Positions 1 to 64,000 of a stretch of DNA of 64,000 bases are shown here, one piece after another. Each line of letters opens with the position of its first letter. Positions within the stretch are counted from its first letter, which is position 1. This DNA comes from Prochlorococcus sp. MIT 1307. GTDB taxonomy: Bacteria > Cyanobacteriota > Cyanobacteriia > PCC-6307 > Cyanobiaceae. The notes beneath the pieces are model-generated. The model was not told the DNA's origin, did no database searches, and saw only the letters and a list, made by a program, of their open reading frames with translations. The stretch covers positions 124,001 through 188,000 of the forward strand of contig NZ_CP139301.1 of assembly GCF_034092395.1 (NCBI RefSeq), in the 5' to 3' direction. Position numbers and translations under genes: made by a program.

Positions 1-396
1 TAGTGTATTAATGCAAGTAAGTTTGATAGTGACTCTTAGTTGCTCTGTCTAGGTGTCGATGCAGTAGTTGCTTTTAATTATAGCCACTCCTAATTCGAGA
101 TATATACAAGTTCAGCGAAAACAGCCAGGTTATTAAGACCACCTTGAACAAAAACCAAAAAAAGCCAAATAGCCTTGATCCTTGTTAATGCTATTTAGGC
201 AAAAAAAGAGACCCTTGCGAAGTGCATTGGGCCTGGGTGATGGGGAACCTCTTTTCTAAGCGGGATTCAATAAAAAATCAAGTCCTCCTACAGCTAGTGT
301 CTGAGGTTACAGATAGATCAATTCAGATCTATCCCTAGTGTTCTGGCTGTCTTGTTCCTCCTTGACGCTTACTGATGTTTCTTCTTGTTTGAGATG
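1..396. other. Intergenic region, no convincing gene
   Basis: I see no supported coding region here. The only recognisable structure is a degenerate trace (about 198-278) of the element duplicated at 14.6 and 16.2 kb, described separately. The rest is AT-rich sequence with stops in all frames. Confidence 0.6.
198..278 (+). repeat. Diverged partial copy of the 14.6/16.2 kb repeat
   Basis: About 80 bp align with the 3' part of the ORF in the duplicated element. Read in frame it gives RQKKRPLRSALGLGDGEPLF and a stop, against AKKRPLRNALGLGDGETVF in the two intact copies. Similarity fades soon after the stop codon. An ATG at about 190 would give only a 23-residue peptide, so this is best read as a relic of the same family. 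Confidence 0.6.
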
Positions 397-636
397 TTAT
401 GACTTTGATTCTTTCAATGATTTCCAATATTCACCAATAACATCAGCACTCTGAACATAAGAGGCAGCGTGACCATGTGGAACTTGAGAGACAACCTCAA
501 ATACCTTTAAATCAAAAGAATTAGGGTGACTGATGCTCAAAAAGCTTAAATGAGTGAATTCGTTCAGACCGACTAGAAAAATCGGCAGTAAAAGTAATGA
601 TATCAATTTCGAGAAGAAAGCTATACCTTGGCGCAT
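397..636 (-). CDS. Small membrane-anchored hypothetical protein
   Basis: This is a 79-residue ORF from an ATG at 636; an in-frame TTG lies two codons upstream. Residues 8-24 form one strongly hydrophobic segment (LISLLLLPIFLVGL), either a membrane anchor or an uncleaved signal. A polar, charged tail ends in EYWKSLKESKS. I do not recognise the family. Codon use and composition look like a real gene, but nothing in the context suggests a job. Confidence 0.5.
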   Translation of the reverse strand: MRQGIAFFSKLISLLLLPIFLVGLNEFTHLSFLSISHPNSFDLKVFEVVSQVPHGHAASYVQSADVIGEYWKSLKESKS

Positions 637-679
637 TTCCAAGAAGTCGTTAGCTTTAGAAAAACTTTTATGTCGATGA

Positions 680-811
680 ATGGCAGGCTTATTTTGTCGA
701 CTGCCAACTTTGCTTATGAACTTGATTTCTAGGGTGATTGCAGTCAGTGTGGTTGCAATATTTGTAATTTCTGCCTTCGCAGGATTATTTGGGACTCTTC
801 TAACTAATTAG
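680..811 (+). CDS. Very small single-span membrane peptide
   Basis: The ORF gives 43 residues from the ATG at 680, or 31 from an in-frame ATG at 716 (MNLISRVIAVSVVAIF...). Nearly all of the shorter form is one transmembrane helix rich in V, I, A and F. It ends 6 nt before the rubredoxin start on the same strand, so the two may be cotranscribed. It resembles the size class of photosystem small subunits, but I cannot match it to any named one. Confidence 0.4.
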   Translation: MAGLFCRLPTLLMNLISRVIAVSVVAIFVISAFAGLFGTLLTN

Positions 812-817
812 AAACTG

Positions 818-973
818 ATGAAATACCAATGCCGAGATTGTGTTTATGCCTACTACCCAGAGAGAGGTGATCCAGCAAATGGGATACCACCTAAAACTAA
901 ATTTGAAGAATTACCGGAGAACTGGCTATGTCCTGTGTGCGGTGCTAGGAAAGCGAGGTTCAAAATTATATAA
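818..973 (+). CDS. Rubredoxin
   Basis: A 51-residue soluble rubredoxin, a one-iron Fe(Cys)4 electron carrier. The four ligands are visible as C5-x2-C8 (CRDC) near the N-terminus and CPVC at residues 38-41. Between them is the family signature YYPERGDPANGIPPKTKFEE followed by LPENW. It lacks the C-terminal membrane anchor of cyanobacterial RubA, so it is a short, free rubredoxin. A longer ORF in another frame (840-1058) overlaps it and hides it in automatic calls. The redox partner cannot be told from the context. Confidence 0.93.
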   Translation: MKYQCRDCVYAYYPERGDPANGIPPKTKFEELPENWLCPVCGARKARFKII

Positions 974-1241
974 ATTTAACGCATATCTTTTTGCTTCTTA
1001 CCAGTTATTATTACCATCCCTTTTTGCTATAAGGAGCTTAATAATTGCATATAGATGATTTTGCAATTGGACAAAATCACAGTTTTTGTGTAAATGATAG
1101 AAGTAATTACAGTTAAAAACTAGGCTTTGTAAGCTTAGCTTGCAAGAAAACAATGATAGAGCAGATTTTTAAGCACAAAAAATGTCTATAGAACCAATTT
1201 GAACAAAGGAACTGCACATTAAGAATCAACCTCTATTGATA

Positions 1242-2201
1242 ATGTCTCGTCTCTCCACAGCTTGGGCAATCTTTCAAGGGCTATTACTAGAGGCTTTGCC
1301 TTTTTTATTGATTGGAGTTGCTATTGCCGGGTTGTCTAGATGGCTTGCTCCTCAGGCTGCTTGGATAAGACGCATTCCTCGACAGCCTTTGTTGGCACCA
1401 GTTATTGGGGCACTATTAGGATTTGCTTTGCCAGCTTGTGAATGCGGAAATGTTCCCGTTGCACGACGCCTATTGGCTAATGGAGCTCCTTTGGGGACGG
1501 GATTGGGATTTTTATTTGCGGCACCTGTTCTGAATCCGATTGTTCTAGTAAGCACGTGGGTTGCATTTCCCGATAAACCTTGGCTGTTGTTGGCACGGCC
1601 TCTATCTGCATTCTTGATAGCGCTTGCACTCTCAGTAGTGCTCACGAAAATCCCTGAAGCCAAGCTCTTGGATCCTGCGCTATTGACAGAACGTCGTCTT
1701 AACCAGCCTCTAGGTATTGCTGGGCTTCTTGAACGAAGTAGTGGAATGTTAAATGCAACTCCTCGATACCAAGAGTACCGGCCTTTCTCAGAACGACTCA
1801 ATCCTGTTCAGATTTTGCTCAAAAGCACTAATGAATTTCTTGATCTTTTGGCATTACTTATTCTGGGTTGTGCCATAGCAGCTGCTGTTCAGAGTGGGTT
1901 GCCGCGCAGTTGGCTCCTTTCAGTTGGATCGTCTCCGACACTTTCAATACTTGCACTGATGTTATTAGCGCTTGTTGTATCAGTCTGTTCAAGTGTTGAT
2001 GCTTTTCTAGCTCTTGGTTTTTCTGCTCAGGTAACCCCTGGTGCACTTCTGGCGTTTTTGTTGCTTGGCCCTGTAATAGATCTGAAGTTGGCAGGTTTGT
2101 TGACTGTCCTTTTGAGGCCTAGAGCCATCGTTATAACCTTTTTACTTGCTTCAATCTTTGTACTCCTGGTTGGGCAGTGGGTGAATCTATGGCTACTTTA
2201 A
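1242..2201 (+). CDS. Permease, DUF318/YraQ-YcgR family
   Basis: An integral membrane protein of about 319 residues with roughly eight hydrophobic helices. It carries the family hallmark ALPACECGNVPVARRL, a CxC pair at residues 66 and 68 in a loop, plus a second conserved block near SVCSSVDAFLALGFS. The family includes YraQ, B. subtilis YcgR and the organoarsenical exporter ArsP; substrates of most members are unknown, and the CxC suggests a soft-metal or metalloid ligand (inference). I chose the ATG at 1242; an in-frame TTG at 1236 is also possible. It is first in a three-gene operon and its 3' end overlaps the next gene. Confidence 0.88.
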   Translation: MSRLSTAWAIFQGLLLEALPFLLIGVAIAGLSRWLAPQAAWIRRIPRQPLLAPVIGALLGFALPACECGNVPVARRLLANGAPLGTGLGFLFAAPVLNPIVLVSTWVAFPDKPWLLLARPLSAFLIALALSVVLTKIPEAKLLDPALLTERRLNQPLGIAGLLERSSGMLNATPRYQEYRPFSERLNPVQILLKSTNEFLDLLALLILGCAIAAAVQSGLPRSWLLSVGSSPTLSILALMLLALVVSVCSSVDAFLALGFSAQVTPGALLAFLLLGPVIDLKLAGLLTVLLRPRAIVITFLLASIFVLLVGQWVNLWLL

Positions 2202-2857
2202 TTGGCCCAATTCTTTTGGGCCTTTGGGGATGGTTAATGCTATGGAGTACCTGGTCAGGTCGCCTTGCCCTGCTTTTGCGAGGCGTGTTCCATCCTGTGG
2301 TCGGTGTGACAGGGATGCTATTAATCATGCTGGCGGTAATTCTGCTGTTTCCACGCTTTCGGCAAAATCGAAAGAGAATTCCTCTGGCCTGGTCTTTGAG
2401 CTCTCTTCTGGCCATCTTTTCTTTGTTGTTTCCTCCAGATCCTTCCTTTAGTGAGTTAGCCGCTAATCGTCCTGGCAGTAACTTTTATCAATCACCTCGC
2501 CTTACTTTTTACTTGCCCCCTGAGCAGCGTACGTTGATGGAATGGGTTTTTATTTTGAACAGTCAACCCGATCCCTATTTACATAATGGTGCACCTGTCC
2601 GGATCAAGGGCTTTGTTTTGGATAGATCTGATGAAACGCCAATGATAGCTAGGTTGATGGTTAGATGTTGCCTTGCTGATGCGACTCCTGTTGGTTTGCA
2701 TGTGCAGTGGCCTGAAGGTGTTGTTCCTAAGAAAGATGAGTGGTTAGAAATTGAAGGCATCATGGCTGTTCATGAGTTGAACGGAAATCTTTTCAATGTG
2801 GTTCAACCCAAAGATATCCGCAATATTCCACGTCCGAAGAACCCACTAGAACTATGA
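2189..2857 (+). CDS. TIGR03943 / DUF1980 (YcgQ-like) membrane protein
   Basis: A protein of 222 residues from the ATG at 2189 (a GTG at 2177 is in frame). It has two N-terminal membrane helices and a soluble C-terminal domain with the family motif VRCCLADATPVGLHVQW. Genes of this family are regularly paired with the DUF318 permease, as in B. subtilis ycgQ-ycgR; the pair is thought to act as one membrane system of unknown substrate. It overlaps the permease by 13 nt and the downstream gene by ATGA, so translation is probably coupled. The CC pair could take part in metal or thiol chemistry (inference). Confidence 0.85.
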   Translation: MATLIGPILLGLWGWLMLWSTWSGRLALLLRGVFHPVVGVTGMLLIMLAVILLFPRFRQNRKRIPLAWSLSSLLAIFSLLFPPDPSFSELAANRPGSNFYQSPRLTFYLPPEQRTLMEWVFILNSQPDPYLHNGAPVRIKGFVLDRSDETPMIARLMVRCCLADATPVGLHVQWPEGVVPKKDEWLEIEGIMAVHELNGNLFNVVQPKDIRNIPRPKNPLEL

Positions 2858-4221
2858 GTCATCAAGAAAAACAAATTATTCCTTTCTCTGTTGTTACAAC
2901 ACTAGTGATAACAGGCTTGCTAGCGATTGTTCAACAACAAATATTGTTTAATAGACCTCCAAAATTACGTGAGATAGGTATTCAACAAATTCGTTCTGGG
3001 ACTGTTGCTTTGGATGTTCGTTTTAGTCGTTCAATGCGAGTTAGTTCAATTAGAGAACATAGCAGAATCTATCCAAAGCTTCAGCACCAATGGTTAGGCA
3101 TGGGCAGACATGTACGCCTATTGATAAATAGTGATCACTCAATTAGGCAGCCATTGAGATTGGAAATAGGAGGTTTAGATAATCGAGGACTAAAGCTGGA
3201 GAGTAATAGATGGTGGTGGGATCCAAGACCTTATCTACTAGCAGTAGTTCTAGTACCAGGCGGCGAACAGCTTCAAATGCGTCTCTTTGATGGCAGTTGG
3301 GTTCCCTTAAGTCCAACATGGCCCAAGATAAGCCAATTGGAACCACTTGGTAATGGGCGCGGTGTGGCATTTGTGAGTATTGACAAAGAATGGCGCCACC
3401 AGGTTTGGGTGAGAAGCCTCACTCAAAACGCTATTCGGGCTAATCGCACTCAGCTTAAGTCTCCGTTCTTAGGACCTTTGAATTTACTTACTTCTGATCC
3501 AAAAGTATTTGCGCTACTTAGTAGCAATCAACATGGAGAGTTGCTGGTTCAGGTAGGAGGGGAGGATCCAGGCAGTGATCAAATCTGGGTGCAGAACGAG
3601 AAGGGAAATAAGAGAACTTTAGACCTAAATGCCACCGGACAAATCCGACTTATTCCCGACGGAAGTGGCCTGGTGATGCCTTCATTTAATGGTATTGAGT
3701 TAGTACCACTCTCGCAAGATGGTAAACCCACTTCTCATCAAGTATTACCTGGTGATCGCAATCTGAAAGCCTTCTGTAGTGGATCTGGCCGAGCTGTGGT
3801 AACAAATGTCTTACCTGATTACCGAGAGTCTGTTGAGTTGCTAATTCCAGGAGTAGCACCCAAGCAACTATGGATTTCTGATAAGGGTATTGTGATGGCA
3901 GCTGGTTGTGATAATAGAGGTCAGAGAATATTAGTAGTCGTTCGTAAATATACGTCCCGGTTAATTGATGAGGCCCTTTTGCTTGATAGTGATGGAAAAA
4001 TTCTTAAGCGACGTATTCTCACTCCTTTGTCGCTTCTACACGGTTCAATTCTTGATTACGATCCAGTTGGTGATCAGTTCTTACTTGTTCTCTTGATTGA
4101 GAGCAGCAATTTCTTAAGGCCTGCTTTGATTCAAGCTAGTGATCTATCAATAAAAACTTTTGACAAAAAGATAAAAGCGACACGTTGGCTACATGCAGGA
4201 GCAACAGTCAAAGCCCCATAG
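2854..4221 (+). CDS. Membrane-anchored protein with SbsA-like N-domain and propeller-like repeats
   Basis: This 455-residue protein has an N-terminal anchor (residues 10-30). A short beta domain follows, containing VALDVRFSRSMRV and later LRLEIGGLDNRGLKLESNRW, which resembles an SbsA/Big5-type Ig fold. The long C-terminal part has TolB/WD-like repeat cadence (GRGVAFVSIDKEW, GSGLVMPSFNG, GRAVVTNVLPDY, DPVGDQFLLVLL). It starts inside the stop of the TIGR03943 gene (ATGA), so it is the third member of the operon and probably an extracytoplasmic partner. Exact domain calls are tentative. Confidence 0.7.
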   Translation: MSHQEKQIIPFSVVTTLVITGLLAIVQQQILFNRPPKLREIGIQQIRSGTVALDVRFSRSMRVSSIREHSRIYPKLQHQWLGMGRHVRLLINSDHSIRQPLRLEIGGLDNRGLKLESNRWWWDPRPYLLAVVLVPGGEQLQMRLFDGSWVPLSPTWPKISQLEPLGNGRGVAFVSIDKEWRHQVWVRSLTQNAIRANRTQLKSPFLGPLNLLTSDPKVFALLSSNQHGELLVQVGGEDPGSDQIWVQNEKGNKRTLDLNATGQIRLIPDGSGLVMPSFNGIELVPLSQDGKPTSHQVLPGDRNLKAFCSGSGRAVVTNVLPDYRESVELLIPGVAPKQLWISDKGIVMAAGCDNRGQRILVVVRKYTSRLIDEALLLDSDGKILKRRILTPLSLLHGSILDYDPVGDQFLLVLLIESSNFLRPALIQASDLSIKTFDKKIKATRWLHAGATVKAP

Positions 4222-4400
4222 CATCGCTCATAATGGTAGTTGAAACTAAAAGAATGATAATTCATGACTATCTCTCCATATTTTCGTGCTGTAGCGTTAC
4301 AAGAGTTACGATCTAAAAATTATAACTACTAGGGTTAGTGGTATAAAGAAGGCTCTCTTTGGCTTTTAGCTAGTTATTGTTCTGTGCTTTTTCTTAAGGT

Positions 4401-4586
4401 TTAGTGACCACGCAGAAGTCTGCTTTTTTCCTTCCAAGAATTAGTTGCTAATGCATCTTGTAACTCTAGCTCTCTTAGGAGTAATCGTCCTTCATTACGG
4501 ACTATTCTCATGGCAACCCAAGCAAGTCCCATCCCAGTGATTGCAGGTACTCCTCTGGTAATCCATTTGGTAGCGAGTTTATTCAT
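4401..4586 (-). CDS. Small hypothetical membrane protein
   Basis: A 61-residue ORF: a basic N-terminus (MNKLATKWITR), a short hydrophobic stretch (GVPAITGMGLAWVAMRIV) and a helical, charged tail rich in L, E and R. No clear ribosome site precedes the ATG. I do not recognise it. It stands alone between the permease operon and the ferredoxin, convergent with the former. Confidence 0.4.
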   Translation of the reverse strand: MNKLATKWITRGVPAITGMGLAWVAMRIVRNEGRLLLRELELQDALATNSWKEKSRLLRGH

Positions 4587-5084
4587 TTTTCTGTTGAAGT
4601 AAAGCTAATTCTATAAGTATCAAACCTCTATCTAACAACAGATAGCCTGGTATGGCTATCTTAGATTTCAAGCTGAAAGAAGAAAAATTCTCTAGTCCAG
4701 GTGTCTTGATGAATAGGAAGATTCCTTTCTAGATTAGATGAATTGTTCGCTTGTTAGGAATGAAGCTATCTCTAGAAGAAAGAGGAAAGAATCCTATGAA
4801 TCATTATGATTTGAATCTTCTTGCTTATGTTATTAAATAAGGAAATTCTAGATCTTGGATTGAACTAGCAATTTTGTATGTCAAAAAGATCAATGCAGCA
4901 GCAGTAATTTGATACACAGTTACTATTTCTTTATTGCTTAATGCATATTTAATTTTATTGACTTTGAGTTGGAGGATCTCTTTATATCTTTTGCATTGAT
5001 CAAGGGTGTGAGAGTCAATTATTTTTTAATCTCAGTATTTGAATTCTTTTAATAGTTAGGAATACAACTGCCTTGCACAGCACT
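4587..5084. other. Intergenic spacer with one hairpin
   Basis: No ORF that I would support. The only clear structure is a 7-bp hairpin at 4641-4660, listed separately. Confidence 0.55.
4641..4660. repeat. Hairpin, 7-bp stem
   Basis: GATAGCC and GGCTATC pair around a 6-base loop. Neither side is followed by a T-run, so it is not a canonical intrinsic terminator. It may shape the 5' region of the minus-strand small gene at 4401-4586. Confidence 0.45.
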
Positions 5085-5402
5085 TTAACTGGATACCGCC
5101 TCTTCTTGGTTGGCTATTAAATACAAGTCGGACTTGGGATAGGACTGGCATAAAAGGACAAAGCCCTTTTCTCTTAAATCAGTTTTTAATCCCATCGCTT
5201 CTTCCATCGCGATGGAACCTTCTTTTAAAAGGGCAGCACAACTGCAGCACATTCCTACAAGACAAGAACTAGGCAATGAAATACTGGCCTCTTCTGCTGC
5301 CTCTAAAACTGTCTGATCGGCTTTACAAATGAAGCTTCGTCGCAAAGAATTAATCTCAATATTGATAGTAAAGTTAGCATTGCTAGTAGTAATGTCTTTC
5401 AT
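5085..5402 (-). CDS. Plant-type [2Fe-2S] ferredoxin
   Basis: A 105-residue soluble electron carrier. The cluster ligands follow the plant-type pattern C47-x4-C52-x2-C55-x29-C85 (SCLVGMCCSCAALLKEG, then VLLCQSYP). The family usually has about 97-105 residues. The region just upstream of the cluster, ADQTVLEAAEEASISLP, is also typical. An extra Cys at 53 is unusual. It is not the highly acidic photosynthetic PetF type; PetF normally has SCRAGACSTCAG, which this lacks. It is monocistronic as far as I can see, so its partner enzyme is unknown. Confidence 0.9.
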   Translation of the reverse strand: MKDITTSNANFTINIEINSLRRSFICKADQTVLEAAEEASISLPSSCLVGMCCSCAALLKEGSIAMEEAMGLKTDLREKGFVLLCQSYPKSDLYLIANQEEAVSS

Positions 5403-5583
5403 TTGAAAAAATAGAGAACTAATCAGTATTTTATTTACAGCCTAGTCACTAATTCTTTTATATAACCAAAGTAAGTTATAAAAGGTCACCGTAAAGCTAA
5501 TCAAACCTTTGGTTTTTTCTGTTTTTAAAAGGAGTCGGAACTCTTGTGGTCCTAGTATATTTTTCCTTGACTCCAAAATCAAA

Positions 5584-5934
5584 ATGATTACAAGTATTAC
5601 CGTTGCTTGGACTGGTGGGGTATTGATTGTTATATCTTCATTTTCATTTGTCAGAGTACTGCAATTAAAAATTCAGGGTTGGAATCGTGAGAGGCTTTCA
5701 CCACTTCCCTTAGAAGGTTTTTATTCAATTACAAGTTGGGTTGGAATACTGGCAGGACTAACTATTATGTTTACTGGAGTTTTGGAAACATTTACCTTTT
5801 CTCCTTTAAAGTCTCTCATTGCATCATTAATTTTAGCTTTCACAACAGGACTTCCAATGTGGGGCGTGGTCAAGTCGTTATTGGAAGATGTCGAATCTGG
5901 AACGTTAAAGCCAATGGAGCCTGGTCAATTTTAA
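5584..5934 (+). CDS. Hypothetical membrane protein with three predicted helices
   Basis: From the ATG at 5584 the product is 116 residues (MITSITVAWTGG...); an upstream in-frame start at 5509 would add an unlikely Cys/Arg-rich leader. It has three hydrophobic segments: about residues 6-24, 49-65 and 74-93. A short acidic tail follows (LLEDVESGTLKPMEPGQF). I do not recognise the family. It is divergent from the ferredoxin gene. Confidence 0.55.
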   Translation: MITSITVAWTGGVLIVISSFSFVRVLQLKIQGWNRERLSPLPLEGFYSITSWVGILAGLTIMFTGVLETFTFSPLKSLIASLILAFTTGLPMWGVVKSLLEDVESGTLKPMEPGQF

Positions 5935-6075
5935 TGTTAAGAGTTCTCTTTCGCGAATCTTGTGAAATCAATTTATATCAGCCTATTTTACCGATAAATA
6001 ACAATCTCCTTTGGCGTCATTTTTTTCAAGTGGTATAGAAAATCTTTGCTTTCGAAATCTTAAAAGCATTGAGGG

Positions 6076-6203
6076 ATGACTAATTCAAAAACTATAAGAG
6101 TCAACCTTATCGCTCATTTAAATCTGGTTGGTTAAGAATCGCTTTGTTAATTGCAACTGTGGGTAGTTAAACTTCTTCTGCTCAAGAAAAATCTGAAAAT
6201 ATT
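6076..6203 (+). pseudogene. Possible relic of a small secreted protein
   Basis: An ATG at 6076 starts MTNSK. A shift of frame in the following A-run continues into YKSQPYRSFKSG and a signal-like stretch WLRIALLIATVGS. Then comes an in-frame stop at 6168-6170 and a further SSAQEKSEN. A signal peptide with a cleavage-like SAQ site interrupted by a stop suggests a decayed gene. It abuts the 3' end of the minus-strand gene at 6204. Support is weak. Confidence 0.3.
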
Positions 6204-6599
6204 TTAAACAGTTTCTGCTTTATGCAATTTACATTCATGTTCAATAATCTCCCCACTTGGAATACGCTGTGCAAATCTGGGATTGTCTTCATGTAAGCCC
6301 TGTTCATTGTCTTGATAACTCCAGAGCCATTTTCTATCCGTAAAGCTGATCTCTCCTTTCTGGAATGAGACTGGCAGCATTAGGCTGATATTTTTCCAGT
6401 CGAGTACAACAAATGCTCCTTGATCAATTTTCTCCAGATCCGTAGTAAGGGCAAAATCACCATTCAAATTATTCCTGATTGTCACGGTAAGTAATTCACC
6501 ATCGCAATCAAAGCTACTGGATGGAGTAATGGTGATAATAAGACTTAGTAGCAGAGGAAGAATATTCACAATTTTGCTGACGACTAAACAAATTAGCAT
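6204..6599 (-). CDS. Secreted hypothetical protein
   Basis: A 131-residue ORF with an N-terminal export signal (ILPLLLSLIITITPSSSF) followed by a beta-rich soluble domain with Cys32 near the start (FDCDGELLTVTIRNN) and Cys near the end (HECKLHKAETV). These two could form a disulfide in the periplasm or lumen. I do not recognise the family. It is monocistronic. Confidence 0.6.
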   Translation of the reverse strand: MLICLVVSKIVNILPLLLSLIITITPSSSFDCDGELLTVTIRNNLNGDFALTTDLEKIDQGAFVVLDWKNISLMLPVSFQKGEISFTDRKWLWSYQDNEQGLHEDNPRFAQRIPSGEIIEHECKLHKAETV

Positions 6600-6902
6600 T
6601 AGTTGTTGTTTGATTGCCTGAGAACACTAAGTCAGAGCTTCAAACCTTCCAATACTTTATGAACTAAGACCTGATCTTATTTTGGAGATCGTACTTTTCT
6701 AGCATCAGAGTCGAGGTCTCTGGATAGGCATCTTCTTTGAAAGAGCACAATCATCCAAGCCCCATGTAAGTGATGGACTTAAAATATTACAGGGCAAATA
6801 ACTAAATAAAATTTCTTCCTTTGATGCTATAACTAGATGAAATTTTAATAGGCCTTTAAAAGCCTATGCTCGTTTTAACTAATTTGCATACCTTTTTTCA
6901 AT
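6600..6902. other. Intergenic region with a short hairpin
   Basis: No coding region is evident. ATAGGC (6848-6853) can pair with GCCTAT (6862-6867), about 35 nt upstream of the next start. It could be a leader hairpin. Confidence 0.45.
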
Positions 6903-7172
6903 ATGGATAAATTCATAAGGGGAACCCTTGCTGTTTGTCTTGGACTAGTCTTAATCCTTCAGCTTTGTGCAAATACAGTCAATGCAGCTACTCCCATTAT
7001 GTATGAAGGGGAAGAGGAGAAACAACAATTAGAGATTCCTCAAGGTAGTGAAAAAATTAATATTGATGATCTTTTGGGGCCAGAAGTAGACTTTCCTTTT
7101 AGGCCAGAAAACCATCGCGATAATTCAAACCCAATAGGGCGCATAGGCCCTATTAATGACGCAAACTTATAA
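6903..7172 (+). CDS. Small exported proline/acid-rich protein
   Basis: An 89-residue protein with a clear Sec signal (residues 1-28: MDKFIRGTLAVCLGLVLILQ... ending VNAA). The mature part is about 60 residues, acidic and low in hydrophobics. It includes LLGPEVDFPFRPENHRDN, a stretch that looks like a short binding motif, not a folded domain. The cleavage site is probably after NAA, so it would be released into the lumen or periplasm. The role is unknown. Confidence 0.65.
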   Translation: MDKFIRGTLAVCLGLVLILQLCANTVNAATPIMYEGEEEKQQLEIPQGSEKINIDDLLGPEVDFPFRPENHRDNSNPIGRIGPINDANL

Positions 7173-7555
7173 TCAAAAATAAATTTTGCAAAGCTTGAGT
7201 GATTCTAAAATTAGTAATTGAGAAGGAGCCTGTTAAGGGGTATTGGATAATAATTTCCACAATTACCAATCCTGTGATAATTACTGATGGTGTTGGAAGC
7301 AAAGGGGCGGAAAGGTCTTGCTCTCTTTAGTTGATTGAGCTGTTCTCGCTAAAGATCTTGATACAGTAGGCAAAGAAAGGACAGAATGATGAAATTTGTC
7401 AGTTAAATGTGAATTCTCTTCTATTAGTGCAGAAGCCGATGCCTATGAATTAGATGAGTATATGGTAATAGCTAAGATTGGAAAGATGTTACTCAGAGTG
7501 CTACTTTTACAATGATGTAAGGCATCAGAAAATCTGACCATCTGAGAAGAGCTCT
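7173..7555. other. Spacer with coding-like fragments
   Basis: No complete gene with a normal start. A stretch around 7400-7515 reads AEADAYELDEYMVIAK in one frame and then DWKDVTQSATFTMM in the next. That could be a frameshifted small ORF, but it is too short to call. Confidence 0.35.
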
Positions 7556-7699
7556 ATGGGTAGGCCAAAGAAGCTTCACTTTCTAAAACGTTTTAGAGAT
7601 TTGATTTCGATGCTTATCAGTAAAGGAAAAGAGGCTGAGCAAATAAAAGCTAGTAAAAAATGGGACTCTATTGTTGAGGAACTAAGAAATAGGAAATAA
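7556..7699 (+). CDS. Small basic alpha-helical protein
   Basis: A 47-residue ORF with ATG at 7556 preceded by a purine-rich site (GAGAAGAG). The sequence is basic and helical: MGRPKKLHFLKRFRDLISML, then KGKEAEQIKASKKW, ending EELRNRK. The MGRPKK start recalls AT-hook-like or RNA-binding tails. I do not recognise the family. Confidence 0.5.
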   Translation: MGRPKKLHFLKRFRDLISMLISKGKEAEQIKASKKWDSIVEELRNRK

Positions 7700-7782
7700 A
7701 AAGCACTTTAATATTAAGTTAACCGAAGAGAGACGTAGATACTTCCTTCACTTGATCTGATTTAACTGAACTGGGATTTGAT

Positions 7783-7908
7783 TTGATTGACAAGGCTACT
7801 GGGGCTCCTAACTTCCTCGGCATGCTGAGCAGTTCTTTCTGTTGGTGGTGGTTACTTGTAGCCATAGGAGTTGCTTTATGCCTCCTATGGTTTGCGGCTG
7901 GCTTTTAG
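7783..7908 (+). CDS. Tiny tryptophan-rich membrane peptide
   Basis: The TTG at 7783 gives 41 residues; the ATG at 7822 gives 28. The core is one helix, SSFCWWWLLVAIGVALCLLW, with three consecutive Trp at its entry. Start choice and expression are uncertain. Confidence 0.35.
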   Translation: MIDKATGAPNFLGMLSSSFCWWWLLVAIGVALCLLWFAAGF

Positions 7909-7968
7909 CTATATCTTTCTTTGCTTTTTGAGATCTTTTAATCTTTTTACTTTAGGGGGGCAAAGTGA

Positions 7969-8040
7969 ATGTCTGTGGTTATGACTTTTGCTATTTGGAA
8001 TTCGTGGCTATTTGATCTTGCAATTAGAAGGGACGAATAA
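7969..8040 (+). CDS. Possible 23-residue peptide
   Basis: A strong G-rich ribosome site (AGGGGGG) lies 9-15 nt before the ATG. The product begins MSVVMTFAIWNSWLFDL and ends IRRDE. The ribosome site is the best argument; the length makes it speculative. Confidence 0.3.
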   Translation: MSVVMTFAIWNSWLFDLAIRRDE

Positions 8041-8342
8041 TGCATATTGCCACAATATATCGAGTATTGATGTCTCACACGAATGTAAGCTGAACATCTT
8101 TTTGTAAAGGAAGTTTTTGATTTTTTGAATTAGCCTTCTGATTATTCACTTTTCTTTGGTGGTATTTTTAGGTTAGATTTGTAGAAATTGGCATATCTCA
8201 ATAGGAGAGGCAAATGAAGTAACCCATTCGTCAGTTTGAAAGACTGCGTAGGGAGAGGCAGAGATGACCTATACACTTAGTGGTATACCCCTACTGGCAG
8301 GAGGGCCTAAGCGTGTCAATTTTTGAATTTGTTAATAACTGA

Positions 8343-8432
8343 ATGGAGTCTTTTGGGCTATATGTCTTCTCCTTTGTCGGGTCTCATGCATATATAGCAT
8401 TTTTTATTTTGCACAAAGAAAAGAAAGGTTAG
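8343..8432 (+). CDS. Possible 29-residue membrane peptide
   Basis: MESFGLYVFSFVGSHAYIAF forms one hydrophobic span followed by a basic tail (HKEKKG). Its stop overlaps by 4 nt the stop of the convergent small gene at 8429-8572, a typical compact arrangement. Confidence 0.35.
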   Translation: MESFGLYVFSFVGSHAYIAFFILHKEKKG

Positions 8433-8572
8433 TCATCTTGGGATTGGGTCACAAGGCCTTTTATTGCTTCAAATATAACTCTTAAAATCAGCACTCCCAA
8501 AGCTATTACTCCTGCTGATAAGGCAAGGCTAAGAAGCAGTGGACCTAATTCATGAATAGGATTACTTTCCAT
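8429..8572 (-). CDS. Small single-span membrane protein
   Basis: A 47-residue ORF with a short acidic N-terminus (MESNPIHELGP), one transmembrane helix (LLLSLALSAGVIALGVLIL), an amphipathic stretch RVIFEAIKGLVTQ and an acidic end. A frameshifted relative is present at 10426-10577 on the same strand, so the family is repeated locally. The family name is unknown to me. Confidence 0.5.
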   Translation of the reverse strand: MESNPIHELGPLLLSLALSAGVIALGVLILRVIFEAIKGLVTQSQDD

Positions 8573-8806
8573 TGCATCATTTATAGATATGCAAATAGAT
8601 TACCTCCTTAACCAAGTTCTTATTAAGTTGGAAGTAACTTAATATCGTGTTGAGTGCAAAAACCCTCATCTCTTAGGTTAAAGTTAAGAAAGAATTTTTG
8701 TACATATGAATATGGCTCTTTTAAAATGGTTGAGTTGAGCGAACTAGATACTTCGTAGAAATTGTTCATATGATAAAAATCTTTGATGGCACCCTAGGAA
8801 CCAGGA

Positions 8807-9445
8807 ATGATTGCTTTTAAGCTCCTATTTTTAGAAGTTGTTTTAGTGCTTCTAGGATTTCTTTTGATGTTGGCCCTACAGCGTGGAAAAGATAAAACAC
8901 CTCTTGTTGGGGGGCTGATTAATAAACAAAAACTAAATAAAGATTTTACAAGTCTTCCTAGCCTTAAAAAGCTTTTAGAACTCGAGGTTTTAGCTAGGAA
9001 GGATGGAAGCGGAATCGAATATGACTCCTTAATTGGTATTTGGAAATTTGTTTCTGTTTGGAAACAAGGAACAGATGAACAAGATTCAATTTCTAGTTCA
9101 TTGCTTCGTCTTTTCTCTGCGAGTTTGGAACTCAGAAAATATCAAACTAATAACGAACTACACAGATTTGATGTTAGTAATTCAATTCAGTTTGGAGTTT
9201 TAAAAATCAGATTTTTTGGTTCTGGTGAATTAGAGGGACCTCAACCACTATTGCTTTTTTATTTTGAATGTATAGAGCTTAGATTAGGAGAAAGTGTTTT
9301 ATTTAGTAGATCGATTGAAATACAAGGTAAAAACAAGAGGCCTTTCTTTGCTCTAATTCGTCTAGATGAGAGTGAAAAATGGCTAGCGGCAAGAGGAAGA
9401 GGTGGTGGTCTAGCTCTTTGGTTAAAACAATCATCTCATTCTTGA
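8807..9445 (+). CDS. Hypothetical protein, distant PAP/fibrillin resemblance
   Basis: A 212-residue protein with one N-terminal membrane helix (residues 5-25, LLFLEVVLVLLGFLLMLAL). The soluble domain after it is lipocalin-like. It has a LIGIWKFVSVWKQGT block near residue 75, a run of beta-strands, and a C-terminal ARGRGGGLALWLK. The layout recalls plastid-lipid-associated (fibrillin) proteins, which bind hydrophobic metabolites near thylakoids. That match is by eye only. A ribosome site (CCAGGA) lies close to the ATG. Confidence 0.55.
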   Translation: MIAFKLLFLEVVLVLLGFLLMLALQRGKDKTPLVGGLINKQKLNKDFTSLPSLKKLLELEVLARKDGSGIEYDSLIGIWKFVSVWKQGTDEQDSISSSLLRLFSASLELRKYQTNNELHRFDVSNSIQFGVLKIRFFGSGELEGPQPLLLFYFECIELRLGESVLFSRSIEIQGKNKRPFFALIRLDESEKWLAARGRGGGLALWLKQSSHS

Positions 9446-9660
9446 TAGCTATCTATATAGGACCTTGTCGCAGTGTTTCGCTATCTCACATGAGCATGGT
9501 TCAACAACCTCTCAACCAGAGAGCAATGCAGAGCCAGATTGGAAGACTCGATAGGCTGCTAGGACGATTCTTCTGTATTTACGCTATTGCTAAAAATCAT
9601 ATTTTTCTGCTTTATTTCGTATGACCAAATAGACGTGAATCCTTTTAGGTCAAAATTTAG

Positions 9661-9837
9661 ATGCCGGTATTTCACGATGTCGAGTTGGAGACCCATTTTC
9701 TGGAACATGAGGTCGAAAGGTCGGATCCTTCTAGGACTGATCTTTTGGAAATGATGATCTTGCCCTTAGCAGAAATTGTTACCTCTAAGTTATTTGACTC
9801 TGATTTTTATTGGATTTGGTGTCTTTTAAGGCCCTAG
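9661..9837 (+). CDS. Small hypothetical protein
   Basis: A 58-residue ORF, acidic in its first half (MPVFHDVELETHFLEHEVER) with a hydrophobic C-terminus ending FYWIWCLLRP. It is the first of three short ORFs in a row on this strand (9661, 9882, 10037). It is too short to have been called by a 60-codon cut-off. Confidence 0.4.
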   Translation: MPVFHDVELETHFLEHEVERSDPSRTDLLEMMILPLAEIVTSKLFDSDFYWIWCLLRP

Positions 9838-9881
9838 CAAGAATCAGTTGCTATAGCTATTGAAGTACTCCAGTATTTCTC

Positions 9882-10025
9882 ATGCCTATTACAACAGCTA
9901 CCAAAACAACTGGTTTTATCAGGCTTGGAAAGTTCGCCACAAGTAAACTTATTCAAAACTTGGGCTCAAATCAGGAGCAATACAAATTTGTTGGGAATTT
10001 AAGAAACGTACATGGTAGGGATTAG
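9882..10025 (+). CDS. Small basic hypothetical protein
   Basis: A 47-residue basic soluble peptide: MPITTATKTTGFIRLGKFAT, then SKLIQNLGSNQEQYKFVG and a tail RNVHGRD. Composition is coding-like. It lies 44 nt after the preceding small ORF and 11 nt before the next. Confidence 0.4.
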   Translation: MPITTATKTTGFIRLGKFATSKLIQNLGSNQEQYKFVGNLRNVHGRD

Positions 10026-10036
10026 TCAAAAAACAT

Positions 10037-10165
10037 ATGAAAAACTATGGATGGAAGGATCTCTTCGTTGATCTAGCAATAATTGGGGTGGTTTTTGGCT
10101 TAGTGCTTTTAGTTGTTGGCTCATTTCCAGAAACTTTTGGGAGGATTCTTCCTTTTTTGAAATAG
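10037..10165 (+). CDS. Small single-span membrane protein
   Basis: A 42-residue ORF: a polar start (MKNYGWKDLFVD), one transmembrane helix (LAIIGVVFGLVLLVVGSF) and a basic end (GRILPFLK). It could be translated from the same message as the 47-residue ORF just upstream. Confidence 0.5.
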   Translation: MKNYGWKDLFVDLAIIGVVFGLVLLVVGSFPETFGRILPFLK

Positions 10166-10425
10166 GTCTGATAATTAAGACTGCTTAAGGTATAAAAGGC
10201 TCAACCTTCCCCTCAATCGAAAAAAATGAAGGGCTGATTAAATAGAAAATAAAATGTAATTTTCAATTGTTAATTTAAAACTGCAGTAAGAAAATAAGCA
10301 GCTTTTAGGGTCTGGTTTGTATGTGTTTATTAAGTTTACTTTAAGTAGAACAATGAGTGGCAAGGTATAAAAGTAATAAAAGGATGCCAAAAAGGATTAT
10401 CCTCTTAGTACTAGATCATTCTTTT

Positions 10426-10577
10426 TTAATGAATAGGTTGTTCAGTTTGGGTGTCTTTGAATTTATTAATAATTGTCCTTATTCTCGTCATCAATGGGCC
10501 TAATACTAAAGCTCTAAAAGCAGAGCCCCAGAGGTTAATGCGAGGCTAAGAAGAGCTTCTAGAACAAGAGAGGCATA
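10426..10577 (-). pseudogene. Frameshifted relic of a small membrane protein
   Basis: One frame reads SLVLEALLSLALTSGALLLEL and hits a stop. The next frame continues RALVLGPLMTRIRTIINKFK and ends QTEQPIH. Joined, they parallel the intact protein at 8429-8572 (LLLSLALSAGVIALGVLILR...). No ATG, GTG or TTG opens the first frame. This is best explained as a decayed paralogue. Confidence 0.45.
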
Positions 10578-10706
10578 TTAAGAAAATTCTGTTAATACTA
10601 TATCAAAATACTTCTTATTGATGGCAATTAAATGGAATAAATCTAGATTTCAATAAATTATCTTGTATTAAATAGGAGATTGTAAGCAAAAGATATGGTT
10701 AGTTAA

Positions 10707-11081
10707 TTAGAAAACTAATTTTCTTGGAACACCTTTAATAAATAAAGAAACACGTCTTGCGATAAGAAGAAGAGGAAATAAAAGATTAGTTCTTTGATTG
10801 GAAGAAAAAGTAGTAGAAAGAATTTTCAATAAAGGTCCTGAAGGGTCTTTTATTTGAGAACAGATAGTATTAATAGCACTTGCTCCTTGCAAAATTTCAT
10901 TATTCCTGATCAAAATCGCTCCTTTTTGGTCCATGTCATACCCAACAGGGAGCTCTGGAGGGTTTTCTCTTGCATTTTTGATTTGAATATTGGATAGGTT
11001 GCTTTTCAGTTCAAGTAGCTCTGCAAAGTGATTGCAGAATGGACATTGCCCATCGTAAATAAAAACAAATTTAGATTCCAT
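10707..11081 (-). CDS. DCC-family thiol-disulfide oxidoreductase (DUF393)
   Basis: A 124-residue protein with the defining FIYDGQCPFC motif near the N-terminus, a thioredoxin-like redox CxxC, and a helical C-terminal half. The family carries out thiol redox chemistry of mostly unknown targets. I start at the ATG giving MESKFVFIYDG; an ATG three codons upstream (MLPMESK) is also in frame. Length is normal for the family. It is a single gene. Confidence 0.82.
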   Translation of the reverse strand: MESKFVFIYDGQCPFCNHFAELLELKSNLSNIQIKNARENPPELPVGYDMDQKGAILIRNNEILQGASAINTICSQIKDPSGPLLKILSTTFSSNQRTNLLFPLLLIARRVSLFIKGVPRKLVF

Positions 11082-11349
11082 TGGCAACAATGACTTGGTC
11101 CTTATCCTAGTTTGTAAGTGTTTGGGGAATTATAAAAGAATAGAAATGTGAAAAATTCTACAACAAAAAATTACTGATTCAATTTGAAGAATAGCATGTT
11201 TAGATTATTAGGAATAGAGACTTTATTCCAAAGTATCTCTAGAATTACATTATTTGTTTGAGGAATTTGTTGGGTATTTCTAATAAATAAAAAGTTCACA
11301 TGCCTTTGACTTAAAGCTTTAAATATATATTGAAGGATCTTACTATAGT

Positions 11350-11610
11350 TCAAATATTAGATGATATTTCGTTTTGAATTGATAATTGTTTGTAAGCTGC
11401 ATATCTCTGCATTTGCTGATCTAATGAAAACAGACAAGTTTTAACGCTTTTTAATTCACGCTCTAAATAACTTCGTCTCGATTGCAAAATCCCAAACCTT
11501 CTCTTCATTTCTTGCTGACGCCTATCTGGCTGACCATCTTTTTGTGAGTACTTCGAAGAATATAAGACCATAGAATCTGTGTTTTTACTTTTTGTGTTTT
11601 GAGCTTTCAT
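11350..11610 (-). CDS. Small basic coiled-coil hypothetical protein
   Basis: An 86-residue polar, basic protein with a helical centre (RRQQEMKRRFGILQSRRSYL, then ERELKSVKTCLFSLDQQMQR) that looks like a short coiled coil. The ATG is in a typical AT-rich context. I do not recognise the family. Confidence 0.45.
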   Translation of the reverse strand: MKAQNTKSKNTDSMVLYSSKYSQKDGQPDRRQQEMKRRFGILQSRRSYLERELKSVKTCLFSLDQQMQRYAAYKQLSIQNEISSNI

Positions 11611-12142
11611 TAAGATCTCCGATAGTTATTTGTGGATGGGTTGTATTCCAACCCTCTTAAAGATTTGAAGAATCTCCTTCGTTATGTGATGAGCTCCATA
11701 CCTGGTGTAACCAATGATGGGATACTTTGTAAATCAGTCTTTACGCTCGAGTGTTTACGCCCAAGTCTTTATGCCTCAGTGTTTATCCTGCCGCATTTAC
11801 TCCTAGTACCAACAATTTTTATGCTAATTCAATGTAAGACCAAGCCTTAGTAAAGAGTTGATAATATATTTTTTTGTATTTGCTTTGCCTTCAGCTTGTC
11901 TGATGAGAATCCATCTTTTAGCTTGATGTGTATCTAAAAAGCTAATAACTTAATTTCTTAGAAGATTATTTTATTGCCTATGTGTTTGCCTTGATGTTAT
12001 TTGGACCTTTAGATTTATTTTTTCCTGTGTATGGATTTCATCCTAATGGGTTTTCTTCTTTTATGAAAAAACCGTTCTTTCTTATTAGTAAGCCGTGATT
12101 ATTCATAATTCCTCTTTGTGGAAGTGTAATTAGATCCTTGAT

Positions 12143-13204
12143 TTGTCTAGTATTGCTAGGACAGCATTAAACATAATTAAAGACTCCAATTCCTACCCAG
12201 CCTCTTCTCCTTGGTCTGCCTCCATAGACCCAGAAATTTCTTTCCCTATTCAGCCTTTTGAGAAGCTTTTACAAGACTTGGGTTGGTCTGAACCGTTGAA
12301 ATGGTTGACCCATTGGCTTAATCGTGGTGGTACAAATATTGCATCCTCTGATTGGCCTAGGGGAATCAGATCAGATTGGGTCTGGGGATTAGGTTTGCCT
12401 TTACTCTCAGAGGTTGAACGTTTTTTAACAACTACAACTGAATATGTTTTGATAGGAATCTCTGGGTTACCAGGATGCGGGAAGACTAGTCTTGGGCATT
12501 GGCTTGAAGCCTCAGCAAGAAAGATGAATTGGCCAATTGCAGTCATCTCACTAGACGACTTTTATTTGCCAGCTGAGGATATGGTGAAGGCCATGAAGGG
12601 AAATCCGTGGAAGGTACCAAGGGGTCTTCCTGGAAGCCATTCCATAGAATTAATCGAAAGCACTATCGATAATTGGAGAAAAGATGGAAATTTGGTTGCG
12701 CCTCAATTTGATAAAGCACTTAGGAATGGACTTGGTGATCGTTCTGGTTGGAGAAGAGCTAATCCAAAGGTTCTTATTATCGAGGGTTGGTTTTTAGGGT
12801 GCCCTGTAATTAGTCAGTTTTCAGAGGATATAGAGATTAATAATGACTTCTTAGCAAAAATTTCCAAGAATGAAATAGAGTATAGACAAAGAGTCCAAGA
12901 GGCCTTGGCTAAGTATCAACCAATATGGAATAGATTTAATAGATTATGGCATCTAAAGGCTAGTCAATATAATTCTATTGCTAGTTGGAAAACCCAGCAA
13001 GAAAAAAATATGCTAAAGGAAAGAGGAACTTCTTTGCAGGGCCAATCATTAGATTTATTTATTCGGATGATACAGACATCCCTTCCCTACCAAAGCTTGT
13101 TATCAATAAACTCTAATGTCGTTGCTAGAGTTGATTCAACACGCAAAGTCGCTTGGGTCGGTCGAAAAATAGATGAACCCAAGGATTATTTATACGGGCT
13201 CTAA
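12143..13204 (+). CDS. glyK: D-glycerate 3-kinase (plant/cyanobacterial GLYK type)
   Basis: Phosphorylates D-glycerate to 3-phosphoglycerate, the last step of the photorespiratory salvage of 2-phosphoglycolate, returning carbon to the Calvin cycle. The P-loop GISGLPGCGKTS is at about residues 105-116, followed by AVISLDDFYLPAEDM, the phosphoribulokinase/uridine-kinase-like active-site segment. VLIIEGWFLGCPV lies further on. Length (353) fits plant-type GLYK. The frame has no ATG near the start: it opens with TTG at 12143, just after an in-frame stop. It stands alone. Confidence 0.88.
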   Translation: MSSIARTALNIIKDSNSYPASSPWSASIDPEISFPIQPFEKLLQDLGWSEPLKWLTHWLNRGGTNIASSDWPRGIRSDWVWGLGLPLLSEVERFLTTTTEYVLIGISGLPGCGKTSLGHWLEASARKMNWPIAVISLDDFYLPAEDMVKAMKGNPWKVPRGLPGSHSIELIESTIDNWRKDGNLVAPQFDKALRNGLGDRSGWRRANPKVLIIEGWFLGCPVISQFSEDIEINNDFLAKISKNEIEYRQRVQEALAKYQPIWNRFNRLWHLKASQYNSIASWKTQQEKNMLKERGTSLQGQSLDLFIRMIQTSLPYQSLLSINSNVVARVDSTRKVAWVGRKIDEPKDYLYGL

Positions 13205-13348
13205 AGATATCAATATCATATCTGAAGAAAAAGAAAACAATCCTATGAAGGACTTTTAGAGAAGCTTTTTGAATTATGTAGGTAGTGTCAACAAGAGCTA
13301 CCACCACATAAGATAGTAGAGCTTCTATTGGATTATGCAGAGGGATTA

Positions 13349-13459
13349 ATGGATAACGATTTTGTATGGTCTGTGAACATCATGATTGTAATTCTTATGG
13401 TAGGTGTTATTTGGGGGGTTTACTACATCTTTAGTTACGACTCACAGCATTCCGATTGA
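13349..13459 (+). CDS. Tiny single-span membrane protein
   Basis: A 36-residue ORF: MDNDFVWSVN, one helix (IMIVILMVGVIWGVYYIF) and a polar end. The same frame stays open upstream (CQQELPPHKIVELLLDYAEG) but has no ATG and ends at a stop, so the gene may once have been longer. Confidence 0.4.
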   Translation: MDNDFVWSVNIMIVILMVGVIWGVYYIFSYDSQHSD

Positions 13460-13874
13460 ATATTCACCTGCTTTTCACGATCATTTGACTTCCCTAGTGC
13501 TCAGGTGGATAGTTATTAGAGACATTATCTATATATTTTTTAGCTGACATACACTATATTTTATATACGGCAATTAATAAAATTCGATTATTAATTGCTA
13601 TACCAACTTATCTCTATCATTACGTTTTCTTCCTTTTGCTAGGTCTATTTGGTCAATAGATCTGAATACATAGTTTCTTACATAAGCTTTTTTTCTTGTC
13701 ACTTCTCTTGTTTTTTCATGTGCCTCAAGGTGTGAGCTAACTCATTTCTTTTTACGCGCCTCCATTGATGAATCAGCTTGTCACGGTATTTTGGGTAATG
13801 GCTAGTCAGGAAGTATTGCTGTAGGCTTCATATAGGCTGTTCTATTAATCCTCTATACATATCGAAAAGATTAG
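13460..13874. other. Intergenic region, nothing supported
   Basis: AT-rich with no ORF above 20 codons that I would defend. It leads to the conserved hypothetical gene at 13875. Confidence 0.5.
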
Positions 13875-14111
13875 ATGGCTGAATCACTACAGAAAGCCTT
13901 TTTTGGGGTAATGGCTCTTAGTTTGGCGGCTATTGCAGTTGAGTTAGTCCCAGTTTCACGTCAATCGGAGGCATGGAATCGATGTTTGGATACAACTAGT
14001 CGCTTCCTTTCGACGCTACATAAACTTCAAGACACTGGAGAAGTAGGCAGAGAAGCAATAGCTGTCAATATTTGCAATGGAGCTGTTCATTACAACAAGA
14101 GCAACAAGTAA
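13875..14111 (+). CDS. Conserved small hypothetical, signal/anchor protein
   Basis: A 78-residue protein: a hydrophobic N-terminus (AFFGVMALSLAAIAVELVPV) followed by a soluble part with two Cys (WNRCLDTTSRFL and VNICNGAVHY). The style, with short anchor then EAWNRC and NICNGAV, looks like a real marine cyanobacterial family, but its function is unknown to me. Confidence 0.65.
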   Translation: MAESLQKAFFGVMALSLAAIAVELVPVSRQSEAWNRCLDTTSRFLSTLHKLQDTGEVGREAIAVNICNGAVHYNKSNK

Positions 14112-14460
14112 TTATATGGCACTAAATATTAATGAAGGTATTTCAGGTATCTTCTTGTTAACTGGACCACTATCTTTGAGTTGACATTTTTTAAAATCTA
14201 CTTTTAGCGAATTTAACCTTTAAGTAAATCAACCCTTGAAGTAATCGACTGCTTGGAGTGAGCCTTCCAGTAGTTAACTGATAATTTACTTTCTGAAGCA
14301 AGATACAGGAAGGAATATATTTTAAGAGAAATAGGCTTGATTGAGACTTGAACTTCTCTTGGATGGATATTCCAAGCTTTTTGATATAGGTAAATCTACC
14401 CGGACTTGTGGCTTCAGTGTTTTTTTTGCAAAATAATGTGGTGTATTGCATTGCTTACTT

Positions 14461-14601
14461 TTGACTAATGAAAAATTAGAGCAAAAGATTAATTGTGAGA
14501 TAAAGAAGCTTCAAGAACAGCTTGGAGCTTCTGAAGAGGATATTGAAGAATTTCGTCGCCTTCTTGAACTCGCCAGAGACGAAGGTAGCAAGTCAGATTA
14601 A
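14461..14601 (+). CDS. Small acidic coiled-coil protein
   Basis: A 46-residue ORF starting with TTG at 14461, giving MTNEKLEQKINCEIKKLQEQ, then LGASEEDIEEFRRLLELA. It is almost entirely charged helix. There is no ATG in frame. It ends 10 nt before the left edge of the 398-bp repeat, so it marks the insertion or duplication boundary. Confidence 0.4.
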   Translation: MTNEKLEQKINCEIKKLQEQLGASEEDIEEFRRLLELARDEGSKSD

Positions 14602-14611
14602 AAGACCAGGA

Positions 14612-15009
14612 GAGGGTTAAGGAAGAGGAATATCAATTGAAGTATTTGGTTAGTGCAATAGCTTTAACTTCCTCTACGAATGCTTTGATTTCTTGGATGC
14701 TCTTTCTACTTTCGGCAAAAAAAAGACCCTTGCGAAACGCTTTGGGCTTAGGTGATGGGGAAACTGTTTTCTAAGAGAGATTGGCTCAAAATCAACTACA
14801 CCCCCCCCCCACACACACACAAGTTTTGTTGTTCTGTATCAAAACCATTAGATATTCCACAAGTAGTGTGTAGCACCAGGGCACAGCCATCTTGGTCTTG
14901 ATTCTTGCCGTTTATAGGGTGGGTGATGTTGGGCAAATGTTGTTTTAGTGAGCAAAAGCCTTTTTGTGATGAGAAGACTGATGACTTTTGGTTGTAATAG
15001 GGACGCTAT
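14612..15009 (+). repeat. Direct repeat copy A, 398 bp
   Basis: Nearly identical to 16217-16611 in the same orientation. By eye the only differences are two substitutions (T/C in the GCTTTGGG region; G/T near the right end) and two slippage changes: C10 against C9, and (AC)5 against (AC)4. It contains a 45-codon ORF and about 230 bp of non-coding sequence. No terminal inverted repeats or transposase are present. Confidence 0.9.
14637..14774 (+). CDS. 45-residue membrane protein in repeat copy A
   Basis: TTG at 14637 is preceded by a good ribosome site (GGAAGAGG, about 8 nt away). The product begins MKYLVSAIALTSSTNALISW, continues MLFLLSAKKRPLRNALG and ends LGDGETVF: one or two short hydrophobic spans and a basic-then-acidic tail. 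The same protein is encoded in copy B, and the tail recurs at about 198-260. No family known to me. Confidence 0.4.
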   Translation: MKYLVSAIALTSSTNALISWMLFLLSAKKRPLRNALGLGDGETVF

Positions 15010-15192
15010 ATAAGGATTCTTCTATGCCATGAGGGAGTAGGTTCTTTAAGACTGATTGTGATTTTGTACAAGTAGATACTTGTCACTTTTAAGTTATGAG
15101 TTTAGGGATAGTCTAGGAATCAGAATCTTTGAAGATGAGATTTAACTTGTGCTTTCTCCTCTCAACTGTTTTTGGCGGCAGGTTAAATATCT

Positions 15193-15372
15193 ATGCCCAG
15201 ATATTCTCCTCGCAATCCCATTATGCTTATTCAGGCTATCAACTTATCAAAAAAATGTTATTTAAGTCTCAATTGCCCTTCAGTTAGTCAAAGGCTTGCC
15301 TTAAGGCGCTTGACCCTTACAAGAAGTATAGATTTGCTTAATAGATGCCCTCTTCCTGTAGTTATTGCTTAG
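15193..15372 (+). CDS. Possible small basic protein
   Basis: A 59-residue ORF, MPRYSPRNPIMLIQAINLSK onward, basic with three Cys (KKCYLSLNCPS and NRCPLP). It lies between the repeat copies. Composition is unremarkable and I cannot match it to a family. Confidence 0.3.
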   Translation: MPRYSPRNPIMLIQAINLSKKCYLSLNCPSVSQRLALRRLTLTRSIDLLNRCPLPVVIA

Positions 15373-15450
15373 GTACTTTATATTTGGAAACTAAAATTAC
15401 CTACGATGAAAAATAGATGCTATAAAACAAACCTGCATCTGGGAGGTGTC

Positions 15451-15606
15451 ATGACAAATAAATTAAGAGTCCTAAATTCAGAAGACAAGCGTGATCCTTT
15501 AGATTCCTATTTTGAGTGCATTACTGCTTGTTCATGGGTTGGCGGAGAGGATGTTGAATGTGTTACACGTTGCGTCGAAGTACATCTTAAAGAAGGGGCT
15601 CAATAG
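15451..15606 (+). CDS. Small twin-CX3C protein
   Basis: A 51-residue protein from the ATG at 15451, chosen because a near-perfect ribosome site (GGGAGGTG) precedes it; an upstream ATG at 15406 has none. It carries two CX3C motifs, CITAC and CVTRC, separated by 11 residues (SWVGGEDVEC). In mitochondria twin CX3C proteins are small chaperones with disulfide-locked helices. Whether that applies here is speculation. The next gene starts 2 nt after its stop. Confidence 0.65.
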   Translation: MTNKLRVLNSEDKRDPLDSYFECITACSWVGGEDVECVTRCVEVHLKEGAQ

Positions 15607-15608
15607 TT

Positions 15609-15881
15609 ATGTTAAAAAACCCAATATACGTAAGTGATAAAGGAGGAACTATTAATTCTTTTCGTGGAGATACGGAATTGGTTTTTCGTGTTTGTTCGAA
15701 TCACCTCTCTTTTTTCTGCAGTGATTTAGATGCAGCTAGAGCTCAATTAGATAGGCTTGAAAATCGCCAAGCTTTAAATAATCCTCGCCTCTACTCAATA
15801 GTAAATGAACCTAGAAAGGCATTAAAAGAACTTGTAGAAAAAGCTGCTGCACCCTATTTAGATGAAGAGTCAGTTGCTTAG
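15609..15881 (+). CDS. Conserved hypothetical, partner of the twin-CX3C gene
   Basis: A 90-residue soluble protein (MLKNPIYVSDKGGTINSFRG..., ending APYLDEESVA) with a helical centre (LDAARAQLDRLENRQALNNP). It starts 2 nt after the stop of the twin-CX3C gene, so the two form an operon. Its two Cys (RVCSNHLSFFC) sit in a strand-like segment. Function unknown. Confidence 0.6.
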   Translation: MLKNPIYVSDKGGTINSFRGDTELVFRVCSNHLSFFCSDLDAARAQLDRLENRQALNNPRLYSIVNEPRKALKELVEKAAAPYLDEESVA

Positions 15882-16075
15882 TTCTTTTTCGCTTTGCCTT
15901 TAGCATTTTATTTTTTTTACTAAATATTATTTATTATTTTCAGATTGTTGAATTCACTAAAATTAAAATTTACCCATTATTAATGATATGCATTAGTCTT
16001 AAAAGAATGATTTAATTTATAATCAATTTTTCTTAGGGAACTTTCCAATTCGTTAAGGTAGACTTTTCTGTCTAA

Positions 16076-16204
16076 ATGGCAAAAACAACTTTACCTAAAC
16101 CAGATAAAGATCAACCATGGAGGATCTGGGGATTCGTTTTTGGATTAAATCTTGTTGCTTGGGTTGGTTGGTATTTCATGCATGATGCTCCAACCAAATG
16201 GTGA
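16076..16204 (+). CDS. Small single-span membrane protein
   Basis: A 42-residue ORF: a polar start MAKTTLPKPDKDQPWRIWGF, a helix (FGLNLVAWVGWYFM) and the end HDAPTKW. The Pro/Trp boundary before the helix looks like a real thylakoid or plasma-membrane small protein. It ends 12 nt before repeat copy B and overlaps a spurious longer ORF in another frame. Confidence 0.55.
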   Translation: MAKTTLPKPDKDQPWRIWGFVFGLNLVAWVGWYFMHDAPTKW

Positions 16205-16216
16205 ATCAGCTAGGGC

Positions 16217-16611
16217 GAGGGTTAAGGAAGAGGAATATCAATTGAAGTATTTGGTTAGTGCAATAGCTTTAACTTCCTCTACGAATGCTTTGATTTCTTG
16301 GATGCTCTTTCTACTTTCGGCAAAAAAAAGACCCTTGCGAAACGCTCTGGGCTTAGGTGATGGGGAAACTGTTTTCTAAGAGAGATTGGCTCAAAATCAA
16401 CTACACCCCCCCCCACACACACAAGTTTTGTTGTTCTGTATCAAAACCATTAGATATTCCACAAGTAGTGTGTAGCACCAGGGCACAGCCATCTTGGTCT
16501 TGATTCTTGCCGTTTATAGGGTGGGTGATGTTGGGCAAATGTTGTTTTAGTGAGCAAAAGCCTTTTTGTGATGAGAAGACTGATGACTTTTGGTTGTAAT
16601 AGGTACGCTAT
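16217..16611 (+). repeat. Direct repeat copy B, 395 bp
   Basis: Second copy of the element at 14612-15009, three bases shorter because of one C and one AC unit. The 1.2 kb between the copies holds the twin-CX3C operon and the 42-residue membrane gene. Recombination between copies would delete that block. Confidence 0.9.
16242..16379 (+). CDS. 45-residue membrane protein in repeat copy B
   Basis: Protein-identical to the ORF of copy A apart from any effect of one silent substitution. It uses the same TTG start behind GGAAGAGG. A longer frame opens at an ATG at 16152, but that overlaps the 42-residue gene and is absent from copy A, so I prefer the TTG start. Confidence 0.4.
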   Translation: MKYLVSAIALTSSTNALISWMLFLLSAKKRPLRNALGLGDGETVF

Positions 16612-16643
16612 CTAATGGAGGCCTAAGACTTAGGAGCAATAGC

Positions 16644-16838
16644 TCAAGATTTCTTCCATTCATTGTTCCAGTTTGCAGGGATTGCCCAGACCTCATCATT
16701 TAAATTTTCTCCTAACCATTCTTTGTATTCATGAAACAAGCAACGACGATCTGCTATGTCTTGCAGTGTTTTCATCCTTGCGACCGCATTAGTCACTGTT
16801 ATATGCAAAGTATCTCTCAGCTGAGAATCTGCATCCAT
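16644..16838 (-). CDS. Small conserved hypothetical, soluble
   Basis: A 64-residue helical protein: MDADSQLRDTLHITVTNAVA, then MKTLQDIADRRCLFHEYKEW and a Trp-rich end (EVWAIPANWNNEWKKS). No signal or membrane span. It looks like a genuine small cyanobacterial gene of unknown function. Confidence 0.55.
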   Translation of the reverse strand: MDADSQLRDTLHITVTNAVARMKTLQDIADRRCLFHEYKEWLGENLNDEVWAIPANWNNEWKKS

Positions 16839-16982
16839 TAGCCACGCCTGGAGTGGGAATTCCTCCCCTAGGGTTAGCTAAGGACTACTGAATTGTAATT
16901 GGCGTAAATACTTTTTATGTGGAGATCAAGTCCTTAGCTGCTTGTAACCTGGTAAGTTCTAAAGGGTAATGGACTTTAATTT

Positions 16983-17171
16983 TTGACTCAAGTAACTGTC
17001 GGAGAAAACGAGGCTGTTGAATCTGCGCTACGCCGCTTTAAACGTGAAGTGGTGAAGGCGGGGATTTTTAATGAATTAAGGCGAATACGCCATCATGAAA
17101 CTCCCGTAGAGAAGTACAAAAGGAAGCAACGGCTTCGCAGTAAAAGTCGTCGTCGGGGCCGTTCGCGCTAA
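16983..17171 (+). CDS. rpsU: 30S ribosomal protein bS21, copy 1
   Basis: A 62-residue S21, a small-subunit protein near the anti-Shine-Dalgarno end of 16S rRNA. The signature [20 protein letters not shown], then [17 protein letters not shown] and a basic tail is complete. The only sensible start is TTG at 16983. A diverged second copy is encoded at 24356-24544. This copy keeps the usual [10 protein letters not shown] opening and is the likelier housekeeping version. Confidence 0.93.
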
Positions 17172-17337
17172 GTGACCTTCAAATGTAGCCCCCTAATTAA
17201 TTGGGTATTTATTCTCGCTTGCCTATTGGAAGCTCAGTCTAAGAATAGTAAGTACAGCTAGCACAGCTCTATTTACTATTTTTTCTACTTTTATCTAGTT
17301 TAGAGCTTTCTTGAAAACTCCTCTTATTTAAAATTTA

Positions 17338-17628
17338 ATGATTTTTTGCATAAATAATTCATCTTTACAGACTAAACAAGAATATTTTGTGGGACCATTT
17401 AGCTATTACCGTCATATTCAAAATTTTAATTTGCCATTAGATAGTGACACAGGCAGGAAACGTAATTCTGCATTTATATATTTGACCAATAAGTCTGAGT
17501 TCAGAAATGCAATTGGAGATCTACTAAATATTGAATGGATTAAGCATCGACTTAGCTTAAATCAATTGGAGCTCTATAAAGAAGTAAGAGATCTATTTGG
17601 TATAGATATGTGCATTGTTTATGGTTAA
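17338..17628 (+). CDS. Hypothetical protein overlapping a desaturase gene
   Basis: A 96-residue soluble ORF (MIFCINNSSLQTKQEYFVGP..., with KHRLSLNQLELYKEVRDLFG near the end). Its last codons overlap the start of the desaturase by 8 nt (or 14 nt if the desaturase starts earlier), which suggests coupled translation. No family recognised. Confidence 0.5.
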   Translation: MIFCINNSSLQTKQEYFVGPFSYYRHIQNFNLPLDSDTGRKRNSAFIYLTNKSEFRNAIGDLLNIEWIKHRLSLNQLELYKEVRDLFGIDMCIVYG

Positions 17629-18814
17629 GTTAAATAATGCAAAATCCTTAACCTATCAACAACTAGATAAGGTGCCCAGCAAACCAGAAGTCCAAGAATT
17701 AAGTAGGTCTGACTTTGATATTAAGCCTTATTTAAGGCGATCTAATATCAGAGCAAGTTGGCAGCTTTTCACAACGATTGCTCCTGTTGCAGGGCTTTGG
17801 TGGGTAGTTGCGAGAATTAATCAAGCTTCTATATCTATTTCATTCAAGGGGTTGGCAATTTTGCCGATACTAATATTATTAGCCTTGTTTTCATCTCGTG
17901 CATTTTCATTGATGCATGATTGTGGACATAGGTCATTGTTTCGCTCTCTATGGTTGAACAAAACAATGGCTTTTTTCCTGGGCGTTCTTAATGCAATTCC
18001 ACAAAAGCCTTGGTCACTTGATCATGCTTTTCATCACCGGCATAATGGAAATTGGGAGATTTATCGTGGACCTATTGATGTCATCACTCTTACCGATTAT
18101 CAAAAACTCTCTGAAATAAATAAGTTTTTGTATGCCTTCAGTCGACATTGGTTAATGTTATTCCCTGGAGGATTCTATTATTTAGTCATTAAACCTAGAT
18201 TAACATTAATACAAGTTACATTGTCTTTTCTCTGGTCAATAATTGAAGATTTTATAGGTTGCCTATTGAAAAAAGACTTCGCCAATATTTTTGTATTTTC
18301 AGGACGCTTTCGATCAAAAAATTCAGGTTATGGTGATACATTTGTAGAGATTGCTGATCTATATGCTAATAATTTTGCTGTGATTATAATTTGGATACTT
18401 ATGAGTAGATGGCTTGGTGCTGGTCTTTTTTGGAGTTGTTATTCGGTCGTAATGACGTTTTCGGCTGCGATTTTTATATGCATATTTTTTGTCCAACATA
18501 ACTTCAAAGATTCATATGCTCACGGCTCATATAATTGGAGCTCTTTACTTGGAGCAGTTGAAGGTAGCAGTAATTTGGAAATTCCTCGTTGCTTGAATTG
18601 GTTCTTTGCCGATATTTCTTTTCATAGCATTCATCATTTATGTGATCGAATCCCTAATTACCATTTGAGAGCTTGTCATGAACGTAATAAGCACCTTTTG
18701 GTAAATGCGAAGATTATTACTCTTACTGAGATACCACATTGCTTTGATTACATACTTTGGGATTCTGACCTTCAAAGGCTCACTACTATAGAGAAGGCAA
18801 AAAGTTCTTGTTGA
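17621..18814 (+). CDS. Membrane fatty-acid desaturase family protein
   Basis: A di-iron membrane enzyme of about 397 residues. The three His boxes are visible: HDCGH at about 99-103, HAFHHRHNG at about 136-144, and HSIHH near the C-terminus (FHSIHHLCDRIPNYH). Hydrophobic helices lie before box 1 and between boxes 2 and 3. The WEIYRGPIDVIT stretch after box 2 differs from DesA/DesC. Substrate (fatty acid, sterol-like lipid or carotenoid) is not deducible. I start at the ATG at 17621; TTG/ATG options at 17615 add two residues. Confidence 0.82.
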   Translation: MVKLNNAKSLTYQQLDKVPSKPEVQELSRSDFDIKPYLRRSNIRASWQLFTTIAPVAGLWWVVARINQASISISFKGLAILPILILLALFSSRAFSLMHDCGHRSLFRSLWLNKTMAFFLGVLNAIPQKPWSLDHAFHHRHNGNWEIYRGPIDVITLTDYQKLSEINKFLYAFSRHWLMLFPGGFYYLVIKPRLTLIQVTLSFLWSIIEDFIGCLLKKDFANIFVFSGRFRSKNSGYGDTFVEIADLYANNFAVIIIWILMSRWLGAGLFWSCYSVVMTFSAAIFICIFFVQHNFKDSYAHGSYNWSSLLGAVEGSSNLEIPRCLNWFFADISFHSIHHLCDRIPNYHLRACHERNKHLLVNAKIITLTEIPHCFDYILWDSDLQRLTTIEKAKSSC

Positions 18815-19161
18815 TATCAATAGGACTTACTAGTACAAACACAAGCCAAGCCAACTATCTTGTAACCCTATATTCTATATAGGTCTCTCACAAGAATTGA
18901 TTTTAGTAAATCTAACTCCTTAAATATGCAGAAGATGATATTATTAAAATTATTAGTATAAAATTATATCAGGTTAGAATCTAAAATATAAATAATAAAT
19001 AGCTTCTATGCTCATGTAGACCTTAAGCTAGCCTGTAACAGCTTATTCATGCTCTAGCAAGGGGTAATGACTAACTTTTTACCAAATAAATCAAATAAGC
19101 CAGTTAATTGCTTTAGAGGCTTTTTGTGTAAATCTGGACTCTAAAGTGGTGATTGTTAAAT
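18815..19161. other. Intergenic region, nothing supported
   Basis: Low-GC sequence without a defensible ORF, hairpin terminator or RNA gene. Confidence 0.5.
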
Positions 19162-19371
19162 TTACAAAGACCGTTTGGGTGCATTTGGATTTGGTTTTTT
19201 CTTAACACCTTGAACAAGGTCTTGGAGAGCATCCAATTGAGCGAGCAATGCCCTTATTTGGCCTGGTTCTGGGAGCAATCCATCTTCGACTAAGCCCAGA
19301 TTGAGCTCCCTTAGCTCCACTCGCAGGTACCTTATGATTTGAGTTGCTGAATCCCTTTTAGAAGCACTCAA
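19162..19371 (-). CDS. Small conserved hypothetical, helical
   Basis: A 69-residue protein: MSASKRDSATQIIRYLRVEL, then RELNLGLVEDGLLPEPGQIR, a helical segment (LLAQLDALQDLVQGV) and a Lys/Pro-rich tail. Its GC is higher than its surroundings, and the composition is convincing. Function unknown. Confidence 0.6.
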   Translation of the reverse strand: MSASKRDSATQIIRYLRVELRELNLGLVEDGLLPEPGQIRALLAQLDALQDLVQGVKKKPNPNAPKRSL

Positions 19372-19530
19372 GTATTTACCTCAGTATCCAATTGATGTCA
19401 TTTTAACCATTCTTTGAGCAAGTGTGGTTTATCTTTAGCAAAATGAGCAATTCTCAATCTTCAAAATAGCTATTTGCATGTTTCAATTATCTTCATGCTC
19501 TAAATTAGCTTCATTAATCTTTTAGAAGCG

Positions 19531-19935
19531 TTAATCTTTAATCTTGAAGAAATCCAATGGGAATGGTCCAAATGTATCAGTTTGTTTTTGCTCTTCATTA
19601 TGTTGGCAACCCAGCAGGATACCTTCGCCTAATCCATATTCTATGCGTACATTGATGTCTCCAGTTTTTTGATTTGCTTTTAGAAAAACAGGTCCCTCTT
19701 CCTCTAATGGGGTAGCCAATTTCATCGATGGCCAGTTGAATTTTTTTTCCATCTCCTTTATAAGGTATAAAGCCAATTTTGAACTTGGTGCCATTATTCC
19801 AATAGTGAACCAATCAACATCTTGCATGTAGTTTGAAAGTTCATCTAATAGAATCTTTGATTGATTTTCATCTAATATTGGAGCTGAACGGAAATTTTTT
19901 AGATCTTCAATTGATTTTATTTCTGAATCAAGCAT
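19531..19935 (-). CDS. DUF1824 family protein
   Basis: A cyanobacterial conserved protein of 134 residues from the ATG at 19935 (MLDSEIKSIEDLKNF...). A start 18 codons upstream would add a basic leader. Family features are the WFTIGIMAPSSKLALYLIKE segment, the EEEGPVFLKANQKTGDINVR strand pair and the YGLGEGILLGCQH end. Biochemical role unknown. It is divergent from the gene at 20039. Confidence 0.8.
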   Translation of the reverse strand: MLDSEIKSIEDLKNFRSAPILDENQSKILLDELSNYMQDVDWFTIGIMAPSSKLALYLIKEMEKKFNWPSMKLATPLEEEGPVFLKANQKTGDINVRIEYGLGEGILLGCQHNEEQKQTDTFGPFPLDFFKIKD

Positions 19936-20038
19936 TTTTTTTCTTAGGTGGCAATATTTATTTTGATCCCTTTTTAGCGAGTAATTCACTAAATAGCGAG
20001 CTGATGAGCCAAAGTAGTAGAGAAAATTTTCTTATGTG

Positions 20039-20311
20039 ATGGAATTTTCTGGACCAGAAGCTATTGATCAAGCGATTCAAAGTGGAGTTGACCTTGATGG
20101 CAGTCCAATTCCTGTTGAGATGCTCAATCTTTATAAAGATGTTATGGCTAAGGAAGCTGGAAGAAAAAGGAGTGGAGTCAAAAAATCAATGCGAAATCGA
20201 ATTGTACGGACAGGAGCAAAACACTTCGATATGGCTATTCTGAATAAACGCCTTATTGAAGCAGGATGGGAAGGGTTAATGCCAAATGAGGTTGAATTCT
20301 TTTTTAATTGA
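20039..20311 (+). CDS. Small conserved cyanobacterial hypothetical
   Basis: A 90-residue soluble protein: MEFSGPEAIDQAIQSGVDLD, then GSPIPVEMLNLYKDVMAKEA, a basic central RKRSGVKKSMRNRIVRTGAK and an acidic end. The basic centre suggests nucleic-acid contact (inference). ATG at 20039 is preferred over GTG at 20036. Confidence 0.65.
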   Translation: MEFSGPEAIDQAIQSGVDLDGSPIPVEMLNLYKDVMAKEAGRKRSGVKKSMRNRIVRTGAKHFDMAILNKRLIEAGWEGLMPNEVEFFFN

Positions 20312-20349
20312 TCAAATCTTTGCTTTAGCGAACCATTCTTTTGTAGGTT

Positions 20350-20913
20350 ATGAACCAGTTAAAAGCCTCTGAATCGAACAACTATTTTTCTTTGAAAAAA
20401 GCAAACAATGACAAAAATGTATCTATTGCAGAGGTGAAAGGACTTTCACTGACATACAAACACTCTCAGACCATTGAATCAACATTAAAAAGTTTGTTAG
20501 GGGTACGTTGGTCAATGAAGAGCCCAGTTTTTCTTTTTGATCGATGTTGGTTGAGGCTTGAGAAGATTAGTTTGGATGAATTAACAAAGAGGCTGCCAGT
20601 AGATAACTCCCATGAAGCCCCTGAATTAATTAAGTACAACGAACTGATAAGAAAAGGTTCTAATCATTTACTAGCTCTTCAAGAGTGTTGGTCCGAGTTT
20701 GGAATGGAGGACTTTCACAGGGCGCTAAGGAATTATTGGTATTGGCAAGATTTTGGAAATCATGGTTGGACCTTTAAGGTTTATTTAGAACTTGTAACTC
20801 AATACAAAGGATCTTTTAAAGATTCTTCTGTTTCAATACCTCTATTTGTATTAGGTCGAAGAAATTCTTTTGATCATCACCTTATCAAATGGATTCATAC
20901 AACTAACTCATAA
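20350..20913 (+). CDS. Conserved hypothetical protein
   Basis: A 187-residue soluble protein with a polar N-terminal region. The C-terminal half is rich in aromatic residues (ECWSEFGMEDFHRALRNYW and QDFGNHGWTFKVYL), suggesting a compact helical fold. No known motif is seen. It is followed 34 nt later by another hypothetical on the same strand, probably cotranscribed. Confidence 0.6.
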   Translation: MNQLKASESNNYFSLKKANNDKNVSIAEVKGLSLTYKHSQTIESTLKSLLGVRWSMKSPVFLFDRCWLRLEKISLDELTKRLPVDNSHEAPELIKYNELIRKGSNHLLALQECWSEFGMEDFHRALRNYWYWQDFGNHGWTFKVYLELVTQYKGSFKDSSVSIPLFVLGRRNSFDHHLIKWIHTTNS

Positions 20914-20947
20914 AGAAGAGGACTTCCTTTCTTTTTAAATAACTCTA

Positions 20948-21205
20948 ATGGACATTATTTCTAATTCCCTAACAAAATTTCTTGATGAACGTCTTCTTAG
21001 TATTGATAAGTTAGATCAATTTTTAGATGACTTGGAAGACGAGGTTTTTGGGATTTCAAATAGAGAATTCTACCTTAAATACAAAGGAGACATTAAGGAA
21101 TTTATAGATAACTCTGATGCTCTTTTAAAGGGTTCTGGTTTTGAGTATGAATTATTGACTGCATTAACGGAATATTGTCGCCAAAGAAAAATTACTCCTG
21201 ATTAA
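20948..21205 (+). CDS. Small acidic hypothetical protein
   Basis: An 85-residue helical, acidic protein (MDIISNSLTKFLDERLLSID, then KLDQFLDDLEDEVFGISNRE). No signal or membrane segment. It follows the 187-residue hypothetical and may share its operon. Confidence 0.55.
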   Translation: MDIISNSLTKFLDERLLSIDKLDQFLDDLEDEVFGISNREFYLKYKGDIKEFIDNSDALLKGSGFEYELLTALTEYCRQRKITPD

Positions 21206-21328
21206 TTGGTAAGCATTGCTTATTCTACTGGCTTTAAATATTTGAAGGACTCATAGTTAATATAGGGATGAATTTTGTCCAACCTCCTTCCTTATATTTT
21301 TAATTCAGATGAATTTCAATTCGATTAA

Positions 21329-22243
21329 ATGAGCTGGGATTTAAAAGACATCCCTAACCAAACAGGCAGACTAGTTTTGGTTACTGGGGCCAATAGTGGC
21401 TTAGGTTTTGAGACTTGTAAGGCCTTAATCAAAAAAAACGCTACTGTCATTTTGGGTTGCCGCTCCCTTGAAAAAGCCCAAATTGCACGCAATGAACTTT
21501 TACGAGAAAACGAAGCTCCAAAAGTTGATTTACTGGAAATAGATCTTGCGGACCTGAGGGCAGTAAATCTAGCTGCAGATCAACTACGAAGTAAATATGG
21601 CTATCTAGACATTTTAATCAATAATGCAGGAATCATGGCCCCTCCTCGCAATCTTAGTAAGCAAGGACTAGAGATTCAATTTGCAGTCAATCACTTGGCT
21701 CATATGGCATTAACTAATAAATTATTGCCATTACTTGCCAAAAGAAGTGGTGCAAGGGTTGTCACAGTCACCTCTGGGGCCCAGTACATGGGAAAGATAG
21801 CTTGGGATGATCTGCAGGGAGAAGAAAATTATGATCGATGGGCCTCCTACTCGCAAAGCAAACTTGCCAATGTGATGTTTGCATTTGAATTAGAAAATAG
21901 ATTGAGAGAAACCAAAAGCCAAGTGGCCTCACTTTTAGCTCATCCAGGCTTGGCTAGAACAAATCTTCAAGCCACTTCAATTTCAGAAAGTGGATCTTGG
22001 CTAGAAGCATTTGCTTATAAGTTGTTGGATCCAATGTTTCAGACTGCACGTATGGGTGCTTTGCCACAGTTGCTTGCCGCTACAAGTCAAAATGCAAAGG
22101 GCGGAGAGCAATATGGGCCAAGATTTAACTTAAGAGGCTATCCAAAAGTGTGTCCTCTAGCACCAATTGCCTTAGAAAGCAGAGAGAGAAAAAGACTCTG
22201 GGAGGTTAGCGAGAAATTGATTAGCTTTTACTCGGTAAAGTAA
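21329..22243 (+). CDS. Short-chain dehydrogenase/reductase (SDR)
   Basis: An NAD(P)-dependent oxidoreductase of 304 residues. The cofactor motif TGANSGLG is at 19-26, the NNAG motif at 98-101, the catalytic Ser near 149 and Y174-SQS-K178. It resembles retinol-dehydrogenase-like SDRs and the relatives of light-dependent protochlorophyllide reductase, but lacks features that identify POR. The substrate is unknown. It is followed 77 nt later by a nitroreductase-like gene. Confidence 0.87.
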   Translation: MSWDLKDIPNQTGRLVLVTGANSGLGFETCKALIKKNATVILGCRSLEKAQIARNELLRENEAPKVDLLEIDLADLRAVNLAADQLRSKYGYLDILINNAGIMAPPRNLSKQGLEIQFAVNHLAHMALTNKLLPLLAKRSGARVVTVTSGAQYMGKIAWDDLQGEENYDRWASYSQSKLANVMFAFELENRLRETKSQVASLLAHPGLARTNLQATSISESGSWLEAFAYKLLDPMFQTARMGALPQLLAATSQNAKGGEQYGPRFNLRGYPKVCPLAPIALESRERKRLWEVSEKLISFYSVK

Positions 22244-22320
22244 TTCTTAAGTTGCTTATTGTTTAAGTTTTTACCCCATGATGGAATAATCGAGAAGGAA
22301 ACAAAGTTACTATCCTGCTT

Positions 22321-22866
22321 ATGGATTTACAACAGGCATTAAAAAGTCGAAGGACAATCCATGTATTTGAAAATACAAATGTTCCTGACCAGTTAATAGA
22401 GAGAGCAATTGAGGCGGCTAATTTTGCCCCTTGTCATAGGCTTACTTTCCCTTGGCGATTTACTTGCATTAATAGAGAAAAAAGACAATTGTTAGCAAAA
22501 TTGTCTTTGGAAATTAAATTTCCTTCTCTGGCAATAGATCAACCTATCGAGAAAGATACCTATGCAAAATATTTAAACCCCTCTCATTTACTTATCGCCA
22601 GTCAGGTTTTAACAGAAGATCCAAAACGTAAGAAAGAAGATTTTGCTGCTTGCGCCTGTGCAATCCAAAATCTTTTTCTTTCACTTGTTGGTGATGGAGT
22701 CGGCAGCAAATGGTCAACTGGAAAGATTGTTTCGGATGCAAGGACTTACACCATTGTTGGGATTGATCCCCTGCAAGAGGAAATTATTGGTTTTTTATGG
22801 ATTGGATACGGAAAAACACCTTTAGGAATAAAGAGGCCTTCAATTACTTCAGTATTTCGGCGATGA
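22321..22866 (+). CDS. Nitroreductase-family flavoprotein
   Basis: A 181-residue FMN-dependent oxidoreductase of the nitroreductase superfamily. The N-terminal QALKSRRTIHVFENTNVPDQ, the IERAIEAANFAPCHRLTFPW segment and the Gly-rich end of the fold (IVGIDPLQEEIIGFLWIGYG) are typical. In this family the RR at the start binds FMN phosphate. The true electron acceptor cannot be assigned. Its stop is 25 nt before the next small gene. Confidence 0.8.
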   Translation: MDLQQALKSRRTIHVFENTNVPDQLIERAIEAANFAPCHRLTFPWRFTCINREKRQLLAKLSLEIKFPSLAIDQPIEKDTYAKYLNPSHLLIASQVLTEDPKRKKEDFAACACAIQNLFLSLVGDGVGSKWSTGKIVSDARTYTIVGIDPLQEEIIGFLWIGYGKTPLGIKRPSITSVFRR

Positions 22867-22890
22867 TAGAAAAAACTGACTTGAATTTCT

Positions 22891-23037
22891 ATGTTGTTTG
22901 GTCTTAGTGAAGACACTTGGTTGTTAATTGCCTTGGCATTTCTTGCGATATCAGGGCTTCGATTCCTATGGGTCTGGTGGAGTGGGTCAATTCGTGAAAG
23001 GCAATCTGGAAAGAAAATTGAAAACCCATGGGATTGA
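22891..23037 (+). CDS. Small single-span membrane protein
   Basis: A 48-residue ORF directly downstream of the nitroreductase gene. MLFGLSEDTW is followed by a helix LLIALAFLAISGLRFLWVWW and a basic polar tail ending NPWD. Probably part of the same transcript. Family unknown. Confidence 0.5.
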   Translation: MLFGLSEDTWLLIALAFLAISGLRFLWVWWSGSIRERQSGKKIENPWD

Positions 23038-23277
23038 TTCTCTTGAAAACCTATTTGGACATTATTTGTCTTTTCATTAGCCACCCTTTGCCCTTTAAAG
23101 AGAATTTTCTTAATCGGGGCAATATAGTTATTGGCAATTTTAATAATCTATAAATAGACTAATCGGTTATTTGCTGATCTGCTTCCAATGGAATCAGAAG
23201 GAACAATGTCAATACAAATAGATATAGAGCTGGCAAACCTTCTTTCTTTTCTCAGGACTCATGAATAAATACTTTCA

Positions 23278-24156
23278 ATGGCTTTTATGACTGGCATAAT
23301 TGCTGCGATTTCTGCGTCTTTTTCATGGACTATTGCCTGCTTCCTTTGGCGATCGCAAACAAAATATTTTTCTCCAACTCAGATCAACCTTATAAAAACT
23401 TCGTTGGCTACATTGATTTTTCTGCCAATAATATTCTCAATTGATTGGTTGTCTGACCTGAAAGAAATAGCAGTACTTTTTTTAAGTGGCGTAATTGGAA
23501 TTTCTCTTGGTGATACATTTTATATAGAAGCCCTTCATAGATTAGGTACGCGTAGAACACTTACAATTGAGGCGTTCTCTCCAGTGATTGCTAGTTTAAT
23601 AGGATCACTGATTATAGGAGATACTCTTTCTAACACAGCATTATTAGGAGCATTTGTTGTTAGTTTTTCATTGGTACTAATAGCGAATGAGAGATTAAGA
23701 AAATTTGATGGCTTTTCCCCAGACTATCTTTTAAACCAACAAGGATATATCTATGCCTTTCTGTCTGTATTTTGTGCTGTTATCGCTGCAATTATTTCTA
23801 GACTTGTACTGAAAAGTTCAGACTTGTCACCACTTCAATCAACGGAGATTAGGCTTATAGGAGCATTAACAATATTAGTACCAATAGTAAGAGTTGATTC
23901 TTTATCTTTCATAAAAGAAGTTAGCATTCAAAGCAAAAGTAAACTTGTTCTTGCGACTCTTTTAGGAACAAATATAGGTATATTTCTACAGCAAGTAGTA
24001 TTTAAGACATTGCCCATAGGAATAGGCTGGACCCTTTTAAGTATTTCACCTGTAATATCACTATTTTTTGCTAAATTTGAAGGCGATAATATAAATAATA
24101 TAAGCATTCTATCTGCCTTTCTAGCTCTCTTAGGTGTCGTAATTGTATTACTATAA
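23278..24156 (+). CDS. EamA/DMT-family transporter
   Basis: A 292-residue membrane protein with about ten hydrophobic helices arranged as two EamA repeats. Repeat 1 holds GVIGISLGDTFYIEALHRLG and FSPVIASLIGSLIIG; repeat 2 holds LGTNIGIFLQQVVFKTLPIG and ISPVISLFFAKF. DMT proteins export amino acids, nucleobases or other metabolites; the substrate cannot be deduced. Length is normal. It is convergent with the small minus-strand gene at 24163. Confidence 0.85.
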   Translation: MAFMTGIIAAISASFSWTIACFLWRSQTKYFSPTQINLIKTSLATLIFLPIIFSIDWLSDLKEIAVLFLSGVIGISLGDTFYIEALHRLGTRRTLTIEAFSPVIASLIGSLIIGDTLSNTALLGAFVVSFSLVLIANERLRKFDGFSPDYLLNQQGYIYAFLSVFCAVIAAIISRLVLKSSDLSPLQSTEIRLIGALTILVPIVRVDSLSFIKEVSIQSKSKLVLATLLGTNIGIFLQQVVFKTLPIGIGWTLLSISPVISLFFAKFEGDNINNISILSAFLALLGVVIVLL

Positions 24157-24162
24157 ATAATT

Positions 24163-24324
24163 TTATTTGGTTTTTGAGTCCTTTCCTTTACTCTTTAGCT
24201 CTTTTATAATAGAAGTGAAAAGTGCACAGAAAAGAAATATTGCTAACCCACCATAAAAAACTCTTTCGATTATAAGCAAAATAGGGATGCCTACCTGAGT
24301 TGAAGGGTCAAATAGAAAATGCAT
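24163..24324 (-). CDS. Small membrane protein downstream of second rpsU
   Basis: A 53-residue ORF: MHFLFDPSTQVGIPILLIIE, a membrane span to FLFCALFTSI, then a basic tail (KELKSKGKDSKTK). It begins 31 nt after the second S21 gene on the same strand, so the two likely form a transcript. Family unknown. Confidence 0.55.
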   Translation of the reverse strand: MHFLFDPSTQVGIPILLIIERVFYGGLAIFLFCALFTSIIKELKSKGKDSKTK

Positions 24325-24355
24325 TTTAATTACTTCAATTAGTTCTTTTTGAGAT

Positions 24356-24544
24356 TTATCGAGAATGTCCGTGCCGACGACTTTTATTTCGAAGCCCCTG
24401 CTTTCGCTTGTATTTTTCTACTGGGGTTTCGTGATGGCGTATGCGCCTTAACTCATTAAAGATCCCTACCTTCACTACTTCACGTTTAAACCGACTGATT
24501 GCTGATTCTACAGCCTCATTTCCTCCAATTGTTAGTTTTGTCAA
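24356..24544 (-). CDS. rpsU: 30S ribosomal protein bS21, divergent copy 2
   Basis: A 62-residue S21 paralogue of the gene at 16983. The core [20 protein letters not shown] is nearly unchanged. Differences cluster at the start ([18 protein letters not shown]) and in the tail ([16 protein letters not shown], with two Arg-to-His changes by comparison). Like copy 1 it starts with TTG in a TTTTTGAC context. It may be an alternative, condition-specific S21 (inference). Confidence 0.9.
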
Positions 24545-24902
24545 AAATTCATTGCTTTAATCGTATAAACAAACAGGGTGTCAGCTGGAAATTACTAGAG
24601 TTATTGACTTTGAACGATATTTAGCGGAATAGAGACTCTTTTATGTCTCCTATGTAAATAATAAATGAATGCTCTAGCTTTATTTTACATGACTCTTTCC
24701 CCAGCTTTTATCTATTTAAATGGATCCTCAGATTCTTTTTAATAGCTCTAAAGAAAATATTATTTACTTCTTTTATGTTGAAAAATTTGGCATTGACTCC
24801 AGATTGTAAAAATTCATAATGTTTCGTTCGACTTTGATTTTTTTGGTTATAAATTGGTTATAAAAGATTGTTGCTTTTAGACTTTAAAGAAATATATTTA
24901 TC
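24545..24902. other. Intergenic region, very AT-rich
   Basis: Only ORFs of 14-29 codons; none is supported. Confidence 0.5.
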
Positions 24903-25025
24903 TTAAACTAATAAGAGTTTCCTTGGGATTTCAATATCTATTGTTTTTTTATTAATTAAAAATTTCTCATTAGGAATCTGTTGTATATGAGTTGAAATTC
25001 TCCTAAATACTTTACTTAATTCCAT
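24903..25025 (-). CDS. Possible small basic protein
   Basis: A 40-residue ORF with an ATG: MELSKVFRRISTHIQQIPNE, then KFLINKKTIDIEIPRKLLLV. The alternation of polar and hydrophobic residues looks coding, but length and AT-richness make it doubtful. Confidence 0.3.
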   Translation of the reverse strand: MELSKVFRRISTHIQQIPNEKFLINKKTIDIEIPRKLLLV

Positions 25026-25213
25026 GTCGACTTCTTATGTGATTATTGAATTCTCAAGAAAAAATACTTTGATTTGAACTATAATAATAGATTAACTTCT
25101 TGCTTTATGCCAATTTATAGCCTGTAAACCTTTTAGATGTTTGATGCTTCTTTCCAGTTCAAATAACTGATATAGGAAATTATCTAAATAGGCTTTAAAG
25201 GTAAATTTACTAA

Positions 25214-25318
25214 GTTTCTAAAGGATTATTAGAGAAAAGAGCTATTGAGCTTTTAGAGAATCTTAATGTTGATTGAGTTTAAGCTCCAAGCGAAATTGAA
25301 GCTTACTTGCTTAAATGA
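25214..25318 (+). pseudogene. Small-gene relic with two internal stops
   Basis: One frame reads VSKGLLEKRAIELLENLNVD, stop, V, stop, APSEIEAYLLK and a final stop. The continuity on both sides of the stops suggests a decayed gene, and one stop could come from a Trp codon (TGG to TGA). No intact relative is in this window. Confidence 0.35.
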
Positions 25319-25337
25319 GGTAATTATTCATTGACTT

Positions 25338-25526
25338 ATGACAACTTTTCGAGACAGGTTAAACGCTCATTTGCCTATTACACTTCAATTCCTAAGCACT
25401 GCCTCACTTGTGGTCATAGCTTTGAGTTCAATTTGCGGGTCACAGTCTCTTAAAAAGCTTGTAGGCAATCATCATGTCAGTGGCTCGCATCAAATGCATA
25501 CGATTCAAATGAATAAGAGTCGGTAG
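25338..25526 (+). CDS. Small membrane-anchored hypothetical
   Basis: A 62-residue ORF: MTTFRDRLNAHLPITLQFLS, a hydrophobic segment ASLVVIALSSICG and a His/Ser-rich tail (NHHVSGSHQMHTIQMNKSR). The His-rich tail is unusual and could bind metal (speculation). Confidence 0.45.
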   Translation: MTTFRDRLNAHLPITLQFLSTASLVVIALSSICGSQSLKKLVGNHHVSGSHQMHTIQMNKSR

Positions 25527-25556
25527 GGCTTTGTTCTTGCTTTTCAATTAACCAAT

Positions 25557-25584
25557 AAAAAGCCCCCTGTGCAGACTCAGGGGG
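25557..25584 (-). terminator. Intrinsic terminator (minus strand)
   Basis: A perfect stem, CCCCCTG with CAGGGGG, and an 8-base loop. On the minus strand it is followed by CTTTTTATT. On the plus strand no T-run follows, so it ends transcription leftward. It is the 3' end of the candidate RNA at 25563-25800. Confidence 0.75.
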
Positions 25585-25800
25585 AGGGTAGGCAGTTCAA
25601 GCTGCTTATACCTGCTATAGCCATGGTGACAATTGATACACAGCAGGAATAAATACTTAATCAGGCAGGATCAGTCACTTATGAAAAGTGTTCTGATTTC
25701 GCCGTTCCTTCCGGATCAATTATCAGAACTGGGGTTGTGCCCCACACACAGCTTTCCATTTATGCTTGTTTAGGCAATGCTTAAGGCCCTGAGCGATTAA
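25563..25800 (-). ncRNA. Candidate structured non-coding RNA, about 0.24 kb
   Basis: On the minus strand a chain of adjacent hairpins runs into an intrinsic terminator. In plus coordinates they are 25730-25744 (TGGGG/CCCCA), 25690-25729 (GTTCTGAT/ATCAGAAC), 25676-25690 (CACTT/AAGTG), 25611-25647 (CCTGCT/AGCAGG), 25592-25605 (GCAG/CTGC) and 25563-25584 (terminator). There is no minus-strand gene between the terminator and the divergent desaturase gene, so the terminator needs a non-coding transcript. A possible -10 box lies near 25800. It matches no RNA class I know: it lacks tmRNA and RNase P signatures. The 5' end is a guess. Confidence 0.6.
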
Positions 25801-25969
25801 TTTTAAGGTTTTTTACGTCTGTTCTTTGGAGGAAGAATCGTTGTTCAAGACAAATAGTCGTCAAACCACCAATTTTTTTATAGCTTGAAACGATGAGGTC
25901 ATTAGCAACCCACAATCACAAGGTGGGGGGGACAACTTTTTGCCTCGATGAAAAGATCTTTACATTTTT

Positions 25970-27160
25970 GTGGACAGCCTAAATAATTCTTTCTCACAGC
26001 GACAGAACCTCAAAAGTGTTCTGCTTTCAGGTCTTAATGGTAAGGCCGCGGCAGTAAAAAAAGAGGATGTGCCTAGTCAATTAGATGTCAGAAATGTTGT
26101 GCCTGCAAAATGTTTCACTCGACATACGGTGATATCACTTGCTTATTTATTTCAATCTTTGGTTATTCAAGTCGTAATTATTTTAGTTGGTTTGGTTATT
26201 CCGCTTACATATTCAATGATTCCAGTGTGGATTCTCTATGCCGTAGTTTCTGGGACCTCTGCGATGGGCTTTTGGGTTATTGCTCATGAATGTGGGCATG
26301 GCGCATTTTCGGATAATAGAAGGCTTCAAACAATAGTTGGATATGTATTGCACTCTTTTCTTTTAGTCCCTTACTTCTCTTGGCAGCGTTCTCATGCTAT
26401 TCATCATAGATTTACCAATCACATAACAGATGGTGAGACGCACGTCCCATTAGTAATTGGGGGTAATGGAATCACTGAAAAACCTGGTGGTGAAAAGGAG
26501 GTAGAAGCGAGAAGAACTTTTGGCAAGGCTCAATATGGTGTACTTCAACTTGTAATGCACCTTTTGTTTGGTTGGCCTGCTTACTTGTTAGCGGGGAAAA
26601 CAGGTGGACCTCGATATGGGACTTCGAATCACTTCTGGCCGCGGGCACCTTTTTCTAGGAAGTTATGGCCCACAATTTGGGCTAAAAAAGTGTGGCTTTC
26701 AGACTTTGGAGTTGTCTTCGTTATTTTGGTACTTTTTCTTTGGGCTTCTAAGGCGGGTATAGCTTCACTTATTACGCTTTATATAGGTCCTTTATTGGTA
26801 GTGAATGTATGGTTGGTTATATATACATGGCTTCATCATACTGATACAGATGTTCCACATCTTTCTGGAACTGATTTCTCTTTTATGCGAGGTGCATTTT
26901 TGTCAATTGACCGTCCCTATGGAAGACTCTTAGATTTCTTGCACCATAGGATTGGATCAACACATGTTATACATCATATAGCACCTACTATTCCTCATTA
27001 TTACGCAAGAAAAGCTACTCTAGAAATAAAGAAAGCGTTCCCTAAGGTTTATCTTTATAACTCTACACCTATTCATAAAGCACTTTGGAATATTGCCTCT
27101 AATTGTACTGCGGTTAAGAAAGAAGAAGGAACTGCCAGATATTTTTGGCTAAGGCCTTAA
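25970..27160 (+). CDS. desA: Acyl-lipid desaturase, DesA (delta-12) type
   Basis: Introduces a second double bond into membrane-lipid acyl chains, using ferredoxin as electron donor. The three di-iron His boxes are in place: HECGH at 106-110, HAIHH at 142-146 and HVIHH at 332-336, the last followed by IAPTIPHYYARKA as in omega-6/omega-3 enzymes. The membrane helices lie at about 55-105 and 245-290. Delta-12 rather than omega-3 is inferred by resemblance. The start is GTG at 25970; no strong ribosome site is seen. Confidence 0.85.
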   Translation: MDSLNNSFSQRQNLKSVLLSGLNGKAAAVKKEDVPSQLDVRNVVPAKCFTRHTVISLAYLFQSLVIQVVIILVGLVIPLTYSMIPVWILYAVVSGTSAMGFWVIAHECGHGAFSDNRRLQTIVGYVLHSFLLVPYFSWQRSHAIHHRFTNHITDGETHVPLVIGGNGITEKPGGEKEVEARRTFGKAQYGVLQLVMHLLFGWPAYLLAGKTGGPRYGTSNHFWPRAPFSRKLWPTIWAKKVWLSDFGVVFVILVLFLWASKAGIASLITLYIGPLLVVNVWLVIYTWLHHTDTDVPHLSGTDFSFMRGAFLSIDRPYGRLLDFLHHRIGSTHVIHHIAPTIPHYYARKATLEIKKAFPKVYLYNSTPIHKALWNIASNCTAVKKEEGTARYFWLRP

Positions 27161-27533
27161 AAACGGTTAAAGGAAAATAACACAATTAGTTTTAAGATGA
27201 AATGATAAGAAGATAAGGTTAATTAAATAAATTTAAGAACAGTTACTTATCCAGTTTGAATTAAATACGAAGATAAAAATTTTTATGTAGAGAATAAAAT
27301 GGAATTTAGATCAGAAATTTAACCTATAGACGCTATAAGAATCGAAATGCAAGGCTAATTGTTTAGGATTTAAGAGGGTGAATACCTATCCCTGAGAGAG
27401 TTGACCTAAAAAGTAAGAACCACTAGGTTTTCTCTTTTGGCAAAGGGTGCGTCGTGTTAGGGGCAACTAGCTTTTCTCCATAAGTTTGTTGCCCCAGCTG
27501 GCGTAACTAATAAGCCTTAAAAGTAATGATGGA
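27161..27533. other. Intergenic region with a long-loop hairpin
   Basis: No ORF. GGGGCAAC (27460-27467) pairs with GTTGCCCC (27488-27495) across a 20-base loop, an 8-bp GC-rich stem in AT-rich surroundings. A weaker hairpin with a T-rich 3' side lies about 27415-27440. These could be the 3' end of the desaturase message or a small RNA. Confidence 0.45.
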
Positions 27534-27770
27534 CTACTTGAAAGCAACCTCAGCGCATTTATAGCCTGAAGTTCTTCGATCTTGACCTTCATCAACTATT
27601 AGTTTAAGAGCACAGTCACAATATTCTTCTATAGATTCTTTAGATACGCCTTCTATATTTGGGTTCTGCTGCGCACTAGAGATACATTCCTTGAGTTGAT
27701 CTTGTGGATATGCCATGCCGGTTGGCAGGTATGAAAAAACGACCAACAGGAAAATTGCTAGAAATCTCAT
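27534..27770 (-). CDS. Small secreted four-Cys protein, paralogue 1
   Basis: A 78-residue protein with a Sec signal (MRFLAIFLLVVFSYLPTGMA) and a mature part of about 58 residues with four Cys: KEC, YCDC and KC. The pattern is C-x(20-25)-YCDC-x(17-18)-C, with a conserved (I/L)xxDxGxDxRxS segment before the last Cys. I start at MRFL; an upstream ATG adds 11 unlikely residues. A paralogue lies at 28147-28386. Family function unknown; two disulfides are likely. Confidence 0.7.
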   Translation of the reverse strand: MRFLAIFLLVVFSYLPTGMAYPQDQLKECISSAQQNPNIEGVSKESIEEYCDCALKLIVDEGQDRRTSGYKCAEVAFK

Positions 27771-27929
27771 ATTGAAAAATTCATTACTTGTTAATATTAT
27801 CAAAACTCCAAGAAATTAGCATTGATATAAATATCATTTAAAAAGCGGTTGTTATAAAAACTAATTAACTAGTAGATTACATAATATAAGTATGAAGGCT
27901 TTGTAATAGTAAATCATAATTATTTGATT

Positions 27930-27954
27930 AAGTATAGGCTATGAGCCTATACTT
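27930..27954. repeat. Perfect 11-bp inverted repeat
   Basis: AAGTATAGGCT and AGCCTATACTT flank a three-base loop. It lies between the two secreted Cys-rich paralogues and may be a terminator or processing hairpin for the minus-strand transcript. No long T-run follows. Confidence 0.55.
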
Positions 27955-28146
27955 ATTGGGAACTAAAAATCTACGAAAAATTAAAAAATAGTAAATATCA
28001 GCAATCGATTTATGTACTCAGAACTGTATTATTATAATCTTTGATATTCCAAGAAGCTATAAAAATATCTGTTGTTTTTATGTTTTTGTTCATGAAGCCA
28101 TCTTCACTCAAGGTAGGTTAAGCTTTTCTTTTGATTGTTGATACTT

Positions 28147-28386
28147 CTATTTCAAATACTTTAATCCACATTTATTCGCTGAATTTCTCATGTCATTCCC
28201 ATCATCAATGATTGATTGCAAAGTGCAGTCACAGTAGTTTTTTATTGAATCTTCTGGTATCCCTAGGATTATAGGATTTTGTTTTGATCCAAGGATACAC
28301 TCTTGGAGTTTTTCATGAGGGTATGCGTTAACTAAGTTAGGGACGAAGAGAAGAAAAAATAAAAAGGAAGTAATTAAGAATTTCAT
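28147..28386 (-). CDS. Small secreted four-Cys protein, paralogue 2
   Basis: A 79-residue protein with a Sec signal (MKFLITSFLFFLLFVPNLVN, then AYP). The mature part keeps LQEC, the NYCDC pair, a SIIDDGNDMRNSANKC stretch and a short basic end. It aligns end to end with the gene at 27534: AYPHEKLQEC against AYPQDQLKEC. The two are tandem paralogues on the same strand, 376 bp apart. Confidence 0.7.
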   Translation of the reverse strand: MKFLITSFLFFLLFVPNLVNAYPHEKLQECILGSKQNPIILGIPEDSIKNYCDCTLQSIIDDGNDMRNSANKCGLKYLK

Positions 28387-28709
28387 TATTAAATGGAATC
28401 GAATGTTTTTAAGGAATAAAAAGAATAGTAGTATTAAAAGACTTTTAAAAGGAATATTAAAATCATAAAATAGCCTATAAATAAATAAGTAGTATCTTTT
28501 GTAAGAAGATTTATACTAAGTATTAAGAAGATATTAAAGATTATAAAATTGAAGCTTCTCATAGATTTTGTTTAATGATTTCATTTATGATGCTTTATCT
28601 CAAATATTGGTAATTAATGCACAATCAAAAAAATACTCCAATTTGAATATAGAAGGGAAAACTGATCGTAAAATTGGTTTGGGTTTTAACCATTTTATAA
28701 ATAATATAA
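28387..28709. other. Intergenic region, very AT-rich
   Basis: Nothing I can support. Confidence 0.5.
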
Positions 28710-29398
28710 AAAAGAATTGATCGTAAATATTCAATTCTTCATTCTCAATTGAATGATAATTATAACTTTTCCTTGGCGCAAGGTAATCTTGAATCTTGGT
28801 TAGAGGAACACTTGCCTAATACAAGGTTAATTGTTCAACCTAAAATCAAATAATTGGAATTATTTCATACTATAATAAGGCTAGTCTTCGCAGAGTTGTT
28901 TCCAATTATAACGAAGATACAATTGATTTACTTGAACGTATTCAGAATTTACCTAAAAGTCTTTCTCTTAAAAAAGATATTCAAGTTCGTGGAGTGATTT
29001 ATTCACATAATCTTTCAGTTGATGAGGAGCCAATTTATAATGAAATCCCTTTTCATGAAATCAATACGCCTGGAGTTGATTTAGCTTTTTGCGGGTTTCA
29101 AATAATCAAAGCGGAACTTAATTACTTAGGATATTTAAAAGTGCTTAAATGTTTTGGATTTGATATTCCTGATACAGAATTTACACATATCACAAGTGCT
29201 GTCTATACATATAAGTATCTGTGGAAGAAGTCAATGATCTTTGATAGCCATCCTACAGATGGCTTAGTTGTAAAGACCAACTCAGAAAAATTACAAAAAC
29301 AATTAGGCGATTCTTTTAATTCACCAAAATGGATGTATGTCATCAATTCAATTATTAGTGGTTACTTATATGCTATATTTATATGTTTTGTTGGATAA
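28710..29398 (+). pseudogene. Broken NAD-dependent DNA ligase-like gene
   Basis: The first frame reads ...KYSILHSQLNDNYNFSLAQG, then WLEEHLPNTRLIVQPKI, and stops at 28851-28853. The next frame continues at once with IGIISYYNKASLRRVVSNYN, IQVRGVIYS, VDLAFCGFQ and DGLVVKTNSEKLQKQLG, ending near SPKWMYVI. This order matches the adenylation domain of LigA, with the frameshift falling in the KxDG catalytic-lysine motif. No intact start was found and the OB, zinc, HhH and BRCT domains are missing. It is therefore an inactive relic. Confidence 0.75.
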
Positions 29399-29621
29399 AT
29401 TAATGCTTAGTATATCTCCTGCCACACTTATTTGATAAATAGAAATAAGTAAAATACATTGAAAAACCATTAGAAAGATTAGAATTATTGCTTTTAATAG
29501 AGAGGCAGTAAAAACCGGCATGCGATATGCTTCACACTTCGACATAAAATGCGTTACAGTTCTTCATGTGAGCCTTGTAGGCCCTCTCCAATTTTCTTAA
29601 CCTCATTATGAGTTTCATTCA

Positions 29622-29765
29622 ATGAACAATCCTTTTGAAATAAAAAATGTCGAGCCTGAAAAGGTTGTTGCTGAGCGAATTAATGGTTGGGCAGCAATGA
29701 TGGGCTTCTGGGCTGTAATTGGTGCATACCTAACTACAGGCCAGATAATTCCAGGTTTTGTTTAA
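29622..29765 (+). CDS. hli: High-light-inducible protein 1 of 4
   Basis: A 47-residue one-helix chlorophyll-binding-like protein. The motif is AERINGWAAMMGFWAVIGAY, with the E/N pigment-ligand positions and the usual TTGQIIPGFV end. Hli proteins bind chlorophyll and carotenoid and protect PSII under light and nutrient stress. It is the first of four hli genes in a head-to-tail array, 12 nt before the next. Confidence 0.92.
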   Translation: MNNPFEIKNVEPEKVVAERINGWAAMMGFWAVIGAYLTTGQIIPGFV

Positions 29766-29777
29766 GGAAAAAAACTA

Positions 29778-29981
29778 ATGACAACTTCTTCATCCGTAGT
29801 TACAGAAGCAGGTGGACGTCAGAATGTGTATGCAGCTGAACCGCATACATATATAGACCCAGACTATAAAAGTTATGCCCATGAATCTGAACTAGCTAAT
29901 GCTCGTTGGGCAATGATTGGTTTTGTTGCTGCTGTTGGCGCATATGCAACAACAGGACAATTCATACCAGGTGTTTTTTAA
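29778..29981 (+). CDS. hli: High-light-inducible protein 2 of 4
   Basis: A 67-residue member with a longer polar N-terminus (MTTSSSVVTEAGGRQNVYAA...) and the helix ESELANARWAMIGFVAAVGA, ending TTGQFIPGVF. The E-x2-N-x-R motif of the chlorophyll a/b superfamily is intact. Confidence 0.92.
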   Translation: MTTSSSVVTEAGGRQNVYAAEPHTYIDPDYKSYAHESELANARWAMIGFVAAVGAYATTGQFIPGVF

Positions 29982-29992
29982 TTTAATTTTCT

Positions 29993-30139
29993 ATGAAGCT
30001 CTTACAAATCCTGTCGAAATTATTTCCTAATTATTCGAAGGAAGCAGAGCAAAGTAATGGACGTTTAGCAATGATTGGACTCTTTGCTCTAATCCATAAC
30101 TATGCCTTAACTGGCTGGGTAATACCTGGCATTTTCTAA
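29993..30139 (+). CDS. hli: High-light-inducible protein 3 of 4
   Basis: A 48-residue member: a short N-terminus and KEAEQSNGRLAMIGLFALIH, ending TGWVIPGIF. The E-x2-N-x-R motif reads EQSNGR. It starts 11 nt after hli 2. Confidence 0.9.
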   Translation: MKLLQILSKLFPNYSKEAEQSNGRLAMIGLFALIHNYALTGWVIPGIF

Positions 30140-30160
30140 ACCATTATTCTTTTTATTCAC

Positions 30161-30268
30161 ATGAACAAAAACGCAGAGCTACAAAATGGTCGTTTGGCAA
30201 TGATCGGTTTTGATATTGCTTTAATTACCTATATTTTTACGGGACAAATTATACCTGGTGTTTTCTAG
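30161..30268 (+). CDS. hli: High-light-inducible protein 4 of 4
   Basis: At 35 residues one of the shortest hli forms: MNKNAELQNGRLAMIGFDIA and LITYIFTGQIIPGVF. It is nearly only the helix, with the ELQNGR motif intact. It closes the array. Confidence 0.9.
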   Translation: MNKNAELQNGRLAMIGFDIALITYIFTGQIIPGVF

Positions 30269-30279
30269 CCAGATAATAA

Positions 30280-30314
30280 AAGGCCTTTGATAAAAACAAA
30301 ACTTCAGGGGCCTT
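30280..30314 (+). terminator. Possible terminator after hli array
   Basis: AAGGCC and GGCCTT can pair around a 23-base loop, shortly after the last hli stop. No convincing T-run follows. Weak. Confidence 0.3.
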
Positions 30315-30419
30315 AAAATCTCTTTTGTCTCAAAATAGAACTTAATCCTTTCTAATCTCTAAAATAATTTCTAGAAACATCAACAGAATCATAAAAACAA
30401 CGCAATTTTATTGAGATCT

Positions 30420-30575
30420 ATGCATTTTGGCAAAGTTCAATTTAACTCAACTCTCCTAATGGAGATTGCGCTTTTTGGATCAATTGTTTTTCTGAACTTT
30501 GTCCTCATGCTTTTTGCTTATTTATATTGGACAAATTCAGGCTTCCATTCTTTGTTAACAGGTAGAATTTTGTAG
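30420..30575 (+). CDS. Small membrane protein next to hli array
   Basis: A 51-residue ORF: MHFGKVQFNSTLLMEIALFG, a long helix (SIVFLNFVLMLFAYLYW) and a short tail (HSLLTGRIL). It lies about 150 bp after the hli array on the same strand. Not itself an hli protein (no E-x2-N-x-R). Function unknown. Confidence 0.5.
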   Translation: MHFGKVQFNSTLLMEIALFGSIVFLNFVLMLFAYLYWTNSGFHSLLTGRIL

Positions 30576-30626
30576 AATAAAAAACCAGCTGTTAAATTAA
30601 CTTTTTTGATTTATAAGTAGTTTGGA

Positions 30627-30809
30627 TTACTTTTGAAAATCTTTATTCTGTGAAATGTAAAAATCAGCAACATTATTCAGCATTTTAATGACCACTTCAT
30701 TCGAACACTTAGTCCTTTCCTGAAGCCTCATACAAGCTTCTTTGATATTGATGAAAGCATCTTCACAGATTTCATTCAATTGATCTTCTGTTTGGCTGAA
30801 GCTTTCCAT
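30627..30809 (-). CDS. Small acidic helical hypothetical
   Basis: A 60-residue soluble protein: MESFSQTEDQLNEICEDAFI, then KEACMRLQERTKCSNEVVIK and a helical end (NNVADFYISQNKDFQK). Three Cys. No family known to me. Confidence 0.5.
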   Translation of the reverse strand: MESFSQTEDQLNEICEDAFINIKEACMRLQERTKCSNEVVIKMLNNVADFYISQNKDFQK

Positions 30810-31028
30810 TTAATTTTTCTGACTACCTGTATATATAAGAAGTAAGACCCCATTCCTGTGCTTTGTGTCACATCATCGACACCTGTGATTATTAATACCA
30901 TGATTTAACTCTCGAAGCTGGGGCCTAGGAGTAATTATTTTCATTTAGATTCGAGAGCTAGAAAGGCAAAATCAGACTATCTCCGCTATCTCTAGATGAC
31001 TTGCCTCTTTGACATGCGTGATCCAAAC

Positions 31029-31343
31029 ATGGAAGAAAAGCTAAAAGGTATAGAGAATGAACTTAAACTGGCAGAGACTGCCAGGTCCATCTCTGGAGAA
31101 ATATGTAAATGGACAGGTTTGCTGACTGCAAGCTTTGGGACGATTGTTGCCTTAGCTATTACATTTGAAACGGCTGACAAGAAAGCTTTGTTATCAGTTG
31201 CTGCTTGCTTAGGGGGGGGGCTTCCTCTTGCAGTAATAGGAGGTAACGCAACCAACAATAAAAAAACAGCCAAAGCGTCTTTAGTTCAAGCAAAATTGGC
31301 AAAACTTAGTTATTTCGACCCTGGTTGCGATACTGTTGGCTAA
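31029..31343 (+). CDS. Hypothetical membrane protein with an in-gene G9 tract
   Basis: From the ATG at 31029 (MEEKLKGIENELKLAETARS) the product is 104 residues; a start at 30996 would add 11. Two hydrophobic helices follow an amphipathic N-terminus (WTGLLTASFGTIVALAI and SVAACLGGGLPLAVIGG). The Gly-Gly-Gly is encoded by nine consecutive G (31212-31220), a hypermutable tract that could switch the frame. Confidence 0.5.
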   Translation: MEEKLKGIENELKLAETARSISGEICKWTGLLTASFGTIVALAITFETADKKALLSVAACLGGGLPLAVIGGNATNNKKTAKASLVQAKLAKLSYFDPGCDTVG

Positions 31344-31368
31344 GAGCGTATGAGCTTCATGAAAGGCA

Positions 31369-31650
31369 ATGTCTAAGCAGGTTTGGCAAGCTAAAGATGG
31401 AGAACTATTCAACTCTGAAGAAGAGTGTCTACTCCATGAACGTGCATGTCTCTTTTTGAATGATATGAATCACAGTGAATATGTCCGAAATGAGAAACGA
31501 TGGGGCATGCAAAAAGATTTTAGTAGACGTTTTCTTGAAGGGTTTCAGAGCAAGTCTGACTTCTGGAAGTATTCAGATAGTTTCAGAACATTAGCCGATA
31601 TTTTGGATGGCAAGAGATTGGACTTACCCCGAAATAATCCGCCTTCCTAA
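31369..31650 (+). CDS. Small soluble hypothetical
   Basis: A 93-residue, charged protein (MSKQVWQAKDGELFNSEEEC..., with RNEKRWGMQKDFSRRFLEGF). It begins with a short beta stretch recalling small DUF proteins of phage origin, then is helical. No clear family. Confidence 0.5.
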   Translation: MSKQVWQAKDGELFNSEEECLLHERACLFLNDMNHSEYVRNEKRWGMQKDFSRRFLEGFQSKSDFWKYSDSFRTLADILDGKRLDLPRNNPPS

Positions 31651-31996
31651 GCTAAGCCTTTTAAAAACATATTCCGTAGACCTTAAATTAGTAATTTTAC
31701 TTTTCTCTATACAATACTTTCGTTTATCAAAACAATAGGGGATACTAAGTCTGCTTTCACTGCTGGGTGGAATTCCGGAGATAGAAAAAAAACTTTTACT
31801 TGTACAGAATGAAGCCTTTGAATTCTGAGGATTTAAAACCCTTTATGCTGCGCCCACTTAAAAGTTAGAAATGCCTTTATTTTACTTTAAGAATTTGAAA
31901 AATACAGTTACTGTCTACCTTATCAGTGTCAACTGAACCTTTTGCTTATTGCTCCTATTCTTTCAATTGTTAAAAAGGCATATCCCAGGAGTTTTT
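31651..31996. other. Intergenic region with open frames lacking starts
   Basis: A frame at about 31690-31830 reads FLYTILSFIKTIGDTKSAFT and further residues but has no ATG, GTG or TTG. Probably non-coding or a relic. Confidence 0.35.
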
Positions 31997-32170
31997 ATGC
32001 ATTTCGCTGTCACGATTGTGGAAAGAGAATTTGGCATTGAGCGCGTCTATAGATCTCCAGACGGTTTAAAACAAACGATCCCAACCTCTTTGGATTCATG
32101 GCTCTTTAGCAGTTATGCTTATACAAGAAGAAGAGGAGCTGAAAATAAAAGGCTGTGTTTGTTTGGCTAG
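31997..32170 (+). CDS. Small soluble hypothetical
   Basis: A 57-residue product from the ATG at 31997: MHFAVTIVEREFGIERVYRS, then PDGLKQTIPTSLDSWLFSSY and a basic end. A start at 31949 would add 16 residues. Confidence 0.35.
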   Translation: MHFAVTIVEREFGIERVYRSPDGLKQTIPTSLDSWLFSSYAYTRRRGAENKRLCLFG

Positions 32171-32236
32171 ATAATCATATTAAAGTACTAAGGCCTAACT
32201 TTATGTTTTCCCTTTTATACATTTTAGATTGATTGA

Positions 32237-32413
32237 GCAATCTTTAAGAATAAACTAATAGAGGATCAAAGCTTTACCTCTAATATACTTGTCACTTCCT
32301 TTAGTATTATAACGCTTGTACTTGTTTCAATTGTTATTACTCTCGTCGAAATAGCTCAAAGAACAGAAAGTTACGAAGAAGCTGCTATAGAAAAAATATA
32401 TCTATTTAAGTAA
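32237..32413 (+). pseudogene. Open frame without a start codon, membrane-like
   Basis: Fifty-eight sense codons after a stop: IEDQSFTSNILVTSFSIITL, a hydrophobic run (VLVSIVITLVEIAQ) and an acidic end. No ATG, GTG or TTG in frame. Either a relic or a gene with an unusual start. Confidence 0.3.
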
Positions 32414-32633
32414 ATTTATGATAAAATTGTAAATCCAACACCAAATCAGCAAAGGATTGAAAACTGAATTTATTATCTTATGATTCTAAGCATATTGACT
32501 TTGCAGTAAATCCTGTAAAGTTAATATATTGAAAGTCTTTACAGTTGGTTCTCGTAATTGGTAACCATTTTTGAATTTAGAACCAAAAAGAGGATGTAAA
32601 TGTTAAGTAAATCTCTCGAATTGCTTGATTAGA

Positions 32634-32849
32634 ATGGATAATCTCAATTTAGATCAAGTAAAACAAGAAATCAAGGTTTATTTGTTTGTTGTTATTCCAC
32701 TTGCAATCGTAATGATTCAAACCCTCTTAGGCCTACTCAGACAATTAATCAATAAACAAGTAGATAAACAATTCGACAAATTTGCTAGTGAAGCAAGAAT
32801 TCCAAAGTTTTTAAGAAGTCGAATAGGAATAAAGTTCAAATGGAAGTAG
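32634..32849 (+). CDS. Small membrane-anchored basic protein
   Basis: A 71-residue product from the ATG at 32634: MDNLNLDQVKQEIKVYLFVV, one helix (IPLAIVMIQTLLGLL) and a basic tail (QVDKQFDKFASEARIPKFLR...). TTG at 32625 is in frame. Function unknown. Confidence 0.5.
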   Translation: MDNLNLDQVKQEIKVYLFVVIPLAIVMIQTLLGLLRQLINKQVDKQFDKFASEARIPKFLRSRIGIKFKWK

Positions 32850-32968
32850 CTAATAGCAGATTTCCTAAAGGTTGTCTTCTACTGGCAAATCGAGCACGAA
32901 ATTTCTCCTCTTAATTATTACTAAAGATCTAAGGCTGACAATCTTTGAATTAATGGTGTTAATTTCAT

Positions 32969-33295
32969 ATGTCTTTAAGAAGAAATAGCATGCTTTTTGC
33001 CACGAGCATGAGTTTGGTACTTGAGAGCTACTGCTCCACAAAAGAAATTTCTGAAGAGGAATTAAATTTCCTTGAGAGGTGTTGGCTGGATTCTTTAAAC
33101 TCAATTCATTACAACAGATTTCCAAGCATCGCTCCTGCTGTGGTTTGTGACGAGGCAGGTGTAGCTAGAGGTAATTATTGGATTATTTGTAATGCTGCAA
33201 TTCTTGATCGCCTAAGACCTATTAAAAGGGGCATGAATAGAAGCGCTCGGATATTTGACGTACTTCGTCAGACTGGAGTATTAGCAGCTGCTTAG
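32969..33295 (+). CDS. Conserved hypothetical protein
   Basis: A 108-residue soluble protein with an acidic helix (ISEEELNFLERCWLDSLNS) and a Cys/Arg-rich C-terminal half (WIICNAAILDRLRPIKRGMN). An internal ATG seven codons in could be the start. No recognised family. Confidence 0.5.
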   Translation: MSLRRNSMLFATSMSLVLESYCSTKEISEEELNFLERCWLDSLNSIHYNRFPSIAPAVVCDEAGVARGNYWIICNAAILDRLRPIKRGMNRSARIFDVLRQTGVLAAA

Positions 33296-33575
33296 CACTA
33301 GCTATAGCCCGTTTAGCAAATGATAGTTATTTTAACTGTGCCTAGTTTATTCTTTTTTTTTCAATCTTAGCTTTCAAAAAATATAACTGCTTTCTTGAAA
33401 GTAGGTTCTAGCTATTTGAGACTAGACTTGACTTTGTATTTATTTTTTTCTTAAAGCTCTCAAATATTAACTTACTTCAATTTAGTTGAGTTGATTTTTA
33501 TTAAATAAATAGAATTTTTCTACACGATTAATTGATCAGAAGAGAACTAAAATCTATAAAACAATCTAGATACTT

Positions 33576-36287
33576 TTAAAAAATTATTTTATGATCGGCA
33601 AAAGATTCATATGCGCTAGGATCACAAGTTAATAAAATGATTTGTAGCCCACTATCTGCTGCTTGGCTAAGCATTTTTTTTAAGTTTTCTAAACGCATTG
33701 AGTCAGAATTAGTAAAGGCATCATCAAAAACAATTGGAAGGCACCCATCATGTTCTTCTTTAAGAACATCAGCCATTGATAAACGTAAAGCTGCTGCTAC
33801 TTGTTCTTTCATTCCTCCGCTCAGATCATTAAAGTCAAAAAATTCTTTGCCACGTTTGATCATAAGCTCACTAAATCCGTTTATTTTTTCAAAATTTAGC
33901 TTTGCTATTGGATCTTCTGGGATTATAGGCTTTAAATAATTTCCTATTGCTTGAGCTAAAGGCTCGGTATAGCGCCTAGAAAGATCTTGTTGTGCATTAA
34001 GAAAAAGTTTTTGCAATAGCTTGTGTGCATTTGTCACCCTTTTTATAGCTTGATACTCATCTCTCATTGCGTTTACTTCAAATTCAGCTTGCTCAACAAC
34101 TGCATATGGATCATTTTTGCTAATAATTTCGCAATTAGCTTTAGCTGCTCCTTTTTGAGTGATTAGATAGTCCTTTCTTACTTCTAAACTTCTAATCTTT
34201 TCTTCTGTTTTTAAAATTTCATGGGGACCATATGATCGCTCTTTTGAAAATAATTGTTTTTTTAGTCCTATGAATAATTTTTCACTGGAGTGGAGTTTAT
34301 CCTTAACTATTTTTATTTGATTAGATATATAAACTTGGTCCCCATGTTCTTTTTGAATAACAGAAAGCCTTTTTTTAGAATCTTTAAGACCACTTTCAAT
34401 TACTTTTAGGCTGCTGTCATCATTTTGTTGCTTTGCTTTAAATTTTTGGAGGATATTTTGGGAGGCTTCTAGGTCATGTTCAGCTTTGATACAGGCATAT
34501 GAAGTATCCCTGATACTCAGTTGAATAGTTTTTTGAAACTTATATAGCTCATCATTGCTATTTGGTAAATCAAGTTCCTTTCTTAATACCTTTTGATATA
34601 TTTCGAGAGAAAGAAGTTGATTTTGAATATCAACTTTCTTTAGCTTACATTCTTCAAGTTCATTGTAAATAGTATCAAGGCTCCTGTTTGATGAATTTTC
34701 ATTCGATTCAATTTCTTGTTGTAGTTTTAATCTGTCTTCAAAAGCTTTTTCGGCCTCTTCTAAAGAGTTTATTTTTAAACTAGAGAGCAACTTAGAGAAC
34801 TCTTCTTTTTTTATTAAATATTTCTTGTGCATACTATTTATCGACTCCCTTCCCCCTGGATAGATTTTTAGGATTACATCATCCCCTACAAAAAGGTTAA
34901 ATACCTTACTTATTCTTTTTTCGTCTCCTGGTCTGAGTTCTTCTGAATTAAGACGAATTGATTGGTTCGACTTTATTATTTTGATGCTAGTTTCCATAGA
35001 TTTTTGAAGATTAAGAGCATCTCTTACCTCTAAACCTAGATCTCTAATATGTTGTAATTCTGAACGGCTTATTGAGACAATAGAAGAAAGCTGATTTTTT
35101 AGTGAAATAATTTTGCCTAATACTTCTTGATTGCCTTTGAGTTCATTAGTAAGACCTGAGACTTCTTTTTCATTTATTGACCTCTCTATAAGTACTTGAA
35201 TCAAATGTCTTTGTTGTTCTAGGTCTTGTAGTTTTAACTTACTAGCCTTTATTAATTGTCTCTTGCTATTTGTCTCATTGTTAAGTATTAGTTCTTCCGC
35301 ATTATTTTTACCCTGAACCTGCTTTAGTTTATATTGCATTTCTTCTTTAAGTTTAATATTGCATTGAAGACTAATGATTTCGTCTGATAGGGTTTTCAGA
35401 GCTTTATACCGTAATTGGATAGGCTCGAGTTCTTTCTCTGCAAGGTTAACTTTTGCTTTAAGTTCTTTTTCTTCTTCAACCTCTTTTGTCAGACTGATTC
35501 TTTTTTTCAGCAGCCTTGGTAGTTCTATATTTTGTAGAGTCTGTATTTGGCTTGTTATTGACACAAGTTCTTCACTTGCTTTTTCATATTCATATAGTTT
35601 TGAATATGCCAATTCTAAATTCTTTTCAGCTCTATTCAAAGCTTCTTCTGTTAGCCAGTAGATTGAGTTCTTTTTGATACCCCGACTAGTGAAATTTTCT
35701 TCTAGTGCTTCATCAATATTTTTACTTACAGTTTGATCATGAGCTGATTGCTGTATTGCCGCACCTCCCTTCTTTTCTAGTTGAACTAGTAATGAATCTA
35801 GCTGATAACTTTCTTTACCTTTCTTTAGTAGATCATTCCCTGAAGAGCCCTGCATAACCCAAAGGTGGGCCCATCGTGTTGGTAGAACTTTGCGTGCTTG
35901 CTTGCTTCCAAGTGATTCTTTTACGCGAATAATCAAAGCCAACAATTCTTCTGCTTCAGGGCCTGTAAGACACTTTGTATTTTTTTGGTTATGGAGTGTT
36001 ATTTGACCAGAGCTCCCGCTAAAATATTTATGCAATTTGTATATCTCTTGTCTTGCTTCAAATGTAATTTGTATGCTTGGATGGCCAGAACTTAATCGTG
36101 ATCTTAGTGCTTCAACAGGTTTACCAGTTGCCGACGCTTTCAGAAATAAAGTTCGGTGAAGTGCTTCTATTAAGGTGGTCTTTCCTGTTTCATTCGGTCC
36201 GCCAATTAATGTGATGCGGGGTGAGAATTCCACAAACAGATCTTTATGTAAGCGTACATTTTGTAGTTGACAATTAATTAGGCGCAT
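33576..36287 (-). CDS. SbcC/YhaN-like SMC-type ATPase
   Basis: A 903-residue coiled-coil ATPase of the Rad50/SbcC superfamily. Walker A GGPNETGKTT is at about 29-38. Long coiled coils run from about 220 to 740. The ABC signature (DLSGGMKEQVAAALRLS) and Walker B (CLPIVFDDAF) follow near the C-terminus. No CxxC zinc hook is visible in the middle, unlike classical SbcC, so it resembles the YhaN type. It is 6 nt downstream of its nuclease partner and acts with it in DNA end processing (inference). Confidence 0.85.
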   Translation of the reverse strand: MRLINCQLQNVRLHKDLFVEFSPRITLIGGPNETGKTTLIEALHRTLFLKASATGKPVEALRSRLSSGHPSIQITFEARQEIYKLHKYFSGSSGQITLHNQKNTKCLTGPEAEELLALIIRVKESLGSKQARKVLPTRWAHLWVMQGSSGNDLLKKGKESYQLDSLLVQLEKKGGAAIQQSAHDQTVSKNIDEALEENFTSRGIKKNSIYWLTEEALNRAEKNLELAYSKLYEYEKASEELVSITSQIQTLQNIELPRLLKKRISLTKEVEEEKELKAKVNLAEKELEPIQLRYKALKTLSDEIISLQCNIKLKEEMQYKLKQVQGKNNAEELILNNETNSKRQLIKASKLKLQDLEQQRHLIQVLIERSINEKEVSGLTNELKGNQEVLGKIISLKNQLSSIVSISRSELQHIRDLGLEVRDALNLQKSMETSIKIIKSNQSIRLNSEELRPGDEKRISKVFNLFVGDDVILKIYPGGRESINSMHKKYLIKKEEFSKLLSSLKINSLEEAEKAFEDRLKLQQEIESNENSSNRSLDTIYNELEECKLKKVDIQNQLLSLEIYQKVLRKELDLPNSNDELYKFQKTIQLSIRDTSYACIKAEHDLEASQNILQKFKAKQQNDDSSLKVIESGLKDSKKRLSVIQKEHGDQVYISNQIKIVKDKLHSSEKLFIGLKKQLFSKERSYGPHEILKTEEKIRSLEVRKDYLITQKGAAKANCEIISKNDPYAVVEQAEFEVNAMRDEYQAIKRVTNAHKLLQKLFLNAQQDLSRRYTEPLAQAIGNYLKPIIPEDPIAKLNFEKINGFSELMIKRGKEFFDFNDLSGGMKEQVAAALRLSMADVLKEEHDGCLPIVFDDAFTNSDSMRLENLKKMLSQAADSGLQIILLTCDPSAYESFADHKIIF

Positions 36288-36293
36288 GGATAT

Positions 36294-37478
36294 CTAATTT
36301 TTCACAGCAAAACGATATAATTCACAAAGTGCAAGCCGAATTGTAGAGGCTTCCTCAGAATTTTGATCTGCTTCATTGTCTAGTCGTCCCTTTAGATCGA
36401 GCGCGACTTGAGCAATCATTGGGTCTTCTAGGCAAGTGGTTAGTTTCTCAATTTCATCAGTTTCTGGAGTTTGTTGACATTCACCCTTGATTCGAAGTCG
36501 TAATAACTTGTTTTCAAGGTCAGCTTTTATTTGCTCGTATCGGAGATGGCCTTTAAAGCTAAGCCTTCCACTTATTTCTAATCTAAGAAGATCACGTGAA
36601 ACACGACCAGCAGTTAACTCTTCAATCTTTTTTTCAAATCGATCAAGATCAGCATCACTAGTAAATCTGAAACTCATGTTATGCCAATTAAGGTGCCCGG
36701 TAGGTAGGGCTGTAACTTGTGGAGCCATTCCTCGTTCAACTTCCACATGCAGAACTTGACCTCTATGATTGTTTTTACCGTTATTAAAGCGATCTGGTTC
36801 GGGGGTTCCTGAATACCAAGTATGAGCATTGATTTGCTTTAGATTATGCCAATCACCAAGTGCTATGTAATCAATTTGATCTGTTAAAAGAGCTTTTAAG
36901 TCGATCATATTGTTAGCACCAGATTGAGCCTCGTTATCTATTGCATAATCGCGAGGACCAAACTCTTGAATGCTTCCATGAGCTAGAACTACTCTTGGCT
37001 TCATTGAAGGCAATGAGTTCCAGTTGAAGCTCTGTAGCCAGTCTGTCGGATCATTGTTGTCCTTGTTTCTGAGCAATGGACAAGGTAGAAGAACAACTTG
37101 ATCCATTTCATATGGTCTTCTCTCTATCAAAACCTTTAGATTTGGTGCCATCTTTGGCTGATTTCGCTGAAAGTCATGTCGATACCAAATAGTCCCTAGC
37201 GCACCATGATCGTGGTTTCCAGGGATGACTAATACAGGGACTTCCATTTCCCTAATAGCTTCGAGTACTTCTAGAACGGATGTAGTTGAAGGAGTGGGAG
37301 AGTCGAACATGTCTCCCGCTATTAGAACGAATTGCGATTGCAGAGTACTCACTTCATCTCGAATACGACTTATAACGTTTATGCGCTCTTGCTGAAGCCT
37401 GAATCGTTTTTGCTCATCTTTGACTTGGAAGAATTTTTTACCGATTTGCCAGTCAGCTGTGTGGATAAAACTGATCAT
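36294..37478 (-). CDS. SbcD/Mre11-like nuclease (YhaO type)
   Basis: A 394-residue metallophosphoesterase nuclease. Motifs in order: HTADWQIG at 6-13, AGDMFDS near 55, PGNHDHG near 92, LAHGSIQ, and ALGDWHN (about 205). The first motif has Gln where Mre11 has the metal-ligand His (DxH to DWQ), a feature of this branch. It is first in a two-gene operon, 6 nt before the SbcC-like ATPase. Role: end resection or repair of damaged DNA, by homology. Confidence 0.85.
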   Translation of the reverse strand: MISFIHTADWQIGKKFFQVKDEQKRFRLQQERINVISRIRDEVSTLQSQFVLIAGDMFDSPTPSTTSVLEVLEAIREMEVPVLVIPGNHDHGALGTIWYRHDFQRNQPKMAPNLKVLIERRPYEMDQVVLLPCPLLRNKDNNDPTDWLQSFNWNSLPSMKPRVVLAHGSIQEFGPRDYAIDNEAQSGANNMIDLKALLTDQIDYIALGDWHNLKQINAHTWYSGTPEPDRFNNGKNNHRGQVLHVEVERGMAPQVTALPTGHLNWHNMSFRFTSDADLDRFEKKIEELTAGRVSRDLLRLEISGRLSFKGHLRYEQIKADLENKLLRLRIKGECQQTPETDEIEKLTTCLEDPMIAQVALDLKGRLDNEADQNSEEASTIRLALCELYRFAVKN

Positions 37479-38099
37479 TTTTAAATCGTGATTGAATGGT
37501 GGGGCTGTGGGCTTTAATTTTTCAATTTTGTTGCCATTTTGGTCAGCTTATGACTTATTCCTTTGTAGCTCTAGTTATATGGCTCGATGGCCTAAACCCC
37601 AAGTAAATCTTTTATACTAAGATCATATAGCTTAGAAGTACATATAAAACGTATAAATAGTCATCAACAAAAATCTTATCAAAAAAAGCAGAGAGAACTA
37701 ATCCTTAACTTACGTATTTTTTATTCTATTATTTTGGCTTATTTTTTTTAATCTTGCGGGAATTTAATAGTTTGCTTTTAAAGGGATGTTTTTTGTGTTT
37801 AGTATGCCTATTAAGTTGAAATCAGAAAAAGAAATAATTTAATTATACTTTAGTTGTGGTAACGATATAGTAGAAATTTGTATACTTTTCTATGGGCCAT
37901 GTAAATTCATATTCTTTCAAAGCTTAATTACCATAGGAAATAGCTATACTTTATTATTGTTTTGATGAGGTTATTCGTGGATAAGTGTTTTTATATTGAA
38001 ATTTATTTATTTCTGGCAAAGCAGCAAAAGCATTTTGTTTCGAATTGAGCTATTCCATTGTTTATGGGTTATTATTGATTTTACAATTTCAATTGCACC
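37479..38099. other. Long AT-rich intergenic region
   Basis: About 620 bp upstream of the nuclease operon with only sub-20-codon ORFs. No hairpin terminator recognised. Confidence 0.5.
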
Positions 38100-38198
38100 T
38101 TGACTCACTGGTTGGTTGATGCATTATTGGCAATGATGTTCGTAACTTTTTTTGTCTTATTAACTTGGCAACTTTTTTTTGGAGAGGAAGAAGCCTAG
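38100..38198 (+). CDS. Tiny membrane peptide, TTG start
   Basis: A 32-residue ORF: MTHWLVDALLAMMFVTFFVL, then LTWQLFFGEEEA. It is one helix with an acidic end, a common layout for photosystem or cytochrome small subunits. I cannot name it. Confidence 0.4.
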   Translation: MTHWLVDALLAMMFVTFFVLLTWQLFFGEEEA

Positions 38199-38574
38199 TA
38201 GGCTTAATGAAAAATATAAATTTTCAGAAAGGTAGTGCAATTTTATTAAGAGGATTATTCATATAAATAATCCTTTAGCCTGGCAGCGCTTATGATATTT
38301 GATCATTAGTGTTTTGTATAAGGGAGATTTCTTTTGTAAGTTTCAAATCTCTGGATAAATAGTATAGAGATGCACTTTTTTGACTCATATGCTTCTACTT
38401 TTAGCCTAAGTACAGAGTCTATGATTAGATTGGAAAAAGTTGAAAAGATTTAGAAAAATATTTATAGCAATTGGCATCAATGATATTTTTTAAATGTATA
38501 TTCACATTTTTTAAGTAAATCGAAACCAAACCTAAAAAGATTTCTTTATTCCTTTATCTCAATGTAGTATTTTT
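38199..38574. other. AT-rich intergenic region
   Basis: Nothing I can support. Confidence 0.5.
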
Positions 38575-38820
38575 TTAGGAATAAAAAAGAAGTACTAAAC
38601 CTTGCTCTGTTTGATGAAACTCTCGTTCTTCTCGGCTTAAATCGATTGCGACTTCTACACCTTCTTTGACTGCCATTTCAAAAGGAGGTTTCAGCGCTGG
38701 TTCTTTTGTTCTGCATAATGCTGCTATTCCCATTGGGGTCACTAACCATGTGAAACTTTTGGTTTGTCCTATTGGAGGCTGCTCCAAAGAATCTGAGAGA
38801 AGTTTGATTATGTCCTGCAC
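38575..38820 (-). CDS. Conserved small hypothetical
   Basis: An 81-residue soluble protein: MQDIIKLLSDSLEQPPIGQT, then KSFTWLVTPMGIAALCRTKE and LKPPFEMAVKEGVEVAIDLS. Balanced composition unlike the flanking spacers. Function unknown. Confidence 0.55.
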   Translation of the reverse strand: MQDIIKLLSDSLEQPPIGQTKSFTWLVTPMGIAALCRTKEPALKPPFEMAVKEGVEVAIDLSREEREFHQTEQGLVLLFYS

Positions 38821-39437
38821 AGTTAGTAAAGGGGGTGGTATTAGAATTTATGCGATTCTCATCCTTTTTGAGAGAGAGATGTTCTCTTCCTAACCTGGGG
38901 AAATTTTTAATTCTCTAAAAAATAGTTTTCAGCCGCAGTTATGTGAGTATTTATGTTCATAATTATTTTGAATCAAATGTTAGTTAAGATAAGAATCTAA
39001 ACTTTTTCTTCTAGCCTTTCTGACAGTTTACAAGTTCTATTTATTTCATCCTTAATGTTGTTTAGACTGTTAAGGAATCGACCAATTTGCCTTCTGCTAG
39101 TTCAGGTTCGCAAGCTTTTTAATAAATAGACTTAGCCTTTTATGGCGGACTAATGTTAATAGTTAATATTTTATCATAATAACGTTAGGCTTACTCTCCC
39201 AAATTGCTGGTATGATTTTATTTGTGTTGAGGGATTAAGTATACCTTTGTTAGTAGAATGTTAATTTTTCAATAAACATTTATAGGCTCAGCAGCTCATC
39301 AGCTAATTATATTCGATGTGTTCATGTTTAGATGGAACGTAAGATTGCTAGTCTATCCTTTTATAATTAAAAACTTTTTGTAAACTTAATCCCTTTATTG
39401 TTGCTTCAGTCAAAATTATTTTGGCTATACTTTTTCT
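38821..39437. other. AT-rich intergenic region
   Basis: No gene or clear hairpin seen. Confidence 0.5.
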
Positions 39438-39641
39438 ATGGAAAAGTCAAAGAAGAAAAATTTAGACCTTAAATTATTTCCAGCCCTAGCCCCATCAATT
39501 GTTGGAGCGACAGTTACATTTCTCATGCTTGGTGAGAGCATTGGGGTTTTGATCAAATCATTGGTTATTGGCTACTTTGCTTTCCTTGTTACCAGTCTTT
39601 TGATCGAACTAATTGGGTGGCTTAGAAGACGTTCTAGGTAA
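39438..39641 (+). CDS. Small two-span membrane protein
   Basis: A 67-residue protein: a basic start (MEKSKKKNLDLKLFPALAPS), then helices IVGATVTFLMLGESIGVLI and LVIGYFAFLVTSLLIELIGW, and a basic end (LRRRSR). Looks like a conserved membrane hypothetical. Confidence 0.6.
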   Translation: MEKSKKKNLDLKLFPALAPSIVGATVTFLMLGESIGVLIKSLVIGYFAFLVTSLLIELIGWLRRRSR

Positions 39642-39747
39642 TAGTCTTTGCTCTCTATCTTTAAAATTATGTGTATTCTGATCTTTTGCCTATTAGAGCT
39701 GTATTAGTCTTTGAGGTATTAAAATTTCATATCTATAGGTTTTCAAA

Positions 39748-39936
39748 ATGAATCTACTTGCTACTGGGACTGGTCTTTTCGGTATTTCGCCTACTACTGA
39801 TCAGCTCCTAGTCGTTAATTTGTCAGCGATTCTTGTAGGTACTACTTTCAATGCTCCTCAAAAGTTCATAAAATGGGGCGGTGTTGTTGTCGCAGTAGTA
39901 ACTACAACTTGTGCCTTATGGTGTTCGCATCACTAG
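39748..39936 (+). CDS. Small membrane protein
   Basis: A 62-residue ORF: MNLLATGTGLFGISPTTDQL, then LVVNLSAILVGTTF and GGVVVAVVTTTCALWC. The N-terminal residues resemble a pilin-like or small secreted peptide, but no processing motif is clear. It is convergent with the 5-oxoprolinase, 4 nt apart. Confidence 0.5.
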   Translation: MNLLATGTGLFGISPTTDQLLVVNLSAILVGTTFNAPQKFIKWGGVVVAVVTTTCALWCSHH

Positions 39937-39940
39937 GTGT

Positions 39941-42900
39941 TTAAATTTTGGTTGGCTTGGTAGATAAGGTATGGCTATTCAATGGCTTTCCATACCCTCC
40001 TCCGCCTGGAGTCGCAATAATAATTGATTCGCCTGCTGAAACTTGAAGGCAGGCACACCCTTCGATAATAGTTTTCTCACCATTGATTTTTTCAAGTTGG
40101 TTTAATCCAACTTCACCTGGCATTCCGCCGTTCAAACCGAAAGGGGCTATCCGTCTAGACCCAGAAAGTATTGATACAGTCATAGGTTTTAAGAAACGAA
40201 ACTTCCTTAACAAACCGTTTCCGCCATTCCATTGACCTTTGCCACCACTTTCTTTCCTTATTGCAAACATTTCGAGTTGAACTGGAAAACGCCGTTCAAG
40301 GATTTCTGGATCTGTTAAGCGAGAGTTAGTCATATGAGTTTGAATCCCATCGGTTCCATTAAATCCGTTTCCTGCTCCACTACCTCCACCTAGAGTTTCA
40401 TAATATTGTTGGTGCTTATTCCCAAAAGTAAGGTTATTCATGGTGCCTTGACTTGCTGAAAGAACGCCTAAAGCACCAAAGAGTAAGTTGCATAATGCTT
40501 GAGAAGTTTCGACATTTCCTGCGACAACAGCAGATGGAGCTGATGGGTTTAAAAGACAACCTTTTGGAACAATTAGTTCAAGTGGTGTAAAACATCCTGC
40601 ATTGAGTGGTAAATCTTCTTCTATCAAACACCTAAAGACATATAGAACTACAGACTTTGTTACTGCTAGAGGGGCTTGAAAATTCCCTTCCCCTTGAAAT
40701 GAGGTGTTACTAAAATCTAATGTTGCTTTGCTGTTTGTTTGGTCAATCGTAATTTCTACAGAAAGTCTGGCTCCATTATCTAGCTCAACAGAATAAGAAC
40801 TATTTGTGAGGTTTTTTATTAGATTTTGTACGGCCTTCATTGCATTGCTTTGAAGATGTGACATGTAAGCACTTACTTCTTTGTGCCCAAAATTACTAAC
40901 GAGTTTTTCTATTTCAATAACTCCTAAATGATTAGCCGCTACTTGAGCTTGAAGATCAGCAATCAACTCCTCAGGGTTTCGTGGAGGTATTTTCCCTTGG
41001 CCAAGTCGCTTTTCCCAGAAGACGCGATTATGCTCTCCATTTACTGCAAACGTCTCATTACGAATAAGAAGACCTTCATCAACGATTGATTTACTAAAGG
41101 GAGGCATTGAACCTGGTGTTAACCCACCTACGTCAGCATGGTGACCACGACTAGCTACGAAATACCGTGGTGTTTTAGCACCTGCAAAGACAGGAGTAAT
41201 TGCTGTTATATCCGGTAGATGCGTCCCTCCATGAAAGGGATCATTAGAAAGGACTGTTTCTAATGCACGAAGAGGCTCTCTTGTGCCATTGGATATTTGT
41301 CTTAGTAGATCTACAATTGATTCGCCCATAGAGCCCAAATGAACAGGTATGTGCGGCGCATTGGCAACTAGGGCTCCATCCTGATCAAAAACGGCACATG
41401 AGAAATCCATTCGCTCACGAATGTTGATGGATCGACTGGTTTGCTTTAGTCGTTGACCCATTTTTTTTGCTATAGAACTAAATCGATGGTGGAATAATTC
41501 CAGTGTTACCGGATCAGGTTTGTAGATATTAGAGTTGTTTAAACGCTTAAATATTTTCTTTTTGGCTTTATTGACGTGCAATAAAAGGCTTCCATGACCT
41601 TCAATACTTGCAGTCCACCCAGCTTCTAACACTATTGAACTAGTGGAGTCGACTATTAGAGCCGGCCCCTCTAGCAATTGACCCAATGGAAGACTTTCAC
41701 GTTGATATAAGGGGACATTGACCCACCCTAAATGTGAAAAATATACTTGTACTGTATTTCTTGGATTCTGTAGGGGCGCGACGTTATGTACAACTCGCCT
41801 ATTTTCCTGAGGAGTAGGTGTTATGACCTCAATTTCTAATCTCTCTAAGATTAAAGGTTCATTCCGTGGGGGGATGTAGCTAAATCGTTCGTGATGTGCT
41901 GATTCAAATTTTTCAATCAAGCTAATAGTATTATCTTTATCTTCCAAGTTGACTACTAATCCCTGTTCGCAGGATTGATACCTAATTTCAACACGAGCTA
42001 ATTGTATTGAGGTAATGCTATCTGTTTCTATCTGATCCTCTTCACAGTCTTCGAGTAACTCTGTTGCCTTTTTTTTCTCTGAATCGCATAATTTTTTAAG
42101 CTTTTCTACAGTTGCCTTATTAAGTGGTTCACGTAGGTTTGTTGTTCGGAATTGAGATTGAGGGGCAATCCCGATTCCATATGCCGAAAGTACACCAGCT
42201 AGAGGGTGAAATAAAACTTTCTCGAGTCCTAGGAGTTGAGCTAATCGACAAGCATGTTGTCCTCCTGCTCCACCGAATGCCACAAGGACACCTTTGCGGA
42301 TGTCGTGACCACAAAACACAGAAACCTGCTTTATTGCATCTGCCATTCGTTCTAAGGCAATTATTAAGGCACCTTCAGCTATCTTTTCAGGCGTGCTATT
42401 GAATGTCTCAGCAATTTCAGAAAAGAGTTTTTGTACTATCGATTTATCAATAGTTTGATTTCCTGAAGGGCCAAATAGTGCTGGAAATGTTGTGGATTGA
42501 AGGCGTCCTAGTAAAAGATTTGCATCTGTAATTGTCAGTGGTCCTCCTCGTCTGTAACAAGCAGGTCCAGGAATTGCGTTAGCGGAGCGAGGGCCTACTT
42601 TTAAGAGGCCTCCTTGTTCATAAATAATTGATCCACCTCCGGCTGCAACAGTATGAATCGGCAACCTTTGCGCCATTAATTGTTGACCGGCTATTTCTGT
42701 TTCAGGAAGACGCTTCCAGTGATTTCCTTGTCCAGCAGGAACATAGAACACATCAGTTGAGGTGCCTCCCATATCAAATCCAATGAGAGGTTGTTTGTTT
42801 AGCCCTGATTCTTTGGCAGCCGCTACAGCCCCAACCATCCCTCCAGCTGGGCCAGAAAGAATTGTATCTTTAGCAAGTAACACATCTGGTGGGAATAGGG

Positions 42901-43627
42901 TTCCACTAGAGCCCATAATGCGTATGCGCGTAGAAATCCCTAAGTCATTTCTAATTTGTCTTAGATAGGCCAGAAATACAGGAGAGATCTTTGCTTCAAC
43001 TAAGGTGGTTTGCCCTCTCGCTACTACACGAGGGAGAGGAGAGATTTTATGAGAGCAGATAACATTTTGAAAGCCTATTTGTATTAGCCATTTCTTTAAT
43101 TTTAATTCATGATCTGGGTTGGCATATGAATTCAGCAGGACTATTGCGCAAGTCTTGTTCCCTTGTAGATGTTTTGTTCTGACTTCTTCCTCTAGCTCTT
43201 TACTTATTAATAATGGTTGAAGCTCTTTGCCATTTGTATCAATCCGACCTTCAACTTCTAAAACTGCATTTGCAAGAAATTTTGATCGTTCAATATTTAA
43301 TGCAAATAAATCTGGACGTCGCTGATCTCCAATACGTAAAAGGTCGCCTAAACCTCGATTACAGAAAAGAATTACAGGACTTCCAACATCTTCTAATAAA
43401 GTATTTGTAGCTACGGTTGTACCTAGACGAACCTCCTGTATTAAGCCTTTGGGTATGGGGTCGTCTTCCCGGAGCCGCAGGACTTCTTTAATAGCTCTAA
43501 CTGCTGGATCACCAAAGTGATTTGGTTGTACAGAGAGCACTTTTCTTACTATCTGTTTCCCAAATGGATTGATTCCGACTAAATCAGTGAATGTACCTCC
43601 ACGATCAATCCAAAATTTCCATTTCAT
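39941..43627 (-). CDS. 5-oxoprolinase (ATP-hydrolysing), fused HyuA-HyuB
   Basis: Opens 5-oxo-L-proline to glutamate with ATP. The 1228-residue protein carries the N-terminal hydantoinase A half, beginning KFWIDRGGTFTDLVG with GFDMGGTSTDVFYV near residue 290. The hydantoinase B half starts near residue 705 (RRFSSIAKKMGQRL region) with PHIPVHLGSMG and ASRGHHADVGG. Fusion and length match eukaryotic and bacterial OPLAH. By homology it recovers glutamate from pyroglutamate formed during glutathione turnover or spontaneously. It is monocistronic. Confidence 0.9.
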   Translation of the reverse strand: MKWKFWIDRGGTFTDLVGINPFGKQIVRKVLSVQPNHFGDPAVRAIKEVLRLREDDPIPKGLIQEVRLGTTVATNTLLEDVGSPVILFCNRGLGDLLRIGDQRRPDLFALNIERSKFLANAVLEVEGRIDTNGKELQPLLISKELEEEVRTKHLQGNKTCAIVLLNSYANPDHELKLKKWLIQIGFQNVICSHKISPLPRVVARGQTTLVEAKISPVFLAYLRQIRNDLGISTRIRIMGSSGTLFPPDVLLAKDTILSGPAGGMVGAVAAAKESGLNKQPLIGFDMGGTSTDVFYVPAGQGNHWKRLPETEIAGQQLMAQRLPIHTVAAGGGSIIYEQGGLLKVGPRSANAIPGPACYRRGGPLTITDANLLLGRLQSTTFPALFGPSGNQTIDKSIVQKLFSEIAETFNSTPEKIAEGALIIALERMADAIKQVSVFCGHDIRKGVLVAFGGAGGQHACRLAQLLGLEKVLFHPLAGVLSAYGIGIAPQSQFRTTNLREPLNKATVEKLKKLCDSEKKKATELLEDCEEDQIETDSITSIQLARVEIRYQSCEQGLVVNLEDKDNTISLIEKFESAHHERFSYIPPRNEPLILERLEIEVITPTPQENRRVVHNVAPLQNPRNTVQVYFSHLGWVNVPLYQRESLPLGQLLEGPALIVDSTSSIVLEAGWTASIEGHGSLLLHVNKAKKKIFKRLNNSNIYKPDPVTLELFHHRFSSIAKKMGQRLKQTSRSINIRERMDFSCAVFDQDGALVANAPHIPVHLGSMGESIVDLLRQISNGTREPLRALETVLSNDPFHGGTHLPDITAITPVFAGAKTPRYFVASRGHHADVGGLTPGSMPPFSKSIVDEGLLIRNETFAVNGEHNRVFWEKRLGQGKIPPRNPEELIADLQAQVAANHLGVIEIEKLVSNFGHKEVSAYMSHLQSNAMKAVQNLIKNLTNSSYSVELDNGARLSVEITIDQTNSKATLDFSNTSFQGEGNFQAPLAVTKSVVLYVFRCLIEEDLPLNAGCFTPLELIVPKGCLLNPSAPSAVVAGNVETSQALCNLLFGALGVLSASQGTMNNLTFGNKHQQYYETLGGGSGAGNGFNGTDGIQTHMTNSRLTDPEILERRFPVQLEMFAIRKESGGKGQWNGGNGLLRKFRFLKPMTVSILSGSRRIAPFGLNGGMPGEVGLNQLEKINGEKTIIEGCACLQVSAGESIIIATPGGGGYGKPLNSHTLSTKPTKI

Positions 43628-44159
43628 TAATGCGACCTTGGACCCAAATAGTATTCTATTATTAATTTGATTAATCCTAAAAACAAGCTTTTACGGTGTG
43701 TATTAATTTTAGAAAAACTGCTTGAGAATAAACACTGAATTATAGAGCTACACTTCTAGTCGACTCCAACATGACTATGGAGGAAAAGCTAGAAAAAGCT
43801 TCATGGATATTAATCTCAAAAAGTACAATTAAAGGGTTTCAATTTTAGTCTTCACTATTTAATTAACTGCACTTTTGAGACTCCATTATTAATAGTATAG
43901 GGCTTGAGTAAGCTCTAAAGCCTCTAAAGAATGAGGAGGGTTGCCGATTTAGAAAATAATGATCTATCTTGAAGAATTAAAAGAAATTGTTGAATTATTA
44001 ATTGAAGAATAATAAGAGTTGATTCTCAATACTATAGAAATAGTTAGATTTTTATGAGTTCAAAATTTTTCCTTCGAGTCTTTGAGAGATTTTTCCTTCT
44101 TCAAGGTTAGAGCACTAAAAATTATCTACTATGCCTGAACTCTAAATATGTGTTGGATT
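43628..44159. other. Intergenic region, nothing supported
   Basis: Only a 17-codon ORF (MIYLEELKEIVELLIEE, about 43960-44015); no signal for a gene. Confidence 0.5.
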
Positions 44160-44711
44160 TTATCTTCCTGGCATTGCGGGCTTATAAGTTTCCCCTTGAG
44201 AAGCACATTCCAGGCTGTCCTTAGTGGCTATTCCTGTTACAGGATTTATACCTTCTGCAATTTTGCAGAGATTTTTTTGGTCATCGCTATCAAGAACTGC
44301 ATAGGTAAAGTCAGCCCCTTCAATTCTTGCACCTGCAAAGCTGCTCCCAGCCGCAATCATGTTGGTTAAAATGGCATTGCGCAAATCGGTTTTTTGAAAA
44401 TTCACTCTGTCTGAAAGTGTATCTGTAAGATTTATCCCTTGAAGGTTAGATCCCTTGAGATCGGAGAGAGTTAATACAGTGCCATGGAGATCTACTCCAC
44501 TAAAGTTTGCATCTCTGGCAATAGCGCCAGCAATAGAAGATTTGGAAAGGTCTTGATCATGGAAATCAAAACCAGTTATGTCAGATCGGACATAGTTGGG
44601 CACTTCCTCACCTTGATCTAGTCTCGCTTGCGCAGGAGAAACCATAAGAAGAAGGCAAATCATGAAGCCAACCAATATTCCTAGCCACCGAACTTTTAAT
44701 GGATATTCCAC
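44160..44711 (-). CDS. Thylakoid-lumen pentapeptide-repeat protein
   Basis: A 183-residue exported protein. The signal is GILVGFMICLLLMVSPAQA, followed by about 12 pentapeptide units of A(D/N)LXX type (ANFSGVDLHGTVLTLSDLKG, NLQGINLTD, ANFQK-like) and a Cys-containing tail (KNLCKIAEG and SLECASQGE). Pentapeptide lumen proteins (TL15/TL17 type) occur in cyanobacteria and plastids; function unclear. Confidence 0.85.
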   Translation of the reverse strand: MEYPLKVRWLGILVGFMICLLLMVSPAQARLDQGEEVPNYVRSDITGFDFHDQDLSKSSIAGAIARDANFSGVDLHGTVLTLSDLKGSNLQGINLTDTLSDRVNFQKTDLRNAILTNMIAAGSSFAGARIEGADFTYAVLDSDDQKNLCKIAEGINPVTGIATKDSLECASQGETYKPAMPGR

Positions 44712-45073
44712 AATGGATCAGCTCAAGAGGCTTTATTTTGCCTTAATTACCTATCCTTGGAAAAGTTCAGTAAATATATAGATAAATCCGTTTACCTCTA
44801 TTTGGCTATTGTTGGGTTTTGGTTCGTCAGTACAAGTTATAAGAGCCTATGCATTATTGAGCTTTTTGAAGCTTCTCATAGCTTTTAAGCTTGATTGGCC
44901 TTCATAGGTTGGACTAGCTTTATAAGTACTTTTGAAAAAGTAGGTCAAGGATCCTTCAAAAATAATTGGGCGACCCAGGGAAGCAGCATTGAGTTATAAA
45001 ACTGGCTTCATGATGGTCGCTTGACCAGTTATCCCTAGTTACGTAGGATCATCAAGCTCCCTCCACTGATCCA
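44712..45073. other. Intergenic region upstream of PsbY-like gene
   Basis: No ORF. AACTGG and CCAGTT near 45000-45030 form a weak hairpin. Confidence 0.4.
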
Positions 45074-45202
45074 GTGATTGATTTCCGACTATTAATAGTT
45101 CTAGCCCCGATAGTTGCTTCAGTAGCCTGGACTGCTTTTTGGCTGTTTAGGTGGGGTGTTTTTAACCTGGATAACGTTCCAGCACTCCTAAAAGGTGATT
45201 GA
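45074..45202 (+). CDS. psbY: PsbY-like photosystem II small subunit
   Basis: A 42-residue peptide, GTG start at 45074: MIDFRLLIVLAPIVASVAWT, then AFWLFRWGVFNLDN and a short tail. The pattern D-x-R-(hydrophobic)-L-A-P-I-x-A-x-x-W-x-x-F matches PsbY, a one-helix peripheral PSII subunit. The Phe-Trp end of the helix replaces the usual FNI, so the assignment is probable, not certain. The gene sits among several CACTGATC-type dyads. Confidence 0.6.
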   Translation: MIDFRLLIVLAPIVASVAWTAFWLFRWGVFNLDNVPALLKGD

Positions 45203-45214
45203 GGCAACTTTTAA

Positions 45215-45246
45215 TGATCAGTGGCTTTAAGTTAAAGCACTGATCA
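45215..45246. repeat. Strong imperfect hairpin after psbY-like gene
   Basis: TGATCAGTG pairs with CACTGATCA, and inside it CTTTAA with TTAAAG, giving about 15 bp with one bulged base. It begins 13 nt after the PsbY-like stop and may stabilise or end that message. Confidence 0.6.
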
Positions 45247-45263
45247 AGCCCAGAAATAAGCTT

Positions 45264-45294
45264 TTTTACCCACTGACTGGATCAATGGGTAAAA
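45264..45294. terminator. Bidirectional-looking hairpin with T/A flanks
   Basis: TTTTACCCA and TGGGTAAAA form a 9-bp stem with a 13-base loop, preceded by TTTTTT and followed by AAAATATT. It reads as a terminator on either strand and could serve the convergent GIY-YIG-like gene from the right. Confidence 0.5.
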
Positions 45295-45693
45295 TATTTA
45301 TATCTTTTGAATATACTTTTCGTTAATTTTCTTTTAAGTATTTATAAGATCCACTGCTTTATATATCACTTTAAAAGAAAGGCATTGTCCACGAAAGCTC
45401 TTAATAACTAGATGTTAGTTTTAATGACTTTGTTTAAAATTAACCGCAATCATTGAGTGGGCATTTGTACATTCGCGAGCCCAAAGCCATTGTAGGCTCT
45501 TTCATCAGAGGCTTCATGTTGTGGCAATAAATTCAAAAGCAAAAAAAAAGTATAACCTTGGCTTATTAATTCTCGTTAAAGGTATTAGATGAGCCTTCTA
45601 AGTGTTGTCTAGTTGTTCTTAGTTCTCTTTATATTTCATATCAAGTTCAGAATATAGAAAAAAAGCAACGCCTTTTTTCTATATTGCTTTGCT
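45295..45693. other. Intergenic region, nothing supported
   Basis: Low-complexity AT-rich DNA without a supported ORF. Confidence 0.45.
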
Positions 45694-46071
45694 TTAATTA
45701 AATTGACTGAAAATAGGTTGAATAGCAAATTCAATTATTAAGAATGAAATCCCAAGCCATGCTGTAAGGAAAGTAATAAGAAGAGTTGCACCGCTAAAAA
45801 AAGGTTTGAAATCATTTTTGCTACGACCTTCTTCTAGTTGCCTTTTGCACTCAATTGCTTCTAACTTAGATAGTCGAAAATAATTGGATTGAGGTAGCCA
45901 TTTCTCAGAATAGTTTTTTTGGAGTATTTTTAAAATGGACTTAGAGTCACTTGTTTGAAGCACTGCTTCTAATTTACCTGGCTCGAGAATTTTTTTTGTT
46001 TTTTCAATATTGTCTGTTCGACCAATGTTGTATAGTTCACCATTGCGAACCAAATAGACGTATTCAGCCAT
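45694..46071 (-). CDS. GIY-YIG-like domain with C-terminal membrane helix
   Basis: A 125-residue protein opening AEYVYLVRNGELYNIGRTDN, the degenerate VYL/NIG form of a GIY-YIG fold as in the T5orf172/MUG113 group. The Arg after NIG matches the catalytic position. A helical part follows, with LPQSNYFRLSKLEAI, then a membrane span (ATLLITFLTAWLGISFLII). A membrane-tethered GIY-YIG domain is unusual; nuclease activity is uncertain. Confidence 0.7.
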   Translation of the reverse strand: MAEYVYLVRNGELYNIGRTDNIEKTKKILEPGKLEAVLQTSDSKSILKILQKNYSEKWLPQSNYFRLSKLEAIECKRQLEEGRSKNDFKPFFSGATLLITFLTAWLGISFLIIEFAIQPIFSQFN

Positions 46072-46378
46072 GTTTTTAGTATTGGTAACTTAGCTTTATG
46101 CCTTTATTTGAAATTGTTCAATTGCTTTTCTTTGGATGACTTCATTGTTGGAATTTCTAGAGAGATTGAATAATTCATGATTCCAGTCTATAAAAGGATT
46201 AGTTTACGAAAAGTAAGCATGTAACTAATAAAATAATAGCTTAACTCAGTTTGTAGTTAGATTTTTATTTTTGGTTGGAACCTTATCTTAACTCTGTTCA
46301 AAGCAAACGTGTCAATTACCTTAGCCAAAATCAATTGGTATGCCTCAAGAGACTAAAGTAATGCTATGGATTTAGAGA

Positions 46379-47449
46379 TTGCCAAGAGTGGCTCTTACCT
46401 TGTTCAATGGAAGTTATATAGGAAAAAAGAATACCGGAATAGGAGTTTTCTCAAGGGATCTGGCCCTTGCACTTTCCCCAGAGATTGTTCTTTTACTTGA
46501 TCCATTAAAAAGTGGAAGAAAAGGAAGTATTGACATTCCCTCAGACCTTTCTCCTGCATATGGATTAAAAGGACATTTGAAGAGACTTTATTGGGTCCAA
46601 AAATATGTTCCAAGTTTAATGCATAAATTAGGAGCTGATTTGTTTTTCTCTCCTTTACCAGAAGCACCTTTATTTAGTTCTGTAAGATCAATAGTTCTAG
46701 CCCATGACCTACTCCCACTTCGTTATCCTCAGCCTAATTTTCTTTTTGCATATTATTTACTTTATGTGACTACAGTACTTCATCAGGCCGAAATGATACT
46801 TTGCAATTCAGAAGCAACAGCACGAGAGATAAATAGATTTCTCAAGATTCCAGCTTCTAAGCTTGTTACAATAAAACCAGGCTTTAAAAGCCAGAATTTA
46901 TATCCAATGAATCTTTCTAGAGAAGACTTTTTTCTGATACTAGGAAGGCATAACCCACATAAAAACCTAGCAAGAGTTCTCAAAGCCTTTTCACTTCTAA
47001 AAAGAAAAAATTATAAGTTAATGTTTGTTGGTCCATCAGATAGGAGATATACACCTAGGCTAAAAAGAATAGCTAGAGAGTATCAGATATCAGATAGATG
47101 TATTTGGAGAGATTGGGTAAGTGATGAAGAAAGATTGTTACTCCTAAATAAGTGCAGGGGACTAGTTATAGCAAGCCTATGGGAAGGATTTGGTTTGCCA
47201 GCTCTAGAGGCCATGGCTTGTGGTACACCAGTCATGGCCTCTAATAGAGGCGCACTTCCAGAAGTCGTTGGCGCTACTTCCATCTTGATTGACCCTTTTA
47301 ACTATGAGTCAATTACAAGTGGAATGCTAGAGCTATCTGATAGTAAGACTTTGCAAAACATTTCCAGGATAGAAGGTCCTAAGCGGGCTTTAACTTTTAA
47401 TTGGAAAAACACAGCAGAACAAGTAGAAAGATTGCTTTTGGATATGTAG
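46379..47449 (+). CDS. Glycosyltransferase, GT4 family
   Basis: A 356-residue retaining GT-B glycosyltransferase. The C-terminal Rossmann domain carries the donor-site motif ASLWEGFGLPALEAMACGTP with the E-x7-E pair and GALPEVV. The N-terminal acceptor domain contains GIGVFSRDLALAL and VLAHDLLPLRYPQPN. Starts: TTG at 46379 or GTG at 46388; no ATG in frame. Probably adds a sugar to a surface polysaccharide or lipid; the acceptor is unknown. Monocistronic. Confidence 0.88.
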   Translation: MPRVALTLFNGSYIGKKNTGIGVFSRDLALALSPEIVLLLDPLKSGRKGSIDIPSDLSPAYGLKGHLKRLYWVQKYVPSLMHKLGADLFFSPLPEAPLFSSVRSIVLAHDLLPLRYPQPNFLFAYYLLYVTTVLHQAEMILCNSEATAREINRFLKIPASKLVTIKPGFKSQNLYPMNLSREDFFLILGRHNPHKNLARVLKAFSLLKRKNYKLMFVGPSDRRYTPRLKRIAREYQISDRCIWRDWVSDEERLLLLNKCRGLVIASLWEGFGLPALEAMACGTPVMASNRGALPEVVGATSILIDPFNYESITSGMLELSDSKTLQNISRIEGPKRALTFNWKNTAEQVERLLLDM

Positions 47450-47601
47450 AAATAAATTGAATCCCCTTTGTTGTTAGTGATAATAGATACATCTTTTATT
47501 CTTGGGATTTATTGTAGAAATTACACTACTCATGTTTGAACTTCCATTGAATTTTCTAACATTAATAATAGCTTTACTATGAATTTACAGTCGACACACT
47601 T

Positions 47602-47739
47602 ATGCATTTGCTGTTAAAAACAGCTCTTTTTTCAATTCTTCTTGCCCTTACAGACTTTTTCAGATTAAAAAGACCACTGTCAGGGGGCTTGTTTTGTATC
47701 AAATCTGACGTCATGCCTGGTTTCATGGAAATTCAGTAA
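47602..47739 (+). CDS. Possible small hypothetical peptide
   Basis: A 45-residue ORF (MHLLLKTALFSILLALTDFF, then RLKRPLSGGLFCIKSD). The start looks signal-like. It sits just before the gene at 47782. Weak support. Confidence 0.3.
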   Translation: MHLLLKTALFSILLALTDFFRLKRPLSGGLFCIKSDVMPGFMEIQ

Positions 47740-47781
47740 CAAGTTCAGCCAAGCCACCCTCGATGTCTTAATATTTTCTTT

Positions 47782-48018
47782 ATGAACTACCTTGATCCTG
47801 CGGAGCGTGTTCTATTTCCTGTAATCATCTCGGTTAGAGCTGATACAGCAAAATTGCTCAGCGAGATGGCTAGTGAGATGGATGTGAGTATGGACGAGGT
47901 CATTAGTGCAATTGCGGAAGAGTCAGCAAGTGGACTGGGTCCAATCAATGAAGAGCTCAGCAATGTATGTATTCCAGATAAATGCAGCTTAGAAGAACTC
48001 CTGAAGTTTATAGACTAA
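47782..48018 (+). CDS. Small conserved hypothetical
   Basis: A 78-residue acidic protein. The central AKLLSEMASEMDVSMDEVIS stretch resembles a ribbon-helix-helix or short helix-turn-helix dimerisation segment, but no basic strand precedes it. The C-terminus has two Cys (NVCIPDKCSLEELLKFID). Function unknown. Confidence 0.55.
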   Translation: MNYLDPAERVLFPVIISVRADTAKLLSEMASEMDVSMDEVISAIAEESASGLGPINEELSNVCIPDKCSLEELLKFID

Positions 48019-48167
48019 AAAGTTACTGGCAAGAGATAAAAGAAATTTGGGTTGACTTGACTCATGCATAATAATAAAGTAAATTCTCTTTTTATTATTT
48101 TTATAATAGAAATATAGAAGTTATGGATTAGATGCGCGAGAATAAAAAATGATAAGGGTTAGAGCAA

Positions 48168-49016
48168 GTGATTGCAGAAAAGATCAATCAGCTTGATGAT
48201 CAACAACTTGATCTTCTTCAGCGTCCTGGCATATCAGATTTTGATAACAATGATTCTAAAGATTCTATTGTTAGAGACTTAGAAGGGGGGAGTATTTCTT
48301 TCGCCAGAGATGATCCTTCAACATCTTTCCCTAAGATGTTACTTATTATCGATACAGAAACTACTGGCCTCGATCCTCAAACAGATGAATGTATTGAGGT
48401 AGGCGCAATTTTGTTTCATGTGTTAAGCCGTTCTGTTATTGCGCAGCATTCGTTTCTGTTGCCAGTGGCTTCTAATAGTGCTGAACCTATTAACCGAATT
48501 TCAGCAGAAGTTTCAAGGTTGGAACAACCCTGGCAGCAGGCTGTGCTTTATTTTCAGAATTTGATTGATGTAGCTGATGTTTTGGTAGCACATAACACTA
48601 ATTTTGATCGTGAGTGGTTTGGGAAGGGACCTTTACCGGCTATATCTAAGCCATGGTTATGTACTATGAATGACATCAGATGGCCATCTGAGCGGCAGTT
48701 AAGAGCCAGGCCTTCTGTTAGAGACCTTGCTTTGGCCTATGAAGTTCCAGTTTGGAATGCACACCGCGCGCTAACAGATTGCTTATATATTGCGGAAGTT
48801 TTTCGCCGTTGTGATGATTTAGAGGTTTTGTTGGCTCATGGACTGGAACCACGCAAATTAATGCGAGCCCAAGTTTCTTTTGAGCAGAGGTATTTAGCGA
48901 AGAAAGCTGGTTTTACTTGGAATGAACCGGTTCGTGGTGCTTGGACTCGCAGATTAAGCGAGAGAGAGGAACTTTTGTTGGACTTCGCTGTGACACCTAT
49001 TGAAAGTATTGATTAG
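48168..49016 (+). CDS. DnaQ-like 3'-5' exonuclease (DEDDh)
   Basis: A 282-residue protein with a polar N-terminus of about 60 residues, then the exonuclease fold: LLIIDTETTGLDPQTDECIE (Asp-Glu pair), HNTNFDREW, and WNAHRALTDCLYIAEVF holding the final H-x4-D. It is a stand-alone exonuclease-epsilon homologue, probably in repair or RNA processing. Start is GTG at 48168. Length exceeds the usual 180-240 because of the extra ends. Confidence 0.85.
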   Translation: MIAEKINQLDDQQLDLLQRPGISDFDNNDSKDSIVRDLEGGSISFARDDPSTSFPKMLLIIDTETTGLDPQTDECIEVGAILFHVLSRSVIAQHSFLLPVASNSAEPINRISAEVSRLEQPWQQAVLYFQNLIDVADVLVAHNTNFDREWFGKGPLPAISKPWLCTMNDIRWPSERQLRARPSVRDLALAYEVPVWNAHRALTDCLYIAEVFRRCDDLEVLLAHGLEPRKLMRAQVSFEQRYLAKKAGFTWNEPVRGAWTRRLSEREELLLDFAVTPIESID

Positions 49017-49562
49017 ATCACTAGTTTTTTTTGAGGAGTGTTTAATTATCCTAAATTCAGTTTTTTGAAATGTTGTTTTTACTGCTAAAAGTTGACCATC
49101 CTTTTTTGTTTTCCTTCAATCACTTTTATTGAACATCATAAAAACTACATTTCCTATTTAAGTAAAATCAAGCATTGCAATCGAGTTCAAAACTGAGTGA
49201 GTCATTTGCAAGAGGTTTGGAGTATGGCGCGATTGATTCGTTCGGCTTAAACTTTTTGTATTTTGAATCTAAAATGGATAAGTGACTGTCTGATTTTTTA
49301 CTTAATCAACTTTTTATAAACTTCCTCAATTTTCAAATAGCATGGTTAACTAATGGTTTGATAATTATACTTAACGGTTAAGATTAATATGCCATTAAAG
49401 CAATATATATTATTAAGATTTTGATTTGATTATGGTTGACCAACCTTCAAGGATGTTTATATTTTAAAATTTGTAATTATTTATTTCAAATATGGGAAAT
49501 TCTATAAAGCCTTAGTGTTGAGGTTTTGGCAAGATGATTTCTTGAAACAATGTTGATAAAAA
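49017..49562. other. AT-rich intergenic region
   Basis: No gene or strong hairpin supported. Confidence 0.5.
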
Positions 49563-50069
<507 letters not shown>

Positions 50070-50234
50070 TTATATTTTTAGTGGCTTACTATTTATACTT
50101 TGCGAATCTCTCCATTCTATGGATGGTTGAAGGCCATTTTGAGCGGGCCTTAAAGAAAAGATTAGACTGAAGATAAGTAGAAGAGTTGCTATTAAAGCTA
50201 AAATCACAGTTCGATCTGGTAGTTGATCATTCAT
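50070..50234 (-). CDS. Small membrane protein coupled to msrA
   Basis: A 54-residue product from the ATG at 50234: MNDQLPDRTVILALIATLLL, one helix to FSLIFSLRPAQ, then a polar end. Its ATG overlaps the msrA stop as ATGA, so translation is probably coupled. A longer version from 50285 lies inside msrA and is less likely. Confidence 0.5.
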   Translation of the reverse strand: MNDQLPDRTVILALIATLLLIFSLIFSLRPAQNGLQPSIEWRDSQSINSKPLKI

Positions 50235-50950
50235 TGTGTGATAGGAGAATTGTTGCTTCTGAGAACACAATGGCTTATGTTCCAATCAAAGTGTGACCAA
50301 ACTTCTTTTTTTAGAATAAAATTTGCCCCTTCGAAGTCTTCTAATAAAACATTTGTCGGCATCGCGGAACAATAAGGTCTGCTTCCTGGCTTTGCTAAAT
50401 ATTGTTGATGGTAATCCTCGGCATAAAAGAATTTTTGATTTGATTTTACTTCTGTAGTAATAGTGCCAAATCCTCTGCTATTTAAATTCTTTTGATAAGT
50501 CTTTAGGCTTGAGTCTATCAATCTTTTATGATCGGGATTGCTTATATAGATTGCGGAGCGATATTGAGTCCCAGAATCATTTCCTTGACGATTGCCCTGT
50601 GTTGGGTCATGGCATTCCCAGAACATTTTTAGCAAATCACTTATATCAATTAGTGATTGTCTCCAAACCACTCTTACCACTTCTGTATGGCCAGTTCTGC
50701 CTCCGCAGACCTGGTTATAAGTTGGGTTAGTAGCATGGCCACCTGCATATCCAACTGCAGTAGTAACTACTCCAGGCAATTTCCAAAAGCCTTTTTCTGC
50801 TCCCCAAAAACAACCACAAGCAAAAAGGATCTCTTGCTCATCAGCATTGATTGGAGCAGTTATAGGAGTACCTAAGATTTCATGGAGTACTCCTTTGGAG
50901 TTTGATAAATCCAATTTTGTTTTATTGGGTTGTAGCCAGGATTTGAACAT
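50231..50950 (-). CDS. msrA: Peptide methionine (S)-S-oxide reductase
   Basis: Repairs oxidised methionine in proteins using thioredoxin. The catalytic GCFWGAEKGFW motif is at about 46-56, followed by TAVGYAGGHATNPTYNQVC, RTGHTEVVRVVW, and the F-x-AEDYHQQYL region. The 239-residue length includes a 35-residue N-terminal extension. Its stop overlaps the start of a small membrane gene. Confidence 0.93.
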   Translation of the reverse strand: MFKSWLQPNKTKLDLSNSKGVLHEILGTPITAPINADEQEILFACGCFWGAEKGFWKLPGVVTTAVGYAGGHATNPTYNQVCGGRTGHTEVVRVVWRQSLIDISDLLKMFWECHDPTQGNRQGNDSGTQYRSAIYISNPDHKRLIDSSLKTYQKNLNSRGFGTITTEVKSNQKFFYAEDYHQQYLAKPGSRPYCSAMPTNVLLEDFEGANFILKKEVWSHFDWNISHCVLRSNNSPITQ

Positions 50951-50973
50951 TTGTAATTTGAATTGATGTAACC

Positions 50974-51234
50974 CTAGTCATTTAAAGCAGGCTCCACAGG
51001 TTCTATATGGATGTGGTTTAGCAATGTAGTTACAAAAGCGAAGAGTAAAAATGGAAGGCTAAGTACCAATATCAATCCAACACCCACAAGAGCAAACACG
51101 GGTCTCGATGAGCCCATTAACGCTAGACCTGAGGCAAGACTTACGAAGATGACGGCCATCCAGGCCAAGACTTGGATATAAATATCCCCGAATGCCAGGT
51201 CGCAGCGAACGGCGTAAGGTGTTCCGACGTTCAT
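50974..51234 (-). CDS. Small membrane protein upstream of msrA
   Basis: An 86-residue protein with a short N-terminus containing Cys, two helices (IYIQVLAWMAVIFVSLASGL and FALVGVGLILVLSLPFLLFA) and an acidic end (HIEPVEPALND). It is 23 nt upstream of msrA on the same strand, probably cotranscribed. Confidence 0.55.
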   Translation of the reverse strand: MNVGTPYAVRCDLAFGDIYIQVLAWMAVIFVSLASGLALMGSSRPVFALVGVGLILVLSLPFLLFAFVTTLLNHIHIEPVEPALND

Positions 51235-51335
51235 TTGATTGGTGTTAGATACTCCTTAGAGCTTGCTAGAAGATTTTTAATTGTCTTGAAATCTTTGGCA
51301 AATGTTTCTATTGAGGGGATTTAACAACTGATTTA

Positions 51336-53087
51336 TCAAGAGACCGCATCTAGTTGTTCTACAGCCTTTTCTCTTTCCCAAAGCCGTTTGTATGTTCCTT
51401 CTTGATTGATCAATGCAGAATGTGTTCCCTGTTGAACTAGGCGTCCTTCCTCTAGAACCAATATTCGATCACATGCAGCTGCAGCTGAGAGTTGATGGCT
51501 GATCATGAGAATGGTTCTGTCTTTTTGTTCTCTTATAGATGAAAGTATTGCCGCGGCAGTCTTGTTATCAACACTTGCTAATGCGTCATCAAGAACTATG
51601 ACTGGAGATCTAACTAGCAAGGCTCTTCCTAATGCAGCTCTTTGACGCTGACCTCCACTTAGAGTTATTCCACGTTCTCCTACTAGAGTTTTAAAGCCAT
51701 CAGGAAATCCACGTACATCGTCCATAAAATGAGCTTGATTGGCAGAAGCTTCTACCTCTTCATTTGAAGCTTCTGGATCTCCATAGCGAAGGTTTTCGGC
51801 AAGACTACTTGTAAATAAATATCCTTCTTGCGGGACGAAGGCTACATTCTTTCTTAAATCATTTAACCGGAGGTCTGTAACGTCATTTTGATCTAAGAAA
51901 AGTTCCCCTTTAGAGACTTGTACCATGCGCCCTATTGCTCTAGCTAATGTAGTTTTTCCGCAGCCAATTGGACCAACTACTGCAACCAATTCTCCAGGAT
52001 TAATTACGAAACTCAACTTGTCTAATACATTTCGGCTGCTGTCTTGATATCTAATCGTTAGATCTTTTGCTTCTAACCTTCCTGATATTTGTTGCTTTAG
52101 GATTTTGGGATTTTTAGGGTCTGTGATTTTGGGCTTTCTTGTTAATAGTTCTTCCACCCTTTCAAGACTGACTTGACCTACTTGAAAAGTGTTTAAAGTG
52201 AATCCAAGAATGGCAGTTGGGAATACCAACCTTTCTACATAAAGTATCAGTGCTACTAGACCACCAACACTTAGAATACCTTTTTCTAATTGACCACTCC
52301 CAAGAGCAATTAATAATAAAAGTGATATAGAAGATATTCCTTGAAGGAGAGGAAAGAGTGTGCTTGCTGTTCTTGCTAGTCCAATTGCTGAGTCTCTGTA
52401 ATTATTATTTAATTGATTGAAAGCTTTTCTTTCAGAACTCTCTTGGCCATATATTTTTATCGCACTTATTCCTGAGAGGTCTTCTTGGATTAATTCACTT
52501 AAATTGGCTAGAGATTCTTGTTGTCTTTTCCTTTGCTTAACCATTCGTCCTCCAAAGAGACTTACTGTTCCTAGCATTACTGGGTAAAGAGCTATTGCCG
52601 CTAATGTCAACCATGGGTCTATTGCAATCATCGCTGGAATAGTGAAGCAATAAGCAAGTAAAGTATTAGTTAGACTTAGAATTGTGAAGCCAAGTAATCT
52701 TCTAATATTCTCGACATCACTTGTAGCTCTACTTATTACTTCTCCACTGCCTACTTCTTGTACCCAACCAGGTTCTTGAGTAAGCATATGGTCGAACAAA
52801 CGCTGACGAAGCTCTACTTCCACTTGTCTACCTACCCCAAACACTAATTGCCTTGAAATAAGCCGAACAATTCCCATTGAGCTTGCCAGCCCAACAATCC
52901 AAATTGCTTGTTTTAGAACATCATTGAAAGAGAAACCTTCTTTTAATTCATCAACAATGGTTCTAACTTCCATTGGGATGGCAACACTTAATATATTTAC
53001 TAATACAAGGGCTAAAGCCCCTAGAAGCAATTGCTTGCGATGGGGCCTTAGATATCTACCGATTAGATCTAAACGTAATGATGTCAT
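51336..53087 (-). CDS. ABC exporter, fused permease and ATPase (MsbA-like)
   Basis: A 583-residue half-transporter. Residues about 20-310 form a six-helix ABC membrane domain. The ATPase follows: Walker A VVGPIGCGKTTLA near 370, the ABC signature LSGGQRQRAALGRALL, Walker B VIVLDDALASVD, and the H-loop LMISHQL. It works as a dimer and probably moves lipids or hydrophobic compounds outward. Monocistronic. Confidence 0.9.
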   Translation of the reverse strand: MTSLRLDLIGRYLRPHRKQLLLGALALVLVNILSVAIPMEVRTIVDELKEGFSFNDVLKQAIWIVGLASSMGIVRLISRQLVFGVGRQVEVELRQRLFDHMLTQEPGWVQEVGSGEVISRATSDVENIRRLLGFTILSLTNTLLAYCFTIPAMIAIDPWLTLAAIALYPVMLGTVSLFGGRMVKQRKRQQESLANLSELIQEDLSGISAIKIYGQESSERKAFNQLNNNYRDSAIGLARTASTLFPLLQGISSISLLLLIALGSGQLEKGILSVGGLVALILYVERLVFPTAILGFTLNTFQVGQVSLERVEELLTRKPKITDPKNPKILKQQISGRLEAKDLTIRYQDSSRNVLDKLSFVINPGELVAVVGPIGCGKTTLARAIGRMVQVSKGELFLDQNDVTDLRLNDLRKNVAFVPQEGYLFTSSLAENLRYGDPEASNEEVEASANQAHFMDDVRGFPDGFKTLVGERGITLSGGQRQRAALGRALLVRSPVIVLDDALASVDNKTAAAILSSIREQKDRTILMISHQLSAAAACDRILVLEEGRLVQQGTHSALINQEGTYKRLWEREKAVEQLDAVS

Positions 53088-53174
53088 ATTTTTTTTTCTA
53101 AGAGAGACATGCTAGTCATTTCAGGTGGGAATAATGAGTAAATTCATGTTGATTCGATTAGTAGCTGGAATTCT

Positions 53175-53480
53175 ATGAAGGAGCAGAATCATCCTCTTTA
53201 CTCTATTGATCGTGATCATATTGATCGATTGTTAGGCAAGGAGAAACCAGAAGATGGAGATATTGTGGATTTGGCAAGATTAATGCTTCGATATGAGGGC
53301 TTCCCTGGTGCATCAGATCTTCATGACGATATGCGCAAGACTCTTAAGCTATGGGGCCTTAGCAGAGAAACTTTAAATCAGAAAGCTCGTTGTATTTGGG
53401 ACGCTGGTTACCGTCCTGGTGATAAAGGTGAGGATGTAGTTGGCTCTGGATTTGATACAAAAGATGCTGAAACCATCTAA
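53175..53480 (+). CDS. DUF3288 family protein
   Basis: A 101-residue soluble cyanobacterial protein: HPLYSIDRDHIDRLLGKEKP, then LARLMLRYEGFPGASDLHDD and IWDAGYRPGDKGEDVVGSGF. The family is widespread in cyanobacteria; role unknown. It is 114 bp before trpD on the same strand. Confidence 0.8.
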   Translation: MKEQNHPLYSIDRDHIDRLLGKEKPEDGDIVDLARLMLRYEGFPGASDLHDDMRKTLKLWGLSRETLNQKARCIWDAGYRPGDKGEDVVGSGFDTKDAETI

Positions 53481-53594
53481 AGCGACCGTGGGTGTTTTTA
53501 TTTGCTATCGCACCTTGTCTCTTTTTGGGTGATATTGGAGGTATCTCGTCCTCAAGAGTTGGTCGAGGTGGAATGTCTCTGGCTTTTTTGATCA

Positions 53595-54635
53595 ATGTCT
53601 TTGCACCAAACCTCCTGGCCTGAACTTCTCGAGATGCTTATTCAAGGGAAAGACCTTTCTGATGATCAAGCCACCTCGCTTATTAGTGCATGGCTTCAAG
53701 AAGAATTGACACCAGTTCAGACTGGAGCTTTTTTGGCTGCCCTTCGCGTTAAAGGTCCAACAGGTGAAGAATTAGCTGCAATGGCAAAAGTCTTGAGAAA
53801 GGCCTGTTCTTTGCCTTGTTCAATTCCAGAAATTTCTATGGTTGATACTTGTGGAACAGGAGGTGATGGTGCTGAGACTTTTAATATTTCAACTGCAGTA
53901 GCTTTTACTGCTGCAGCTTGCGGAGCAAAAGTTGCGAAGCATGGGAATCGAAGTGCAAGCGGGAAGGTTGGTTCTGCTGATGTTCTTGAGGAATTAGGTA
54001 TTTGTCTTTCCGCTCCTCTTGAATTAGTTGTTCAGGCCATTACCAAATCAAATGTCACCTTTTTGTTTGCTCCTGCTTGGCATTCTTCACTAGTTAAATT
54101 AGCCCCTTTGAGAAAAAGTTTAGGTGTGAGAACCATTTTCAATCTTTTGGGCCCTTTGGTGAATCCTTTACTGCCTCAGTCACAGGTTCTCGGAGTTGCA
54201 AAGAGTAATTTGCTAGATCCAATGGTTGATGCATTACAAAAATTGGGCTTAAAAAGAGCTGTTGTTGTTCATGGGGCTGGGGGCTTAGATGAAGCGTCGC
54301 TTGCTGGTCCGAACGATCTTCGTTTTCTTGTAGATGGCAAGGTGACCTCTGCAATGATTGACCCCTCTGACATGGGGCTGACCTCTTCTCCTGTTGAGGC
54401 TCTAAAAGGTGGAGATGTTTCCTTTAATAAGCAGATCCTTGTTTCTGTTTTAAAAGGAGAAGGAACAATTCCTCAGCGAGATGTAGTGGCTTTGAACACC
54501 TCTTTGGTTTTGTGGGCTGCTGGTGTGGAAGAAGATTTAGATTGTGCATTATCTAAATCTTTAAATTGTTTAAAAGAGGGTTTACCCTTTCAGAGTCTTG
54601 AGTCTTTAAAAAGAACTCTTGATTCATCTCATTAA
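53595..54635 (+). CDS. trpD: Anthranilate phosphoribosyltransferase
   Basis: Joins anthranilate to PRPP in tryptophan synthesis. The signature [18 protein letters not shown] is at about 83-100, with GTGGD binding PRPP phosphates, followed by [20 protein letters not shown] and NLLGPLVNP. The 346-residue length is normal. It is followed by carA after 35 nt. Confidence 0.96.
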
Positions 54636-54670
54636 AGGACGAAAAATCTTTTTGTTTTTGAATTATTTTC

Positions 54671-55816
54671 ATGCCTTCCTTATCCGCAAACCCAGCATTT
54701 TTGGTTCTTGCCGACGGCACTTTATTTGAAGGTAATTCTTTTGGATCGAGAGGGCTAGCACTTGGAGAAGTAGTCTTTAATACTGGAATGACTGGTTATC
54801 AAGAGGTTTTGACTGACCCCAGTTATTTTGGCCAATTAGTTACTTTTACATACCCTGAAATAGGTAATACTGGTGTTAATTCTGAAGATCAAGAGGCTTT
54901 ACACCCATCTGTAAAAGGTGTAATTGTTCGTGAGTTTGCTCAGAGTCCTAGCAATTGGCGCTGTATGCAATCTTTTGAAAGTTGGCTTGAGAAAGAAAAA
55001 GTTGTTGGGATTAGTGGGCTAGATACTAGAGCGCTTGTAAGGCATATTCGTAATTTTGGATCAATGAATGGTGTTATTAGTACTGATGGAAAATCTTCTC
55101 CAGCGCAACTTTTAGAGAAAGTTAGAAATTCTCCAACTATGGAGGGGTTGAACTTGGCAGATGAAGTAACAACAGAAGCGACATATTTATGGAATTCGAC
55201 TTGTGATGTTGAGTTTGATAAAAGGATTAAGCCTCATCAAGGTTCTCCTTACAGAGTTGTTGCTATTGATTTTGGTATTAAGCGTTCGATTCTTGACAGG
55301 CTCGTGTCCCATGGTTGTGAGGTCACTGTTGTTCCTTCAAACTCCGACATCTCTTCAGTTCTTCAATTATCACCAGAAGGGGTCTTCTTTTCGAATGGGC
55401 CAGGTGATCCTTCAGCTGTCACAGGAGGCATAGCTCTAGCTAAGCAATTAATTGAGGAAGCTAATGATCTGCCATTATTTGGTATTTGTTTGGGACACCA
55501 GATTCTTGGATTGGCTCTTGGAGGACAAACTTACAAGCTTGCCTATGGACATAGGGGGTTAAATCATCCTTGCGGTACAACTGGCCAACTTGAGATAACC
55601 AGTCAAAATCACGGTTTTGCTCTAGACCCCAAATCTCTTCCTGAGGAGAGAGTAGAAGTAACTCATTTCAACCTTAATGACAAAACTGTTGCAGGAATTG
55701 CTTTTAGGAATCGTCCGATTTTTGGCATCCAGTATCACCCTGAAGCCAGTCCAGGTCCACATGATGCAGATCATCACTTCTCACGTTTTGTCTCTCTGAT
55801 GCAAGAACGACGCTAA
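54671..55816 (+). CDS. carA: Carbamoyl-phosphate synthase small subunit
   Basis: Glutamine amidotransferase subunit supplying ammonia for carbamoyl phosphate (arginine and pyrimidines). The class I glutaminase triad is visible: Cys in [16 protein letters not shown], and the His and Glu in [13 protein letters not shown]. The N-terminal CPSase domain includes [15 protein letters not shown]. 381 residues, normal. The partner carB is outside the window. Confidence 0.96.
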
Positions 55817-55898
55817 AGCGTGGTTGAGTTCGTTTTTAATAACTACACTTCATGCGTTCGCGTTTCGAGGGACTGGGCCCATTACCGAATTGCAACGA

Positions 55899-56246
55899 TT
55901 GACAGTCTCGTTAAGAGGTGGTTTTGAGCAGAGGCAAGGTTGTCTGGTGTTTTCTTTCACTGGCCAGCTTGATGCTTACTCAGAGAAGCAGTTCAAAACT
56001 TATGTGGAGGATGTGCTTAATGCCAATCTCTCCTCTGCGGTTTTAGAACTTTCAAATATTGACTTCCTTGATTCTTCTGGATTGGGAGCTTTAGTTCAGA
56101 TTGCAAAGCATTGCAATGACAGCAAACGTTCCTTCACTGTTGTTGGTAATGCCAGGGTTATTCAAACTATCAAATTGGTACGACTTGAAGAGTTCCTTCA
56201 TTTGGTACCTGATTTGAATGCCGCCTTTACCAAACTTTCTGCTTGA
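55899..56246 (+). CDS. STAS-domain anti-sigma factor antagonist
   Basis: A protein of 115 residues from TTG at 55899 (MTVSLRGGFEQRQ); an open frame upstream to 55824 adds 25 doubtful residues. The SpoIIAA-like fold shows GQLDAYSEKQFKTYVEDVLN and LSNIDFLDSSGLGALVQIA, with the phosphorylatable Ser of DSSG. It overlaps the next gene by 4 nt. No cognate kinase is nearby. Confidence 0.87.
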   Translation: MTVSLRGGFEQRQGCLVFSFTGQLDAYSEKQFKTYVEDVLNANLSSAVLELSNIDFLDSSGLGALVQIAKHCNDSKRSFTVVGNARVIQTIKLVRLEEFLHLVPDLNAAFTKLSA

Positions 56247-56650
56247 CTAACTGGATACGCGTCCAGGTTCCGTCAGGCTCTCCTGAAGAATTAGGTCCAT
56301 TGCAATTAGCTTGGCTAGGTGATGCTGTTTGGGAGATGCATCAACGCTTGAGGTATTGCCAAAAACCTGGTCGCTCTAAAGATCTACACGTTGCTGTAGT
56401 TTCTGAAGTAAAGGCCTCTGCACAAGCAAAGGCACTTCTCCACTTGGAACCTTATCTTTCAGATTTAGAGAAGGACTTAGTGCGCCGAGCTCGTAATAAA
56501 GCTGGTCGAGGACCTCGTAAGGGGCAAGCAGCTATTTATGCGAAGGCCACAGGATTTGAGACAATGATTGGGTGGCTCTTTTTGCAAAATCCCCCGCGGT
56601 TGGCACAGCTTTTGGATCTACTGGAGCAGAGCGATTCTTATCTTCAATAG
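56243..56650 (+). CDS. mrnC: Mini-ribonuclease III
   Basis: A 135-residue ribonuclease III-like catalytic domain without an RNA-binding domain, cutting 23S rRNA precursors in Bacillus. LGDAVWEMHQRLRY and RNKAGRGPRKGQAAIYAKAT, then TGFETMIGWLFLQN, are the signature. Start is TTG, overlapping the previous stop. It sits just before an rRNA methyltransferase, a fitting neighbour. Confidence 0.9.
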   Translation: MTNWIRVQVPSGSPEELGPLQLAWLGDAVWEMHQRLRYCQKPGRSKDLHVAVVSEVKASAQAKALLHLEPYLSDLEKDLVRRARNKAGRGPRKGQAAIYAKATGFETMIGWLFLQNPPRLAQLLDLLEQSDSYLQ

Positions 56651-56660
56651 GCTTTAAAAA

Positions 56661-58091
56661 ATGGACTCTCGTTTCGATCGTAGCTCTAATAATCTCTCTC
56701 GATCTGGCCGGTCTGGAGGTAGAAGATCTCAACGTAAGGAGGCAATTCCTGATAAATCTCTTAGAAGGGAATTTTCTTCGGAAGGTCGAGGACCTTATCG
56801 CTCAAAGCCTGAAATAAAGGGTGAGGGGCAAAGTCGAAAAGATTTATCTATGAATAGAAATTATCGGCGCAACAGATCAGGACAAAAATCTAGATACGAA
56901 AAAGAGAATGATTTTGAATTTTCCAGTTCTAGAACTATATCTAGTAGGGGGAATAACCAAAGGTCATTCACAAGATCATCTGATCAGAAAAGAAGAAGGA
57001 ACGCTTCAGTTAGCAGAAAACCACGAACTCAAAATATTCAGCCAGGTAACTCATTCCTTAACAGAAACGATTTCAATTCATTTGATGAAAAAAATTTAGC
57101 AGAAAAACCTTTAACGACCGATATTCTCTGGGGACGACATGTCACTCAAGCAGCTCTTGAAAATGGGAGGCCTATCCATAGAATTTGGTGCACTCCTGAG
57201 TTAAGAAGTTCTCAAAGGTTTCTTCAGTTGCTTCGAGATGCTAAATCCTCAGGAGTGCTTGTTGAAGAAGTTACTTGGGCTCGTCTTGGTCAATTAACAA
57301 ATGGTGCTGTTCATCAAGGAATAGCAATTCAGACAGCCGCCGCTCAAACCCTTGACTTGCAAACTCTTATTGAAGGATGCAATGGATTGTCTGAACCTCC
57401 ACTTCTGCTGGCATTAGACGGACTCACGGACCCACAGAACTTAGGTGCAATTGTTCGTTCTGCTGAAGCTTTTGGTGCTCATGGCTTAGTTCTTCCTCAA
57501 AGGCGTAGCGCAGGTTTAACAGGGTCTGTAGCTAAAGTTGCAGCTGGTGCTTTAGAACATCTTCCTGTTGCAAGAGTAGTGAATTTAAATAGGTCTCTTG
57601 AAGAACTTAAAAAGGCTGGTTATCGAATTGTTGGCCTAGCGGAGGAAGGAAATGAGACATTGCCAGAGGTAGATGTTGAAGGGCCTTTAGTAGTTGTTAC
57701 TGGGTCTGAGGGGAAAGGTATATCACTCGTGACGAGAAGGCACTGCGATCACTTAGTTAGGATTCCCTTGAGAGGTGTTACACCAAGTTTGAATGCTTCT
57801 GCTGCTACAGCAGTCTTTTTGTATGAAGTTGCTCGAAATGGCTGGATGAAGGGTTTGAAGGGTCAGGACCCTTCTCCAAGAATGGTCCGTGCAAAATGTG
57901 CTTCCGTGTCTTTGGAAAGCGAAGAGTCCAGTTTTTCTGCAAATGATCAAACGGAGAAAAAAGGTGGTGAAAACAATATTTCCAATCTGTTGAAGGTAAA
58001 TTCTTCTTTGGATGATTTTCAGACCGGAACCTGTTTAAACATAGAGGGAGACACTGATTCTGGCCCTTTCAAACAGAACATTCACCTCTAA
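56661..58091 (+). CDS. rlmB: 23S rRNA 2'-O-ribose methyltransferase, TrmH/RlmB type
   Basis: A 476-residue SpoU-family SAM methyltransferase. Residues 1-150 are an unusual Arg/Ser/Asn-rich, low-complexity tail. The substrate-binding domain (about 155-235, ILWGRHVTQAALENG) and the knotted SPOUT domain follow: NLGAIVRSAEAFGAHGLVLP, VTGSEGKGIS, PLRGVTPSLNASAATAVFL. A C-terminal extension of about 80 residues is also extra; the family is usually 245-260 residues. It probably methylates G2251 of 23S rRNA. Confidence 0.87.
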   Translation: MDSRFDRSSNNLSRSGRSGGRRSQRKEAIPDKSLRREFSSEGRGPYRSKPEIKGEGQSRKDLSMNRNYRRNRSGQKSRYEKENDFEFSSSRTISSRGNNQRSFTRSSDQKRRRNASVSRKPRTQNIQPGNSFLNRNDFNSFDEKNLAEKPLTTDILWGRHVTQAALENGRPIHRIWCTPELRSSQRFLQLLRDAKSSGVLVEEVTWARLGQLTNGAVHQGIAIQTAAAQTLDLQTLIEGCNGLSEPPLLLALDGLTDPQNLGAIVRSAEAFGAHGLVLPQRRSAGLTGSVAKVAAGALEHLPVARVVNLNRSLEELKKAGYRIVGLAEEGNETLPEVDVEGPLVVVTGSEGKGISLVTRRHCDHLVRIPLRGVTPSLNASAATAVFLYEVARNGWMKGLKGQDPSPRMVRAKCASVSLESEESSFSANDQTEKKGGENNISNLLKVNSSLDDFQTGTCLNIEGDTDSGPFKQNIHL

Positions 58092-58180
58092 GAAAGATTT
58101 CTGATTCGTCAGGGATCACAATCCTTTAATTCGGAATTCAATATGAGGACGGCAGAATAGAGATATACGCTTTGTTAATT

Positions 58181-58411
58181 ATGGGCCCAATTCACGGGCT
58201 TCGCCGCTTTGGAAATAATCTTGGCTTGGCTTGGTGGGCCAAGGTAGAAACAAGTGCACCTAATGTTACTTACTGGTATGGTCCATTTTTAACTCGTAGA
58301 AATCTCAAGGTGAATCTTTCGAGCTTCTTAGAAGATCTTTCTATTGAGGGTTCTGATTCAATTAAACACACTTTGGTTCGTGAGCGTCGTGGTGAGCCAC
58401 TCACTATCTAA
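58181..58411 (+). CDS. DUF1816 family protein
   Basis: A 76-residue cyanobacterial protein from the ATG at 58181 (MGPIHGLRRFGNNLGLAWWA); TTG at 58172 also fits. The core is WWAKVETSAPNVTYWYGPFL, followed by TRRNLKVNLSSFLEDL, typical of the family that resembles the CpcD linker fold. Function unknown. Confidence 0.85.
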   Translation: MGPIHGLRRFGNNLGLAWWAKVETSAPNVTYWYGPFLTRRNLKVNLSSFLEDLSIEGSDSIKHTLVRERRGEPLTI

Positions 58412-58464
58412 TTCAAATAGTCCATCGTACTGATAGCGTCACAAATGAATAAAGCTAAAAGTAG

Positions 58465-59925
58465 ATGTCTATAGCTGAATTGCGACACCAACTAGAACTT
58501 GGCAATGTTTCTGCTAGAGAGCTTGTTGATGAGAAGCTCTCTAGAATTAGTAAGGTTGATGGAAAGATAAATGCCTTTCTCGAGGTCACAATTGATAGGG
58601 CAAGGGCAGATGCAAAAAGAATTGATGAAGCAAGAGCTGCTGGAGATCCGCTTCCTCCTTTAGCGGGTATTCCTTTAGCAATTAAGGACAATCTATGCAC
58701 TAAAGGAGTGACTACTACATGTTCAAGTCGAATGCTTGAACATTTTGTTCCGCCTTATGAGTCCACAGTTACAGAAAGGCTTTGGCAATCAGGTGCAGTT
58801 CTCATTGGCAAAACCAATCTTGATGAGTTTGCGATGGGAAGCTCTACTGAGACCTCGGCTTTTGGTGCTACCTCTAACCCTTGGGATCCAAGTAGAGTTC
58901 CTGGTGGAAGTTCTGGTGGTAGTGCTGCTGCTGTGGCAGCAGGAGAATGTATAGCTGCCTTAGGATCAGATACTGGAGGTTCAATACGTCAACCTGCTTC
59001 TTTTTGTGGAGTAGTTGGATTAAAACCGACTTATGGACGAGTTAGTCGTTGGGGATTAGTGGCGTTTGCAAGTTCTTTAGATCAAATTGGTCCTTTTTCA
59101 ACGAGTGTTGCTGATACCGTAGAAATATTGCAGGTAATAGCTGGCAGTGATCCCAGAGATTCAACCAGCTTAAAAGTTCCTGTTCCTAATTACTCTGCTT
59201 CTCTTTCTGACTCACTTTCAGGTCTTCGTGTTGGCTTAATTAAAGAGTGTTTTGAACATGGTGGCTTAGATCCTCAGGTAAAGGAGTCTGTTCTTTCTTC
59301 GGCAGATCTATTGCAATCACTTGGTGTTGAGGTGGTTGAGGTTAGTTGTCCTCGTTTTAATGATGGAATTGCGACTTATTACGTAATTGCACCTTCAGAA
59401 GCTTCAGCGAATCTGGCCCGATATGACGGGGTTAAATATGGCTATCGATCTGAAGATTCAGAAAACCTTGCCTCTATGACAACTCGAAGTCGTACTGAAG
59501 GCTTTGGTCCTGAAGTTAAAAGGCGTATTTTGATAGGTACATATGCTTTGTCTGCAGGGTATGTTGATGCGTACTACAAGAAAGCACAAAAAGTCAGAAC
59601 ACTGATTCGTCGTGATTTTTCAAATGCTTTCAACAAAGTAGATCTTTTACTTACTCCTACATCTCCAACTACGGCATTTTTAGCTGGTTCTCATTCAAGT
59701 GATCCGGTTTCAATGTATCTATCCGATTTGCTAACTATCCCAGCAAATTTGGCTGGTCTTCCTGCAATCAGCCTCCCCTGTGGGTTTGATGAGGATGGCT
59801 TGCCAATTGGGCTCCAATTAATTGCAAATGTCTTGGATGAGCCTCGATTGTTGCAGGTCGCTCATCAATTTGAGCAGGCTGCTGATGTCTTAGCTAATAA
59901 GCCTGCTGGTCAGTTCATACCTTGA
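58465..59925 (+). CDS. gatA: Asp/Glu-tRNA amidotransferase subunit A
   Basis: Hydrolyses glutamine to give ammonia for Gln-tRNA(Gln) synthesis with GatB and GatC. The amidase signature [15 protein letters not shown] and the Ser-cisSer-Lys triad region ([10 protein letters not shown]) are intact, and [10 protein letters not shown] precedes them. 486 residues, normal. It is preceded by the DUF1816 gene and followed by dnaE after 77 nt. Confidence 0.97.
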
Positions 59926-60002
59926 GAACAAGGAATCACTACATATAGTGTTTTCTTGTTGCATGTTGCCCTTTATCTTGCGTCTGCACCTATGGTCGTT
60001 TG

Positions 60003-63000
60003 ATGGGTTTTGTTCCTCTTCACAACCATAGTGATTACAGCCTTCTTGATGGCGCTTGTCAGCTGCCAAGGATGGTTGAGAAAGCAAAGGAGCTTGGGCT
60101 TAAGGCACTAGCTTTAACTGACCATGGAGTGATGTATGGAGCAATAGAGCTTTTGAAGCTTTGTAAGAAAGCTGGCATTAAGCCGATTATCGGGAATGAG
60201 ATGTACATAATTAATGGGTCTATTGATGATCCGCAACCTAAGAAAGAGCGTCGTTACCACCTCGTAGTCCTCGCAAAAAATTCGTTGGGTTATAAGAATT
60301 TGGTCAAACTTACAAGTATTAGTCATCTTCGCGGAATGAGAGGTCGTGGAATATTTTCTAGGGCATGTATAGATAAGGAATTGCTAAAAGCTCATAGTGA
60401 AGGGTTGATTGTTTCTACTGCATGTCTTGGAGGTGAGATACCCCAGGCTATTTTGCGTGGGCGTCCAGATGTGGCAAGAGATGTAGCTCTTTGGTATCAG
60501 GATGTTTTTGGAGAAGACTTTTATCTAGAGATCCAAGACCATGGCTCATATGAAGACCGAATTGTCAATATTGGCATAAGCCGAATAGCAATGGAAACAG
60601 GTATTAATTTGATAGCAACTAACGATTCTCATTATCTTACAAAGAATGATGCTGAGGCTCATGATGCATTGCTATGTGTTCTCACTGGAAAATTAATTAG
60701 TGATGAAAAGCGCCTTCGCTATACCGGCACTGAATATATTAAGACCGAGCAAGAAATGGGACAGCTTTTTGTTGATCATCTAGAGCAAGATGTCATTCAA
60801 AAAGCCATACAAAACACTGTCTCGGTGGCAAACAAGGTAGAAGATTATAATATTTTAGGAACTTATAAGATGCCCCTTTTTCCCGTACCTGAGGAACATA
60901 GCTCGATTACTTATTTGACTGAAGTTTCTGAATTAGGACTTTTAGAAAGATTACAAGTGTCTAGAATTGAGCAGATTGATAAAGAATACCTAGACCGACT
61001 TAAATATGAATTAGATATTATAGACCAAATGGGGTTTCCTACTTACTTTTTAGTGGTATGGGATTACATTCGCTTTGCAAAAGAAAAAGGTATTCCTGTT
61101 GGTCCAGGAAGGGGGTCGGCTGCTGGCTCTTTAGTTGCATATTCCTTGGGAATTACAAACATTGATCCTGTTCAGAATGGGTTGCTATTTGAACGTTTTT
61201 TAAACCCTGAACGTAAATCCATGCCAGATATTGATACAGATTTCTGTATCGAAAGAAGAGGTGAGGTTATTGAATATGTAACTAGTCGATACGGAGAAGA
61301 CAAAGTTGCTCAAATTATTACTTTTAATAGGATGACTTCTAAGGCAGTATTGAAAGATGTTGCTAGAGTTTTAGATATTCCATATGGTGATGCAGATAGA
61401 CTTGCCAAGTTAATTCCAGTTGCTCGAGGTAAACCAGCAAAACTTTCATTAATGATTGGAGAAGATTCTCCTAGTCCCGAATTTAGAGATAAATATCAAA
61501 AAGACCCAATTGTTTCTAAATGGGTTGATATGGCAATTCGAATAGAAGGTACTAATAAGACATTCGGTGTACATGCAGCAGGTGTTGTTATAGCAGCTGA
61601 TCCACTTGATGATTTAGTTCCATTGCAGCGTAATAATGATGGACAAGTAATTACGCAATATTTTATGGAAGATGTTGAATCTATGGGATTATTAAAGATG
61701 GACTTTCTTGGTCTGAAAAATCTTACTATGATTGAGAAGACAATAGAGTTAGTTGAGCAAAGCATAGGAGTAAGATTGGATCCAGAAAAGTTACCTATGA
61801 AAGATGTTGATACATTTAAGTTGCTTTCTAGAGGAGACTTAGAGGGGATATTTCAGTTAGAATCAAGTGGCATGCGACAAATAGTTAGAGAATTAAGGCC
61901 CTCTTCATTAGAAGATATATCTTCAATATTAGCTTTATATCGTCCTGGCCCTCTTGATGCTGGACTTATCCCTAAATTTATCAATAGAAAACATGGAAGA
62001 GAGCCCATAGATTTTGCTCATTCTTCTTTAGAACCCATACTTCAAGAAACATACGGAATTATGGTATATCAAGAACAGATAATGAAAATAGCTCAGGATT
62101 TGGCTGGTTACACATTAGGAGAAGCTGATTTATTACGCAGAGCAATGGGTAAGAAAAAGGTTGCCGAGATGCAAAAGCATAGAGATCATTTTGTTAAAGG
62201 ATCTACTAGTCAATCAGTTGACCCTAAAGTTGCTAATGAACTATTTGATCAAATGGTTTTGTTCGCTGAATATTGCTTTAATAAAAGTCACTCAACAGCA
62301 TATGGAGCAGTTACTTATCAAACTGCATATTTAAAAGCTCATTATCCAGTTGCATATATGGCAGCTTTATTAACAGTTAATGCTGGCTCTACTGACAAGG
62401 TTCAGCGTTATATCTCTAATTGTAATTCCATGGGCATAGAAGTTACGCCTCCAAATGTGAATGCCTCTGGAATTGATTTTACGCCAGATAAAAATAGAAT
62501 TTTGTTTGGACTTTCAGCGGTAAAGAATCTTGGTGATGGTTCAATCAGGCAATTAATAGCTAGTCGTGAAAAAGACGGGCCATTTAATTCATTAGCAGAA
62601 ATTTGTGATCGAATTCCTTCAAATGTTTTGAATAAAAGAGGCTTAGAGGCACTTATACATTGTGGAGCACTTGATTCGATAGCACCAGACGCGAACCGGG
62701 CACAATTAATAGCAGATCTTGATTTACTTGTTGATTGGGCTGCTTCCAGAGCTCGTGATCGTATATCTGGACAAGGGAACCTTTTTGACCTAATCAATGA
62801 GGTCTCTGCTAATGAAGAACAAACGGATTTTTCTACGGCACCAAAAGCAGCTAAAACTACTGATTACTCCCCTAGTGAAAAGTTGAGACTGGAAAAGGAG
62901 TTAGTAGGTTTTTACCTTTCAGATCACCCACTTAAACAGCTTTCACCTCCTGCAAAGTTGATAGCGCCTATAGGCCTTATTAGTTTGGATGATCAATCTG

Positions 63001-63518
63001 ACAAGACAAAAATTAGTGTTGTTGCCATGATCTCTGAGATGCGTCAAGTGACTACTCGTAAAGGTGATCGTATGGCTATCCTTCAATTGGAGGATTTAAC
63101 TGGAAACGCTGAAGCAGTTGTATTTCCAAAGACTTATGCCAGATTGTCAGACTTTCTTATGCTCGAAGCTCGGTTGCTTGTTTGGGCATCTGTTGATCGT
63201 AGAGATGAACGAGTTCAACTAATTGTCGATGATTGCAGGACTATTGATGATCTTCGCCTTTTACTTGTAGATTTACTCCCAGAAGAAGCTAATGATATAG
63301 AAGTTCAACATCGTTTAAGAGAATGTCTCTATAAACATAGGCCAGGGAAAGATGAGTTAGGCATAAAGGTTCCAGTTGTTGCTTCTATTAAGCAAGGGGA
63401 AAAAGTTCGTTATGTAAGACTTGGGCATCAGTTTTGCGTCGGGAATGCAAATGCAGCACTTAATTCATTGCAAAGTCAATCCTTCAGTGCTAACTATACT
63501 GAATACTTATTAACCTAA
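60003..63518 (+). CDS. dnaE: DNA polymerase III alpha subunit
   Basis: The replicative polymerase, 1171 residues from ATG 60003 (TTG at 60000 adds one). The PHP domain opens [15 protein letters not shown] and [13 protein letters not shown]; the palm has [18 protein letters not shown] and the catalytic PDIDTDF. The finger helix, beta-clamp-binding region and an OB-fold ([14 protein letters not shown]) follow. It ends 39 nt before the stop of the convergent PAM68-like gene. Confidence 0.97.
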
Positions 63519-63522
63519 GTTG

Positions 63523-63557
63523 TGATATGTGATATGTGATATGTGATATGTGATATG
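63523..63557. repeat. Five tandem copies of a heptanucleotide
   Basis: TGATATG is repeated five times without a mismatch between dnaE (stop at 63518) and the PAM68-like gene, whose stop begins at 63558. Such a short perfect array can vary in copy number by slippage. Confidence 0.9.
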
Positions 63558-63995
63558 TTATCCCTTATTTTTTGTTAACTCACTAAAGGCATCTCGAACC
63601 TTTCCTATATTTGGCCTTATATTTTCTAACCCCAATAAACTGCCAGCAGAGAGCTCCCAACTTGCAGAAAGTATTCCATAACTTAGGCCTAATAGACCCG
63701 TTAAAAAGCAAGCTGCTGATGTTAGTAATGTTAATGCTGGAGGAATATCTGCAATACCTCTACTGACTAATAAATAACTAATTATAAAAACACTCATTCC
63801 ACTAAAAGTGGGAAGCCCCGTTGTGATAGCAATTCTGCGGGCCATTCTATTTGCAACTTCTTTTGGTATAGCAGATTCTCTTTTTGAAGCTTTGCTATTG
63901 GGCGATTGCTTTAATGCCTTTCCAGTGCTTCCAGGTTTGGCCGCCGCACTTTTGCCCGCAGGCTTGAAAGGCTTGGGTGGGGGGATTTCGGCCAT
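63558..63995 (-). CDS. PAM68-like (DUF3464) membrane protein
   Basis: A 145-residue protein: a Lys/Pro/Ala-rich N-terminus (MAEIPPPKPFKPAGKSAAAK), then PKEVANRMARRIAITTGLPT, two helices (MSVFIISYLLVSRGIADIP and LTLLTSAACFLTGLLGLSYG) and a soluble tail. PAM68 in plants and Sll0933 in Synechocystis aid photosystem II assembly. The ATG is close to the window edge and the gene is complete. Confidence 0.87.
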   Translation of the reverse strand: MAEIPPPKPFKPAGKSAAAKPGSTGKALKQSPNSKASKRESAIPKEVANRMARRIAITTGLPTFSGMSVFIISYLLVSRGIADIPPALTLLTSAACFLTGLLGLSYGILSASWELSAGSLLGLENIRPNIGKVRDAFSELTKNKG

Positions 63996-64000
63996 ATTCT

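Follow-up and report, generated by a model that had tools for sequence, protein, structure and literature searches.

What is a near-identical repeat of roughly 0.4 kb doing on either side of a small two-gene operon in a Prochlorococcus genome? The window analysed here, a stretch of 64,000 nt (G000:C1:124001-188000), belongs to a single-contig genome of 2,032,419 bp that is rated 100% complete. Alignment of the two copies (Table 1) confirms that the duplication is real, with direct repeats in the same orientation displaying 98.3% identity and a spacing of 1605/1602 bp. Differences between them are confined to three substitutions and a single 3-nt indel, corresponding to C10(AC)5 versus C9(AC)4. 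The sequence-only reading had listed this indel correctly but only two substitutions; the copies extend to 15014 and 16616, and two of the three substitutions sit within the last ~15 nt of the repeat, at the edge where that reading stopped. Near-identical direct repeats commonly cause misassembly, so that the recent pair might itself be an assembly artefact; given the differences just listed and the fact that each of the four flanking sequences is unique, we regard this as highly improbable.

With regard to the age of the pair, a repeat search of G000 returns nine places, and all except the two window copies share just a core of 51-105 nt, which is 81-89% identical between the window copies and the other paralogs. 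Because the 98.3% identity of the pair far exceeds these values, the duplication event is recent, which bears out the earlier proposal of a recent event or gene conversion with neither a transposase signature nor an inverted end. Indeed, when the ends of the window copies are read alongside the alignment, they are not inverted with respect to each other, and no target-site duplication is convincing. Orthologs of the gene preceding copy 2 (16076-16204) in four relatives have flanks that lack the motif over the extent retrieved, and thus copy 2 is either lineage-specific and derived, or lost in these four. As to whether this might be an ancient core locus in relatives, the distribution of the small RNA (sRNA) family described below indicates that the family is ancient across Prochlorococcus clades, and that the second copy alone is new. 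The window pair would derive from recent local recombination, whether by duplication or gene conversion. Since the copies are direct repeats, homologous recombination could, as had been suggested, delete the intervening 1.6 kb, including the twin-CX3C operon.

The operon between the copies, previously described as conserved, does belong to a real family, with two further paralogous operons in G000 (92862/93053 and 1688725/1688402; 36-47% identity). Its proteins have no Pfam or NCBIfam family match, and comparison of the flanking small proteins with the same collections gave nothing useful except ribosomal S21. A tiny membrane-protein-like ORF with the ending ..DWIYVVVSLTGL.FI.W.VLRPRQ* was also observed directly preceding the element at G000:C1 89.6k, 108.7k and 114.0k, with the 114.0k copy harbouring an internal stop.

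Within each repeat copy lies a predicted sRNA gene of ~46 nt on the minus strand, termed sRNA-B herein. Its core consists of an invariant CCCCATCACC, followed by a GC hairpin with a T run at its end, and the gene runs from a TTG-N17-TAnnAA promoter to an intrinsic terminator, with the invariant CCCCAUCACC as the predicted 5′ end of the transcript. A covariance model, R1, was built from 19 copies of this core. Amongst 98 copies, which are related sequences and hence do not provide independent counts, TTG occupies the −35 position in 89, 91 have a 17-bp promoter spacer, and in 95 a gap of 6-7 nt separates the −10 hexamer from CCCC. The mean promoter score is 9.3, compared with 6.55 (sd 0.16) when the upstream DNA is shuffled, under a scoring scheme that mildly favours a 17-bp spacer, equally in real and shuffled sequence. 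As the −35/−10 spacing is fixed relative to CCCC, the predicted transcript would start at approximately this point, giving a length of 37-54 nt, T run included, with one outlier of 29 nt. The terminator has a mean stability of −10.0 kcal/mol on its own strand, versus −8.4 on the opposite strand and −5.0 when shuffled, and folds better on the B strand in 59 of 80 distinct copies, because its U-G pairs become C-A mismatches on the other strand. Little compensatory change in this terminator is apparent in alignments A1 and A2.

Table 1. Coordinates of the repeat copies, of the features within and between them, and of the third sRNA-B gene (window positions; G000 positions where indicated)
Feature	Position	Strand	Basis
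Third sRNA-B gene, B-only paralog	201..247	-	R1 match G000:124204-124288 minus, 96 bits
Repeat copy 1 (sRNA locus with flanks)	14612..15014		alignment
sRNA-B copy 1, predicted	14717..14762	-	R1 match G000:138719-138802 minus, 85.8 bits; promoter statistics; fold
sRNA-B copy 1, terminator hairpin, U8	14717-14724	-	fold −7.1 kcal/mol
sRNA-B copy 1, predicted 5′ end near CCCCAUCACC	14760-14751	-	predicted
sRNA-B copy 1, −10 element TAGAAA	14768..14773	-	sequence, promoter statistics
sRNA-B copy 1, −35 element TTGATT, 16-nt spacer	14790..14795	-	sequence, promoter statistics
C10(AC)5 microsatellite, copy 1, just upstream of −35; sole indel between copies	14801..14820		sequence, alignment
Operator-like palindrome CCACAAGTAGTGTG, family motif CACTANNNNTAGTG	14857..14870		sequence, half-site count
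Decayed divergent A′ remnant, copy 1: GGGTGATGTTGGG instead of GGGTGATGGGG	14914..14965	+	no stable fold, z +0.26
Twin-CX3C operon, first gene (passenger between copies)	15451..15606	+	ORF list, paralogs
Twin-CX3C operon, second gene (passenger)	15609..15881	+	ORF list, paralogs
Repeat copy 2	16217..16616		alignment
sRNA-B copy 2, predicted	16322..16367	-	R1 match G000:140324-140407 minus, 86.0 bits
sRNA-B copy 2, −10 element	16373..16378	-	sequence, promoter statistics
sRNA-B copy 2, −35 element	16395..16400	-	sequence, promoter statistics
C9(AC)4 microsatellite, copy 2	16406..16422		sequence, alignment
Decayed A′ remnant, copy 2	16516..16567	+	sequence, alignment

The core could instead be a mere transcription terminator or 3′UTR element, copied behind small genes rather than forming an independent sRNA, given that in the plus orientation several copies begin right after a small ORF (such as those ending in VLRPRQ*, or the ORFs ending at 14601 and 16204). 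The terminator of sRNA-B, however, acts on the strand opposite these ORFs, a promoter of fixed spacing stands 6-7 nt ahead of CCCCATCACC in nearly all copies, and loci from high-light strains retain promoter, motif and terminator despite lacking common flanks; we therefore consider this explanation unlikely, and an sRNA gene the better description. A third, diverged tail of the repeat had also been noted at 198-278, and the similarity is genuine (85% over 74 nt), but it reflects an independent, B-only paralog gene rather than the tail of the same repeat. Likewise, the 45-codon ORF said to be carried by the repeat exists, but not as a conserved coding repeat: it runs antisense to sRNA-B and begins in flanking sequence common to the window copies alone, with paralogs reading differently, and a protein-coding function for the repeat was rejected.

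The feature that most distinguishes the family is not the repeat itself but a divergent, mutually complementary pair of RNAs, the transcription and function of which are predictions. In 57 of the 98 copies (~58% of B loci), the CCCCATCACC-type motif recurs at a distance of 80-225 nt upstream, where it marks a predicted divergent sRNA, A′. The hairpin of this transcript, GGGUGAUGGGGAUC, is complementary to the 5′ end of sRNA-B over 11-12 nt and has the tip UGAU-GGGG-AUCA, on the strand opposite B. In all 51 distinct cases it folds better on the A′ strand (−11.9 versus −5.7 kcal/mol; shuffled, −4.5), whilst the identical 11-mer in the B context, which serves as an internal control, does not form the hairpin. 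Covariation was assessed using 20 sequences picked without the outer stem, leaving aside the high-light and shifted-register Synechococcus forms, and amounts to 0.229 versus 0.158, a level matched in none of 500 shuffles, with three pairs displaying compensatory change. Upstream of the hairpin is an invariant TANNNT and downstream a terminator, with the −35 element being poorly defined. Predicted pairing of B with A′ from the same locus amounts to −37.4 versus −26.6 kcal/mol (mean z −3.0, with z < −2 in 36 of 57). The notion of a single long RNA across the element was set aside, as every one of the 51 cases has its more stable A′ hairpin on the strand opposite B, and many high-light B loci lack A′ entirely.

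Half-sites of the family palindrome occur in 77 of 98 copies, compared with ~3.5 in shuffles, and their position near the B and A′ promoters suggests common control, putatively by a shared regulator. As both RNAs are predicted to be transcribed outward from this palindrome-bearing centre, terminators occupy both outer ends of the unit. Both window copies have an A′ that appears dead, because its motif is altered and has no stable fold. These copies may also be decaying more generally, given a weak sRNA-B terminator (z −0.8 to −1.4), a 16-bp promoter spacer, an interrupted operator and the loss of functional A′. Most other family members harbour a G run of 3-9 in place of the C/AC tract. Variant arrangements were also seen elsewhere: L030 (G003:C22) and L035 (G005:C46) are chimeric loci in which the two CCCCATCACC motifs seem to have recombined with each other and removed the intervening segment, whilst L150, L151, L152, L153 and L157, from marine Synechococcus, are A′-type loci without B, in which the hairpin is preceded by a conserved block and a palindrome resembling CACCAGATCTGGTG is present.

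Copies were sought within G000 and across its relatives. R1 matches sRNA-B nine times in G000, with seven matches falling within 52 kb, and the repeat core is present in six of eight genomes of the genus, G000 included. A strict scan of 300 family genomes yields matches in 106, at 1-9 copies each. These genomes span the clades of Prochlorococcus and include a small number of marine Synechococcus, in which weaker copies occur. Amongst 194 genomes sampled across the class, 13 have R1 matches and all belong to this same family, with no matching genome outside it. In MED4, B loci occupy 348,895 (+), 772,358-772,441 (−) and 936,756-936,834 (+), the first with a predicted B start at about 348,932-348,935 (+), and MIT9313 has loci at 1,083,115-1,083,200 (+) and 1,102,827-1,102,911 (−); where present, A′ would begin on the other strand, shortly ahead of its hairpin. 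Near-identical pairs recur in this distribution. G000 possesses a second pair, of 378 bp and 100% identity, inverted and 11.5 kb apart (1682514-1682891, 1693984-1694361), in which the block contains a Yfr2 (Cyano-1) gene alongside sRNA-B and A′. Further pairs are found in G006 (840 bp, 99.9%, direct, 1.58 kb apart), G064 (364 bp, 96.7%, direct), G004 (270 bp, 95.9%, inverted), G005 (267 bp, 95.9%, on two contigs) and G001 (81 bp, 93.8%, inverted). Since such pairs recur in G000 and five relatives, local duplication or gene conversion appears to be a habit of the sRNA-B family, and because their extents vary, both orientations occur and there are no constant ends, homologous recombination or gene conversion is favoured over transposition.

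These same observations bear upon the suggestion of a small replicative or satellite-like element, for which a non-autonomous, MITE-like unit moved in trans by a transposase or integrase would be the most concrete form. The element is multicopy and unstable in position, it resides in an island setting where a tyrosine-recombinase C-terminal fragment (G000:97805-98131) lies within the stretch holding seven of the nine copies, and full-length copies are bounded on either side by outward-facing terminators that resemble inverted ends. Set against this, the window copies show neither the inverted ends nor the target-site duplication expected of a MITE, the conserved features are strand-specific transcription signals, and the near-identical blocks vary from 81 to 840 bp, one even taking in a neighbouring Yfr2 gene, unlike a fixed element. 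Nor was there any match to phage records, or any match to B in viral contigs. We thus view a mobile element as improbable, and the satellite-like description was abandoned: the part conserved across Prochlorococcus clades is a promoter, a short transcript and a terminator. A viral origin was similarly rejected, with five A′-pattern hits in viral contigs of 61-70% GC attributed to chance.

Comparison with known RNAs indicates that sRNA-B is an apparently unnamed tiny-RNA gene of marine cyanobacteria. Other than neighbouring genes, no match to Rfam 15 was found for the element at E-values up to 5 in the G000 loci, or at the gathering score in 40 further loci, and the MED4 copies at 348,895 (+), 772,358 (−) and 936,756 (+) are absent from the Yfr8-Yfr21 table of PMC2518516. 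The closest parallel is Yfr1/Yfr10-Yfr12-Yfr18 with Yfr2-Yfr5 (Cyano-1, RF01701), which like the predicted B and A′ are short cyanobacterial sRNAs in which an exposed C-rich motif pairs with a second multicopy sRNA. Furthermore, four sRNA-B copies (two in G000, and one in each of two relatives) precede a Cyano-1/Yfr2 gene by ~45 nt, the place of Yfr10 in high-light strains. Unlike Yfr1/Yfr10, however, sRNA-B carries CCCCAUCACC, with the unadecanucleotide 5′-ACUCCUCACAC-3′ present in none of the 98 loci, and unlike Yfr2, A′ falls outside Cyano-1 and is predicted to share a centre with B, from which the two are transcribed in opposite directions. The Cyano-1 (RF01701) covariance model does not match the element, its hits being separate neighbouring genes, and a Yfr1 gene as well as two additional Yfr2 genes are located at other sites in G000. 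Yfr11/Yfr16 (RF02363) resemble sRNA-B in being island-borne paralogous sRNAs; the RF02363 model does not match the element either, with its L095 hit lying beside it at another position and on another strand.

The family may nonetheless correspond to an RNA already described, such as Yfr103 or another later Yfr entry. Yfr103 is a multicopy RNA of 290-328 nt, the most abundant ncRNA in MIT9313, and of unknown function (PMC5069720). Compared by description alone, it has a similar strain range (SS120, MIT9313, Synechococcus), multiple copies and a conserved palindrome upstream of its TSS (PMC5069720). The units here, at ~46 and 65-100 nt from promoter to terminator, are far from that length, and in view of this, of the lack of an Rfam match and of the MED4 loci falling outside the Yfr8-Yfr21 table, we judge identity with a described RNA to be rather unlikely.

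Taken as a whole, the repeat is probably a duplicated regulatory-RNA locus comprising B and a complementary A′. The ~46-nt sRNA-B would present an unpaired CCCCAUCACC at its start and an intrinsic terminator at its end, whilst in most paralogs an A′ of ~65-100 nt, transcribed the opposite way from the same centre, would display GGUGAUGGGGA in its hairpin. The two should be able to pair over their complementary stretch, in a manner analogous to Yfr1/Yfr10 with Yfr2. Most likely, B would bind GGUGAUGGGG sites in RNAs, namely in A′ itself, which would titrate B, and in 3′UTR hairpins of a 97-aa protein family as candidates. The window copies, putatively products of recent local recombination, kept B and lost A′. 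Because multicopy B is usually found back to back with a complementary sRNA, the arrangement suggests a regulatory RNA accompanied by a dedicated sponge, and not a parasitic element.

The 97-aa, coiled-coil-like proteins are encoded outside the window, at G000:C1 90748-91041 (−), 105437-105730 (+) and 118119-118412 (+), with copies 84-85% identical. A hairpin, GUGAUGGGGAUCAC, with the same tip as sRNA-A′, follows each stop codon by ~18 nt, and is also present in G004, G033 and G038. Pairing of B with these 3′UTRs is no better than that of shuffled B (z −0.4 to −1.7). B-Yfr1 pairing is weak (z −1.8 against shuffles), and Yfr2 was discarded as a partner, with pairing not above chance. No wider target claim is made, since the nine other GTGATGGGG sites in G000 approximate the seven of a reversed-pattern control.

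A broader proposal, held tentatively and at somewhat less than even confidence, is that of an undescribed family of divergent complementary sRNA pairs, each a regulator and cognate sponge under one operator, multiplied and homogenised across the genomic islands of marine picocyanobacteria. In this scheme, slippage in the promoter-proximal G/C microsatellite may tune B, and the same sponge hairpin is borne by the 3′UTR of an mRNA family. Prochlorococcus possesses few protein regulators, yet retains many RNAs. In addition, most strains examined lack Hfq (PMC2518516). If correct, an RNA set back to back with its complementary partner, in up to nine copies, would constitute a compact regulator-plus-sponge module across Prochlorococcus clades. 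The B/A′ loci yield exact start-site predictions that can be compared with existing transcriptome maps, and their repeated near-identical copies may offer sites at which recombination could remove island genes.

Follow-up and report, generated by a model that had tools for sequence, protein, structure and literature searches.

A candidate small RNA gene beside a desA-like gene in Prochlorococcus, likely a diverged relative of a dispersed RNA family

The locus and its conserved core

The window, by which we mean the whole 64,000-nucleotide stretch of DNA analysed here, comes from a complete 2.03-Mb Prochlorococcus genome. The element we describe lies on the minus strand between two plus-strand genes (Table 1): a desA-like fatty acid desaturase gene, to which it is divergent and whose closest named relatives are found in the single-cell genomes AG-463-F15 and AG-409-O23 (74-75% amino-acid identity), and a gene for a conserved 62-aa protein that converges on it. 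The 62-aa protein has a hydrophobic segment but no Pfam family; its relatives in L014, L031, L044, and L004 (64-76% identity over 52-55 residues by tblastn) are encoded by genes that do not adjoin the RNA. A preliminary description of the locus had noted that no minus-strand gene lies upstream of the element, and we indeed find no minus-strand ORF of at least 60 aa between 25563 and 25970.

Table 1. Features of the window copy and its two neighbouring genes (positions in the window)
Feature	Position	Strand	Basis and remarks
Conserved core, ~105 nt (108-nt span)	25555..25662	-	blastn and covariance-model relatives in G002, G005, and G043; 5′ end ~25657-25662, 3′ end in T-run
GUAUU, 5′ sequence common with main family (there G[GA]GUAUUNNUUACGAG)	25652..25656	-	alignment A7; invariant in A3
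Predicted hairpin CCUGCUGUG...UAUAGCAGG	25611..25647	-	MFE of core; predicted for window copy alone
Predicted small hairpin GCAG-CUUGAA-CUGC, directly 5′ of terminator	25592..25605	-	individual folds (MFE or centroid)
Intrinsic terminator hairpin, stem covarying across family	25563..25584	-	sequence, alignments
Terminator loop AGUCUGCA	25570..25577	-	nearly invariant in family as RGUCUGCA
Terminator T-run	25557..25561	-	sequence
Possible upstream conserved stretch	25669..25691	-	common to L107 alone; promoter or 5′ extension, uncertain
Fatty acid desaturase gene (desA-like)	25970..27160	+	Pfam FA_desaturase, E 8e-27; divergent neighbour, outside RNA element
Conserved 62-aa small protein gene	25338..25526	+	tblastn relatives; converges on RNA, outside element

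The same description had proposed a candidate structured RNA of six hairpins extending over 25563-25800 and ending in a 7-bp G+C-rich terminator hairpin with a T-run. The terminator is present on the minus strand (CCCCCTG-AGTCTGCA-CAGGGGG, then CTTTTT; 25584..25557) and conserved in relatives, as is an element that ends in it, but only about half of the claimed length is conserved: relatives cover 25555-25662, and the hairpins farther upstream mostly lack them. Specifically, the 5′ half of 25563-25800 yielded no relative apart from one 26-nt match (G312, E=6e-4), and similarity to the close relatives described below ends upstream of 25662, save for a weak 22-nt match to L107 that hints at an extension to ~25691 (18/22 identical in a local alignment of 25669-25691, with 14/300 shuffles as good).

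Nor are six hairpins over 238 nt exceptional for DNA of this composition. Counting stems of at least 5 bp with loops of 3-10 that do not overlap, we find five local stems on the minus strand of 25563-25800, where dinucleotide shuffles average 3.5; five stems are reached by 53/200 shuffles, and the summed stem score by 31/200. The minus-strand fold of 25550-25805 (256 nt) has a z of -1.28, with 18 of 200 shuffles equal or better, and the plus strand of the same region folds better (z = -2.44); the single-strand fold is a long-range stem with small 3′ hairpins, and no string of hairpins appears. Both hairpin count and fold energy therefore lie within the range of the shuffles, so that the six hairpins alone are no evidence for a structured RNA. 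The conserved core by itself folds with moderate stability (z -1.98).

When the genus and family were searched at the DNA level, 25555-25660 matched genomes G002 and G043 with 74% identity; model R1 added a third close relative, in G005. Identity between the window core and these three Prochlorococcus loci is 80/99 for L107, 80/103 for L003, and 74/98 for L120, with shuffle z values of 8-12 and ~75-81% identity over ungapped positions; the loci are unlinked, each stands beside other genes, and none adjoins desA. A search of 379 genomes with model R3, made from four sequences (the window copy and these three loci), turned up no additional member of this close subgroup.

A larger dispersed family

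A second, larger group was reached through matches to the terminator. Members of this main family have G[GA]GUAUUNNUUACGAGNGC and, after a middle part that varies, GUUUAUAU followed by the same terminator with loop RGUCUGCA; a TATTTT-like box directly precedes the conserved GGG/GAG. Searched with model R1, 59 of 400 genomes of the taxonomic family contain main-family copies at E<=1e-3. Most g56 genomes carry one copy, g4, g11, g40, and others one or a few, and the genus of the window up to several; the window's own genome has a second, canonical copy at G000:C1:1693214-1693348. The g56 assemblies measure 1.0-2.0 Mb (complete ones 1.8-2.0 Mb). Genus g18, with near-complete genomes mostly of 1.5-1.8 Mb, has no family copy among the matches listed, and genera with complete genomes >2.1 Mb, for which the comparison used stricter filters, have only two weak matches among those listed, in G077 and G103 (both g30). 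From genome size we infer that g56 is the LLI/NATL clade and g18 the high-light clade, and the hosts of the family are apparently for the most part small-genome (1.6-2.0-Mb genera), low-light Prochlorococcus. Copies cluster within a few to tens of kb in G001:C1 36846-46415, G005:C8 23063-59307, and G002:C31 6706-9956, perhaps in genomic islands; a search for phage copies in IMG/VR gave 15 pattern matches, of which 0 scored with model R2.

In alignment A7 (37 distinct sequences), 7 of the 8 pairs of the terminator stem have compensatory changes, a number reached by 0/500 shuffles, and the 11 pairs of the model are 96.7% paired, where shuffles give 84.2% and sliding gives 37-49%. A7 was fitted to the structure tested and leans towards it; the terminator stem also covaries (6/8 pairs) in A3, a MAFFT alignment made without such fitting. 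The 3-bp GUA/UAC pairing hardly varies and is uninformative, and the loop RGUCUGCA is almost invariant across the family. The preliminary description had looked to compensatory changes in its stems as support; such covariation is strong in the terminator stem, and is demonstrated for that stem only. L107, L120, and L003 do not retain the strong hairpin predicted at 25647-25611. The small pre-terminator stem recurs in predicted folds at the same place in all three, in differing sequence, which is suggestive of a structure common to the four subgroup copies.

Four observations bear on whether the window copy belongs to the main family. Specifically, i) model R2, built from the main family only and without the window subgroup, gives the window copy a modest 27 bits (E 0.004 in 64 kb), and the close relatives 34.6 bits (L003, 3e-4), 30.9 bits (L107, 2e-3), and a weak score (L120, E 0.19); ii) the next matches of model R3 after the subgroup are main-family loci in G034, G045, G020, G063, G019, and G010 (E 2e-4 to 6e-3), the terminator supplying much of each cross-model score; iii) the exact 14-mer of the hairpin tip, CTGRGTCTGCACAG, occurs twice in the 2.03-Mb genome, both times in this RNA; and iv) of the 5′ segment G[GA]GUAUUNNUUACGAG the window copy keeps GUAUU, at a distance from the terminator similar to that in the canonical copy, but not UUACGAG, and it also lacks the main-family -10-like box at the aligned position. 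We considered and rejected the idea that the hairpin is a generic terminator, since its tip, searched in the genus, proved specific to this RNA. Because the 14-mer is limited to the two copies in this genome and GUAUU is similarly spaced in both, the window copy is, as far as sequence can tell, likely homologous to the main family with a diverged 5′ part.

Family copies differ in what follows them. In five main-family copies of the window's own genus (L103, L104, L105, L110, and L116), the U-tract leads directly into the ATG of different small genes whose products have a common signal-peptide-like start, MR(R/H/C)LL; the L110 and L116 loci are truncated at contig ends. It looks in these copies as if a cassette of promoter, leader, and signal peptide were moving onto unrelated genes. 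Further copies stand alone or before small membrane-protein ORFs (L117, L114, and L124), where the start of a conserved membrane protein of 46-48 aa (M[N/S]D-LL-PILGL...KKRWVRPE) is no more than a few nucleotides from the end of the RNA match; the L117 copy of this protein has no Pfam or NCBIfam match.

L103, L104, and L105 also have a separate, conserved and mobile leader of ~180 nt located 5′ of the RNA, which in other genera abuts the ATG directly. This leader is multi-copy and 70-90% conserved in many Prochlorococcus genera (L213-L230, L103, L104, and L105; alignment A8), and in the window genome it lies on the minus strand of G000:C1, directly upstream of 1693320. Its 3′ end is TTATTTTATG or TTATTCTTATG, the last ATG being the start of the downstream gene; the genes behind it differ (MRRLLL.. 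secreted proteins, a DUF1330 protein), and no match to it was found in Rfam.

Proposed nature of the element

We favor the view that an intergenic sRNA gene of ~105 nt stands here on its own, running on the minus strand from 25662 to 25555, and that it is a diverged copy of the dispersed Prochlorococcus family; we put the probability of this reading at about one half. An sRNA family is suggested by the relatives at unlinked loci, by the covarying terminator with its near-invariant loop, and by the second, canonical copy. Transcription would begin at a promoter just upstream, with a start near 25657, and would end at the terminator, releasing an RNA of ~105 nt. The RNA would probably act in trans, by base pairing, and the exposed near-invariant loop RGUCUGCA would be the likeliest contact site; the 5′ segment (GGGUAUUNNUUACGAG in the main family, altered in the window copy) might provide a second. 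Perfect complements of the 5′ motif in the genus show no excess over reversed-pattern controls, and the terminator itself is the one place in the 64-kb window with a complement to the loop. Since UUACGAG and the -10-like box have both been lost in the window copy, either its targets have changed or the copy is decaying, and decay is possible.

Indeed, the main rival, which we consider unlikely, is that the locus holds a silent sRNA copy that was duplicated here and is now decaying, the terminator being kept while the promoter and 5′ motif erode. The missing UUACGAG and -10-like box are what such decay would leave, as is the upstream minus strand, where we found no good -35/-10 pair or other promoter-like site; but the terminator and loop are intact, and the subgroup keeps a block of its own, GUAUCAAUUG..GCUAUA, at ~75-81% in G002, G005, and G043, unlike a sequence in neutral decay. 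Improbable, in our judgment, is a recurring terminator cassette that makes no sRNA and halts antisense transcripts heading for the 62-aa gene, into which the minus strand runs. The terminator is by far the best-conserved part of the element, as such a cassette would have it, but a second conserved block (GUAUUNNUUAC.. or GUAUUUAUU..GUAUCAAUUG) is found 5′ of the terminator at a near-constant distance in both main family and subgroup, and the hairpin is not a generic terminator in the genus. Finally, the proposal that the whole 238-nt stretch of six hairpins is a new RNA regulating desA under cold or light is largely refuted and very improbable, for despite its position divergent to the desaturase gene the RNA is present at 0 of 80 desA loci of other Prochlorococcus (searched within fetched flanks of at most 4 kb; the best match has E 0.08, and all matches are AT-rich), so that the link with desA appears accidental, its relatives adjoin other genes, its 5′ half has no relatives beyond one short match, its hairpins are at chance level, and nothing was found in support of a cold- or light-linked role.

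Returning to the sRNA gene that we favor, we wish to stress that the outcome is in part corrective, the RNA being shorter than first thought and not a regulator of desA. A conserved multi-locus family that is missing from Rfam is worth annotating, and the near-invariant terminator loop offers a concrete candidate contact site. With few protein regulators at its disposal, Prochlorococcus may leave much of its regulation to sRNAs. A bolder proposal, to which we would give rather long odds, is that these RNAs form an undescribed mobile low-light sRNA family in which the terminator loop is the targeting element, and that in the own-genus copies lying between the leader and the start codons of genes for small secreted proteins the terminator serves as a transcriptional gate.

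Comparison with described RNAs

In keeping with the preliminary description, which had set the element apart from tmRNA, RNase P RNA, and 6S RNA, no family of Rfam 15 (these three and Cyano-1/Yfr2 included) reaches its gathering cut-off in the 25563-25800 region, at the window copy, or at main-family loci; permissive thresholds gave chance matches only. One of the candidates rejected was NsiR1 (RF02399), which likewise has a short 5′ part ahead of a C-rich/G-rich terminator; the overlap scores 15.6 bits (E 3), far under the gathering score of 39 bits, and is a chance-level terminator resemblance. The Yfr2 family (Cyano-1, RF01701), described as multi-copy Prochlorococcus sRNAs with a conserved motif (PMC6778093), is also multi-copy, but its model has no match at this RNA. 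A true Cyano-1 (Yfr2-family) RNA lies ~1 kb from the second sRNA copy (L105 2558-2624 (+); G000:C1 about 1694271-1694337).

Homology to an sRNA already described in Prochlorococcus, either Yfr103 or one of Yfr106-108 of NATL2A, would be compatible with the sRNA gene that we favor and concerns only the name of the family; we regard it as conceivable, if doubtful. Yfr103 is an ncRNA of low-light Prochlorococcus, reported as multi-copy and from SS120, NATL1A/2A, and MIT9303/9313, with a published homologue list that includes no high-light strain (PMC5069720), and the family described here is likewise multi-copy in its own genus, occurs in 1.6-2.0-Mb genera, and has no g18 copy among the matches listed. 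Length and spread in Synechococcus differ, however: the Yfr103 paralogues of Synechococcus CC9605 are 290-328 nt long and occur in many marine Synechococcus (PMC5069720), whereas our family is ~100 nt long with two weak g30 matches among those listed, the comparison being one of published descriptions. The ~180-nt leader could itself be Yfr103. Yfr106, Yfr107, and Yfr108 are reported as NATL2A sRNAs with low-light-ecotype homologues (PMC7368042), and the present family, apparently of low-light Prochlorococcus for the most part, would resemble them in this respect. Whatever its name, the element would be filed as a trans-encoded sRNA candidate and not as a desA regulator.
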